Assembly (NCBI GenBank): GCA_030038255.1
Contig: JASHPH010000045.1
Coordinates: forward strand, 1 to 44,009
DNA length: 44,009 nt
From: Candidatus Sulfotelmatobacter sp.
GTDB taxonomy: Bacteria; Acidobacteriota; Terriglobia; Terriglobales; Acidobacteriaceae
Reading direction: 5' to 3'
Translations under genes and position numbers: made by a program
Shown here: positions 1 to 44,009 of the stretch, piece after piece
Position numbering within the stretch: position 1 is the first letter of the stretch
Layout of the letters: every line of letters begins with the position of its first letter
Notes under the pieces: generated by a model
The model's input: the letters and a program-made list of their open reading frames with translations, nothing else
Told to the model about the DNA's origin: nothing
The model's database searches: none

Positions 1-1
1 G

Positions 2-604
2 TCAAGCTTTCCTCGGTGGAACCGGAGAAGATGGGCAAGAGGATGATGAACGGGAGGATGATCGTTGGGATGACGATAGACGTGAGCCCGATTGACCTGA
101 CTTGGGTTGACCAGACTTCGCCAGCCTTGACCGAACGATTTCGCTGGAGGAATGATTCTTGGGATCGCCGACGATCTCGACGCGGCCCCCGCACTCCATC
201 ACCGTATCGCGCTCGGGAACCGACTCAGCCGTGTAGTCGGTCCCTTTTGCCTGAACATCCGGGCGAATCTCGCGGATGATCGCCCGCACATCAAGCTCGG
301 GAAAGATGACAACCGCATCCACGTCAGCCAGAGCGGCTACAATTTCCGCCCGTTCGTTCTCGGGTACGATTGGCCGCCCTTCGCCTTTCAGTGCGCGTAC
401 CGACTCATCGGAATTGATCGCGACCACAAGCTTCCCACCCAGCGCCTTCGCCCCGCGCAAATAGCGCACATGCCCCACATGAAGTAAGTCGAATGCGCCG
501 TTCGCTAGCGTGATACTTTCCGCCGCACGCCGCCACTCGGCCACGCGCTCGCGCAGTTCGCCGCGCCTGAGAATTTTTCTGTCTGTCTGCCTTTTGGTGT
601 GCAT
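2..604 (-). CDS. rfaE2: D-glycero-beta-D-manno-heptose 1-phosphate adenylyltransferase
   Basis: This cytoplasmic nucleotidyltransferase makes ADP-heptose from heptose 1-phosphate and ATP for the LPS inner core. The N-terminal half shows the cytidylyltransferase-like fold signature NGAFDLLHVGH (HxGH, H42-H45), and the KNHSSSEIV segment near residue 150 matches the second nucleotide-binding motif. It is the C-terminal half of bifunctional HldE encoded as a separate gene. Its ATG directly follows the TGA stop of the kinase gene with no spacer, so the two are probably translationally coupled. Family members are about 160 residues. Here residues about 163-200 form a Ser/Pro/Arg-rich low-complexity tail that looks unlike the enzyme and may be a disordered extension or a 3' frameshift. 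Function is confident; the tail is unexplained. Confidence 0.93.
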   Translation of the reverse strand: MHTKRQTDRKILRRGELRERVAEWRRAAESITLANGAFDLLHVGHVRYLRGAKALGGKLVVAINSDESVRALKGEGRPIVPENERAEIVAALADVDAVVIFPELDVRAIIREIRPDVQAKGTDYTAESVPERDTVMECGGRVEIVGDPKNHSSSEIVRSRLAKSGQPKSGQSGSRLSSSQRSSSRSSSSCPSSPVPPRKA

Positions 605-1678
605 TCAATGAGGCCGTGTGGCCGGCGGCGATTGCTCCAGCGCGCGCAGCAACTCGTCCCGCGAAACCGTCGCCGTGCCGCGTTTCATCACGACAATTCC
701 GCCCGCGTAGTTCGCCAGCTGCGCCGCTTCCTCCGTGGTCGCTCCAGCCGCGAGTGCCGCTGTGAAGGCCGCAATCACCGTGTCGCCCGCGCCGGTCACG
801 TCCGCTACCTGATCGGAACCGAAAATCGGAATGTCCACCGCCTTGTGCTTGCGGTCGAACGCCACCATGCCGTCGCGCCCCCGCGTGATCACCAGCGACT
901 CGAGCTTCATGCGCTGCATCACCTGCTCACCCGCTGCGACCAGTTTCTCCCAGTCCTGTCCGATGGAAACGCCGAGCGCCTGCTCGATCTCCGGTTCATT
1001 CGGCGTCGCCGCCGAGATGCCTACATACTGCAGCATGCGGTAGCGCGAATCCAGGACGATCGGCACCGAAAGCTTTCCCTTTTCCTCGAGCGCGCTCACA
1101 ATCGCCGGCGTCGCCGCGCCGTAGCCGTAGTCGGAAACTAGCAGGGCATCTGAGGCGTGCGCGTAATCTCGCGCCGCCAGATATAACTCGCGCGTCAGGT
1201 GCTGGTTCGGCGCTTCCGCCGGCTCGCGATCCACGCGCACCACCTGCTGCCGCGCCGTGTGCGTCATGCCAGCGAGAATGCGTGTTTTGGTGACGGTGGT
1301 GTAACTTTTATCCTTGAGCACGCCGCTGACGGCAATTCTCTTGTGCCGGAAATATTTCAGCAGCAACTTCCCCGGCTCATCGTCGCCCACAATGCCCACG
1401 GGCAGAACATTCACTCCCAGATCGGCCAGATTGTTGGCCGCGTTGGCGCCTCCGCCAGGGACGACCGTGCGTTCGCGGTGCTTCAGAATCAGCACCGGCG
1501 CCTCTCGCGATACGCGCGAGATCTCGCCGAAAATAAATTCGTCAGCCACGAGGTCCCCAAGCACCGTCACGGTGACGTTCGGAAACGACTCCACAATCTT
1601 CTTCAGCCGGTCGGCCTCTTTGGGATGCTTGGTCATCAATTTGCTCATGGCTGACGACGAATCTGCCCACCTACGCAC
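605..1678 (-). CDS. rfaE1: D-glycero-beta-D-manno-heptose-7-phosphate kinase
   Basis: A PfkB/ribokinase-family sugar kinase that phosphorylates heptose 7-phosphate at C1 in the ADP-heptose pathway. The N-terminal GGGANAANNLADLG segment (about residues 76-88) is the substrate-binding signature, and DVTGAGDT (292-300) is the ATP/anion-hole motif with D299 as the expected catalytic base. It is the N-terminal half of HldE as a stand-alone protein. The longest frame starts at a GTG (1676-1678), 9 nt after the lpxK stop. An ATG ten codons further in (1646-1648, MSKLMTKHPKE) is an equally good start and neither has a clear ribosome-binding site. It lies third in the waaA-lpxK-rfaE1-rfaE2 operon. Confidence 0.93.
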   Translation of the reverse strand: MRRWADSSSAMSKLMTKHPKEADRLKKIVESFPNVTVTVLGDLVADEFIFGEISRVSREAPVLILKHRERTVVPGGGANAANNLADLGVNVLPVGIVGDDEPGKLLLKYFRHKRIAVSGVLKDKSYTTVTKTRILAGMTHTARQQVVRVDREPAEAPNQHLTRELYLAARDYAHASDALLVSDYGYGAATPAIVSALEEKGKLSVPIVLDSRYRMLQYVGISAATPNEPEIEQALGVSIGQDWEKLVAAGEQVMQRMKLESLVITRGRDGMVAFDRKHKAVDIPIFGSDQVADVTGAGDTVIAAFTAALAAGATTEEAAQLANYAGGIVVMKRGTATVSRDELLRALEQSPPATRPH

Positions 1679-1687
1679 CCGATTTTC

Positions 1688-2632
1688 TCACGCTCCGCGC
1701 CTTCGTTCCGCGATCACACGCAGCATGGTATCCAGAGCGTTAGCGGCGTCGGCCAGCTCCATGCGCACGGGGACCACGGAAAGTGGCTCCAGCGCGGAGA
1801 GATGAGTTCCCAGATTGATTGCATCCTTCTCCGTAGTCACAAATCCGCCGGCCTCGCTTTTTTTCTTTAGCTCCAGCAGTTCGCCGATGTCTTTTTCCGA
1901 GTACGCATGGTGATCGCGATAGAACGCCTCGGCCGCCGGCTCAATATTGGTTGCGCGCAGCTGCAGCACGAAATTTTGCGGGCGCGCAATGCCACAAAAC
2001 ACCACCGGCCGTGGCGGCACATTCCGGGGCAGAATCCCACGCCGCACCCGCCACACCAGTTTTCCTTCGAGCGGAAACGATTCCGCCGTCGCGCCGCCGC
2101 TCAAAACCACCGCATCCGCTCTGCGCAGCGAGCGCACCGGCTCGCGCAGCCGCCCGGCGGGAAGCAGTTTGTCGGTCGCATCCTGCGGCGTCACCAGAAC
2201 AATGTCGAAATCCCGCGCCAGCGCGCGATGCTGAAATCCGTCGTCCAGCACATGCAGCTGCGGGCCAAATTTCCCTTCCGCAAACCGGCCCGCCTCGAAC
2301 CGATCCTCACCCACAATCACCGGCACCTCAAGTTTGCGCGCAATCAACAGCGGTTCATCACCGAACTGCTCGGGCAGTCCGCCGGGATCGACCAGCAGCA
2401 CGCCTTGGCTCGTGCGGCCATACCCTCGCGACAAAACATCAAACTTGATGCCGCGCGTCTTGAGCAACTCACCCAGCAACATCACAAACGGAGTCTTGCC
2501 CACGCCGCCCGCCGACAGATTGCCGACGCTGATTACACTTCCTTCGAGCCGGCCAGGCGGCCAGATTCCGCGATCATAGAGCTGGTTTCTCGCTCCGACC
2601 ACGGCGCCGTAAATGGCTGCGAGAGGATTCAA
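1688..2632 (-). CDS. lpxK: Tetraacyldisaccharide 4'-kinase
   Basis: LpxK phosphorylates the 4' position of the lipid A disaccharide at the inner face of the cytoplasmic membrane. The P-loop variant is visible near residues 36-48 (SVGNLSAGGVGKTP), as is the following DDGFQH motif (about residues 130-135), both characteristic of this family. Length (314 aa) is normal. Its start overlaps the end of waaA by 4 nt, so the two are coupled. With waaA and the heptose genes it forms a lipid A-Kdo-heptose assembly operon. Confidence 0.95.
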   Translation of the reverse strand: MNPLAAIYGAVVGARNQLYDRGIWPPGRLEGSVISVGNLSAGGVGKTPFVMLLGELLKTRGIKFDVLSRGYGRTSQGVLLVDPGGLPEQFGDEPLLIARKLEVPVIVGEDRFEAGRFAEGKFGPQLHVLDDGFQHRALARDFDIVLVTPQDATDKLLPAGRLREPVRSLRRADAVVLSGGATAESFPLEGKLVWRVRRGILPRNVPPRPVVFCGIARPQNFVLQLRATNIEPAAEAFYRDHHAYSEKDIGELLELKKKSEAGGFVTTEKDAINLGTHLSALEPLSVVPVRMELADAANALDTMLRVIAERRRGA

Positions 2633-3960
2633 TCGGTTTGTGCGGTTTGCACTGGGTCGCTCAGCTGCACATGCTCTTCCGTCAGCAAACTCTTCAGGGC
2701 CTCGAGCGTTCTCGACGTCGCGCCCGTCTGCGAGCGTATCGTCTCTGCCGCGCGCCGTCCCAGAGCACGACGTTCCTCATCGTCAGCAAGCAGCTGCATA
2801 AGAGTGAGCGGCAGTTCGGCCACGCTGACGATCCGCACAGCGTCGCGGCTCTGAAACAGACTCACGATGTCGCGAAAATTTTCCGTATGGTTGCCGACCA
2901 CGATCGCCACGCCGTGCTGCGCAGGTTCGATAATATTGTGCCCGCCCTGGGGCACCAGGCTCCCGCCCACAAAAGCAACGTCCGCCAACGCGTAGAGTGC
3001 CGCCAGCTCGCCAATGGAGTCCAGCAGCAGCACTGAACCCGCGAGCGGCTCGCCCGCCCAATGCGAGCGACGATAGCAGCGAATCACCAACTGCTCGACC
3101 AGTGCCGCGACCTGGTCGAAGCGCTCGGGATGGCGCGGCGCCAGAATCATCACCGCCCGCGGATGCCCCACGCGCACATTCTCGAACGCGCGCAGCAAAG
3201 GCGGTTCCTCATCCTCGACCGTGCTGCCGCACACCAGCACCGGCCCCACTCCCTCGGCCGCAAGCGCACGCCGCAGGCTCTCCACGATTGCGGGCGGCTC
3301 TGCCGGACTCAGGTCGAACTTCAGATTACCCGTAACTTGCACTCGCTCCGCGTCCGCCCCAATCGACTCCAGCCGCGTGCGGTCCTCCTCCGTCTGCGCC
3401 AGAAACAGGTCAATGTGTCGTAGCACTCCGCGCAGCGCCCAGCGAAAACGCCGGTAGTTGGGCCACGAACGATCCGAGATACGCGCGTTCACCACCGCAA
3501 TGCGCGCGCCGCTCGCATGCACCAGCCGCAGCAAATTGGGCCAGAACTCGGTCTCAGCCAACACGACCAACTCCGGCTGCAAAGCTTGCAGATAAGGCCG
3601 GATCGTCAATGCGAAGTCCACCGGAAAGTAAAACACGTTCTGAGCGCCAAAGCGCTTCGCGGCCAGCGCCTGGCCCGTATCGGTCGTGGTGCTGACGACC
3701 GCGCGATGCCGTGGAAGGCTCCGCCGCATCTCCTCAACCAAACGGCTCACCGCCAGCACTTCCCCAACCGATACGGCATGAATCCAGATCACGCGCTGCG
3801 CCGCAGTCCCACCCTGCGCCAGGATTCGCGCCGGAACCTTCCCCATACGTTCCGCAAAACCGGCATGGTACTTGCCATGGCGAACAATCTGGTAGAGCCA
3901 GTACGGCAGCCCCAGCAGCATCACCACCGCGAGCGCAAAACTGTAGAGAAAGTAGCTCAA
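2629..3960 (-). CDS. waaA: 3-deoxy-D-manno-octulosonic acid (Kdo) transferase
   Basis: WaaA (KdtA) adds Kdo to the lipid A precursor. The protein has an N-terminal membrane anchor (residues about 3-22), then the family signature IWIHAVSVGEV near residue 58, and a GT-B C-terminal donor-binding half with the HNIIEPAQHG motif. Length of 443 aa is typical. The start is TTG (3958-3960), because no ATG or GTG lies upstream in frame before the anchor. A TAGAAT -10-like hexamer (minus strand, 3969-3974) sits only 8 nt before it. It is the first gene of the LPS operon and is divergent from the gene at 4020. Confidence 0.94.
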   Translation of the reverse strand: MSYFLYSFALAVVMLLGLPYWLYQIVRHGKYHAGFAERMGKVPARILAQGGTAAQRVIWIHAVSVGEVLAVSRLVEEMRRSLPRHRAVVSTTTDTGQALAAKRFGAQNVFYFPVDFALTIRPYLQALQPELVVLAETEFWPNLLRLVHASGARIAVVNARISDRSWPNYRRFRWALRGVLRHIDLFLAQTEEDRTRLESIGADAERVQVTGNLKFDLSPAEPPAIVESLRRALAAEGVGPVLVCGSTVEDEEPPLLRAFENVRVGHPRAVMILAPRHPERFDQVAALVEQLVIRCYRRSHWAGEPLAGSVLLLDSIGELAALYALADVAFVGGSLVPQGGHNIIEPAQHGVAIVVGNHTENFRDIVSLFQSRDAVRIVSVAELPLTLMQLLADDEERRALGRRAAETIRSQTGATSRTLEALKSLLTEEHVQLSDPVQTAQTD

Positions 3961-4019
3961 GCTGAGCCATTCTAAACCGCCGCTCGGCGACCCGAGCGTC
4001 CGCCTCTTATAATCACGTC
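3961..4019. promoter_or_regulatory. Divergent promoter region between waaA and a secreted protein
   Basis: Within 59 nt there are two outward-facing -10 hexamers. TAGAAT (minus strand, 3969-3974) lies 8 nt before the waaA TTG. TATAAT (plus strand, 4008-4013) lies exactly 6 nt before the ATG at 4020. Neither has a recognisable -35. The short spacing implies leaderless or nearly leaderless transcripts on both sides; this is inference from spacing. Confidence 0.5.
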
Positions 4020-4673
4020 ATGCGGTCATTCAGAAGTACATACGCGATCACGTGCGCTCTCTGCTTGGCTTTATCAACGCCGCTTCTTCTCCTGGCGAAA
4101 ACGTTCGTAAAGCCCGTCGCGCACCCGGCCAGCACCTACCCGGCGCACGACAGCCACAGCGACGAGAAGGTCGCCATCGCCGCCGACCCCTATGACACGC
4201 CGGAAAAAGCGAAGGTCTTCTCCATGGACTTCCCGCAATACGGCTTCCTGCCGGTTTTCTTCGTCGTCACCAACGATGGCGATCGTCCTATTTCCATCGC
4301 GAACATGGAAATCACGCTAATCACGCGCAATCATTCCAAGCTTACGCCGACTTCCTCTGACGACATCTACCGTCGCCTGTCCAATCCTCAGGCCAACACG
4401 CATCCCACGCCGTTTCCCATTCCCCACAAGAAGGCGAAAGGCACGGTCAGCCAGAAAGACATGGATGAGATCGAATCCGCGCAATTCGCCGCCCGCGCCG
4501 TCGAGCCGCACACCACGCAGTCCGGATTCCTGTTCTTCGATGTGGGCGGCATCTCGGAGCCCTTGGCGGATGCCAATCTCGACGTGACCGGCGTCGCCGA
4601 TGCCAACGGACACGAACTGTTGTTCTTCGAGATTCCAATGCAGAAATACCTGAGCGCGCAATCGAAACCGTGA
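4020..4673 (+). CDS. Secreted protein of unknown function
   Basis: A 217-residue protein with a clear signal peptide (MRSFRSTYAITCALCLALSTPLLLLA) and no further membrane segments, so probably periplasmic. The mature part holds an extracellular beta-sandwich-like stretch around residues 75-105 (PVFFVVTNDGDRPISIANMEI), similar in style to domains that modify proteins or bind ligands outside the cytoplasm, then a His/Pro/Lys-rich middle. I do not recognise a named family. A consensus TATAAT ends 6 nt before the ATG with no Shine-Dalgarno sequence, suggesting a leaderless mRNA. It is followed by a hairpin and gatB in the same direction. Confidence 0.8.
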   Translation: MRSFRSTYAITCALCLALSTPLLLLAKTFVKPVAHPASTYPAHDSHSDEKVAIAADPYDTPEKAKVFSMDFPQYGFLPVFFVVTNDGDRPISIANMEITLITRNHSKLTPTSSDDIYRRLSNPQANTHPTPFPIPHKKAKGTVSQKDMDEIESAQFAARAVEPHTTQSGFLFFDVGGISEPLADANLDVTGVADANGHELLFFEIPMQKYLSAQSKP

Positions 4674-4689
4674 CGGAGGCGTGCGGTTG

Positions 4690-4725
4690 CCCCACCTGTG
4701 TCGCGTTCTTTGCGACAGGGTGGGG
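4690..4725. repeat. Intergenic hairpin before gatB
   Basis: CCCCACC and GGTGGGG arms with an inner GTCGC/GCGAC pairing form a stem of about 12 bp around a TTCTT-type loop. There is no T-tract, so it is more like a palindromic repeat than an intrinsic terminator. It resembles the hairpin at 38014-38046, which also has CCCCAC and GGGG ends. Confidence 0.55.
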
Positions 4726-4773
4726 ATTTCGCCGCCATGACCACAGAAATCGGCGTTTATAATCTGTACTTCC

Positions 4774-6282
4774 ATGGCCACGACTGCCCAAACTTCCGTC
4801 GCTGCCCACCCGAGGTTCGAACCCGTCATCGGGCTGGAAGTCCACGTTCAGTTGCTGACCGCGAGCAAAATCTTCTGCTCCTGCTCAACTCGCTTCGGCG
4901 CGCCGCCGAACACCAATGTCTGCCCGGTCTGCCTCGGCATGCCCGGCGCTTTGCCCGTGCTCAACAGGAAGGCCGTCGAGTTCGCGACTCTGGCGGCCAT
5001 GGTGCTGAACTGCCGCATCAACGAAACTTCCATCTTCGCGCGCAAGAATTATTTCTATCCTGACCTGCCCAAGGGATACCAGATTTCCCAGTACGACAAG
5101 CCCCTAGCCGAGCACGGCTACATCGAGATTCCGGCCGGCGGAGCCGGCACAAGCGCCGGCAGCAACGGCGGTAAACAGAAAAAGAAAATCGGCATCACCC
5201 GCGTGCACATGGAAGAAGACGCCGGCAAGAGCCTGCACGAAGGCTTCCCCGACTCCGACGAGAAAACCGCCATCGATCTCAACCGCACCGGCGTGCCCCT
5301 GGTCGAAATCGTCAGCGAGCCCGACATCGCCTCGCCCGACGAAGCCTACGAATACCTGACACGGCTGAAGGAAATCATCCTCTACACCGGCGTCAGCGAC
5401 TGCAACATGGAGGAAGGGTCGCTGCGTTGCGACGCCAACGTCAGCGTGCGGCCGCGCGGGCAGAACGAATTGGGCACCAAGACGGAAATAAAGAATGTCA
5501 ATTCCTTCCGCTTCATTCGCGAAGCGTTGGAATATGAAATCGGCCGCCAGATTGACGTCATCGAATCCGGCGGCAAGATCACGCAGGAAACCCGCCTCTA
5601 CAACGCGAACGAAGGCAAAACCTACGGCATGCGTTCAAAAGAGCAGGCTCACGATTATCGCTACTTCCCAGAGCCGGACCTGCTCCCGCTTGTAGTCGAT
5701 GAAAAGTGGCGCGCCGAAATCGCCCGCGCTTTGCCCGAACTGCCCGAGGCCCGCCGCGCCCGCATGGTCAAAGACTATGGCATCACCGAATACGACGCGC
5801 AGGTGCTGACCGTGTCGAAATCGCTGGCCGATCAATTCGAAGAAGCAGCCAAGGCGGCGAAGAATCCCAAGCGCGTCGCCAACCTGGTGCAGGGCGAATT
5901 GATGGGCCGCCTCAAGGCGAAAGGCATCGCGATCGAGCAGTCGCCGATCTCCATGCGCGGCGTGGCCGCTTCCGCCGATCTGGTCGAGTCCGGCACAATC
6001 TCGGGCAAGATGCTCAAGGACCTCTACGACCTGTCCTTCGAGCGCTCAAAAGATTTCCCAGTCGTCTATGAAGAAGAAGGCCGCCCACAGCAATCCACCG
6101 ACACGTCCACGCTCGAGAAGATCATCGATGAAATTCTCGCCGCCAATCCCAAGCAACTCGAGCAATACCGCACCGGCAAGAAAACCATGCTCGGCTTTTT
6201 CGTCGGCCAGGTCATGAAAGCGTCCAAAGGCCAGGCCAGCCCGCAGCTTGTCAACGAGTTGCTGACCAAGAAGCTGGGATAG
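4774..6282 (+). CDS. gatB: Aspartyl/glutamyl-tRNA amidotransferase subunit B
   Basis: GatB is the kinase/tRNA-binding subunit of GatCAB, which converts Glu-tRNA(Gln) and Asp-tRNA(Asn) to the amidated forms in the cytoplasm. IGLEVHVQL (about residues 19-27) and the Cys-rich [12 protein letters not shown]...CPVCLGMPG stretch match the zinc-containing cradle domain. The C-terminal YqeY-like tail is present (…[21 protein letters not shown]). Length 502 aa includes a Gly-rich insert near residues 120-135 ([18 protein letters not shown]). A TATAAT at 4758-4763 sits 10 nt before the ATG with no Shine-Dalgarno, so the leader is very short. gatA and gatC are not in the window. Confidence 0.96.
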
Positions 6283-6298
6283 ACCTGGATTGTGTGGC

Positions 6299-6317
6299 AC
6301 CGGGTCTTCGACCCGGT
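6299..6317. repeat. Palindrome after gatB (family D)
   Basis: A perfect hairpin with 8-bp arms, ACCGGGTC-TTC-GACCCGGT, 16 nt after the gatB stop and preceded by GTGTGG. The same GTGTGG...CCGGGTC design recurs at 7084-7116. It may act as a weak transcription stop or RNA-stabilising element; no T-tract follows. Confidence 0.6.
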
Positions 6318-6418
6318 CGGGCGGCTCGCAGGGCCGCTGTCACGTTGCAAGTACATGCCCAACCCATGACTTCAGTCATCTGATCCAGGCTTGGTCCGCG
6401 CGCTACGATGACCTTGTC

Positions 6419-7078
6419 ATGAAGCTCAAGCTCGATCGCATCATCAGCATCGCAACGCTGGTGTCATCGCTGGTGGCCATCGTTCTCGTGCTGAAGAAGC
6501 CTGCGCCGGTCGCGCAGCCGCAGGCTCCTCGCGCCATCGCGGAACACGCTCACTCGTTCGAGCAGAAGATGGCGCAATTCGATCAGGAAACGCAGCAATC
6601 GGCACCGAGCGACGCGTCTCCAGCGCAGTCTTCGCAAACGCCCGCCCAGCCCGGCTCGGCCGCGTCGCCCAAGGCCGAAATCCGCATCAATTCCGACGAA
6701 ATCAGCGCCGTGCTCGCACAAACGCTCGGCACAGCCGGAACTTCCGGCCTTACTCCCGACTCCAACGTCGGCAGCGGCGCTCCCAACATCAAAGATCAGC
6801 AGATCAGCTTCGACGGCGACGTGGTCCACGGCCAGTTCCTCACCGAAATCGCCGGCAAAGACGTCTGGATCACAATCTCCGGCCATATCGGAGAAAAAGA
6901 CGGCTACGCCACGTTCGATCCGACCGAGTTCAAAGTCGGAGATCTGAGCGTTCCCGTCTCCCTCGTAAATCCCGCATTGCAGAAGAAATTGTCAGAAGAG
7001 CGCGACCGCCTCAAGCTTCCCGACAATGTTGGCAGTGTAAAAGTGGAAAACGGCCAGCTCGTCATGCAGGAGAAATAG
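6419..7078 (+). CDS. Membrane-anchored protein of unknown function
   Basis: About 219 residues starting at the ATG at 6419 (MKLKLDRIISIATLVSSLVAIVLVLKK). The longer frame upstream is built from repeat sequence and is not used here. One N-terminal membrane segment (about residues 8-24) is followed by a Pro/Gln/Ser/Ala-rich linker. A compact C-terminal domain (about 75-219, beginning EIRINSDEISAVLAQTLG) has many beta-strand-like segments, including QISFDGDVVHGQFLTEIAGKD. The layout suggests a periplasmic domain tethered to the inner membrane. Similar anchored proteins are common in Acidobacteriota, but I cannot name a function. It is flanked on both sides by copies of the family D palindrome. 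Confidence 0.75.
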   Translation: MKLKLDRIISIATLVSSLVAIVLVLKKPAPVAQPQAPRAIAEHAHSFEQKMAQFDQETQQSAPSDASPAQSSQTPAQPGSAASPKAEIRINSDEISAVLAQTLGTAGTSGLTPDSNVGSGAPNIKDQQISFDGDVVHGQFLTEIAGKDVWITISGHIGEKDGYATFDPTEFKVGDLSVPVSLVNPALQKKLSEERDRLKLPDNVGSVKVENGQLVMQEK

Positions 7079-7083
7079 AGACG

Positions 7084-7116
7084 GTGTGGAACCGGGTCAG
7101 AGACCCAGTCCCACAC
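7084..7116. repeat. Palindrome between convergent genes (family D)
   Basis: GTGTGG...GGGTC-AGA-GACCC...CCACAC, a two-part inverted repeat lying between the stop at 7078 and the end of the convergent glycosidase gene at 7132. It shares the GTGTGG and CCGGGTC blocks with 6293-6317. It probably serves as a bidirectional end-of-transcript structure. Confidence 0.6.
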
Positions 7117-7131
7117 AATCAAAATCGCCAT

Positions 7132-8652
7132 TTACGGCGAGACAACCCGATTCTCCGCCGCCACCCTCGCATACCATCGCCCTGAGTCCTTGATGGTCCG
7201 CTGCTGCGTCTTGAAATCGGTGTACGCCAAACCGAAGCGCTGGCTGAATCCCTCCGCCCATTCAAAGTTGTCCATCAACGTCCACGCATGATAGCCGCGG
7301 ACATCAGCTCCCTCCGCAATCGAGCGCGCCAGCGCCAACAGATACTCACGATGATAGGCAACGCGGCGCGAGTCGCGAATCGCGCCGCTCGCATCCGGCC
7401 CGTCGTTGTAAGCGCAGCCGCTCTCGGTGATTTCGATGGCTGGCCGGTTGTAGTCGCGCGTGATGCGCATAACCATGTCGTATAGCGCTTTCGGCCAGAC
7501 CTCCCAGCCGAGATCGGTCTTCGGACCCTCATGCCCGCCCTCCATCTTCACTGGAAACAGCCAGTCTTGCGCGTGAGCCGCGCGCTCCATCGCGCTCGGC
7601 GCCGATGCGATCGTGCGGTAGTACAAATTGATTCCGATGAAGTCCAGCGGGGCGCGCGTTTTCTCCATGTCGCCCGATTTCACGCCCATAGCCGTCTCTG
7701 GCAAGAACGTCAGCGCCTCAGGATACCGCCCGCGCAGCGCCGGCTCCAGAAACCACGTATTCGTAATGGCGTGCGCGCGCTCTGCCGCCAACTTGTCGTC
7801 GTCGGAATCGCCGGCCGGCTCGCACGGCGACATGCTGAATGCCGTGCCCACGCGCGCCGTCGGCCGCGCCGCCTTCAGCGCACGGAACCCCTCGCCCTGC
7901 GCTAGGTTCACCACGTGCGTGGCCCGCAGGAAATCGAGCAGGCTCTTACGCCCCGGCGCGTGCGTGCCCTCCATATATCCCAGATCGACGAACGCCGCCG
8001 GCTCGTTGAAAAGAATCCAGTCCGAGACGCGGTCGCCCAAACTCTGGGCCACCAACTGCACATAGTCAGCATAGCGGCCCACGGTGTCGCGATTGGTCCA
8101 TCCGCCCGCTTCGTCGAGCAACTGCGGCAGGTCCCAGTGATAGATCGTCACCAACGGCCGAATATGCGCTTCCAGCAGCCCATCCACCACCCGGCTGTAA
8201 TAATCAAGTCCCTTGGAGTTCGGCGCACCCGTGCCCGATGGTTGAATGCGCGGCCAGGAAATCGAGAACCGGTAGCTGTTCAAATTCATCGCCCGCATCA
8301 GTGCCAGGTCTTCGCGCCAGCGATGATACGAATCGCAGGCGACATCCCCCGTGTCGCCGTTCTTGATCTTGCCCGGCGTGTGGGCAAAGCGGTCCCAGAT
8401 CGATTCGCCTTTCCCGTCTTCGTTCCATGCTCCTTCAATCTGATACGCCGCCGTCGCCGTGCCCCAGAAAAATCCCTTGGGAAACGTGGCGTGGTCGCCG
8501 GAACTTCCACCGTAGAACTTTCGAGCCGTCGCCGCCGCGGCCGTCGTCGCCTTCGAAGACTTGCTGCAGGCCGAAAAAAGAATTCCCGGGAGACCGGCGG
8601 CAGCGCCAGCTCCGAGAACTGATTGCACAAACTTGCGGCGTGTCAGACGCAA
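7132..8652 (-). CDS. Tat-exported GH1 family beta-glucosidase lipoprotein
   Basis: A glycoside hydrolase family 1 enzyme, a retaining beta-glycosidase. The acid/base is E217 in FNEP, the nucleophile is E410 in ITESG (usual form TENG), and WGTATAAYQIEGA (about 63-75) is the family start signature. The N-terminus MRLTRRKFVQ... carries a twin-arginine motif. Its hydrophobic stretch ends in a possible lipobox LFSAC (Cys29), so the folded enzyme is probably exported by Tat and anchored as a lipoprotein. That is less common than cytoplasmic GH1. The start codon is TTG with an AGGAG 13 nt upstream. Substrate cannot be told from the sequence, but breakdown of plant beta-glucosides is likely. Confidence 0.92.
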   Translation of the reverse strand: MRLTRRKFVQSVLGAGAAAGLPGILFSACSKSSKATTAAAATARKFYGGSSGDHATFPKGFFWGTATAAYQIEGAWNEDGKGESIWDRFAHTPGKIKNGDTGDVACDSYHRWREDLALMRAMNLNSYRFSISWPRIQPSGTGAPNSKGLDYYSRVVDGLLEAHIRPLVTIYHWDLPQLLDEAGGWTNRDTVGRYADYVQLVAQSLGDRVSDWILFNEPAAFVDLGYMEGTHAPGRKSLLDFLRATHVVNLAQGEGFRALKAARPTARVGTAFSMSPCEPAGDSDDDKLAAERAHAITNTWFLEPALRGRYPEALTFLPETAMGVKSGDMEKTRAPLDFIGINLYYRTIASAPSAMERAAHAQDWLFPVKMEGGHEGPKTDLGWEVWPKALYDMVMRITRDYNRPAIEITESGCAYNDGPDASGAIRDSRRVAYHREYLLALARSIAEGADVRGYHAWTLMDNFEWAEGFSQRFGLAYTDFKTQQRTIKDSGRWYARVAAENRVVSP

Positions 8653-8728
8653 AAAGAAACTTGGGCTCCTTCAGAAAGTACGGAGCGACGCTCCACTTAG
8701 CTCGTTGAATCGCGACTCGCCCAACTGT

Positions 8729-9658
8729 TCAATTATGCTTGATGAATTTCCCTGTCTTCTGCCCGGTCAGCGAGTTGTACAGCGTCTCCAGAAACGCATC
8801 CTCGCTGACAAAATCCCCGGAATACTTCTTCCACGGATCCAGAATCTTCGCTTGCTTCATCTGATCCAGAGTCTTGCCGTCCTTCAGCGCCTGCGCCACC
8901 ACGTCACGCGTGGCCTTCAGCATGGTCAGGTAGGCGCGCACATCGTCCACAGTCGAAACCGGCCCGTGCCCGGGAATGATCTTCACGTCCGCCGGCACCT
9001 CGGCAATCACCTTCTCCACGCCATCAATCATGCCGTTGATGCTGCCGCCGGCCTCCACATCAATGAATGGGAAGCCGTAGGTTACGAAGTCATCGCCCAT
9101 GTGCACCACGTTCGACTTCGGGAAAAAGATGATCGAGTCGCCGTCGGTGTGCCCGGCAGGAAAATAGAGCGCGCGGATGTCCTCGCCGTTCAGATGCACG
9201 GTCACGTCATGATCGAACGTGATGATGGGAAGCGCTTCCTGTGGCGAAGGCTGCGAATCGAAGTGAACCGACCCGCCATTGCCCGCCGGGCCTCCCGATT
9301 CCAGCCGCTTGCGCACGTTGTCGTGCGCGATGATCGGCGCCTGCTTCTGGAAGTACGCGTTTCCGCCGGTGTGGTCGGGATGATAATGCGTGTTGATGAT
9401 GAAGCGGATCGGCTTGTCGGTGATGCCCTTCAGCGCCGCCTGAATCTTGTCGGCCAGCGGCGCGTATTGATCGTCAACCACGACGATTCCATCGTCTCCC
9501 ACCGACGCGCCGATATTTCCGCCCGCCCCTTGCAGCATGTAAATACTGCCGGCCACCTTGCTGACTTTGATTTCCACCTTGCTGAAGTCGCGGTCCTGGG
9601 CCGCGCCGAGGGCAGCCAGAAGGAGCGAGGCCATTCCTAGAAGCCAAGTCTTGCGCAC
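8729..9658 (-). CDS. Secreted metallo-beta-lactamase-fold hydrolase
   Basis: Signal peptide MRKTWLLGMASLLLAALGAAQ, then a complete metal site of the MBL superfamily: HYHPDHTGG (HxHxDH, near residue 112), a His in PAGHTDGDS, the bridging Asp in MGDDF and the last His in PGHGPVS. Length (309 aa) and the GNIGASVGDDGIVVVD opening resemble the secreted cyclase-like/SoxH-like group often mislabelled beta-lactamase. The substrate is unknown and I would not call it antibiotic resistance from sequence alone. The start is GTG with AAGGAAG about 9 nt upstream. It is divergent from the lipoprotein gene at 9714. Confidence 0.9.
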   Translation of the reverse strand: MRKTWLLGMASLLLAALGAAQDRDFSKVEIKVSKVAGSIYMLQGAGGNIGASVGDDGIVVVDDQYAPLADKIQAALKGITDKPIRFIINTHYHPDHTGGNAYFQKQAPIIAHDNVRKRLESGGPAGNGGSVHFDSQPSPQEALPIITFDHDVTVHLNGEDIRALYFPAGHTDGDSIIFFPKSNVVHMGDDFVTYGFPFIDVEAGGSINGMIDGVEKVIAEVPADVKIIPGHGPVSTVDDVRAYLTMLKATRDVVAQALKDGKTLDQMKQAKILDPWKKYSGDFVSEDAFLETLYNSLTGQKTGKFIKHN

Positions 9659-9713
9659 GGATGTTCACTTCCTTTCACTATTAGGATCCACGGCGACATT
9701 CTAGAATAACTTC
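9659..9713. promoter_or_regulatory. Divergent promoter, hydrolase / lipoprotein
   Basis: A 55-nt gap. On the plus strand TAGAAT (9702-9707) ends exactly 6 nt before the ATG at 9714, the leaderless spacing seen elsewhere in this window. On the minus strand the hydrolase has a ribosome-binding site (AAGGAAG) inside the gap. No convincing -35 is seen. Confidence 0.45.
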
Positions 9714-10622
9714 ATGTGCAGAGTTGCAGCGCTCTTTCTGTTGACTGTTTTATTTCCTGGCTGCGTCGCTCAGAAAACTTCCGCCTCTTCGGTACCTTCC
9801 ACACCACCACCCCCAGATCGCGGCTCTGATTCGGCTCCCCAAAGCGCCCCTGCAAAACCCCAGGTTAGTTCGACGGAAGAGGTATTGCGTGGTGACGATG
9901 CGAAGATCCTCGTGTTTCCCTGGTGTGCCAGTGTTCCGAGCGACGTCTCCACGGATGAACACATGCAGCTGTTGAATCACTGCCAAACCGAGGTCGTCTA
10001 CGAACTCGGTAGGTCCCTTTCCGAGGGGCACCTGCAGATCTTCAATGACGGCGGGATCAGCGACGAATACCCCCTACCAGAGCTCTCGACTGGCAAGCAC
10101 GTCACCGATTTGCCGCATGGCTTTTATTGGAAGGAAAACCGGGAGTCATTTCCGGACCCATTGCTCTCCTGCACTCTGGGCAAGCGTTACATCACCATCG
10201 GGGCAGATTCCCTCTGGGCAGAGGATTCCGACCCTTCGGCCTACGATTACAAACCCGGCCACCCGCGTGAGAAGTACCGCGACCCTCCCGCCGACCTGGC
10301 GGCTAACCTTGAAGGCGAAGACGTGGGCTTTGAAGAGTGGCGGATTCCCGCCCGGCAAAACCTGGGCGTCCGGCTATCCGGCCAGTTGCCTGAGATCCAA
10401 CTCCTGGGCGTGGGCTTTACCGAGTCCACGCTGGTGGAATGCGGAAGAGGACAAAACCCGGAGCAGTTCGGGAAAGCGCCTCTGCGAGATATTCGGGTGG
10501 TTTCCACGGTAGAGCACGATATGTTCCCCGAGATCCAAGCCCTGCAAGCCGCACGCTTCACAGTTCCCGCCGAGGTATTCGAGTACCCGCACCACGTCCG
10601 GATTGTTGGCAAACTCAAATAG
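9714..10622 (+). CDS. Lipoprotein of unknown function
   Basis: 302 residues. MCRVAALFLLTVLFPGC is a short lipoprotein signal with lipobox LFPGC (Cys17), followed by a Ser/Pro/Thr-rich linker (residues about 20-55) and a globular part without a motif I recognise. It contains an ILVFPWCASVPS stretch and several acidic, Tyr-rich segments. A TAGAAT -10 lies 6 nt before the ATG. The downstream neighbour (10673) converges on it. Probably an outer- or inner-membrane-anchored periplasmic protein. Confidence 0.75.
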   Translation: MCRVAALFLLTVLFPGCVAQKTSASSVPSTPPPPDRGSDSAPQSAPAKPQVSSTEEVLRGDDAKILVFPWCASVPSDVSTDEHMQLLNHCQTEVVYELGRSLSEGHLQIFNDGGISDEYPLPELSTGKHVTDLPHGFYWKENRESFPDPLLSCTLGKRYITIGADSLWAEDSDPSAYDYKPGHPREKYRDPPADLAANLEGEDVGFEEWRIPARQNLGVRLSGQLPEIQLLGVGFTESTLVECGRGQNPEQFGKAPLRDIRVVSTVEHDMFPEIQALQAARFTVPAEVFEYPHHVRIVGKLK

Positions 10623-10672
10623 GATGGCCCGACCTACTCCGCTCTCGTGGATCTTCCAAAGCCTGTCTGCAG

Positions 10673-11539
10673 TCAGTAAAGATGAAAGTCGATTTCCACC
10701 GCAATTTGCACTGCCACAGGGCGGCCGTCTTTGGTGCCAGGCTGGAATTTCCACCCGCTTACTGCATTCACCGCCCTATCGTCTAAGCCCATTCCAAGCG
10801 GTGTGCCGATCTGCAGGTCCCTGACAGCTCCGGACGAGTCAACCACTAAAAACAACGTCATCGTGCCTTGATATTTCGCTTGCCGCGCCTCTTCGGAGAA
10901 ATCCGGCTCACTAGTTCGCAGCGTGCGAGGCGGTGCAATCCCTGGCTTTACGAAGTACACCGGCTCCGCAGAAGGGCCAGGGCCTTGGCGGCTGCCCGCG
11001 AACTTGGTCGAAATATTCGCGCCAGTAGTCGGGAACGATATCCCTGATCGACTCTGTCGGTCCAGAAAAACCGAGTTCATCGCGGATGACACTTCCTTCG
11101 CGTCCGGTTTGTCCGAACTAAGAGCAATCTCAATCTCAACTCGCTTCTCCCGGAATGCCTTTTCCAGCTTGTCCCGATCCTTGACATCGGATTCCGCCAG
11201 CGAAGCGAGCACATCGCGATAAGGCGGCTTTCGTTTGGAATCGAATACCAGGCACACGCGCCTGCCTTCGATTTGCAGCGCGTGGCCGTGCCGCTTGATG
11301 TGTTTGACTTCAATCTGCCCGTCCACTGTCCACGGACCAATCTCTCCAGAACCGACCAGCGACCCATCGGACTGAAACGACAGATGTTGACCCGTGTAGA
11401 AATGGCGGAGGGTGAGCGTTTTTCCCGCGTAGTCCTTTAGCTGCTTTTCAACGTCATCGTCCGCTTTGGCAACCAAAGACGGCAGCAGCATCGCAAGCAG
11501 CACCGTTGCGAACAGCGGTATGGTCGTTCGCAGTTTCAT
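10673..11539 (-). CDS. Secreted protein with TonB C-terminal domain
   Basis: Signal peptide MKLRTTIPLFATVLLAMLLPSLVAKA, an N-terminal domain (about 27-190) without a family I know, and a TonB C-terminal domain (about 205-288). The last domain shows PDFSEEARQAKYQGTMTLFL, then VDSSGAVRDLQI, then DDRAVNAVSGWKFQPG, a very typical pattern. There is no inner-membrane anchor retained after cleavage, so it is unlikely to be a classical energy transducer. In Acidobacteriota many secreted proteins carry this domain alone. It is followed 10 nt upstream of its start by the end of the gene at 11550, in the same direction. Confidence 0.85.
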   Translation of the reverse strand: MKLRTTIPLFATVLLAMLLPSLVAKADDDVEKQLKDYAGKTLTLRHFYTGQHLSFQSDGSLVGSGEIGPWTVDGQIEVKHIKRHGHALQIEGRRVCLVFDSKRKPPYRDVLASLAESDVKDRDKLEKAFREKRVEIEIALSSDKPDAKEVSSAMNSVFLDRQSRSGISFPTTGANISTKFAGSRQGPGPSAEPVYFVKPGIAPPRTLRTSEPDFSEEARQAKYQGTMTLFLVVDSSGAVRDLQIGTPLGMGLDDRAVNAVSGWKFQPGTKDGRPVAVQIAVEIDFHLY

Positions 11540-11549
11540 GCGATGCAGC

Positions 11550-13220
11550 TTACTCCGGGTTCAGGCTGTCGTACATCTTCCAAAGCTTGTCCGCGGTTGC
11601 ACGATAGATGACCCAGCCCGTGCCCGCGTCCGACGTTTCCTTGAACAGCAACTCGCCGCGCCCGTCGCCGTCGGCGTCGACCGCATCGACCAGTTCAAAC
11701 CGCGGCGTCAGGTCGAGATGGAATTTGTCGGTGATTCCGGAATAGAGCGGGCGCAGGTTGTTGTAGATGTCGGTTCGCGCCACCAGCATGATGGAGTATT
11801 GCACGTCGGAATAACCCGCCCCGGGCGTAGAGGGCGGCGGCATATGCGCCTCAGCGCTGAAAACGATGATGGGCTGATTGCTCATCCACAAATCGTAAGT
11901 CGTCATCTGCACGTTGCTCAGAATCGGCTCGGCAGCCTTCACGGCCTGAACGTGACGCGTCTGCGCGGCCGCTGCTTTCGGTGCGATCTTTTCCTTTGCC
12001 TGCGCATCCAGATACGCCTTGAGTTGCTGCTTGGCCAGCTCCGTGATCTGCTGGCGGCGTTCTCCTTCTTCGTCCTTGAGCCAGTCGAAGGTGAAGGCAT
12101 GCGGGCTCGGCCCGCCGGCGTCGGAAATGGCCGGAATGAACTGCACCGGCCCCTTGTCTGCCGTCGTCTCAGATTTTCCTGCCTTCGCCGGTGTCAGCCC
12201 TGGCTTGCTGTAACCCGGAAAGTCATCATCCGAAAAAGGCTGTGTGGGCTTGCCTCTGCGCAGCCGCGGACGATTCTCTTCTGTGGCCCCGCTATCGGAC
12301 TCCGGCGGCTTGGCCTCGGCTGCCTGAGTGACAGCAGGTTTGCCTTCTCCGCCTTGTGGTTGAGCTGATGGGGCTTGACCTGCCTGGCTTTGACCAGCTT
12401 GGCCCTGTGCCGATTTCGAATCGCTGGCCGGCGTGCTCGATCCCGCTTGCGCCGGTTCTTGACTGGGCGCTCCCGAACTCGCATCCTCGGCCGGCCGTTT
12501 CAGGCGCGGCGGCTCGTCACTCGAAGAAGATGATCCGCCAGACTGCGAAGAAACCTGCGGTGAAGAGGCAGTCGGAGCCGCAGAAGTAGCCTGCCCTGTC
12601 GAAGCTTGGCCGGAACTTTGGCCACCGGAAGCCTGCCCTCCGCCGGCCGCCGGCTGCGGATTCCGCGTCAGCCGCGGACGCTCATCGCTCGTGTCGAGGC
12701 CCTTCGGCACGTTTTCCGCCTTCACGGGCCCGTAGGGCTTCTCTGTTCCTGCCGGAACCCACGCCCCGGTTCCGATCCAGGGGTTCGGAGCGTTTGCGGC
12801 CGTGCTGTGTAGTGCGCTGCCGACCGTAAACAGTCCCTGCGAATTGCCCGTGCGCTCGACCTCATACACGGTGCCCGTCTCCAGCGCCATGGGCACCGGG
12901 TTGGCTTTGTACGCCGACGCATCCCAGAACTTGCCGTTGATCAGAATCGCGATCGGCACCAGCGACGCCTTGCCGTTTGCCGCCAACTGCAGAACCGCAA
13001 CCGCCCGCGGCCCGGCATCCTTCTTCCGCGGCACTTTCCGCTCGCCCGTGAAGATCTGCGGCCGCTCTTCCTGCGCCCGGCTCACCGCTCCCAGCGACAC
13101 CAGTGCCCCTGCCAGCGCCATGGCGCACACGCTCCGGTATAGAATCGTTCCGAACGGCGCCCGGCCCAAAGCGGCCTCAACGGCGTCACCGAAATTCCAT
13201 TTTTTTCGTGAGATTGCCAT
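11550..13220 (-). CDS. Secreted protein of unknown function with long low-complexity linker
   Basis: About 556 residues from the ATG at 13218-13220. An unusually long N-terminus ends in the hydrophobic segment CAMALAGALVSLGAVSRAQ. The folded part has a domain at about 60-170, then a Ser/Gln/Ala/Pro-rich linker of roughly 170 residues, including three repeats of the form (S)DE(R/P)PRL(K/R/T)R. A C-terminal domain contains DAVDADGDGRGELLF, an FG-GAP-like or calcium-loop-like Asp motif. A start at 13121 (MALAGALVSL, GGAG 10 nt upstream) is possible and would free an intergenic promoter for the divergent peroxiredoxin. With the longer start the two divergent start codons overlap. Function unknown. 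Confidence 0.75.
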   Translation of the reverse strand: MAISRKKWNFGDAVEAALGRAPFGTILYRSVCAMALAGALVSLGAVSRAQEERPQIFTGERKVPRKKDAGPRAVAVLQLAANGKASLVPIAILINGKFWDASAYKANPVPMALETGTVYEVERTGNSQGLFTVGSALHSTAANAPNPWIGTGAWVPAGTEKPYGPVKAENVPKGLDTSDERPRLTRNPQPAAGGGQASGGQSSGQASTGQATSAAPTASSPQVSSQSGGSSSSSDEPPRLKRPAEDASSGAPSQEPAQAGSSTPASDSKSAQGQAGQSQAGQAPSAQPQGGEGKPAVTQAAEAKPPESDSGATEENRPRLRRGKPTQPFSDDDFPGYSKPGLTPAKAGKSETTADKGPVQFIPAISDAGGPSPHAFTFDWLKDEEGERRQQITELAKQQLKAYLDAQAKEKIAPKAAAAQTRHVQAVKAAEPILSNVQMTTYDLWMSNQPIIVFSAEAHMPPPSTPGAGYSDVQYSIMLVARTDIYNNLRPLYSGITDKFHLDLTPRFELVDAVDADGDGRGELLFKETSDAGTGWVIYRATADKLWKMYDSLNPE

Positions 13221-13692
13221 GCATATCAATGATAAAGCTCCCGACTTCGCTTTGCAGGATGAAAACGGCAAAGAAGTCAAGCTGAAAGACTTTCGCGGCA
13301 AAACTGTCATTCTCTTTTTCTATCCCAAGGCCAACACACCCGGTTGAACCGTAGAAGCTCGCGGGTTCCGCGATTCATACAAACAGATTCAAAAAACCGG
13401 CGCCGTGCTGCTTGGCATCTCCGCCGATACATCGAAGGCGCAGAAGAGTTTCGCCGAAAAAAACGACCTTCCGTTCACCCTGCTGGCCGACGCCGACAAG
13501 AAAGTTGCCGAAGCCTACGGCGTGATGAAAGAGAAGAACATGTACGGCAAGAAAGTCTGGGGCATTGCGCGGACCACGTTCGTCATCGGCCCCGACGGCA
13601 AAATTCAGCACATCTTCGAAAAGGTCAATCCTGACAGCCATGCCGAGGAAGTGCTTGCGTATCTGAAGGAATCGTCGAAAGGCGTGGCGTAA
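13219..13692 (+). CDS. bcp: Selenocysteine-containing Bcp-type peroxiredoxin (TGA recoded)
   Basis: Bcp/PrxQ peroxiredoxins reduce hydroperoxides with a Cys in the TPGCT motif. Here the frame reads ...FFYPKANTPG, then TGA (13345-13347), then TVEARGFRDSYKQ, and continues in the same frame to the TAA at 13692. The result is a normal-length protein of 157 residues if the TGA is residue 43. The TGA sits exactly at the peroxidatic Cys. There is no Cys anywhere else: the usual resolving-Cys position five residues later is Arg48. A hairpin with bacterial SECIS geometry follows (13354-13376). I therefore call it a selenoprotein. Alternatives are a TGC-to-TGA substitution or sequencing error. The Sec insertion genes (selA, selB, selC, selD) are not in the window. 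Standard gene callers would report only one fragment. Confidence 0.85.
13354..13376 (+). promoter_or_regulatory. Candidate bacterial SECIS element
   Basis: Directly after the in-frame TGA the mRNA can fold as GAA-[GC bulge]-UCGCGG-(GUU loop)-CCGCGA-UUC. This gives a perfect 6-bp upper stem, a 2-nt bulge and a 3-bp lower stem. There are 17 nt between the UGA and the apical loop, and the first loop base is G followed by U. These features agree with the known bacterial SECIS model (short stem-loop just downstream of UGA, loop G near the start, spacing of roughly 16-37 nt). Confidence 0.75.
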
Positions 13693-13717
13693 GCGTTTGG
13701 ACTCTTCCTGTGTTGGC

Positions 13718-14452
13718 TTAACCGGCTTTCGATATGAGGCCGCCAAAGATATCAGACCACGCATGCGCCATCATGCCGGGTCGCAGGCTTTTCCGCCAGG
13801 ATGCGAGTAGCCCAAACAGGAAACCATAGCTGCCGACCTTGAGCGCCGCTCCCGTTCCTTGGTACGCATGGGCAACGCCGAAAACCATTGCTTGCAGAAG
13901 AACGGCGGCAGCGTTACTGCCAGTGAGCGCCCAGAATTGTCTTTGCAAGTACCCGCGAAAAACCACTTCTTCGCAAAAACCCGCGCTAACCGATACTGCA
14001 ATCCAAAGTGCAGCCTCGTAGACACCGCGGGGGAGAAAAACGTTTACGGATGCTGCGTGGCTCGTTCCAGAATAGATCTGCCAGACTCTCAGCACACCGA
14101 GCCACAGCAGCCAGAGCCCACAAGCAAGAAGCAGATCGGTCGCTATTCGCCGACCGCTGTTCCACACTCCCCCGACAAGATCCCGGAGCTTTGTTCCTGT
14201 GCGCTGAAGACCACCCTTCCAGACCCAATAGACCAGGGCCCACTCCGAAGCGATCAAGGAAAGATACAGAGGCACGACACTGGGATGTCCCCCCAACGCC
14301 GCTGGTTCAGAGCGCGCGTGCTTCTGAAAAAGGCCGCCCGCTATCGCTAGGGCGACAAATAAAACGACGACAGCGACGGTGTGGCCCAATGGGCCCGCGA
14401 GTGTTGGCTGGCCAGAATCGCGCACGGCATTTTTCCGCGCATAGACTAACAT
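13718..14452 (-). CDS. CPBP family intramembrane metalloprotease
   Basis: A polytopic membrane protein (244 aa, about six hydrophobic segments) with the abortive infection/CAAX-protease (Rce1-like) motifs: EE161-162 with Arg166 (EEVVFRGYLQR), His195 in FGVAHAYQG and His230 in MAHAWSD. These residues form the metal-binding active site of the family. The substrate is unknown; bacterial members include bacteriocin-immunity and self-protection proteins. It converges on the peroxiredoxin gene (25-nt gap) and diverges from the glycosylase at 14528. Confidence 0.9.
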   Translation of the reverse strand: MLVYARKNAVRDSGQPTLAGPLGHTVAVVVLFVALAIAGGLFQKHARSEPAALGGHPSVVPLYLSLIASEWALVYWVWKGGLQRTGTKLRDLVGGVWNSGRRIATDLLLACGLWLLWLGVLRVWQIYSGTSHAASVNVFLPRGVYEAALWIAVSVSAGFCEEVVFRGYLQRQFWALTGSNAAAVLLQAMVFGVAHAYQGTGAALKVGSYGFLFGLLASWRKSLRPGMMAHAWSDIFGGLISKAG

Positions 14453-14527
14453 GGGCTAACATCGAAAGCAGTGCGCTCCACCGATCGTCGCCCCTGCGTC
14501 GCGAGACATTAGTTAACATTCCTTTCC

Positions 14528-15169
14528 ATGTGCCTGCACAACGAAACGCGCGCAATAAGTCATCTTGATCGGACGTTCTTTGCCCGCTCGCCGCGCCGCG
14601 TGGCGCGCGAGCTTCTGGGCAAAGTCCTCGTCCGCACAGGCGACGACGGGAAGCCTCGCATGACCGCGCGCATCGTCGAAGTCGAGGCCTATCTCGGCGA
14701 ACAAGACCCGGCCTCCCACGCTTACCCCGGGCCAACGTCGCGCAACGCCGTCATGTTCGGCCCTGCAGGGTTCGCGTATGTCTACTTCATCTACGGCAAT
14801 CATTACTGCCTGAACGTCTCGTGCGAACAGGAAGGCCGCGCCGGGGCCGTTCTATTTCGCGCCCTCGAACCGCTGACGGGTATAGAAGAAATGGCACAGG
14901 CACGCGGCATCACCATCAGCCATCCGCGCGACCTGATCAAACTCACCAGTGGCCCTGGCCGTCTGGGAGAAGCCTTCCGCGTCACCCGCAGCCGCGATAA
15001 CGGCTGCGACCTCACATCACCTGCGAGCGGCTTGTGGATCGGCACCGACGGCTTCCGCGCCCCAACCATCCGCGTCACGCCGCGCATCGGCATCACCAAG
15101 GCCGCCGAGAAGCGCCTCCGCTATTTCATCGCCGGCAACCCATTCGTCTCCGGCCGCAAGACTCTCTAG
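14528..15169 (+). CDS. mpg: 3-methyladenine DNA glycosylase (AAG/MPG family)
   Basis: Removes alkylated purines such as 3-methyladenine in base-excision repair. The family blocks are present: LLGKVLVR, VEVEAYLGEQDPASHAYPG (with the catalytic Glu in VEAY and His in ASHA), NAVMFGPAGFAYVYFIYGNH (residues about 74-93), the CLNVS stretch, and GPGRLGEAF near the C-terminus. Length of 213 aa is normal. The upstream gap (14453-14527) contains TTAGTTAACAT and no clear promoter. Confidence 0.94.
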   Translation: MCLHNETRAISHLDRTFFARSPRRVARELLGKVLVRTGDDGKPRMTARIVEVEAYLGEQDPASHAYPGPTSRNAVMFGPAGFAYVYFIYGNHYCLNVSCEQEGRAGAVLFRALEPLTGIEEMAQARGITISHPRDLIKLTSGPGRLGEAFRVTRSRDNGCDLTSPASGLWIGTDGFRAPTIRVTPRIGITKAAEKRLRYFIAGNPFVSGRKTL

Positions 15170-15344
15170 AAGCCCTTGACGAACCGGCATACACTAACGG
15201 CAGGGGGCAAATGGGCCAGAACCCTTGCTAGACAAGCGTTTTCACCCGTTCTCCCGCGGGAGGCGACCCGGCCCGGGCGGCATTGCGGCCGTGAAATTGC
15301 GCATCCTACGAGTAGCATTTTTCATCTCATGCAGTAGGGGCGAT

Positions 15345-16142
15345 ATGCACTGCTCGGTGCCATTCCGTATTCTCCTTGCAGGCTCTGTCGCTATTCTGGC
15401 GTTCTCCGCAACATCACCTACTCCTCGCGCTTTCGCTTCCGTCGGCGTCGTCCATTCGCAAGAAACGCCCTCCTCTATCGTGATCGGCTTTGTCGGAGGC
15501 TTTGTCCGCCACGACAACCCTCATCACGGCGCGGTGCTCTTCGCGCAGCGCCTGCAAGAGCGGGCTCCCAAGGGCACGTATGTGCAGGTTTTCGAGAACC
15601 GTCACCGGCAGGCTGCCTACAACACCATCATCCGCCTGCTCGACCGCAATCACGACAGCGTTCTCAGCGAAGAAGAGAAATCGCAGGCGCGCGTCATCCT
15701 TTATGGCCAGAGTTGGGGTGCGGCCACGGCCGTGCTGCTGGCTCGTCAACTAAATCGCGCCGGCATTCCCGTCTTGCTGACCGTGCAAGTCGATAGCGTT
15801 TCGAAACTCTGGCGGGACGACAGAACCATCCCGCCCAACGTCGCCGCCGCCGCGAACTTTTATCAACGCCATGGTCTCGTCCGGGGGCAGCCTCAAATCG
15901 TCGCCGCCGATCCCGCCCGAACCCAGATCCTCGGGAACTTCCTCTTCGACTACAAACAATCTCCCGTAAAGTGCGACGAAGGATATTCCTGGCTCGACCG
16001 TCACGTGACTCCCAGCCACATGCAGAGCGAGTGCGATCCCCGCCTGTGGGCTCAGGTCGAAGAGCTGGTGCGTCAGCGCCTTGAACCCCAACCGACCGCA
16101 GTAGCCGTTGCTTCCCCATCCCAGCAGCCAGTCGATAAATGA
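15345..16142 (+). CDS. Secreted alpha/beta-hydrolase-like protein with EF-hand-like loop
   Basis: 265 residues from the ATG at 15345, chosen because AGGGG lies 7 nt upstream and the protein then begins with a good signal peptide (MHCSVPFRILLAGSVAILAF...AFA). The mature part starts with a beta-strand and glycine turn, IVIGFVGGFVRHDNPHHG. Then comes DRNHDSVLSEEE (residues 100-111), which has EF-hand calcium-loop spacing, and GQSWGAA (Ser123), the GxSxG nucleophile elbow of alpha/beta hydrolases. Having an EF-hand-like loop inserted just before the nucleophile strand is unusual. A catalytic His may lie in the C-terminal DRHVTPSH. The substrate is unknown; calcium-dependent esterase or lipase activity is a guess. 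Confidence 0.75.
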   Translation: MHCSVPFRILLAGSVAILAFSATSPTPRAFASVGVVHSQETPSSIVIGFVGGFVRHDNPHHGAVLFAQRLQERAPKGTYVQVFENRHRQAAYNTIIRLLDRNHDSVLSEEEKSQARVILYGQSWGAATAVLLARQLNRAGIPVLLTVQVDSVSKLWRDDRTIPPNVAAAANFYQRHGLVRGQPQIVAADPARTQILGNFLFDYKQSPVKCDEGYSWLDRHVTPSHMQSECDPRLWAQVEELVRQRLEPQPTAVAVASPSQQPVDK

Positions 16143-16145
16143 TTC

Positions 16146-16208
16146 GGGAAGGGCACGACTTCAGTCATGCCATCAAAGGCTAAAACTACCGGGTTCTAGC
16201 CCCTGAGC
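16146..16208. repeat. Intergenic palindromic repeat (family C, copy 1)
   Basis: Two consecutive hairpins. GGCACGACT-TC-AGTCATGCC has one mismatch, and a second arm pair lies around GGGTTCTAGCCCC. It lies just after the stop at 16142. Related copies are at 21234, 24174 and 27310. The rest of the gap to 16434 holds no gene that I can support. Confidence 0.7.
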
Positions 16209-16434
16209 GACACCCTTTTGCACACACCAGCTAGTCAGAACCGTGATCGTTTCCACTACCGTTCTGTCTTTGTAAACGCCAAGCATCCAATTTCACAAAA
16301 CCGCATTCGAAGCGAAGAACGGCCACGTGTGCGTGCGGCGAGGCCATACACTGTCCCCAGCCACCGAAGTTCATCAGTCGATTACCTTTGGTGACTTGGA
16401 CGAAAACTCCGCGGGACGATAAAGTGGCTATCTG

Positions 16435-17574
16435 ATGGCCGTGCACCTCAAACCTGCGCTGATTGCCTTTACCTTGCTCACCCTGGGCTGGACCCTGGCT
16501 TCGCGTGCGCAGGATTTAGGCCAGCCCGCGGCTAATCCGCAGCAAAACGAAGCGTCAAAAGCGGCGGAACCAGGCTCCAACGGTACTCAGCCGTCGGGCC
16601 ACCATCCCGGAAGCATCAGCGGAACAGTAGTGGATCAAAGCGGAGCCGTCGTTCCCGGTGCTGAAGTTCAACTGAACGTCCAACTCATCGACAAACCTCC
16701 GGCCTCCGATCAGCCTGCTGTGCAGACAGTCATCTCCGGCAGTGACGGTCAGTTCTCCTTCACCAATGTCCCGCCCGGACCTTTCCAGCTGACCGTGACG
16801 TCCGCTGGATTCTCGCCGCAAACGGTTTCCGGAACACTCAACTCGGGGCAGACCAACACCGTCGCCCCGATCATGCTGGCGGTCGCCACCAGGGTCACCG
16901 AGGTCAATGTCTCGCTCACCCGCGAGGAAATCGCCGAAGAAGCGGAAGTCGAACTGAAGATCGAAGAGAAGCAGCGCGTGCTGGGGGCCATTCCCAACTT
17001 CTATGTCACCTACAATCCCAACGCGGCCCCTCTAACCCCCCTGCAGAAATTTCGGCTGGCAGCCCGAAACGTGATTGATCCCTTCACCTTCGTAATCGTC
17101 GGCGGCACCGCCGGTATCCAGCAGGCGCAGAATCATTTCCGCGGATATGGCCAGGGCTCTGAGGGTTATGCCAAGCGCTTCGGTGCCGGCTACGCCGACA
17201 CGGTTTCAGGCACTTTCATCGGCGGCGCCATCCTGCCCGCCCTGCTGAAGCAGGATCCGCGCTATTTTTACAAGGGGACTGGTACTTTCCGCGCCCGCGC
17301 CTTGTACGCCATCGCTAACGCCGTGATCTGTAAGGGCGACAACCGCAAGTGGCAGCCCAACTACTCGAATATTCTAGGAAGTTTGGCCGCCGGGGGCATT
17401 TCCAACATCTACTATCCCCCCCAGGATCGCGACGGCGCCACCCTGACCTTCGAAAATGCGGCCATCGGCATCGGCACAAGTGCCATTTACGATCTGCTGC
17501 AGGAGTTCGTCATCCGTCACTTGACTCCAAAGGTCCCCAAGGATCCGTCGAACCCTGAAACAGTGCATAACTAG
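16435..17574 (+). CDS. Secreted protein with carboxypeptidase-regulatory (CnaB-like) domain
   Basis: Signal peptide MAVHLKPALIAFTLLTLGWTLASRA, a Gln/Ala/Gly-rich spacer, then a carboxypeptidase regulatory-like beta-sandwich (about residues 58-140: GSISGTVVDQSGAVVPGAEV, then GQFSFTNVPPGPFQLTV). A C-terminal region of about 200 residues (LGAIPNFYVTYNPNAAPLT...) has alternating glycine-rich and hydrophobic segments. This two-part design is common in Acidobacteriota secreted proteins. The C-terminal part may associate with the outer membrane, but I cannot assign a function. Confidence 0.82.
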   Translation: MAVHLKPALIAFTLLTLGWTLASRAQDLGQPAANPQQNEASKAAEPGSNGTQPSGHHPGSISGTVVDQSGAVVPGAEVQLNVQLIDKPPASDQPAVQTVISGSDGQFSFTNVPPGPFQLTVTSAGFSPQTVSGTLNSGQTNTVAPIMLAVATRVTEVNVSLTREEIAEEAEVELKIEEKQRVLGAIPNFYVTYNPNAAPLTPLQKFRLAARNVIDPFTFVIVGGTAGIQQAQNHFRGYGQGSEGYAKRFGAGYADTVSGTFIGGAILPALLKQDPRYFYKGTGTFRARALYAIANAVICKGDNRKWQPNYSNILGSLAAGGISNIYYPPQDRDGATLTFENAAIGIGTSAIYDLLQEFVIRHLTPKVPKDPSNPETVHN

Positions 17575-17711
17575 CCTTCTTTCCAGAGCTTCCGCTCAGT
17601 GCGCCAACAGTGCAACTTTCGCCCGACAGCGGTGTTCTAAAGGAGTAGGATGAGTTAGGCGGTCTGCCCGCCCGGGCAGTCATCCGCCATTGTAAGGTGG
17701 AGGGTGCTGAT

Positions 17712-18560
17712 ATGAGACCCACCTGGATGCACACTTTTCTTACCGGTATTGCTTCGCTCGCCCTCGTATGTCTGCCCACGACCGTCTACGCCCAGCATGG
17801 TGGCGGTGGCCACGGTGGTGGTGGCGGGGGTGGTTTCCACGGTGGTGGTGGCGGTGGCTTCCATGGAGGTGGCGGAGGCGGCTATCACGGCGGCGGTTCC
17901 TATGGAGGTGGCGGCTACCATGGTGGCGGCGGTTATAGGGGCTATCACGGTGGCGGATACCATGGCAGCTCTGGCGGCTTCGGCCGCGGTTCATACGGAA
18001 GCATGCGCGGAGGATCCTCTGCCTCGTCGTCCCATGCCTGGTCCTGGGAAGGCCATAGTGGCGCCCGTGATACCTCACCCGGCTTCCATTCCTTCGGATC
18101 AGGCAGCAGCGGTGCTGCCAGATCGGCCGGCGGTTCCACCTCGACCAGATCAGCCGGCGCAGGCTCGTCGTTTCGAGGTGCGAACGGTGCTGACACCCAC
18201 GCGGCCGCTCGCGATGGCCAGTTCCACTCCTTCGGAAGCACGCACGCCACAACTGCTTCCACAGTGACCGCCTCGCACTTCGCCACAACCACAACTGTCG
18301 CCCGTGCCAACTTCGGATTCGCCAATGCCGGCTGGCGCGGCGGCTGGGGCTGGCGTGGTGGCTGGGGTTGGCGCGGTGGATGGGGGTGGGGTTGGGGATG
18401 GGGTTGGGGATGGGGACTCGGTTGGTGGGGTCCCGGCTGGGGATGGGGTTGGGGCCCGTTCTGGGCCTGGCCACCGTACTGGTATAACCCCTGGTGGTGG
18501 GACTACAGCTATCCCCCGGCGTACATTTACCCGTACCCCGATTCGGATTCCGACTACTAA
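17712..18560 (+). CDS. Secreted glycine/histidine- and tryptophan-rich repeat protein
   Basis: 282 residues from the ATG at 17712, which has GGAGG 8 nt upstream. A signal peptide (MRPTWMHTFLTGIASLALVCLPTTVYA) is followed by a long GGGGG(F/Y)HGG repeat region, a Ser/Ala/Thr-rich middle, and a C-terminal tract alternating Gly and Trp (GWRGGWGWRGG, then GWGWGWG). It ends in a Trp/Tyr/Pro-rich tail and DSDSDY. The composition suggests a disordered or beta-stacking structural or surface protein; the many His in the repeats could bind metals. The DNA repeats make slippage and assembly errors likely here. A strong terminator follows. Confidence 0.82.
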   Translation: MRPTWMHTFLTGIASLALVCLPTTVYAQHGGGGHGGGGGGGFHGGGGGGFHGGGGGGYHGGGSYGGGGYHGGGGYRGYHGGGYHGSSGGFGRGSYGSMRGGSSASSSHAWSWEGHSGARDTSPGFHSFGSGSSGAARSAGGSTSTRSAGAGSSFRGANGADTHAAARDGQFHSFGSTHATTASTVTASHFATTTTVARANFGFANAGWRGGWGWRGGWGWRGGWGWGWGWGWGWGLGWWGPGWGWGWGPFWAWPPYWYNPWWWDYSYPPAYIYPYPDSDSDY

Positions 18561-18576
18561 TCTTGGGTGAAGCCGC

Positions 18577-18621
18577 AGGCGACGTCGGCAGGTTGTGCAA
18601 ACCCCGACGTCGCCTCTTTTC
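18577..18621 (+). terminator. Intrinsic terminator
   Basis: A perfect 11-bp stem, AGGCGACGTCG (18577-18587) with CGACGTCGCCT (18605-18615), and a 17-nt loop, followed by CTTTTCT. It begins 17 nt after the stop of the glycine-rich protein gene, so it ends that transcript. Confidence 0.85.
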
Positions 18622-18705
18622 TGCAGTCCAGCTGCGGAGAAGCCCAGCATCCGCGCCACATCACGACAAGACCATCCGCGTAGTGCGCAGCTTGCCCCGC
18701 CAAAA

Positions 18706-18794
18706 CCCAGCCGCGTGGCGCCGGAATGTGAAAGCCCGGCACGGCAGTGCCGGGTAGACGCAGAAAGAACCGACCGAGTCCCGTAGGGACGACA
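18706..18794. repeat. Composite palindromic repeat (family A, copy 1)
   Basis: Contains CAGCCGCG(T)GGCGCCGG, then the core hairpin CCCGGCAC-GGCA-GTGCCGGG (18735-18754), and ends in GAGTCCCGTAGGGACGACAC. Copies with the same order of blocks are at 29317-29406 and 37345-37466. It abuts the panC stop. Confidence 0.8.
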
Positions 18795-19667
18795 CTACGT
18801 GGCCGCCAACAGCACATTGTCAATCAGCCGCGTCGTCCCCACATACGCCGCGACCGCGACCAGCGCGCCTGCCGACACATCCGCCACTGGATCCAACGTC
18901 TCCGCGTCCACGATCTCGAAATAATCCAGCCGCACCGACTTCTCCTTCACAAACTCCGCCCGGCCCGCCGCAGCCAGCTTCGTCGCATCGCGCTCTCCCG
19001 CGCGCGCCAACTCCTCCACGCGCATGAGCGATCGATGCAGCACCAGCGCTTCCTTCCGCTGCGTCGCATCCAGATATGCATTGCGCGAACTCATGGCCAG
19101 CCCATCGGCCTCGCGCACAATGGGACACGCCACAATCTCCACCGGAAAATTCAGATCGCACACCATCCGCCGGATCACCGCCAGCTGCGCCGCATCCTTC
19201 TGCCCGAAAAACGCCACATCCGGTTCCACGATGTGAAACAACTTGCTTACCACCGTCGTCACGCCGCGAAAATGCCCCGGCCGCGACCTCCCATCCAACT
19301 TGCCGCTCAGGTCCTCCACCGTCACCCAGGTCGCCGGTGTGGCGCGGACACTCTTGTCCGCGACGGTCCCATACACCTCTTCCACCGTCGGCGCGAACAC
19401 CAGATCCACGCCTTCCTGCTCCAGCATCTCGCGGTCGCGCTCGAACGGCCGCGGATATCTCGCCAAATCTTCATTCGGTCCAAACTGGGTCGGATTCACA
19501 AAAATCGACACCGCCACCGCATCGCACTGCGCCCTCGCCGCCCGCACCAGCGACAGATGCCCCTCATGCAGTGCGCCCATCGTCGGCACCAGTCCCAGAC
19601 GCTTGCCCGCGGGCCGAAGCGCGTGGCTCGCCGCCCGCATTTCATCAATGGTCCTGCAGATTTTCAC
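18795..19667 (-). CDS. panC: Pantothenate synthetase
   Basis: Joins pantoate and beta-alanine using ATP, the last step of pantothenate synthesis. Signatures seen are [15 protein letters not shown] (HIGH-like, near the N-terminus), [26 protein letters not shown] and the SSRNAYL (KMSKS-like) block. The start is taken as GTG at 19665-19667 ([10 protein letters not shown]), giving 290 aa. The frame is open further upstream, but that part does not resemble the enzyme and would overlap the next gene. panB lies 435 nt upstream on the same strand with a small gene in between. panD is not in the window. Confidence 0.95.
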
Positions 19668-19732
19668 GGAAGAATCTTCAGACAAGCCCTGGCACGGCAA
19701 CGCAGGATTACCAGGTGAACTTAGGTCGCCAC

Positions 19733-19942
19733 CTATCTCGCCACCACCGGCACATCGTGCTTCGCCGCCCAGATCAGCGCGATGAACCAGCCAATCACCG
19801 TCCATCCCAGGAAGAAGTTCAGCAGAAAAATGGCCAGCGTGTCGCGCTTGTCGCGGATCAGAGCAATGATCGACGGCAGGAAATACATCACGAACGGCAA
19901 GCCAAAGAACGGGAAGAAGAAGAAATGCGCCAGGGGATGCAT
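19733..19942 (-). CDS. Small membrane protein of the superinfection-immunity family
   Basis: 69 residues with two membrane segments separated by [19 protein letters not shown], a pattern of the superinfection immunity (T4 Imm-like) family. A strong ribosome-binding site (GAGGAGG) lies 6 nt before the ATG. In phage T4 the founding member blocks DNA entry of a second phage; chromosomal relatives are widespread and their job is mostly unknown. It lies between panB and panC on the same strand, which looks like an insertion into a pan operon rather than a functional link. Confidence 0.85.
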
Positions 19943-20101
19943 ACGACGCCTCCTCGCCTGCTACTAGGCTAGCACCACCGCCGTACGACTGCGAGCGCGG
20001 TACCTCCGCTCCTGTTTAAAGATACGCACGCGACTGGTTTCCGGTTCCCTTGCCAAGGCTTGATCCGTGCTGATCCGCGTAAATCCGCGGCGTGAGGCCT
20101 G

Positions 20102-21007
20102 TTACCGCGCCATCGCTCTTTTCCGCGCCAGCACCGTCTCCAGGCTCGCCTTCGTCTCCTTCGGCAGATGATACGACTCTTCATCCGAAGGATACTGCCG
20201 CGATTTCACGTCCGCGCGAAACTCCTGCACTGACTTCATGATCAGTGCGGCTGCGTCGCCGTAGCGCCGCACAAACTTCGCCGGCGGCCCAAACGTCAGG
20301 TTCATGATGTCATGAAACACCAGCACCTGCCCATCGCATTCCGGCCCTGCGCCAATTCCAATGGTCGGCGTGCTCACTTCATTCGTGATCATCGCCGCCA
20401 CTTCCCGCGGAATTCCCTCCAGATACAGGCACGCCACGCCCGCACGGTCGAGCGCCACCGCATCGCGCATCAGTTGCTCGATCCCGTTCAGGCTCTTGCC
20501 CTGCACCTTGTACCCGCCCATCACATTCACCGACTGCGGGGTCAGGCCAATGTGCCCGGCGACGGGAATCTCGGCGTCGATGATCTGCCGGATCACGTCC
20601 GCCCGCTTCTCGCCGCCTTCCACCTTCACCGCTTCGGCGCCGCCTTCCTTCACAAAGCGCATGGCGTTCGCCACGGCAGTTTTCGGATCCACCTGATACG
20701 CTCCATACGGCATGTCGGCGATCAGCAGCGCGCTTTTCACGCCACGCCGCACCGCCTTCACGTGGTGCAGCATCTCGTCCATGGTGACTGTGAGCGTGTT
20801 CTCGTAGCCCAGCATCGCCTGGGCCAGCGAATCGCCCACCAGCACAACGTCGATGCCGGCTTCGTCGACGAGACGCGCCGTGGCGTAATCGTATGCAGTC
20901 AGACAGGTAATCGGTTCGTGTCGGAGTTTCTGTTCCCGCAGAGTTGCGGTCGTAACCTTCGGGCGCGATTCGGCAGGAAAACGCCCGCTGATCGGGGTGA
21001 GACTCAT
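20102..21007 (-). CDS. panB: 3-methyl-2-oxobutanoate hydroxymethyltransferase
   Basis: Transfers a hydroxymethyl group from methylene-tetrahydrofolate to alpha-ketoisovalerate, the first committed step of pantothenate synthesis. The TIM-barrel signatures are visible: LTAYDYATARLVDEAG, VLVGDSLAQAMLGYENTL (metal-binding Asp), KVEGGE, GHIGLTPQSVN and TIGIGAGPECDGQVLVFHD. 301 aa, slightly longer than usual at both ends. The ATG has GGAGG 5 nt upstream. The gap to 19942 (159 nt) shows nothing I can name. Confidence 0.96.
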   Translation of the reverse strand: MSLTPISGRFPAESRPKVTTATLREQKLRHEPITCLTAYDYATARLVDEAGIDVVLVGDSLAQAMLGYENTLTVTMDEMLHHVKAVRRGVKSALLIADMPYGAYQVDPKTAVANAMRFVKEGGAEAVKVEGGEKRADVIRQIIDAEIPVAGHIGLTPQSVNVMGGYKVQGKSLNGIEQLMRDAVALDRAGVACLYLEGIPREVAAMITNEVSTPTIGIGAGPECDGQVLVFHDIMNLTFGPPAKFVRRYGDAAALIMKSVQEFRADVKSRQYPSDEESYHLPKETKASLETVLARKRAMAR

Positions 21008-21233
21008 GATGTCCTCCAGTGCCCCTCCGGCTCAGCCGGATAGAGCCTGTACACGCGTCATGGCGCTTACATCATTCGATACAGCTGCGCTTAATTGTAG
21101 CTGCAAAAAGTGCAAAAGGTCGATAGCCAGAATGGCCAATATTATCAATGACTTCCAGGCCATGGAAACCGCGGCACAGCTGAGCTTGCCGTCACGTTGG
21201 GCGCTCACCGCGTTGCCTGCGGAGGGCACGACC

Positions 21234-21303
21234 GGGAAGGGCACGGCTTCAGCCGTGCCCGATAGTCGCAGAAAAATCCGGGGGGCTTTAGCCCCTGAGG
21301 GGG
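21234..21303. repeat. Palindromic repeat (family C, copy 2)
   Basis: Two perfect hairpins: GGGCACGGCT-TC-AGCCGTGCCC (21239-21260) and GGGGC-TTTA-GCCCC (21282-21295). It lies in the 353-nt gap between the divergent panB and abrB genes. The remainder of that gap (21008-21233) has no supportable gene. Confidence 0.8.
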
Positions 21304-21307
21304 GATG

Positions 21308-21360
21308 AAGTAAGACGGTGCAAACTTGTCTTACTTTGTGTGAAGTAGTAAGATATACCT
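21308..21360 (+). promoter_or_regulatory. Toxin-antitoxin promoter and operator
   Basis: A perfect 9-bp inverted repeat AAGTAAGAC (21308-21316) / GTCTTACTT (21328-21336), with a third half site AGTAAGA at 21347-21353. The promoter reads TTGTCT (21326-21331), a 17-nt spacer, then TAAGAT (21349-21354). The second half site covers the -35 and the third covers the -10. The ATG follows 6 nt after the -10, so the mRNA is probably leaderless. This is the expected layout for autorepression by the antitoxin or the complex. Confidence 0.7.
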
Positions 21361-21633
21361 ATGTCATCTTACCGAACCGTAATCAGCTCCAAAGGGCAAG
21401 TCATCATCCCCGCCGAATTGCGCGAGGAATTCGGCCTCGCCAAAGGCACGCGCGCTACCTGGACCAAGGAAAACGGCCGCCTCATCTTGACTCCCATCAC
21501 CGAACGCTTCCTCGAACGCCTCCTCGACGAGATTCAGGGATGCCTGAAGCCCCGTCCGGGCGAACCCTCTGCCTTTGAGGAATCGCTCGCCGAGCGGGAA
21601 CGTCAGCGCCAGCGCGAGCGGAAAGAGAAGTAA
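21361..21633 (+). CDS. AbrB/SpoVT-fold antitoxin
   Basis: 90 residues. The N-terminal swapped-hairpin DNA-binding domain reads VISSKGQVIIPAELREEFGL, followed by KGTRATW and GRLILTP, typical of the VapB/AbrB type. The C-terminal part (about 50-90) is charged and helical (AERERQRQRERKEK) and probably wraps the toxin. The toxin gene starts immediately after its stop codon (TAA then GTG). It should bind the inverted repeat just upstream and neutralise the PIN-domain toxin. Confidence 0.9.
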   Translation: MSSYRTVISSKGQVIIPAELREEFGLAKGTRATWTKENGRLILTPITERFLERLLDEIQGCLKPRPGEPSAFEESLAERERQRQRERKEK

Positions 21634-22059
21634 GTGGCTGCCACGCGCCGCTATGTGCTCGATGCCAACGCTCTGATCGCCCTGTTCGAGGGGCGTCAGC
21701 CCGCCGCAGAGAAAGTACGGAAAATGCTAGCGGATGCCTCTCGTACCGATTCTCCCTTGTGGATGTCGGCGATCAACTGGGGCGAGGTTTTCTACATAGA
21801 GTGGCGCCGGTACGGAGAGGCAAAAGCGAGACAAGCCGAGGTAAACTTGCGTCGCCTGCCCATTCTTGTCATCGGTGTTGATCTCGACCGCGCCACCCGC
21901 GCCGCCGCCCTTAAGCAGAAGCACAATCTCGGCTACGCCGATTCCTTCGCAGCCGAACTTGCCATCGAACGCGGTGCGACCCTAGTTACCGCCGATCCGG
22001 AGTTCTCAAAGTTGGGGAAGATCCTGCCGGTCTACCCGCTCCCGCGATACGAGAAGTGA
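21634..22059 (+). CDS. vapC: PIN-domain ribonuclease toxin
   Basis: 141 residues with the PIN active-site acids D10 (VLDANAL), E51 (NWGEV), D103 (YADSFAAEL) and D121 (TADPEF). VapC toxins cut specific tRNAs or rRNA in a magnesium-dependent manner. The target cannot be predicted here. The GTG start abuts the antitoxin stop, so translation is coupled. All catalytic acids are present, so the module is probably active. Confidence 0.92.
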   Translation: MAATRRYVLDANALIALFEGRQPAAEKVRKMLADASRTDSPLWMSAINWGEVFYIEWRRYGEAKARQAEVNLRRLPILVIGVDLDRATRAAALKQKHNLGYADSFAAELAIERGATLVTADPEFSKLGKILPVYPLPRYEK

Positions 22060-22086
22060 CCCAGCGTCCCTCAAGGTCTGCCAAGT

Positions 22087-22377
22087 TCAACAGGCGTAAG
22101 TCGCCCACAGAAAGAACAAGAGATTCTCAAAGGCTGCTGCCAAGCTCAACATGATGGTGGCAACGCGTAAGAACTTTCGATACAACCGTTCGGGCCAGCT
22201 CTTACTTGCGAGCCCACCAACAATTAGGGCGCCGGTGGCAAGCAGCACCATTTGCCATCGATTCTCGCAATAGGAGTGAACAGAACCGACGAACTCTGCG
22301 TATGAAAGCACCACAACAAGCAAGGCTGCGGCGAGAAGACGGAATGTCAGGTCCTTTCGCACTTGGATTGCGTCCAC
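22087..22377 (-). CDS. Small membrane protein of unknown function
   Basis: 96 residues with three hydrophobic segments (about 13-33, 43-60 and 73-93), a short charged N-terminus and two isolated Cys (37, 96). No family recognised. It starts 14 nt after the stop of the kinase gene (22392) on the same strand, so the two may be co-transcribed. It converges with vapC. Reality is supported by the clean membrane topology only. Confidence 0.6.
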   Translation of the reverse strand: MDAIQVRKDLTFRLLAAALLVVVLSYAEFVGSVHSYCENRWQMVLLATGALIVGGLASKSWPERLYRKFLRVATIMLSLAAAFENLLFFLWATYAC

Positions 22378-22391
22378 GCCCCTAGCCCTGC

Positions 22392-23057
22392 CTACGCGCT
22401 CGCCGCTTCCTGCCCGCCCAGCGGCAGGAAGTACTGCGTGCCCTTGATCGGCTCGCTCACCTTGCGTAGCAGCTCCTGCAGATCTTCGTTGCGGTCGACG
22501 AAATCAATCTCGGACGTGTTCACGATCAGCAAATCCGACGACGTGTAATGAAAAAAGAAGTGCTCATACGCCTTCACCACTTCCTCCAGATACTCATCGT
22601 TCACCGCCCGCTCGCCTGGCGCATTCTTTTTCTTGAGCCGCTTCTTCAGCACCTCCGGCGTGGCCTGCAGATAAATCACCAGGTCGGGCGTGGGCAACTG
22701 TTCGCGAAAATGGTTGTAGTAGCGATTGTAGGTATCGAGTTCCTGATCATTCAGGTTGAGGCAGGCAAACAGCTTGTCTTTTTCAAAAATAAAATCTGCG
22801 ACCACCATCCGCCGCGACCGCGCCCCCAGATCAAGCGCCTGCAGCTGCTCGAACCGCCGCACCAGAAACGCCAGCTGCGCCTGAAACGCCGCCCCGCGCT
22901 CGCCCTCATAGAATGCCTCAAGAAACGGATTCTGCTCCGGCTCCATCACCCGCTGCGCGTTCAGCCGCTCCGCCAGAATGCGCGCCAGAGTGCTCTTGCC
23001 CACCCGGATGGGACCCTCCACTGCAATGTAACGGGGCAGCTCAAAAAGATTGGCCAT
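22392..23057 (-). CDS. Deoxynucleoside kinase
   Basis: A P-loop kinase that makes dNMP from deoxynucleosides (salvage), of the dCK/dGK/TK2-like family. Walker A is VEGPIRVGKST (about residues 13-23). The expected EPEQNPFLEAFY segment, the FQAQLAFLVRRFEQL helix, the DFIFEKDKLFA (DRS-like) block and the LQATPEVLKKRLKKK lid follow. Length of 221 aa fits the deoxyadenosine/deoxyguanosine kinase group of bacteria. Substrate preference is not certain. Confidence 0.9.
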   Translation of the reverse strand: MANLFELPRYIAVEGPIRVGKSTLARILAERLNAQRVMEPEQNPFLEAFYEGERGAAFQAQLAFLVRRFEQLQALDLGARSRRMVVADFIFEKDKLFACLNLNDQELDTYNRYYNHFREQLPTPDLVIYLQATPEVLKKRLKKKNAPGERAVNDEYLEEVVKAYEHFFFHYTSSDLLIVNTSEIDFVDRNEDLQELLRKVSEPIKGTQYFLPLGGQEAASA

Positions 23058-23206
23058 GTCTTGGTAAGACGCCGCTCGCGAAAAATTTTGGAAATGGCAG
23101 GATATCCCGGATGCGCCTCAGTGACAATTGAGGGAAGAGTTAACAGAGGTGACTCATGAGCGACGCAGAATTGAATCATTTGGTATTGGGCTACTTTGAA
23201 TTTGGA

Positions 23207-23350
23207 TTACGAAGGAAATAAAGTAAGCCGCAGAATCGCACTGACCGCCATGAACAATCCAGCGATGAAAAGGGCGACTCGCTTGAGTCTTGCACCAAGT
23301 ACTCCCCTTCCCCGAGGAGCCAGAAAGCCGCGTTTCCACAAGTAGCTCAC
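23207..23350 (-). CDS. Possible small membrane protein (47 aa)
   Basis: A short frame starting with GTG (23348-23350) and ending with TAA (23207-23209). It encodes a basic N-terminus with several Arg/Lys and one membrane segment (VALFIAGLFMAVSAILRL). The composition is protein-like, but there is no ribosome-binding site and no recognised family, so it may be a remnant. Nothing else in the 400-nt gap between 23058 and 23458 looks coding. Confidence 0.3.
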   Translation of the reverse strand: MSYLWKRGFLAPRGRGVLGARLKRVALFIAGLFMAVSAILRLTLFPS

Positions 23351-23364
23351 TACCAGTCAGTTAG

Positions 23365-23445
23365 TCATTGAGACATTCAGTCATTGAAAAGCCGAAGGCT
23401 CTCCCGCCGGTCACATAATGACTAAATGATTCAATGATTCAATGA
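23365..23445. repeat. Short direct and inverted repeats upstream of NodB gene
   Basis: TCATTGA occurs at 23365-23371 and 23381-23387. Its reverse complement TCAATGA occurs at 23431-23437 and 23439-23445. The tract is AT-rich in a GC-rich window. It can form a long imperfect hairpin or carry a protein-binding array; it is immediately upstream of the deacetylase gene. Confidence 0.55.
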
Positions 23446-23458
23446 TTAAATAGCTGTG

Positions 23459-24193
23459 ATGCTCGGAGCCCTGATCGCCGGAAGCGCTACAGCCGCGGCC
23501 GTCGCCGCCGGCTATCAATCCATGGCGCCCACCGGCCAATGGTACGGCCGCACATTTATTGGACTGCCGAGTGGCACCAAGCAACTCGCCCTCACCTACG
23601 ACGATGGCCCCAACGATCCCCACACTCTGCGGCTGCTCGAAGTGCTCGCCCGACATGACGTCCACGCAACCTTTTTTCTCATCGGCCGCTACGTCAAGCA
23701 ACGTCCCGACATCGCCCGCGAGATCGCGAAGGCCGGCCACCTCATCGGCAACCACACCTTCACGCATCCCCTGCTGATCTTCAAAAGCGAATCCGAAATT
23801 CGCCGCCAACTCACCGACTGCCGCTCCGCCCTGCAGGACTCAGTCGGAGAGGCTTTTACAGAAAAAGCTGCCAATCTCTTCCGCCCTCCCTTTGGCGGAC
23901 GCCGCCCCGCCGTCCTCCGCATCGCCCGCGAGCTGGGCCTCGAACCTGTGATGTGGAACGTAACCGGCTATGACTGGAACGCGCCGCCAGCGGAAGTCAT
24001 CGAACGAAAAGTTTCACGCCAAATTCGCGGCGGCGACGTCATCCTGCTCCACGACGGCGGCCACAAACAGATCGGCGCCGACCGCTCCCCAACCGTCCTC
24101 GCCACCGACCACCTGATCACCCGCTACAAGCGTGAGTGCTATCAGTTCGTCACAATCCCGCAGATGATGGAAACGGGAAGGGCACGACTTTAG
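23459..24193 (+). CDS. Polysaccharide deacetylase (NodB domain)
   Basis: A carbohydrate esterase family 4 enzyme that removes N-acetyl groups from peptidoglycan or other polysaccharides. The metal triad is D-H-H: TYDDGPND supplies the catalytic base and metal Asp, HTFTHP the two His. RPPFGGRRP and LLHDGG are the later motifs. A short hydrophobic N-terminus (MLGALIAGSATAAAVAAGY) suggests export or an anchor. ATG at 23459 is chosen; a GTG three bases earlier is possible. The stop codon TAG lies in the loop of a family C palindrome, so the last residues (GRARL) come from the repeat. Confidence 0.92.
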   Translation: MLGALIAGSATAAAVAAGYQSMAPTGQWYGRTFIGLPSGTKQLALTYDDGPNDPHTLRLLEVLARHDVHATFFLIGRYVKQRPDIAREIAKAGHLIGNHTFTHPLLIFKSESEIRRQLTDCRSALQDSVGEAFTEKAANLFRPPFGGRRPAVLRIARELGLEPVMWNVTGYDWNAPPAEVIERKVSRQIRGGDVILLHDGGHKQIGADRSPTVLATDHLITRYKRECYQFVTIPQMMETGRARL

Positions 24194-24241
24194 TCGTGCC
24201 GCAAAGCTGGCTGAACGATTCCGGCTTTAGCCGCTGAGGGG
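24174..24241. repeat. Palindromic repeat (family C, copy 3)
   Basis: GGCACGACT-TT-AGTCGTGCC (24181-24200) is a perfect hairpin, followed by a GGCTTTAGCC second arm pair near 24223-24233. It overlaps the 3' end of the deacetylase gene and contains its stop codon. Confidence 0.75.
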
Positions 24242-24305
24242 AAGCACCGCTCCACGCAAGGCTTCAGCTTTGAAAGGGCGCGGCTAGTCTAGCGACCATG
24301 TTGCT

Positions 24306-24773
24306 CTACTTGCGTTTGCTTCGGCAGTGCGGATTAAGGATGCCGGTGCCCGGATCCGCATGCACGGACTCAAGCACGAGCACGCAAGATGCACGAATGT
24401 TTGTTCTCCTCTTATGAACAATCCACTGATAGTCAGGTGGGTAACGCTTCTCGGCCAGGAGAAGTGTCCAGTCTTCGAGCGACAACACTTCGGGAGGGAG
24501 CTTGAACATTCGGATTGTCTCGTCCCCTATCTCCGCGGTGAACGTGACGTTTTGGGCCCAGGTAGCTTCGGACGGAACCTCAAACCGACCGTCTCGAACA
24601 GGTACTTGCACGGAACGATTGTTGAAACTAAGCGTGACCTGATCGGGAGTGGGCACGTTTTGCCCGTCATGCTTTACCGTGAGCTTCATAACCATAGGCT
24701 GTTCCTGGGCGACTGCCGGTAGGAGCAACTGCAGCGCCACGGCGAGAACCGCGAATCTGCTCATTGTCATCAT
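24306..24773 (-). CDS. Secreted protein of unknown function
   Basis: About 155 residues with signal peptide MMTMSRFAVLAVALQLLLPAVAQ (three alternative Met starts) and a beta-rich mature part (VKHDGQNVPTPDQVTLSF...). The C-terminus ends in a basic HCRSKRK. No family recognised. It sits 18 nt after the end of hemL on the opposite side, reading in the same direction as hemL and likely downstream in the same transcript. Confidence 0.65.
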   Translation of the reverse strand: MMTMSRFAVLAVALQLLLPAVAQEQPMVMKLTVKHDGQNVPTPDQVTLSFNNRSVQVPVRDGRFEVPSEATWAQNVTFTAEIGDETIRMFKLPPEVLSLEDWTLLLAEKRYPPDYQWIVHKRRTNIRASCVLVLESVHADPGTGILNPHCRSKRK

Positions 24774-24791
24774 GTCACCGCCCGAAGAAGC

Positions 24792-26108
24792 TCAACTCTC
24801 CTTCACCGCCCCAAACGCCACCTTCGCCGCCGCAATCGTCTTCTGAATATCCTCGGCAGTGTGCGTCGCGCCTAGAAACGCCGCTTCAAACTGCGACGGA
24901 GGCAAATAAATCCCGTTGTCCAGCATCGACCGGAAGAACTTCCCAAACATCTCCGTATTCGACTTCGATGCCGACTCCCAATCCGTCACCGGCCTGTCAT
25001 TGAAGAACCACGTAAACATCGATCCCACGCGATTGTGCGTGAGCGCCACGCCCGCGTCTTTCGCCGCTGCCGCCACGCCCTCCACCAGTTCTCCACTCAT
25101 CTTCTCCAGCTGCGGATAAATCTCAGCCTTGCGCTCGCGCAACTGCTTCAGCATGGCGCACCCCGCCGCCATCGCCAGCGGATTCCCCGACAACGTCCCC
25201 GCCTGGTACATCGGCCCCAGTGGCGCCACCAGATCCATAATCTCGTTCGGCCCGCCATACGCACCCACCGGCAACCCTCCGCCAATAATCTTCCCCATCG
25301 TCGTCAGGTCCGGCTTGATGTTGTACAGCTCCTGCGCCCCGCCAAACGCCACGCGGAATCCCGTCATCACCTCGTCAAAAATCAGCACCGCCCGCTCTTT
25401 TTCCGTCAGCAGCCGCAGCCCCACCAGATAATCGTCCGCCGCCGGCACGCATCCCATGTTGCCCACCACCGGCTCAACAATCACGCACGCAATCTGATGT
25501 TTGAATTTCGAAAATGCGTGCTCCACCGCCGACAAATTGTTGAACGGCAGCGCCACCGTAAACTGCGTGAACTCCTCGGGAACCCCCGCCGATCCCGGAA
25601 TGCCCAGCGTCGCCACGCCCGAGCCCGCCTTCACCAGCAGCGCATCGGCATGCCCGTGATAGCAGCCTTCAAACTTCACAATGTATTTGCGTTTCGTGTA
25701 GGCCCGAGCCAGCCGGATCGCCGACATCGTCGCTTCCGTCCCCGAACTCACGAATCGCACTTTCTGCATATTCGGAAACGCCGACAGCACCAGCTCCGCC
25801 AAGTCCGCCTCCGACGGCGTCGACGCACCAAAGCTCGTCCCATTGCACGCCGCACCGACAATCGCATCCAGCACGGCAGGGTCCGCATGTCCCAGAATCA
25901 GCGGCCCCCACGAGCACACATAATCGATGTACTCGTTGTCATCTGCATCCCATGTGTGCGACGCTTTGCCACGCACAATGAATGGCGGATCACCGCCCAC
26001 CGAACGAAACGCCCGCACCGGCGAGTTCACGCCCCCCGGAATCATGCTTTCTGCGCGCTGTTGCAGCCGCCGCGACTGTTCGACTTTCCGTGATGTGGTG
26101 GACGCCAC
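24792..26108 (-). CDS. hemL: Glutamate-1-semialdehyde 2,1-aminomutase
   Basis: A PLP enzyme that forms 5-aminolevulinate in the C5 heme pathway. Signatures are [13 protein letters not shown] at the N-terminus, [24 protein letters not shown], the [10 protein letters not shown] block, [10 protein letters not shown], and the PLP-lysine region [12 protein letters not shown]. The start is set at GTG (26106-26108) because GGAGG lies 5 nt upstream and the product (438 aa) then has the normal N-terminus. The frame stays open upstream, but the extra residues do not look like the enzyme. Confidence 0.96.
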
Positions 26109-26246
26109 CGATGCCTCCGCTGGGACAAAAAGGAATGAGAAGTAAGACGCCAACAAGACAGATGCGCCAGACCGGCACGCGTAACCGAATACTATAGCAG
26201 CGCCGCGCAAATCGAATTCATCAGATATTCATCGTTCTGAAACCGC

Positions 26247-26348
26247 CGCGCAATATCTGCGCGCTATCTTAGGTTCATCAAATTGCCCTTCTAACCGGGA
26301 GGGTTTAAAGGACGGTCTCGGGGGCTCCGGACTGTCCTTTTTGTTTTT
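26247..26348 (+). ncRNA. Candidate small RNA ending in an orphan intrinsic terminator
   Basis: A strong terminator lies on the plus strand: stem AAAGGAC (26307-26313) with GTCCTTT (26334-26340), extended inward by about five more pairs including G-U, then TTTTTGTTTTT. No plus-strand gene precedes it (hemL reads away on the minus strand). Upstream is another hairpin, CGCGCA-ATATC-TGCGCG (26247-26263). The simplest reading is a short non-coding transcript, but I see no convincing promoter and the exact 5' end is unknown. It could also be an antiterminated leader remnant. Confidence 0.4.
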
Positions 26349-26369
26349 CTCCCAAGGCGCACATGTAGA

Positions 26370-26387
26370 GACAGCCGCGCGGCTGTC
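26370..26387. repeat. Palindrome GACAGCCG-CG-CGGCTGTC (family B, copy 1)
   Basis: A perfect 18-bp palindrome followed by CGGTCGAG. A second copy with the same flank (GGACAGCCG-CCCT-CGGCTGTCC then GGTCGAG) is at 29221-29242. Confidence 0.75.
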
Positions 26388-26433
26388 CGGTCGAGCGCAG
26401 CTCCACAGTCATCGCAACCTCGTATGGCCCTGT

Positions 26434-26492
26434 CATCCTGAGCGAGGATCCTGCTTCGCGGACGCGAAGCAGGACCGCAGTCGAGGGATCCT
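26434..26492. repeat. Palindromic repeat with 12-bp arms
   Basis: Perfect hairpin TCCTGCTTCGCG-GA-CGCGAAGCAGGA (26449-26474), flanked by the near-direct repeats GAGCGAGGATCC and GTCGAGGGATCC. From general knowledge this GTCATCCTGAGCGA...GTCGAGGGATCC pattern is common in Acidobacteriota intergenic regions. Confidence 0.7.
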
Positions 26493-26560
26493 TTTCACAG
26501 CGACGCTCTCGAAAACCAAAAAGTAAGTCACGGTCGAACGAAGCTCGGCGGCATCCCTCT

Positions 26561-26624
26561 TATTAACCCCCGGTAACCCCACATCGTATTAACCCCCGTT
26601 AACCCCGCATCGTATAATTCCCCC
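26561..26624 (+). promoter_or_regulatory. mntR promoter with two TTAAC-N4-GTTAA boxes
   Basis: Two 26-bp tandem repeats (26561-26586 and 26587-26612, two mismatches) each hold a box: TTAAC-CCCC-GGTAA (26563-26576, one mismatch) and TTAAC-CCCC-GTTAA (26589-26602, perfect). TTAACC (26589-26594) sits at the -35 position, 18 nt before a consensus TATAAT (26613-26618). The GTG start follows 6 nt later, so the mRNA is probably leaderless. Binding here by the gene product would repress its own promoter. Confidence 0.7.
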
Positions 26625-27293
26625 GTGATCACCGTCTCGAAGGAAGACTACCTCAAATCCATTCTTGAAGCCGAAAGCGAAGGCGAAACCGTAATCTCCG
26701 CCCGCCTCGCCGACTTGCTGAAAGTCTCCCCGCCCGCCGTCACCATGGCGTTGCGACGTCTGAAGAAGGACGGCCTCGTTCGCGTCGTCGGCGGCGGCGA
26801 AATCCGCCTTACCGCAGCCGGACGCAAGATTGCCCGCAAGCTGTCCCTGCGCCATCACCTCATCGAGCGTATGCTGTCCGAGCTTTTCGGCATGGAATGG
26901 TGGAAGGTGCACGACGAGGCCGAGCGCCTGGAACACGCCGTCTCACCCGATTTCGAGGCCAAACTCCTGGCCAAACTCGGCTCGGGAGGCGCCTGCCCGC
27001 ACGGCAATCTCAGCGAACTTGAAGGCCCCGCCAGCCGCCGCCGCCGTGGCCTGGTGCTGCTGTCTGAAGCCGAGCCCGACCGTCCCTACACGGTTAGCGG
27101 TATCTACGAGCGCGATCGCGGTCTTCTAGAATTCCTGGAGCACCGCGGCATCCGCCCCGGCGCACGCCTCCGCCTGCTCGAACGCAACTACGACCAGACG
27201 CTCACTCTTTCCACGCCCTCAGGAAAAGTGTCTCTCGGCCCTGCCGCGTCTCAGCGTGTGTGGCTCTCTCCCGCAGCTCGCACGAAACAGTAA
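26625..27293 (+). CDS. mntR: MntR/DtxR-family metal-responsive repressor
   Basis: 222 residues: a winged helix (about 5-65), a dimerisation/metal domain (about 70-140) and a C-terminal FeoA/SH3-like domain (about 150-220). Compared with Bacillus MntR, D8, H77 and the E-x-x-E-H cluster (here E100, E103, H104) are kept, whereas E11 is replaced by Lys. The Cys of iron-sensing DtxR/IdeR is a Glu here, which favours manganese over iron; that is inference. The start is GTG with no ribosome-binding site. A related box lies before the NRAMP gene 150 nt downstream and before the porin at 33543. Confidence 0.9.
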   Translation: MITVSKEDYLKSILEAESEGETVISARLADLLKVSPPAVTMALRRLKKDGLVRVVGGGEIRLTAAGRKIARKLSLRHHLIERMLSELFGMEWWKVHDEAERLEHAVSPDFEAKLLAKLGSGGACPHGNLSELEGPASRRRRGLVLLSEAEPDRPYTVSGIYERDRGLLEFLEHRGIRPGARLRLLERNYDQTLTLSTPSGKVSLGPAASQRVWLSPAARTKQ

Positions 27294-27309
27294 TCTCACA
27301 AATAAATCT

Positions 27310-27374
27310 GGGTAGGGCCCGACTTCACTCGGGCCGTTGCGGGATTACCTAAGAACCGGCCTTTAGCCTCTGGG
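27310..27374. repeat. Palindromic repeat (family C, copy 4)
   Basis: GGCCCGA-CTTCAC-TCGGGCC followed by GGCCTTTAGCCTCTGGGG. It lies just after the mntR stop and before the NRAMP promoter. Confidence 0.65.
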
Positions 27375-27441
27375 GCGAGTGCCTTTATACTCGCGAGCCA
27401 CCGTCCTGCCCCGTTACCACCGCCATCGTCCTGAAGATTAG

Positions 27442-27471
27442 TTAACTATGGTTTATCGCATCGTGTATACT
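27442..27471 (+). promoter_or_regulatory. NRAMP gene promoter with TTAAC-N4-GTTTA box
   Basis: TTAAC-TATG-GTTTA (27442-27455) differs from the mntR box by one base in the right arm. Its TTAACT occupies the -35 position, 18 nt before TATACT (27466-27471), the same geometry as at mntR. The stretch GCATCGT before the -10 is also shared with the mntR promoter. The leader to the start codon is about 65 nt. Confidence 0.65.
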
Positions 27472-27544
27472 GACGCTAACCTGTAAACGTGCGAACGGTT
27501 CAGGTCTTGCCGTTTATTTCCGCTGAGCGAGGGAGTCCAGAACA

Positions 27545-28948
27545 TTGGTGGCATCGGAGGGGAGAACCGTTTCTAATGCGCCCGGCGACGTCGGAATCGT
27601 TTCCGGCAGCGTCGTCATCACGCACGAGGACATTGACCGTGCGCACGACCGTGAGCGGGTCTGGCAAACCCGCGCCCGTCGGGGCGTGTGGTCCCGCCTG
27701 CGCTTGCTCTGGCTGCTCGTCGGCCCTGGCATCCTCGTCATGCTCGGCGAGAACGACGGCCCCAGCATGCTCTCCTATGCCGCCACCGGAGCCCGCTTCG
27801 GCATCGGCTTCTTCCTCCCGTTTGTCGTCCTAACCTTCCTCATGGCCTGCGTAGTCCAGGAAATGACGGTCCGTCTCGGCGCCGCCACCCATCGCGGCCA
27901 CGCCGAATTGATTTTCGACCGCTTCGGCCCCTTCTGGGGATGGTTTTCCATGGCCGACCTCATGCTCGGCAACTTCCTCACGCTGGTCACCGAGTTCATT
28001 GCGATCCGCGCCGGCCTGGGCTACTTCGGCATTCGCCCATCGGTTGCAGTTCTGGGCGCGTGGCTCATCCTTTTCGCCGCCCTCATGGCCCACCGTTACT
28101 GGACCTGGGAGCGCGTCACCCTGACCGCTGCCATGTGCAATCTGATCTTTGTGCCAGTGGCTCTGTTGAGCCGACCTCATTGGACCGAGATCAGCGCCTC
28201 GCTCTTCAGTTGGCGGCCACTGCCCGGCGGCCTCACCCAGGGAACCGTGCTCATTCTGCTCGCCGATATCGGCGCCACCGTCACGCCCTGGATGCTGTTT
28301 TTCCAGCAGAGCGCCATCGCCGACAAGGGACTCACCACCCGCGACATTCGCGTCGGCCGCGTGGATACCGTGCTGGGCGCGACGTTGGCGGCGCTTGCCG
28401 CCCTCGCTACCATCATCGCCACGGCCCCGCTCTTCGCCCACGGCATGTCGGCCGACAATTTTGAAGCCGCCGCATTCGCCCAGGCCTTGCAGCCATTCGT
28501 TGGCCGCTGGGGCGCGGCTCTGTTTGCGCTTGGAATGTTTGAAGCCGGCATGGTTGCCGCCGTTACCATTTCCACTTCGTCGGCCTACGCCTTCGGAGAA
28601 GTCGCCAACCGTCCGCACAGCCTCAACCTTCCCTTCACCCAAGGCAAATCTTTCTATCTCGTCTTGCTCGCCGAAGCCGCGGCTGCCGCCGCACTCGTCC
28701 TCATTCCCGGCATTCCTCTGGTCTATATCGTCCTCGTCGTCAACGTGATCGCCGTGCTGGCCATGCCGCCAGCGCTGCTCTTTCTTTACATGCTGGTCAA
28801 CGATCGCGAAATCATGGGCGATCTCGTCAGCCCGTTGTGGGCGAACATTCTTGCACTCGGAGTCGTCATCGTCCTGATCGCGGCCGGTGTGCTCTTTGGC
28901 GTCAGCGTCGTTGCTCCCCACGCGCTCTCACTTTTCGGAGGCCACTAG
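27545..28948 (+). CDS. NRAMP-family divalent metal transporter with atypical motifs
   Basis: 467 residues with about 11 membrane segments and the family opening LLVGPGILVMLGENDGPS. In classical NRAMP proteins the first metal-binding motif is DPGN and the helix-6 motif is MPH. Here they read D71-GPS (GENDGPS) and TPW (T247-P248-W249), as in NRAMP-related divergent clades. Some of those transport magnesium or other ions, so specificity is uncertain. Regulation by a manganese-type repressor box argues for manganese. The N-terminal extension of about 50 residues is charged. The start is TTG (27545) with GAGGGAG 9 nt upstream; GTG at 27548 is an alternative. Confidence 0.88.
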   Translation: MVASEGRTVSNAPGDVGIVSGSVVITHEDIDRAHDRERVWQTRARRGVWSRLRLLWLLVGPGILVMLGENDGPSMLSYAATGARFGIGFFLPFVVLTFLMACVVQEMTVRLGAATHRGHAELIFDRFGPFWGWFSMADLMLGNFLTLVTEFIAIRAGLGYFGIRPSVAVLGAWLILFAALMAHRYWTWERVTLTAAMCNLIFVPVALLSRPHWTEISASLFSWRPLPGGLTQGTVLILLADIGATVTPWMLFFQQSAIADKGLTTRDIRVGRVDTVLGATLAALAALATIIATAPLFAHGMSADNFEAAAFAQALQPFVGRWGAALFALGMFEAGMVAAVTISTSSAYAFGEVANRPHSLNLPFTQGKSFYLVLLAEAAAAAALVLIPGIPLVYIVLVVNVIAVLAMPPALLFLYMLVNDREIMGDLVSPLWANILALGVVIVLIAAGVLFGVSVVAPHALSLFGGH

Positions 28949-29179
28949 ATGATGCAGCCCCAATTCCGTTCCGCTCCCGCCTCTGAAGTCAGCCGCGAAG
29001 ATCTCGCCTCTGTCGTCTCTGCTCTCGAGCCCGACCAGCTCATCTCCGCCAAGCAGCTTCACCACTGCCCACGCCGCAGCCTGACTGCAACCGAAAAATT
29101 TCTCTTCTGGTTTCTCCGGCTCTACCTCGTCTTCATGTTCGGCGTCGTCCTCTACCAGGTCTGGACCGGAATTCGCTAG
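28949..29179 (+). CDS. Small membrane protein linked to the NRAMP gene
   Basis: 76 residues starting at the ATG directly after the NRAMP stop codon, with GGAGG inside the end of that gene as ribosome-binding site, so translation is coupled. The N-terminal half is polar and contains HHC (38-40). The C-terminal half has one membrane segment ([22 protein letters not shown]). I know no family for it. It could be an accessory subunit or a regulator of the transporter; this is inference from position. Confidence 0.75.
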
Positions 29180-29220
29180 AGACCATGCGCAACAGCCCCC
29201 ATTAGCCCAGGTTTATGTCG

Positions 29221-29406
29221 GGACAGCCGCCCTCGGCTGTCCGGTCGAGGGAAGCTCGACGGGCTTCGACTGGCTCCCGATGCCGCTGCGCTCGGGCCGG
29301 AGCATCAGCCGGCAATCCCAGCCGCGAAGCGGCGGAATGTGAAAGCCCGGCACGGCAGTGCCGGGTAAGGCGCGAACAGGAAAACGAGTCCCGCAAGGGA
29401 CGGCAC
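29221..29406. repeat. Composite repeats, family B copy 2 and family A copy 2
   Basis: GGACAGCCG-CCCT-CGGCTGTCC (29221-29242, perfect 9-bp arms) followed by CGGTCGAG. The family A element is at 29317-29406 with core CCCGGCAC-GGCA-GTGCCGGG (29346-29365) and the closing GAGTCCCGCAAGGGACGGCAC. The whole gap from 29180 to 29546 is filled by these repeats and holds no gene. Confidence 0.8.
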
Positions 29407-29546
29407 GGAACTCACCCACAATCCTTGAGTCCCCCCACTAGCTCGCCAACCCTACGCAAACCCACCCCCCACGCATTACACTAATGAAGTTGCACTCAGC
29501 CCGGCGTCGCTCGCCTTCGCCCGGATCATTCCGAAGGATGGCAATC

Positions 29547-32321
29547 ATGTCTGTGAACAGCTTCAACACCCGCTCTACCCTTAAAGTCGGCAGCAAAGAA
29601 TACGAAATCTACCGCCTCGACGCGCTCGACCAGCAGGGAATCTCCACCAAACACCTGCCTTTTTCTCTACGCATCCTGCTCGAGAACCTGCTCCGCACCG
29701 AAGACGGCCGCAACGTCACCAAGGAAGAAATCCGCGCCCTCGCCGGCTGGAACAAAAACTCGAAGCCCGAGAAAGAGATCGCCTTCACGCCCAGCCGCGT
29801 TCTTCTTCAAGATTTCACCGGCGTTCCCTGCGTGGTCGATCTCGCCGCCATGCGTGACGCCATGAAGACCCTCGGCGGCGATCCCTCACTCATCAATCCG
29901 CTGCAGCCTGTCGAACTCGTCATCGATCATTCCGTGCAGGTCGACGAATTCGGCTCGCCCAACGCCCTCGACATGAACGCCCTGCTCGAATTTCAGCGCA
30001 ACAAGGAGCGCTACTCCTTCCTCCGCTGGGGCCAGACCGGATTCCGCAATCTCGCGATCGTCCCTCCCGACACCGGCATCGTCCACCAGGTCAATCTCGA
30101 ATATCTCGCTCGCGTGGTCTTCGTTCACGAGCCGAACGGCGACCGAACCACAAAACCCACCGCCTACCCCGACACGTTAGTCGGCACAGACAGCCACACC
30201 GTCATGGTCAATGGGTTGGGCGTTCTCGGATGGGGCGTCGGCGGCATCGAAGCCGAGGCCGCTATGCTAGGCCAACCCGTCTCCATGCTGATTCCCCTCG
30301 TCGTCGGCGTAAAACTCACCAACCGCCTGCGTGAAGGTGCCACCGCCACCGATCTCGTCCTCACCATCACCGAGATGCTTCGCAAGCACGGCGTCGTGGG
30401 CAAATTTGTCGAATATTTCGGCCCCGGCCTGCGCGATCTGCCTCTCGCCGATCGCGCCACCATCGCCAACATGGCTCCGGAATACGGCGCGACCTGCGGC
30501 ATCTTCCCCATCGACAAAGAAAGCTTGCGCTACCTGCGCCTCACCGGCCGCAGCGACGAACAAATTGCTCTCGTCGAGGCCTACGCCTGCGCGCAAGGAC
30601 TCTTCCACGACGAAAAAACTCCCGAAGCCGAATACTCCGAACTGCTCACGCTCGATCTTGCCACCGTCGAGCCCAGCCTCGCCGGGCCGAAGCGCCCGCA
30701 GGATCGCGTCGTCTTGTCGCAGGCCGGAGAATCCTTCCACAAAGCCCTGCCCTCCCTGATGAAGCCGAAGACTGCGGCGAAGGCCACGGCGCCAACTAAC
30801 GGAAATCCCCTGAAGGATTCGCTCCAGCACGGTAGCGTCGTCATCGCCGCCATCACGTCCTGCACCAACACGTCGAATCCCTTCGTCCTGATCGGCGCCG
30901 GACTTCTCGCCAAAAAAGCCGTCGAAAAAGGCCTGACCGTTCCGCCGTGGGTCAAGACCTCGCTCGCGCCCGGCTCGAAAGTTGTCCGCGACTATCTCGA
31001 AAACGCAGGCCTGATGCCCTATCTCGAGAAGCTGAAGTTTCATCTCGTCGGCTACGGCTGCACGACCTGCATCGGCAACTCTGGTCCACTGCCCGAGGAA
31101 GTCTCGAAAGCCATCGACGAAAAAGAGCTCGTCGTCGCCAGCGTGCTCTCGGGCAATCGCAACTTCGAAGGCCGCATCAATTCCGAAGTCCGCGCCAACT
31201 ATCTCATGTCGCCGCCTCTGGTCGTCGCCTTCGCTCTCGCCGGACGCATCGACATCGACCTGCGCAAAGACCTGCTCGGCAAAGATCGCGCGGGCAAGCC
31301 CGTCTACCTCGCCGACATCTGGCCGTCCTCACGAGAAATCGAAGAGACCATGCAGCAGTCGATCTCTTCCGAAATGTTCACCAAGTCCTACGGCGAAGTT
31401 TTCCAGGGCGATGAGCGCTGGCGCGGCATCGTCGTACCCAAGGGCGAGACCTACAACTGGGAGAAAGATTCCACCTACATTCGCCGCGCGCCCTACTTCG
31501 ACGACATGGCCGTGAAACCCGCGCCCGTGGCCGAAATCAAAAAAGCCCGCGTGCTCGCTGTGCTCGGCGACAGCGTCACCACCGACCACATTTCGCCCGC
31601 CGGCTCCATCAAGAAAGACAGTCCCGCCGGAAAATATCTGCAGGAGCACGGGGTCAAGCCCGCTGACTTCAACTCTTACGGCTCGCGCCGCGGCAATCAC
31701 GAAGTCATGGTGCGCGGAACCTTCGCCAACGTCCGCCTGCGCAACAAGCTGGTCTCGACCGAAGGCGGATTCACCCGCCACCTTCCCACCAACACCGAAA
31801 TGTCGATCTTCGATGCCAGCGAAAAATACCGCGCCGACGGAACTCCGCTGATCGTTTTGGCAGGAAAAGAGTACGGCTCAGGCTCATCCCGCGACTGGGC
31901 CGCCAAAGGTCCGGCCCTGCTCGGAGTTCGCGCCGTGATCGCCGAAAGCTACGAGCGCATTCACCGCTCGAACCTGGTCGGCATGGGCATTCTCCCGCTG
32001 CAGTTCCCCGCGGGCCAGAACGCCGAATCGCTCAAGCTGACGGGCGAGGAGACGTTCGACATCACCAGCATCCGCGACCTGATCGAGCACTACGCCCCCG
32101 GCCGCACGGTGAAGGTGAAAGCAACTGGACCAGACGCGGCAGGCGCATCCGGTACCCATCCACAAAAAGGAGCCTCTAGCGGTTCTAAGAAGACGATCGA
32201 GTTCGATGCCCTGGTTCGCATCGACACACCGCAAGAAGCGCTCTACTACGCCAACGGCGGCATCCTGCAGTACGTCCTGCGCCAGTTGCTGGCGACGAAG
32301 CCGCAGGCGGTGGGCGTGTAG
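29547..32321 (+). CDS. acnA: Aconitate hydratase
   Basis: The TCA-cycle enzyme interconverting citrate and isocitrate with a 4Fe-4S cluster, of the AcnA/IRP1-like type (924 aa). Cluster ligands lie in SCTNTSNP and [10 protein letters not shown]. The substrate-binding segments [16 protein letters not shown] and [15 protein letters not shown] are present, as is the swivel domain with [13 protein letters not shown]. Start ATG at 29547 has AAGGA 8 nt upstream; longer in-frame starts are possible but add non-homologous residues. It is monocistronic, and the gene at 32327 converges on it. Confidence 0.96.
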
Positions 32322-32326
32322 CCGCT

Positions 32327-32823
32327 TCACGGGTTTCGCTGAGCAGCCTCCTGCAGCCTTTTCTTTGCGATAAGCAAAGCTTGGACCGTTGGCCGGTGCT
32401 GGGGTCGTTTGTCTTAATGTAGCCATTGGCCTTCAGCGTTTTTTCGAGGACGGAGCGGAATAAGGCCGAGGCGGCCCTATTCGCGCCGAACGCAGCGCAA
32501 CGTTCCGCCTCGCGGAATTCGGACTTTATATCGTTGGGAACGTCCTTCGGCAGCGGTGCCTCATCGGGTGTGATCGGGTAAAAAGCTTCTAGCACGGCCG
32601 TTTGGGCACTCCCGTTGTCGGGAATTGTTGACAGCCCCCCTCTGCCGCACCTCGCGCACTGGGAGAAGAAGTAAAGCACCCGGTGGTAATTCTTTCCGTT
32701 GTAGGTGTGTGGGCCCGCTACGGCCGACGACTGCTTCTGGTCGAAGCTCGTGATCGCCTTGCAACTAGGGCAATAGGCGGAAATAGTATAGTTGTTCCCC
32801 AGTAACGGTTTCACCCGACCCAT
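32327..32823 (-). pseudogene. Truncated or frameshifted zinc-ribbon / DUF4145-like gene
   Basis: The frame starts at ATG 32821-32823 (MGRVKPLLGNNYTISAYCPSCK). It has two Cys pairs (CPSC and CARC), as in a zinc ribbon. Next comes the helix segment REAERCAAFGANRAASALFRSVLEKTLKANGY, resembling the DUF4145 family. After about residue 140 the similarity stops and the frame runs on into aconitase. In another frame a stretch resembling protein (QALLIAKKRLQEAAQ) ends in TGA at 32327-32329, six bases past the aconitase stop. That is a natural gene end, so a frameshift near 32380 or loss of the 3' part is likely. Confidence 0.55.
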
Positions 32824-32895
32824 CCTCTCTACAGAGCACTGTGCGAGGCGCCCGGGGGGAGGCCTCCAACGAATTCTACCGGACATCGGCATTCG

Positions 32896-33108
32896 TTACA
32901 GATCGCCCGGTTTCAATCCGGTTTTCTTGGCGATGCGGGCCAGCATTGCTGGGCCAATCTCGTCATTGTCATGGAAGGCCCAGATGTAATTCCCGTAGTT
33001 GGGATGAGTGAGCTTCTTGTGCGAGCCGACCTGTCGAACGAATGTCCAGCCGATTTTGAGGAGTGCCTTGTAAACGATTCGAGCCTTGGTGCTCGGCCAC
33101 TCACTCAC
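32896..33108 (-). CDS. hicA: HicA-family mRNA interferase toxin
   Basis: 70 residues with the double-stranded-RNA-binding-like fold of HicA: GWTFVRQVGSHKKLTHP contains the catalytic His (H30) in the GSH motif, then WAFHDNDEIGPAMLARIAKKTGL. HicA cleaves mRNA and tmRNA when not bound by HicB. It starts with GTG, overlapping the HicB stop by 4 nt (GTGA). Confidence 0.9.
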   Translation of the reverse strand: MSEWPSTKARIVYKALLKIGWTFVRQVGSHKKLTHPNYGNYIWAFHDNDEIGPAMLARIAKKTGLKPGDL

Positions 33109-33359
33109 GCGATGTGGCGCTCCAGGCTGATCGAGTTGGGAGGAGCCTGCTGGGAGTGCTCAACGTCGTCGGCGACGGAACGAAGCGCGATCGCATAGGC
33201 CTTGTTGATCGCTTCTTCCTTGGTTACTCCGTAGGCCAGCGCGCCGGGAACTTGTGGGATCTCGGCAATCCAGCGGCCGTCGGCCTCCAGCTCGGTCTCT
33301 ACGATGAATCGCAAGTCTTGGCTCCTGGTGCCCTGCGGCGGTTTGCGCTCGGTACTCAT
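33105..33359 (-). CDS. hicB: HicB-family antitoxin
   Basis: 84 residues; the partial RNase H-like HicB fold shows LRFIVETELEADGRWIAEIPQVPGALAYGVTKEEA (position about 16-50). There is no separate DNA-binding domain at the C-terminus, so it is the short form. It lies upstream of hicA, with translational coupling. A 42-nt inverted repeat begins 4 nt before its ATG and is the probable operator. Confidence 0.85.
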   Translation of the reverse strand: MSTERKPPQGTRSQDLRFIVETELEADGRWIAEIPQVPGALAYGVTKEEAINKAYAIALRSVADDVEHSQQAPPNSISLERHIA

Positions 33360-33362
33360 ATA

Positions 33363-33404
33363 TCGTAAGGATGCCCGATGCCAGAATCGGGCTTCATCTT
33401 ACGA
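33363..33404. promoter_or_regulatory. Inverted repeat before hicB
   Basis: TCGTAAG (33363-33369) pairs with CTTACGA (33398-33404) and CCCGAT with ATCGGG inside, making a long imperfect palindrome. It is suited to be the binding site for a HicAB complex, or it may fold in RNA. The 138-nt stretch to the porin stop at 33543 shows nothing else. Confidence 0.55.
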
Positions 33405-33542
33405 AGGTAATGGGCGATTGACGAACAGCATATCCCATCGGTTAGGGATTGCAAGCGTCAAGGCGAGTTCGGCGTGACGCTGGGGTCCCGCCGGGTGTGG
33501 CGTTTGAGTTCTCCTCTGCTTTTGCCAGCAATCCCTGCGCCT

Positions 33543-35066
33543 CTAGAACTCCACGTGCAGCCGGAACGTCGGCACGACTACCGGCCCGCGGTCGCGATTG
33601 TATCCAGGATTATTGATGTGCTGCACGCCCGGCGCTACATAAATTCCCCGCCACAGGTGCGCCGTGTAATAAGTCTCGAAAATATTTTCGCGCCCGTAGT
33701 TCAGGCCGCCGTCGCCCAAAAGAAATCCCTCTCCCCCAGCCGCCAGATAATTCTGGTGATCCTTCTTGATCCCGTTGGTCACAAATGCCACACCCACGCG
33801 GTCCTGCTTGCGATGCCACCACGCTCCACTCGCGCCCACGCCTGTCGCGACCGTCAGATCATCTTCTGTGTAGGCAAACGATTCCGTCTTGCCGTTGTCC
33901 CACCCGAATCGCCCGAACGCCGTGAGATGGCGCGTCAGATTCTGCTCCACATTCGCGCCGAATCCGTACTTGTGCGTCATGTGCCACGGATGGTTGTCAA
34001 TGTTGGGCGTTGTGCCCTCCTCCGCGGCCTCGATGATCTGTTCGCGGTAAACGCCCATATTGGCTGTGTTGATGTACGCCAGCAGGCGCACAACGCCGGC
34101 CTTTTTCGGGATCAAGCCGTGGCGAAGTTCGTATTCCAGATTTTCCCCACGCGCCTGCCACGGCCTCCACACCAGGTCGATTCCGTTGGGCAGTATCGGC
34201 ATCAGGCCCAGCGCAAACCGCAGCCCCCAGTTGCGATCTTCGAAGTCCGCCATCGCGCCGACCGTGTACCCGCGCGTGTCTGCCGCGTAGTCCCAGGCGC
34301 CGTTGTTGTCGGTCGTCCAGTTGATGAACTGCAGATGCGTGTCGGTGCCGACGGAATTCACGTCGAAGAAATCGGGCAGGCTGAACTTGCCGAAGCGAAC
34401 CTCCAGCCGCCGCCGCGGCAACTCCTCGAACAGCGACCAGTAATTGCGCTGGTTTTCGATCTTGTCCTTGCTCAGCGCAATCACCTCGTGAAGCTCGCCG
34501 CGCCCCAGATATGGCGCTTTGCTGAGCAGCGGATTGCGCACGATGTCTAGATCCGGATTCCCGGCCAGGCCGAATCCCTGGGTCAGCGCCGCGCCGCCGG
34601 CTTCCTCCACATCCACCAGAAGCTCGAAGGAATTGTTGAGCCGCACGCCCGTGTACATCGTGAGCACGCGCGACGTCGCTTTTTCATAGTACGGGCTCAG
34701 GCTGTGCGGTCCGCTGTAAAGCGCGGGAAAATCCGGGTGCGTCTCAAAAATGAAATTCGCCTGGCCCGAGAGCCAGAAGCGCGAGTTCTTGAAGTGCGGC
34801 AGCATCGCCTGTGTGTCGTCGGGCGGCGGAGGATCGGCCAGCACCGAAGCGTTAGAATCGGGAGAACTCTGCTGCGCAGGGGCCGCGGCCGGCGTGGTAT
34901 AGGCCTGCTGAGCGAATCCGGAAGTCACAAACGCAGACATGCCGACAATAAAAATGGTCAGGGTCGCGGCCAGCCGGGCACGAAAATTGCGGGCGCCCGA
35001 CTGGCGGAGGACACCCACGAATCGCTCTTTCACAATATTGAAAATGAATTTCAATTTCAATTTCAT
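33543..35066 (-). CDS. OprB-type outer-membrane porin
   Basis: 507 residues from the ATG at 35066 (AGGG just upstream). After a long N-terminus a signal peptide ends at ...AFVTSGFAQ. The mature protein shows alternating aromatic beta-strands and ends in Phe (HVEF), as in outer-membrane beta-barrels. Blocks such as EVRFGKFSLPDFFDVN and YSGPHSLSPYYE fit the carbohydrate-selective OprB family. OprB members take up sugars. The promoter here carries a TTAAC-N4-GTTAA box shared with the manganese regulator and transporter, so a role in metal entry is possible (inference). An Ala/Pro/Gln-rich stretch follows the signal peptide. Confidence 0.88.
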   Translation of the reverse strand: MKLKLKFIFNIVKERFVGVLRQSGARNFRARLAATLTIFIVGMSAFVTSGFAQQAYTTPAAAPAQQSSPDSNASVLADPPPPDDTQAMLPHFKNSRFWLSGQANFIFETHPDFPALYSGPHSLSPYYEKATSRVLTMYTGVRLNNSFELLVDVEEAGGAALTQGFGLAGNPDLDIVRNPLLSKAPYLGRGELHEVIALSKDKIENQRNYWSLFEELPRRRLEVRFGKFSLPDFFDVNSVGTDTHLQFINWTTDNNGAWDYAADTRGYTVGAMADFEDRNWGLRFALGLMPILPNGIDLVWRPWQARGENLEYELRHGLIPKKAGVVRLLAYINTANMGVYREQIIEAAEEGTTPNIDNHPWHMTHKYGFGANVEQNLTRHLTAFGRFGWDNGKTESFAYTEDDLTVATGVGASGAWWHRKQDRVGVAFVTNGIKKDHQNYLAAGGEGFLLGDGGLNYGRENIFETYYTAHLWRGIYVAPGVQHINNPGYNRDRGPVVVPTFRLHVEF

Positions 35067-35188
35067 GTCCCTACCGTACTGCCCGCAGCACAGCCGCTCT
35101 GTGCGGCATATCACCGCAACATGTGATCCCCGTCACGCTCTAATAATTCCCCCCAGGCAGGCTGTCGACCCCAATTCTCTTTGATTTA

Positions 35189-35223
35189 GCTACAGCATAC
35201 TGTAGCGCATTAACTATAGTTAA
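35189..35223 (-). promoter_or_regulatory. Porin promoter with perfect TTAAC-TATA-GTTAA box
   Basis: On the minus strand TTAACT (35223-35218) lies at the -35 position, 18 nt before TATGCT (35199-35194), the same geometry as at mntR and the NRAMP gene. The box 35210-35223 is a perfect 14-bp palindrome. A second perfect inverted repeat, GCTACAG-CATA-CTGTAGC (35189-35206), covers the -10 and could bind a second regulator. The leader is about 120 nt. Confidence 0.65.
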
Positions 35224-35308
35224 GTCACTATGCTTGCGAGATTGATCTCTCCGGCGTGGGTCACCAGCCTACCCTCAAATGATTACAGGACTGTTACAAC
35301 TCCGGACA

Positions 35309-35509
35309 TCAGGCGTCCCCATCCGGCGCCCACTCCATCCGGAGCCGCTTGTTGCCTTCGCTGTCGGTGACCACGACCCAGCTCATGCGCAAGGTGCTGC
35401 GCGTCGCGCCGGCTTCCCTGTGCCAGCGGACGGCTTCCCGCGGAATTGCACGCACGAGCTGCGTCGTCGCCATCGCCATTGCTTGCCCGAAGAACGTAAT
35501 GCAAGCCAT
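35309..35509 (-). CDS. Small protein of unknown function
   Basis: 66 residues from the ATG at 35507-35509, which has a full AGGAGG 9 nt upstream. An ATG three codons earlier is too close to it. The N-terminus is hydrophobic (MACITFFGQAMAMATTQLVRAI), then a basic stretch, then a beta-hairpin-like MSWVVVTDSEGNKRLRMEW. No family recognised. It is divergent from the CsoR/FrmR-type regulator, with that regulator's operator between them, so it may belong to its regulon. Confidence 0.65.
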   Translation of the reverse strand: MACITFFGQAMAMATTQLVRAIPREAVRWHREAGATRSTLRMSWVVVTDSEGNKRLRMEWAPDGDA

Positions 35510-35626
35510 GGTTGTCATCCTCCTTTCTGTAAGTTTCGCGTCGCAGATTCGCCGTCACGGTCCCTCTGCGCCTCCTTTTGTGTTGCCTCGCCATCTTCAT
35601 GCCCACCGCTGCCGTCCGCTGCCCTC

Positions 35627-35670
35627 TTGCTTTCGACGTTCATCAGTTATATGATACCCCCCTAGGGTAT
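35627..35670 (+). promoter_or_regulatory. CsoR/FrmR-type promoter and operator
   Basis: ATACCC...GGGTAT palindrome (35654-35670, with a CCCCCCTAGGG centre) is the classical A/T-flanked G-tract operator of the CsoR/RcnR/FrmR family. It overlaps a promoter TTGCTT (35627-35632), 17 nt, TATGAT (35650-35655), so binding would block it. The site lies 31 nt before the regulator ATG and also upstream of the divergent small gene. Confidence 0.75.
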
Positions 35671-35700
35671 ATGTCAAGCGAAAAAACGCGAGGCCCCCGT

Positions 35701-35991
35701 ATGCAGAACACCAAGCCGTCGGAAGCCTCCAAAGAAAAGCAAAAGCTGCTGTCCCGCATCAAGCGTCTCGGCGGTCAGATCACCGCCGTCGAGCGTTCCG
35801 TCACCGAAGGCGACGAATGCGCTGACATTCTCATGCTCCTGGCCGCTATCCGCGGCGGCGTTAACAGCCTCATGGCTGAGATCCTTGAAGATCACATCCG
35901 TCTGCACATCACGCATCCTCATCGCGCGTCGGACTCGCCGGAAGAACTCACCGAGGACTTAATCTCTCTCGTCCGTGCCTATTTAAAATGA
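35701..35991 (+). CDS. CsoR/RcnR/FrmR-family repressor
   Basis: A 96-residue all-helical DUF156 repressor. C40 (GDECADI), H65 and H69 (EDHIRLH) are the candidate ligand positions. Copper CsoR has Cys-His-Cys; here the third position is His, which fits the RcnR (nickel/cobalt) or FrmR (formaldehyde) side better. The N-terminal His of RcnR is absent. The start at 35701 is chosen for the GAGG 7 nt upstream; an ATG at 35671 abuts the operator. The target gene is not obvious nearby: no copA, rcnA or frmA homologue is in the window. Confidence 0.88.
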   Translation: MQNTKPSEASKEKQKLLSRIKRLGGQITAVERSVTEGDECADILMLLAAIRGGVNSLMAEILEDHIRLHITHPHRASDSPEELTEDLISLVRAYLK

Positions 35992-36055
35992 ACGATCCGC
36001 CCCCGCCTCGTTTGACAGCCTTCCGCGTCAACCCCTACCCTAATTTTTCTGGCTT

Positions 36056-37327
36056 ATGAAAGTTCTGGTCTTAGGCGGCGGCGGACGCGAGCACGCTCTG
36101 GTATGGAAGCTGCGCCAGTCGTCGCGCATCTCGCAACTCTACTGTGCGCCCGGTAATGGCGGCATCGCTGAAGACGCCGAATGCTTCCCCGCCGACCTCA
36201 AAGATCTCAACTCCATCGTCAGCCTCGCCACGCGGCTCGCTCCCGATCTCACCGTCGTCGGCCCTGAGCTTCCCCTGACTCTCGGCGTGGTCGACGAGTT
36301 CATCCGCGGCGGCTGGCCCGTCTTCGGTCCCACGCAGGCGGCCGCGCGCCTGGAGTCGAGCAAGAGCTTCGCCAAGCAGTTTCTCCAGCGCCACCGCATC
36401 CCGACCGCCCACTTCGCCATCTGCGATTCCATCGACCAGGTCCGCTCCGCGCTCGGTCACTTTCACGCGCCCCTCGTCGTCAAAGCCGACGGCCTCGCTG
36501 CCGGCAAAGGCGTCGTCATTGCCAAGACCAAGGAAGAAGCCGCCGGCGTAGCCGCCGAAATGCTCAGCGGAAGAATGCTCGGCGACGCCGGTTCGCGCGT
36601 CGTCCTCGAAGAATGTCTGAAGGGCGACGAACTTTCCTTCCTCGTCTTCAGCGACGGCGAGCGCGTCGCGCCCCTCGTGGCCGCGCAGGACCACAAGCGC
36701 GTCGGCGACGGCGACACCGGCCCCAACACCGGCGGCATGGGCGCCTACTCCACCGCCGACATCATCGACGATCAGATGCGCGACTGGCTCGTGCACCACA
36801 TTGCTCAGCCCGTCGTGACCGGCATGAAAGCCGAAGGCGCCGAATTCAAAGGCGTGCTCTACTGCGGTCTCATGATGACCGCGCGCGGCCCCATGGTGCT
36901 CGAGTTCAACTGCCGCTTCGGAGATCCCGAGACGCAGCCGATTCTGATGCGCCTGGAAAGTGATCTGGTCGAGGCACTCGAAGCCTCGATCGCCGGCCGC
37001 GTCAGCGACGGCGACTTCAAGTGGTCGCCCGATGCCAGCGTCTGCGTCGTTATGGCCTCCGGCGGATATCCCGGTACGTTCGCGGTCGGAAAGCGCATTG
37101 ACGGCCTCGAAGATGCGGCTACAGTCCAGGGCGTCAAGATTTTTCACGCTGGAACATCCAAACGCGATGGAGCCTTTTACACTTCCGGCGGCCGTGTCTT
37201 AGGCGTTACCGCCCGCGCGCGCGATCTGGAGACGGCCCTCGAACGCGTCTACGCTGCCTGCGCGAAGATCAGTTTCGAAGGCGCACATTATAGGAAAGAC
37301 ATCGGCGCGCGAGCCCTGAAGAAGTAG
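36056..37327 (+). CDS. purD: Phosphoribosylamine-glycine ligase
   Basis: ATP-grasp enzyme of purine synthesis that joins phosphoribosylamine and glycine to give GAR. Signatures are KVLVLGGGGREHAL at the N-terminus, VVGPELPLTLGVVDEF, VKADGLAAGKGVVIA, the P-loop-like GDGDTGPNTGGMGAYS and the metal-binding EFNCRFGDPETQ. Length of 423 aa is normal. purE follows after a 159-nt gap filled by a repeat, so they may or may not share a transcript. Confidence 0.97.
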   Translation: MKVLVLGGGGREHALVWKLRQSSRISQLYCAPGNGGIAEDAECFPADLKDLNSIVSLATRLAPDLTVVGPELPLTLGVVDEFIRGGWPVFGPTQAAARLESSKSFAKQFLQRHRIPTAHFAICDSIDQVRSALGHFHAPLVVKADGLAAGKGVVIAKTKEEAAGVAAEMLSGRMLGDAGSRVVLEECLKGDELSFLVFSDGERVAPLVAAQDHKRVGDGDTGPNTGGMGAYSTADIIDDQMRDWLVHHIAQPVVTGMKAEGAEFKGVLYCGLMMTARGPMVLEFNCRFGDPETQPILMRLESDLVEALEASIAGRVSDGDFKWSPDASVCVVMASGGYPGTFAVGKRIDGLEDAATVQGVKIFHAGTSKRDGAFYTSGGRVLGVTARARDLETALERVYAACAKISFEGAHYRKDIGARALKK

Positions 37328-37344
37328 CTCAGCTGAACGGAACG

Positions 37345-37466
37345 CCAGCCGCGAAGCGGCGGGATGCGAAAGCCCGGCACGGCAGTGCCGGGTCGATGTC
37401 GTAAGAACTAATAAGTCCCGCAGAGCCTGCCCTGAGCAAGCGCAGCGCGTCGAAGGGGACGGCACA
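37345..37466. repeat. Composite palindromic repeat (family A, copy 3)
   Basis: GCCAGCCGCGAAGCGGCGGG, core CCCGGCAC-GGCA-GTGCCGGG (37373-37392), and a closing GTCCCGCA...GGGGACGGCAC. The closing block is split by an extra GAGCCTGCCCTGAGC...GTCGAAGG segment, which itself looks like another common intergenic repeat nested inside. Confidence 0.8.
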
Positions 37467-37486
37467 ACCTTTCTCAAGGGAGAGAA

Positions 37487-37990
37487 ATGACCAAACCACT
37501 CGTTTCCATCGTCATGGGCAGCGACTCCGATCTCGAAATCATGCGCGAGGCCGGCAAGGCCCTCGACGAGTTCGGCATCGCCTACGAGATCGACGTCACC
37601 TCCGCGCACCGCTCGCCCGACCGCACGGCCGACTTCGCCCGCAAGGCGGCCAGTCGCGGCATTCGCGTCATCATCGCCGGCGCGGGCGGAGCCGCGCACC
37701 TGGCGGGCGTCATCGCCGCTCACACCACCTTGCCGGTCATCGGCGTTCCCATTCCTTCCACGTCGCTGAACGGCATGGATTCGCTGCTCTCCACGGTGCA
37801 AATGCCCGCCGGCATTCCCGTCGCCACGGTTGCGATCGGCAAGCCAGGCGCGACCAATGCCGGCATCCTTGCCGCGCAAATGATCGCCCTCGCCGACGCC
37901 TCAGTGGCAAAGAAGTTGGAAGGTCACAAGGAAAAGCTCGCCCGCGGCGTGGAAGAGAAGTCGAAGAAGCTGAAAGGGAGTAAGAGTTAG
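37487..37990 (+). CDS. purE: N5-carboxyaminoimidazole ribonucleotide mutase
   Basis: Converts N5-CAIR to CAIR in purine synthesis. The family core is clear: [34 protein letters not shown] (catalytic His), [19 protein letters not shown], and [23 protein letters not shown]. 167 aa is normal with a Lys-rich C-terminal extension. The ATG has AAGGGAGAG upstream. purK is not in the window. Confidence 0.97.
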
Positions 37991-38013
37991 TCCTTCCAAC
38001 GCAAAGTCAAAGT

Positions 38014-38046
38014 CCCCACTTCTGCCAAGAACAGGCGGAAGCGGGG
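38014..38046. repeat. Hairpin between convergent genes
   Basis: CCCCACTTCTGCC (38014-38026) pairs with GGCGGAAGCGGGG (38034-38046), about 12 of 13 positions counting one G-U. It lies between purE and the oppositely oriented TonB-domain gene, with no T-tract, so a shared end-of-transcript structure is likely. Confidence 0.65.
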
Positions 38047-38069
38047 CACCCGTCTTCCGGACTACTTCT

Positions 38070-38510
38070 TCATTCCACGGTGACCCCATCTTTCAGATTG
38101 AAGTTAATCACGATCGTGTAATCGATGGAGACTGGGACACCCTTCAGGCAGGCTGGCTCATAACGCCATTGTCTGACAGCAGCAAGGGCCGCTTTGTGAA
38201 ACAGGGGATGGCCGGATATGACTTGTGGGTTCTTTACTTTTCCGCTCTCAGTAATGCGCGCTTGAATAGCGACTCGCCCTTCAACGTGGGCCTGACGAGC
38301 CAGAGACGGATAATCGGGTGCCACATACTTCAGCAACTTGAGCCGAATTGGAGGCCGGATTCCAGGGAAATGCTTCGGAGGGGCACTCGCTTCGACTGGA
38401 CAAGTACCGTTCGGCTCCTTTGTCTGGCTCCCGGCAGAAACGGTGCTGCCCAACAGAGTCGATGCTAAGAGAGTTGTCGCGATGCCTCTGCCAATGCGAG
38501 AAGACTCCAT
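38070..38510 (-). CDS. Secreted protein with TonB C-terminal domain
   Basis: 146 residues. A signal peptide MESSRIGRGIATTLLASTLLGSTVSA is followed by a short linker, then the TonB C-terminal fold (APDYPSLARQAHVEGRVAI, then ITESGKVKNPQVISGHPLFHKAALAAVRQWRYEPA, then IDYTIVINFNL). No membrane anchor remains after cleavage and the proline-rich spacer of true TonB is missing, so it is likely an isolated periplasmic domain, like the gene at 10673. Confidence 0.85.
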   Translation of the reverse strand: MESSRIGRGIATTLLASTLLGSTVSAGSQTKEPNGTCPVEASAPPKHFPGIRPPIRLKLLKYVAPDYPSLARQAHVEGRVAIQARITESGKVKNPQVISGHPLFHKAALAAVRQWRYEPACLKGVPVSIDYTIVINFNLKDGVTVE

Positions 38511-38577
38511 ACTTCGTTAGACGCCGTTACGGCGAGGCTCGGTCAGCCTGGCGGCACTCCACGGAATAGCAAAACGA

Positions 38578-39456
38578 CTAACTGAGTTTCAACCCCTTCA
38601 AATACTCCCGAAACGCCCCACCCAGATCGTCGCGCTTGAGCGCGAACTCCACCGTCGCCTTCAGAAATCCCAGCTTGTCGCCGGTATCGTAGCGCCGCCC
38701 CTCGTACACATAGGCATACATTTTTTCCTGCTTCAGCAGCATGCGCATGCCGTCAGTAAGCTGCAACTCGCCGCCCGCGCCCGTCGTAGTCTTCGAAAGG
38801 CAATCGAAAATTGTCGGCGTCAAAATATACCGCCCGATAATCGCCAGATTCGACGGCGCCTCCTCTGGCTTCGGCTTCTCCACCATGTTGCGAATCTCGA
38901 AGAGCCGCCCGTTAAACCCGTCCGCCGGCTGCGCATCAAATACGCCGTACGACGAAATCATTTTCCCTTCGATCACCTGCGCCGCAATCACCGAACACTG
39001 TTTCTGATTGAACACGTCCACCATCTGCTTCAGCGCCGGCACCGGATGGTCGATCACGTCATCGGCCAGCAGCACGGCAAACGGCTCGTTGCCCACCAGC
39101 TCGCGCGCCATCAGCACGGCGTGTCCCAGGCCCAGCGCCTCTTTCTGCCGCACGTACGCCACATGCATCATGTCGGAAATCGAGCGCACAATTTTCAGCA
39201 GATCCGTCTTGCGCCGCTCCTCCAGCATCTTCTCGAGTTCGTAGCTCACGTCGAAATGATCTTCGATCGCCTGCTTGCCCCGCCCCGTGATGATGATGAT
39301 CTGGTCGCAGCCGGAGTTGATCGCCTCCTCCACGCCGTATTGAATGATGGGCTTGTCGACCAGCGGGAGCATTTCTTTGGGCTGAGCTTTGGTCGCGGGC
39401 AGGAAGCGCGTGCCCAGTCCGGCGGCGGGAAATACGGCTTTGCGAAGTTTCATCAT
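38578..39456 (-). CDS. galU: UTP-glucose-1-phosphate uridylyltransferase
   Basis: Makes UDP-glucose for cell-surface sugars and LPS. Signatures: AVFPAAGLGTRFLPATKAQPKEMLP at the start (nucleotide binding), IIITGRGKQAIEDHFD, and FAVLLADDVID. Length of 292 aa is normal. Two adjacent Met starts are possible. Its 5' flank (39460-39485) has short AGTGGT(T/C)AGT direct repeats; no Shine-Dalgarno is evident. Confidence 0.96.
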   Translation of the reverse strand: MMKLRKAVFPAAGLGTRFLPATKAQPKEMLPLVDKPIIQYGVEEAINSGCDQIIIITGRGKQAIEDHFDVSYELEKMLEERRKTDLLKIVRSISDMMHVAYVRQKEALGLGHAVLMARELVGNEPFAVLLADDVIDHPVPALKQMVDVFNQKQCSVIAAQVIEGKMISSYGVFDAQPADGFNGRLFEIRNMVEKPKPEEAPSNLAIIGRYILTPTIFDCLSKTTTGAGGELQLTDGMRMLLKQEKMYAYVYEGRRYDTGDKLGFLKATVEFALKRDDLGGAFREYLKGLKLS

Positions 39457-39623
39457 GGGCAGTGGTTAGTGATCAGTGGTCAGTTGCTAGTTCAGATTGA
39501 CAGAGTATTGTAAATGTTCGCTTTTGCGGGTGCCGACGGAGATTCCGGGTTAAGATAGGTCGCTCATAGCTCCCCGGAGGTCCTGGATGACAAGGCGCGT
39601 TTCATTCGAAGTACTTGACCCTC

Positions 39624-39887
39624 ATGGGAATCATTCTCCTCATATGGGTGGCGCTACGAGCTTGGCGTCTTTTTTCAGGTGCTCATCCCTCGGCAGACTA
39701 TACGGAGGTGATCCTCTACTCACTCTCCGTGGTTTTTGTTTGGTTCACTTGCCGACGAACACAGCGTGACCTGGATCGGATTGCTGATCACGTCGACGGA
39801 AGCACTGTAGATCGATTGTCGCGAGACACTATGGCAACCGGATACCTCTGTTATCTGATCATTTACGCAATGCTGGTCCATCGTTAG
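39624..39887 (+). CDS. Small membrane protein of unknown function
   Basis: 87 residues from ATG 39624 (a TTG at 39615 is an alternative): a first membrane segment (GIILLIWVALRAW), a second (VILYSLSVVFVWF) and a third near the C-terminus (GYLCYLIIYAMLV). A strong GGAGG ribosome-binding site lies well upstream at about 39578, before an ATG in another frame (39587). This may mean a short upstream peptide or a frameshift joining the two. Family unknown. Confidence 0.5.
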   Translation: MGIILLIWVALRAWRLFSGAHPSADYTEVILYSLSVVFVWFTCRRTQRDLDRIADHVDGSTVDRLSRDTMATGYLCYLIIYAMLVHR

Positions 39888-39894
39888 GGCGTCC

Positions 39895-42800
39895 TCACTG
39901 GTTCGCCGATCCCACTTCTGATGCGGCACCTTCGCCCGCCAGTTGCTCTAAAACCGTGCGCAGCGCACGCAGCACCTCCTCCGCCGACGTCGCCTTCAAA
40001 ACGAATTTCAACATTCCATCTGGCGTGAACTGCGCGCCGGGCTGCGCCGAGACGAATCGCGCCAGCTGCTCGGGATCGACCGCCGCATTTAGCCGAAATT
40101 TCAGCGTCACCGCATCGCGCCTACGCTCGATCGCATTCACGCCCACGCGCATGCACAGCAACTTCAGCGACGCATAATCGAGCAAATTCTTCACCGCCTG
40201 CGGCGGAGGACCGTAGCGGTCATCCAGTTCCGACGCTACGTCCGTCAACTGTGATTCCCGCTCCACGCCCGCCACGCGCTTGTACATCCTCAGCCTCTGA
40301 TTTTCCTCCGGAATGTACTCCGCCGGAATTCGAATGTTCAGGCCCAGGTTCAGCTGCGTCTCGGCCTCTTCCGGAGCGGCCTCGCCCTTCATCTCCCGCA
40401 CCGCACGGTCGAGCATCTGCGTGTACAACTCGAATCCCACCGCCTCGATGTGCCCGCTCTGCTCGCCGCCCAGCAGATTCCCCGCTCCGCGCAGCTCCAG
40501 GTCGAGCGCGGCAATCTTGAATCCCGCTCCGAGATCCGAAAATTCTTTCAACGCCGCCAGCCGCCGCCGCGCAATCGGCGTCAACTCCAGTTCCCGCGGC
40601 ACCATCAGATACGCATACGCCCGCCGGTTCGACCGTCCCACGCGCCCCCGCAACTGATACAGCTCCGACAATCCCAGCCGGTCGGCGCGGTTGATCAGGA
40701 TCGTGTTGCAGAGCGGAATGTCGAGGCCGTTCTCGATGATTGTGGTCGCGACCAGAATATCGGCCTCGTGATGCATGAACTGCAGCATCACCTTTTCGAG
40801 TTCCGTCTCCGACATCTGACCGTGGCCCACAATAATCCTCGCCTTTGGCGCCAGTTCCTGCAGCTTCGCCGCAATCTCCCAGATGCTCTCCACGCGGTTG
40901 TGCACAAAATACACCTGCCCGCCGCGGTCCAACTCTTGTTCAATCGCTGACTGGATCAGCTTGTCGTCCCAGCTCGCGACGACCGTCTGAATCGCCATAC
41001 GATCTTTCGGCGGCGTCTCGATCACGCTCATGTCGCGCAGGCCCACCAGCGACATATGCAGCGTGCGTGGAATCGGCGTCGCCGACATGGTCAGCACGTC
41101 GACCTGCTTGCGCATCTGCTTGATGCGCTCCTTGTGCCGCACGCCGAAGCGCTGCTCTTCGTCTACAATCAGCAGGCCGAGATCGGCAAACTTCAAATCT
41201 TTCGAGAGCAGCCGGTGCGTGCCGATCAGAACGTCGATCTTCCCCGCATCCAGCCTCTGCAGAATTTCCTTCTGTTGCCTGGGATTGCGGAACCGGCTGA
41301 TCATTTCAATCGTCACCGGAAACGGCCCGAAGCGCTGCTTGAACGTCTCATAATGCTGAAATGCGAGCACTGTTGTCGGAGCCAGCACGGCGACCTGTTT
41401 GTTGTCGCTCACCGCCTTGAACGCCGCGCGCATCGCCACTTCCGTCTTGCCGTAGCCGACGTCGCCGCACAACAGGCGATCCATCGGCTGCGACGATTCC
41501 ATGTCACGCATCACGTCCGTGATAGCCTGCGCCTGATCTTCGGTCTCGCTGAACTCAAACGCGCCCTCGAACTCGCGCATGAATTCATTCCCCGCCAGAA
41601 ACGCGTGCCCCTCGGCCATCTTGCGCGCGGCGTAGAGTTTCAGCAGTTCGTCGGCCATGTCTTTCATGGCCTTGCGCACGCGCGCTTTCGTCTTCGCCCA
41701 CGCCTGCGTGCCTAGATGACTGAGCGCCGGCTTCGCCCCTTCCGACGAACGGTATTTCTGGATCAGATCCAGCCGTGTCAGCGGCACATACAGCCGCGCC
41801 GCTTCCGCATACTCCAGCAGCATGAACTCCGCATTCCCGTCGCCCTGATTGATCTCCTTCAGCCCGTGATACTGTCCAATGCCGTGCTCCACGTGCACCA
41901 CGTAATCGCCCACCTGCAGATCGCGAAAGTCCGAGAGAAACGCCGACACCTTCGACTTCTGCCGCTGTGGCCGCGAACTCACCGTGTCCGACTCGTCAAA
42001 CAGATCGCGCGCGCCAAAAATCGCCAGGTGCGCATCGGGCAGCATCACGCCGTCCGGCACGTACGCTTTGGCGAGCGTCGTCGTCAGCACTTCACCGGCA
42101 AAGTAGCTGGTCTCGTCGGCGTAGCTTTCGCCGCCGCGCGTGCGGCTCCCCAGCCGGAAGCTCACGTTGTATTCCGTGAAGATGTCGGCCAGCCGCTCCA
42201 CTTCGCCCGTGTTCGGTACGGCAAACATCACCTGACTTCCTTCCCGCGTCAGCTTCTGGACTTCCTCCAGCATCGTCGGAACCGAGCCGTGGAAGCGCTG
42301 CGTCGGCTGCGTGAGGAAAGTCACCGCGGCATCGCCATCTTCAGCGCGCGTGATGCCCAGATGCTCCACGTCCGCTCCGGTCAGCGACATGACTTTCTTC
42401 CACCACGCCTCCGGCGGCGAATACAAGTCCTCCGGCCGCACCAGATTGCCCACGCCGCTGCGCTCATGCGCTTCCTCGACGCGTGTCCAGAAGCGGTCAA
42501 ACTCCTGACGCAACATCTCCGGCTCATCCAGCAGCACCGCCGCCCGCGGCATCAGATCAAAAACAAGCCGGTCCGCTCCCGCCACCGGCGCATAAAACTC
42601 CCATCCCGGAAAGACCGTCACACCACCGGACCGCACCGCGGCCTCGACGATTTCCTCCGAAGACCCGGCGATCCGCTTCCCCGAAAGCCGCGTGTGAATC
42701 GCCCCCAGCAGCGAATCGCTGACCGGCGTCTCGGTCAGCGGTAGCAGCAGCGCTTCGTCCATCGGATTGGAGGACCGCTGCGACTCCGGATCGAATCGCC

Positions 42801-43446
42801 GGATCGAATCCACCTCGTCGCCGAAAAACTCCATGCGCACCGGTCGCTCGGCTTCGGGCGAGTACACATCGAGAATCCCGCCGCGCAGCGCATATTGCCC
42901 GGGCATCTCCACCACGTCGGCCGGCGCGTAGCCCACCGTGTTCAAATGCCCGAGCAGCGCCTCCACGTCGAACGACTCACCCCGCCGCACCACCCGCGCC
43001 AAATCTGTGTAATATTCCGCCGACCGCTGCAGAATCGCCGTCGCCGCAATCGGGGACACCACAATCGCCGCCTTGCCCGTGGCAATCTTCCACAAGGCCG
43101 TGGCCCGTTCTTCCTGCAACTCAGGATGTGGCGACAAATTCTGGAAGGGCAGCACGTCGCGCGCCGGCAACGCCACCACGGCATCGGGATCACACGCCGC
43201 CGTCAGCTCTGCAAACCCGCGCAGCACCGGCACAAAATCTTCCACCGCGCGGTTGTCGTTGACCACCACCACCAGCGGCCGCTCCGCCGCCCGCCGCAAA
43301 AGGATGAGCAGCAAGGCTTTCGCCGTCGGCGTCACTCCGGAGACACGAATCCGCCCCGTGCCCTCTTTCAGGTGGGAGGCAACACGCGTAAAACCAGGAA
43401 GCGTTTCCACGTCCGCGAAGAGTTCGCGGACGAAGGGAAGAAGCAT
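39895..43446 (-). CDS. mfd: Transcription-repair coupling factor
   Basis: A 1183-residue ATP-dependent translocase that removes stalled RNA polymerase and recruits UvrA. In order: UvrB-like N-terminal domains, the RNA polymerase-binding CarD-like domain (DYVVHVEHGIGQYHGL), the superfamily 2 helicase core with Walker A GDVGYGKTE, the DEEQRFG box and the RVGRSNRRAYAYL motif VI, and the C-terminal autoregulatory D7 domain. The ATG has GAAGGG close upstream, inside TAGAATCGAAGGGC, so a TAGAAT -10 (43455-43460) sits only 8 nt away. The TAGAATCGAA block is duplicated (43471-43476). Confidence 0.97.
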   Translation of the reverse strand: MLLPFVRELFADVETLPGFTRVASHLKEGTGRIRVSGVTPTAKALLLILLRRAAERPLVVVVNDNRAVEDFVPVLRGFAELTAACDPDAVVALPARDVLPFQNLSPHPELQEERATALWKIATGKAAIVVSPIAATAILQRSAEYYTDLARVVRRGESFDVEALLGHLNTVGYAPADVVEMPGQYALRGGILDVYSPEAERPVRMEFFGDEVDSIRRFDPESQRSSNPMDEALLLPLTETPVSDSLLGAIHTRLSGKRIAGSSEEIVEAAVRSGGVTVFPGWEFYAPVAGADRLVFDLMPRAAVLLDEPEMLRQEFDRFWTRVEEAHERSGVGNLVRPEDLYSPPEAWWKKVMSLTGADVEHLGITRAEDGDAAVTFLTQPTQRFHGSVPTMLEEVQKLTREGSQVMFAVPNTGEVERLADIFTEYNVSFRLGSRTRGGESYADETSYFAGEVLTTTLAKAYVPDGVMLPDAHLAIFGARDLFDESDTVSSRPQRQKSKVSAFLSDFRDLQVGDYVVHVEHGIGQYHGLKEINQGDGNAEFMLLEYAEAARLYVPLTRLDLIQKYRSSEGAKPALSHLGTQAWAKTKARVRKAMKDMADELLKLYAARKMAEGHAFLAGNEFMREFEGAFEFSETEDQAQAITDVMRDMESSQPMDRLLCGDVGYGKTEVAMRAAFKAVSDNKQVAVLAPTTVLAFQHYETFKQRFGPFPVTIEMISRFRNPRQQKEILQRLDAGKIDVLIGTHRLLSKDLKFADLGLLIVDEEQRFGVRHKERIKQMRKQVDVLTMSATPIPRTLHMSLVGLRDMSVIETPPKDRMAIQTVVASWDDKLIQSAIEQELDRGGQVYFVHNRVESIWEIAAKLQELAPKARIIVGHGQMSETELEKVMLQFMHHEADILVATTIIENGLDIPLCNTILINRADRLGLSELYQLRGRVGRSNRRAYAYLMVPRELELTPIARRRLAALKEFSDLGAGFKIAALDLELRGAGNLLGGEQSGHIEAVGFELYTQMLDRAVREMKGEAAPEEAETQLNLGLNIRIPAEYIPEENQRLRMYKRVAGVERESQLTDVASELDDRYGPPPQAVKNLLDYASLKLLCMRVGVNAIERRRDAVTLKFRLNAAVDPEQLARFVSAQPGAQFTPDGMLKFVLKATSAEEVLRALRTVLEQLAGEGAASEVGSANQ

Positions 43447-43495
43447 GCCCTTCGATTCTAGCAGGATTCGATTCTAGAAATTGCGGTTGCCCGGG

Positions 43496-44009
43496 TTACT
43501 TTCGCTCCAGGCTTAGCCTGGTTTTGCTGCGATTGAAGTTTTCCTTGCTGCGCCAGACATCCTCATCCCAGTCGTCACCAATACGGGCAAAGAGCTGTTG
43601 AGCGAATTCGCGATCCCCCTGACGCACAGCCATATACGCGAGGGCGTTCAACTCGTAATTCGTGCTGCCATAAAGCTCCTCAAGCGACGCAAATCCCTGT
43701 TTCACGCGATCCCAAGAGATATTCTGCATCTGCGCCTTCGGCTTGCAGCAGTTCAGGTCTAAGGCCACCATGAAGTAGACGAAGTCACCCTCTCGCCCAC
43801 CGATTTGGTTGGAAATGGTCTGGGCAAATGTCTCGGACTCTCCAGACTTCCCGTACCATTTGGGTAGTAAGTAGTTGGCGTGAGCGTTATAGAAGTAGTA
43901 GTAGCCCGGCTCGAAGTTGCTTGCCTTCCGCACTAGGTCTTCGGCGCGGGCACGGTCCCATCCTTGCGCACGGGCGACGGTCTGCATGTTGCGATACCAC
44001 TCAGGGTCC
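43496..44009 (-). CDS. Protein of unknown function, N-terminus beyond window (partial)
   Basis: The frame is open to the end of the window (DPEWYRN precedes the first internal Met), so the start lies outside. The 171 visible residues have a repeat-like, aromatic helical pattern (YYYFYNAHANYLLPKWYG...), similar to tetratricopeptide or DUF4034-type proteins, with two adjacent Cys (NCC). It ends with TAA 50 nt before mfd, same direction, so it may be in the same operon upstream of mfd. Confidence 0.7.
   Translation of the reverse strand, partial: DPEWYRNMQTVARAQGWDRARAEDLVRKASNFEPGYYYFYNAHANYLLPKWYGKSGESETFAQTISNQIGGREGDFVYFMVALDLNCCKPKAQMQNISWDRVKQGFASLEELYGSTNYELNALAYMAVRQGDREFAQQLFARIGDDWDEDVWRSKENFNRSKTRLSLERK

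Follow-up and report, generated by a model that had tools for sequence, protein, structure and literature searches.

A Bcp/PrxQ-type gene with an in-frame TGA

The window (the whole 44,009-nucleotide stretch of DNA that was analysed, from the genome of a soil acidobacterium, Candidatus Sulfotelmatobacter) carries a gene for a Bcp/PrxQ-type peroxiredoxin in which a TGA codon occupies the peroxidatic position and a SECIS-like hairpin follows just downstream. The features of the gene are these:

13219..13692, plus strand: Bcp/PrxQ-type selenoperoxiredoxin gene, 157 residues with one predicted selenocysteine (Sec) and no Cys, assigned by PF00578, NF006960 and fold
13324..13347, plus strand: active-site motif P-K-A-N-T-P-G-U (residues 36-43; PxxxTxxU), from translation and alignment
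13345..13347, plus strand: in-frame TGA, codon 43, at the peroxidatic position, read as selenocysteine from translation and orthologues
13357..13359, plus strand: codon 47 (GCT, Ala), a synonymous choice whose last U pairs with the A at 13373
13359..13373, plus strand: predicted bacterial SECIS hairpin with a 6-bp stem (13359-13364 / 13368-13373)
13360..13362, plus strand: codon 48 (CGC, Arg), the resolving-Cys site, inside the 5' arm of the SECIS
13365..13367, plus strand: apical GUU loop, first base G, separated from the UGA by 17 nt
13570..13572, plus strand: codon 118, Arg, invariant in the alignment

When positions 13219-13692 are translated with the TGA as a residue, the product is a protein of 157 amino acids with a single TGA at codon 43, no Cys at all, and Arg at residue 48. 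This agrees with an earlier sequence-only reading of the locus, which had described a frame interrupted by exactly one TGA at the peroxidatic Cys, continuing to a full-length Bcp, with Arg at the resolving position and no other Cys. The protein matches the Pfam AhpC-TSA family (PF00578) at 150.8 bits and the NCBIfam model for thioredoxin-dependent thiol peroxidases (NF006960) at 169.1 bits against a cut-off of 140, and an alignment of 41 sequences shows no variation at P36, T40, position 43 or R118. It thus has the features of a Bcp/PrxQ protein, namely the AhpC/TSA domain, the PxxxTxx(C/U) motif and the active-site Arg, which we take to be Arg118. An AF2 model computed with Cys in place of Sec has a mean pLDDT of 95.1, its best structural matches are Bcp/PrxQ proteins (9a4d_B, TM 0.95; 5enu_A, TM 0.91), and a single helix (residues 41-59) holds both positions 43 and 48.

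Compared with Cys-type Bcp/PrxQ (NF006960; 9a4d, 5enu, 3gkm, 5iiz), the window protein shares the fold (TM 0.87-0.95) together with P36, T40 and R118, but it has Sec where those proteins have the peroxidatic Cys, and it has Cys nowhere. Since residue 48 is Arg and the whole protein, +5 included, is devoid of Cys, it falls outside the two-Cys (resolving) Bcp proteins. The PrxU-type peroxiredoxin model NF040737 is also matched, but at 65.4 bits against a cut-off of 270, and the protein therefore lies outside that group. PrxU, from which the NF040737 type is named, is a Eubacterium acidaminophilum enzyme. Elsewhere in the window, Acido-Lenti-1 RNA matches lie on the minus strand at 29320-29365 (52 bits) and 37347-37392 (48.1 bits).

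The TGA codon and the selenocysteine machinery

The state of codon 43 was read in relatives of the gene, of which the best-matching named ones are Candidatus Sulfotelmatobacter and Acidobacteriaceae MAGs (Acidobacteriota). Within the genus, 40 of 45 genomes matched at E 1e-40 and gave 41 copies, all of which were read: 16 copies have TGA, all with Arg48 and entirely free of Cys, and 25 have TGC, all with Cys48. Within the family, 197 of 200 genomes had a match and 130 loci were read, one per genome. This family sample holds every TGA row among the matches listed and leaves aside about 20 listed stop-free rows and all unlisted weaker matches, so that its 58 TGA forms out of 130 are not a frequency; two of the unlisted weaker matches (in G109 and G055) were later found to have TGA with Ser48. 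Among the 58 TGA forms, 39 have Cys48, 10 Ser48 and 9 Arg48, and nine are wholly Cys-free; the 72 forms with a Cys codon have Cys48 in 71 cases and Ser48 in one. Of the 66 genus codes read, 34 include Sec forms and four genera are mixed; beyond the family TGA is found at codon 43 in G408 (L339) and in L285, from a Terriglobia MAG.

The TGA forms thus have an in-frame TGA where homologues have Cys (58 TGA against 72 Cys codons at codon 43), and every homologue read has either Cys or TGA at exactly this codon, the comparison that the earlier reading had proposed. None of the 58 family TGA frames has a stop ahead of codon 43, and the next stop lies 107-115 residues past the TGA in 57 of them, the remaining one being cut by a contig end. 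The 16 genus TGA frames likewise have no stop before codon 43, and their next stop comes 112-115 residues on. Since the TGA falls at the same codon in orthologues, with no earlier stop and with the next stop at the C-terminal end, it is not a chance occurrence. Candidate extra stops beside the TGA (TAG, TAA or a second TGA) were rejected, being terminal stops in the 130 loci read.

The window comes from a metagenome-assembled genome (5.1 Mb in 423 contigs, 94.76% complete and 5.16% contaminated), and such an origin lends some weight to the idea that the gene is a pseudogene or that the TGA arose as a mistake of sequencing or assembly. We consider this extremely improbable, because the TGA is shared by the 16 genus copies and the 58 family orthologues in frames that are otherwise intact, with no break elsewhere of the kind that would mark a decaying gene, and because the codons past it are conserved. 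Over the 12 of the 16 genus Sec-form genes whose alignment starts at residue 1 and spans 157 residues, the codons after the TGA (56-157) have a median dN/dS of 0.072, with dS finite in 63 of 66 pairs, and those before it (1-42) one of 0.106, with dS finite in 60 of 66. The sequence following the TGA is under purifying selection.

The selenocysteine genes that the earlier reading had asked for (selA, selB, selC and selD) were all found in the window genome (G000). SelB is above its cut-off at 352.5 bits, selA scores 553.3 bits, and selD scores 352.6 bits across two pieces. The selD frame (L020, contig C358) itself contains a TGA (AAG-TGA-ASKLSP), and SelD is therefore probably a selenoprotein here. 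A further SelB candidate on contig C11 was rejected because it scores below the cut-off (153 bits); all 14 control genomes match the model and only 2 exceed the cut-off. There are two tRNA-Sec genes, both with anticodon tca (UCA): L010 on C230 is identical at 96 of 98 bases to that of the nearest relative, G190, whereas L009 on C247 agrees with it at only 79 of 98 and differs from those of the genus. The C247 copy may therefore be foreign DNA in the bin, and with these identities the two were not taken as a duplication of selC. Some 400 bases separate the C230 tRNA-Sec from a peroxiredoxin-like gene (L028).

SelA is present in 117 of the 200 family genomes, and in 57 of the 58 genomes with a TGA form versus 41 of the 72 with a Cys form. 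The one exception counts against the selenoprotein reading: G120 has a TGA gene yet no selA match even at E 0.001, and its genus mate G075 has both. A tRNA-Sec was found in 16 of 19 genomes searched, the best in each being tca; G161, G144 and G119 gave none at E 1e-8, and G161 among them has selA. In many relatives (several genomes with genus codes g1 and g27) the best match to the selA model runs only from about position 139 to 454, in a frame of about 500 amino acids, and the N-terminal part seems divergent; the window genome and G190 match over the full length.

Read-through of UGA occurs in bacteria, and the codon might on that ground be a genuine terminator at which some other amino acid is occasionally put in by read-through or suppression, giving for example a Trp or Cys form. 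The position of the TGA at the catalytic Cys, the near-constant company of selA, the tca tRNA-Sec genes and a SECIS-like hairpin that tracks the TGA all make this very improbable. We regard it instead as very likely that the product is a genuine selenoprotein, namely a Bcp/PrxQ peroxidase with Sec43, and that the UGA would be read by SelB with Sec-tRNA(UCA) owing to the hairpin just downstream, as the conservation and register of that hairpin support.

The predicted SECIS hairpin and the codon of the resolving Cys

The hairpin consists of a UCGCGG/CCGCGA stem closed by a GUU loop, placed 11 nt (stem) and 17 nt (loop) after the UGA, with a predicted energy of -8.0 kcal/mol alone and -11.3 kcal/mol with a lower helix, which contains a bulge. 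The bacterial SECIS model, as outlined in PMC13188914, has a loop of 3-9 nt, a stem of 4-16 bp, a G in the first two loop positions, a spacing of 16-37 nt and a minimum free energy of at most -7.5. The window element, with its 3-nt GUU loop, 6 bp, 17 nt and -8.0 kcal/mol, lies within these bounds, which bears out the earlier description of a perfect 6-bp stem with a GUU loop and a bulge that follows the SECIS model; the 17 nt given there is the distance from UGA to loop.

To the orthologues we added 11 phylum-search loci (picked partly for listed stops) and two named loci picked for their TGA (L285 and L287), the other 78 of the 80 named loci (some from the same genomes) being excluded, which gave 74 TGA forms and 102 Cys forms. 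A strict version of the published constraints, which demands four unbroken pairs, is passed by 61 of the 74 TGA forms and 26 of the 102 Cys forms; of the 13 TGA forms that fail, 11 have Ser48 and a stem interrupted by a bulge behind its third pair. In the minimum-energy fold, the GUU loop sits at positions 18-20 (counted from the first base after the UGA) in 54 of 58 TGA forms versus 6 of 72 Cys forms. Most Sec forms therefore retain the hairpin and most Cys forms lack it, as the earlier reading had asked to be checked.

Energy was not decisive as proof of the hairpin: against synonymous shuffles the window element is not exceptional (p = 0.32), and the mean z of -1.0 for 58 TGA forms versus -0.12 for 72 Cys forms is a mild excess. 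The evidence for the hairpin is its position and register, not its energy. Two TGA forms with Cys48 (L151 and L152, genus code g54) have no GUU stem at +18, and folding predicts for them an alternative, longer hairpin downstream, possibly of another SECIS class.

Because codon 48 lies within the stem, its identity can be compared with the pairing, and three registers are seen. In the Cys48 register (GCG UGC GGG UUC CGC GAC) the pairs involve positions 10-13 and 14-17 with one bulged G, and all eight pairs form in 37 of 39 Sec forms with Cys48. In the Ser48 register (mostly UCC, with CGU at 51) the bulge is shifted by one, and all eight pairs form in 6 of 10. The incomplete models (2 of 39 and 4 of 10) were counted against the scheme. 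In the Arg48 register (GCU CGC) there are six unbulged pairs (12-17/21-26), complete in 9 of 9 family members and in 13 of 16 genus forms, where L190, L296 and L297 are without the outermost pair. Among Cys43/Cys48 forms (n = 71) a whole Cys-type stem is found in 4 and a whole Arg-type stem in 3.

The neighbouring codons vary with the register. Codon 47 is GCT in 18 of 21 TGA forms with Arg or His48 and GCG in 48 of 53 with Cys or Ser48 (74 TGA forms), so that it is a synonymous choice that follows the register, Arg48 occurring mostly with the GCU that closes the stem. Codons 49-50 are GGG-TTC in 66 of the same 74 forms and GAG-TTT in 5, and the latter therefore swap a G-C pair for an A-U pair. 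Over 22 Arg-type sequences, 97.7% of cells are paired and two pairs are changed on both sides, a number of doubly changed pairs reached in 2 of 500 shuffles; both pairs come from one sequence, L285, which has His48 for Arg48. A control with partners slid by +3 columns gave a covariation of 0.097 versus 0.076 for the structure, and 3 doubly changed pairs, with only 34.8% of cells paired.

As for the chemistry, Sec43 would attack and reduce the peroxide. In related Cys enzymes, Cys43 and Cys48 are presumably joined by a disulfide within the protein; the window protein has no second Cys and would for that reason need an external reductant, the oxidised selenium probably being reduced directly by an outside thiol or a thioredoxin-like protein. 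Sec at 43 appears to relax the need for the resolving Cys48, and the residue that takes its place (Arg, Ser or His) would be one with a stem-compatible codon, aided by synonymous changes at Ala47, its choice being limited because codon 48 lies in the SECIS stem.

Switches between Sec and Cys, and comparison with known families

The genus gene has two states, Sec43/Arg48 and Cys43/Cys48, with at least three changes between them on the trees built. The genus Bcp tree (145 columns, quick method) has three Sec/Cys changes, all forced by starred branches, and the GatB gene tree (30 of 45 genus genomes) needs five, three of them forced; a single Sec clade is rejected on the GatB tree (AU p 1.6e-7). 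The gene and gatB share a contig, about 2.5-7 kb apart, in several genomes of either state, with Sec in G000, G190, G220 and G222 and with Cys in G218, G200, G228, G214 and G207, so that at least part of the switch took place at a single locus. In some other genomes, G006, G161 and G204 among them, the Cys copy and gatB are on different contigs. In the window, ARAGORN called a 94-base tRNA-Glu at 6272-6365 (plus strand) that overlaps the gatB end and is probably a false call.

The wider set of 163 orthologues, whose tree contains no phylum-search or named-locus additions, shows 13 Sec/Cys changes on its best tree and divides into 39 Sec/Cys48, 30 Sec/not-Cys48, 93 Cys/Cys48 and 1 Cys/not-Cys48 forms. 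The resolving Cys is therefore missing from 30 of 69 Sec forms versus 1 of 94 Cys forms. The SECIS codons GGG-TTC persist in three members (L084, L091 and L204) of the set of 102 Cys forms. In the tree a starred branch unites L204 with two Sec forms, and its stem is only a weakened one (-6.1 kcal/mol); L091 joins one Sec form at 93 and has a complete Cys-type stem; L084 (genome G139), grouped at 94 with two Sec forms and a single Cys form, has Cys43, Ser48 and a complete Ser-type stem. These SECIS relics, together with places in the tree near Sec forms, suggest that the three are recent Sec-to-Cys returns, and L084 looks as if caught just after its return. A reading of L084 as a Sec protein translated at UGC (its codon 43 is TGC) was rejected, as the tRNA-Sec found in its genome is tca.

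We tentatively propose, as a possible though doubtful reading, that the SECIS has steered the protein, residue 48 (Arg, Ser or His) being chosen largely by the codon that closes the stem, with three interchangeable registers and with returns to Cys that leave SECIS fossils, because the resolving-Cys codon sits in the stem and Sec would have made Cys48 dispensable. That the SECIS limits the residues allowed at 48 is put forward here as a hypothesis from the register pattern. Sec could instead be inserted while the loss of Cys48 is unrelated to it, having drifted in a few lineages with registers that reflect shared descent. Cys43 Bcp proteins without a +5 Cys do exist, in Burkholderia (5enu) and Xanthomonas (5iph) by alignment and, outside the family, among the 74 Cys-codon rows of a named and phylum set (91 rows, 17 TGA), where L289 (Thermoanaerobacter) has Val48 and L347 has Ile48; a Cys form without the +5 Cys is therefore possible. 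The independent events are also few, and a sign test on independent pairs for Sec with Cys48 loss was not significant (5 supported pairs only, median p 0.25). We nonetheless consider such drift unlikely, because the loss is so unevenly divided between Sec and Cys forms, because the sole Cys exception, L084, carries a complete Ser-type stem, and because Sec forms without Cys48 are spread over 11 of the 34 TGA genera.

As far as the literature was searched, the protein is a variant within a known family and not a new kind, described Sec peroxiredoxins being compared by description only; what is unusual is that Cys is absent altogether and that this absence is linked to the hairpin, and the recurrent switching between Sec and Cys and the location of the resolving codon inside the SECIS appear to be new. 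A likeness can be drawn to glutathione peroxidases, a different family, in which the Sec forms likewise have no resolving Cys and the Cys forms have one that works with thioredoxin. The eukaryotic SECIS sits in the 3' UTR and therefore cannot constrain a resolving codon.

The earlier remark that selenoprotein peroxiredoxins are already known is well founded: a Sec-containing Bcp (COG1225, TxxU) is a listed bacterial selenoprotein family (PMC9312934, PMC1088965). The window gene shares with it the domain, the TxxU motif (here T40-P-G-U43), Sec at the peroxidatic site and a SECIS just downstream (PMC9312934, PMC1088965, PMC13188914), but in the portions of these papers that describe COG1225 there is no mention of Cys-free members, of Sec-linked loss of the resolving Cys or of SECIS register changes. 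A search of open-licence literature by title and abstract start returned nothing about bacterial Sec-Bcp proteins free of Cys or about a link in bacteria between Sec and the disappearance of the resolving Cys. For peroxiredoxins, Table 1 of PMC1794560 gives 5 Cys-to-Sec and no Sec-to-Cys events, whereas the relics described here suggest Sec-to-Cys; the same paper reports SECIS remnants in other families. For Acidobacteria, Table 2 of that paper counts 4 selenoproteins in 3 families, and PMC12013277 gives 3 for Occallatibacter riparius; these counts, in the parts available, come without names, and a Sec-Bcp of the phylum may therefore be among them.

With Sec43/Arg48 and Cys43/Cys48 in one gene and one genus, the system is a natural experiment on what selenium buys, and lets one ask whether Sec makes a resolving Cys unnecessary; it also bears on how an RNA element within a coding sequence limits protein evolution. 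Gene calling based on stops would truncate such genes. In the window genome a second peroxiredoxin (L036, contig C203, first ~400 bases, minus strand) has a TGA in ...AFTGG-TGA-TKQMQ, is cut by the contig end and is probably secreted, and contig C176 (L034), with no overlap shown between the two contig ends, begins with a C-terminal peroxiredoxin piece.
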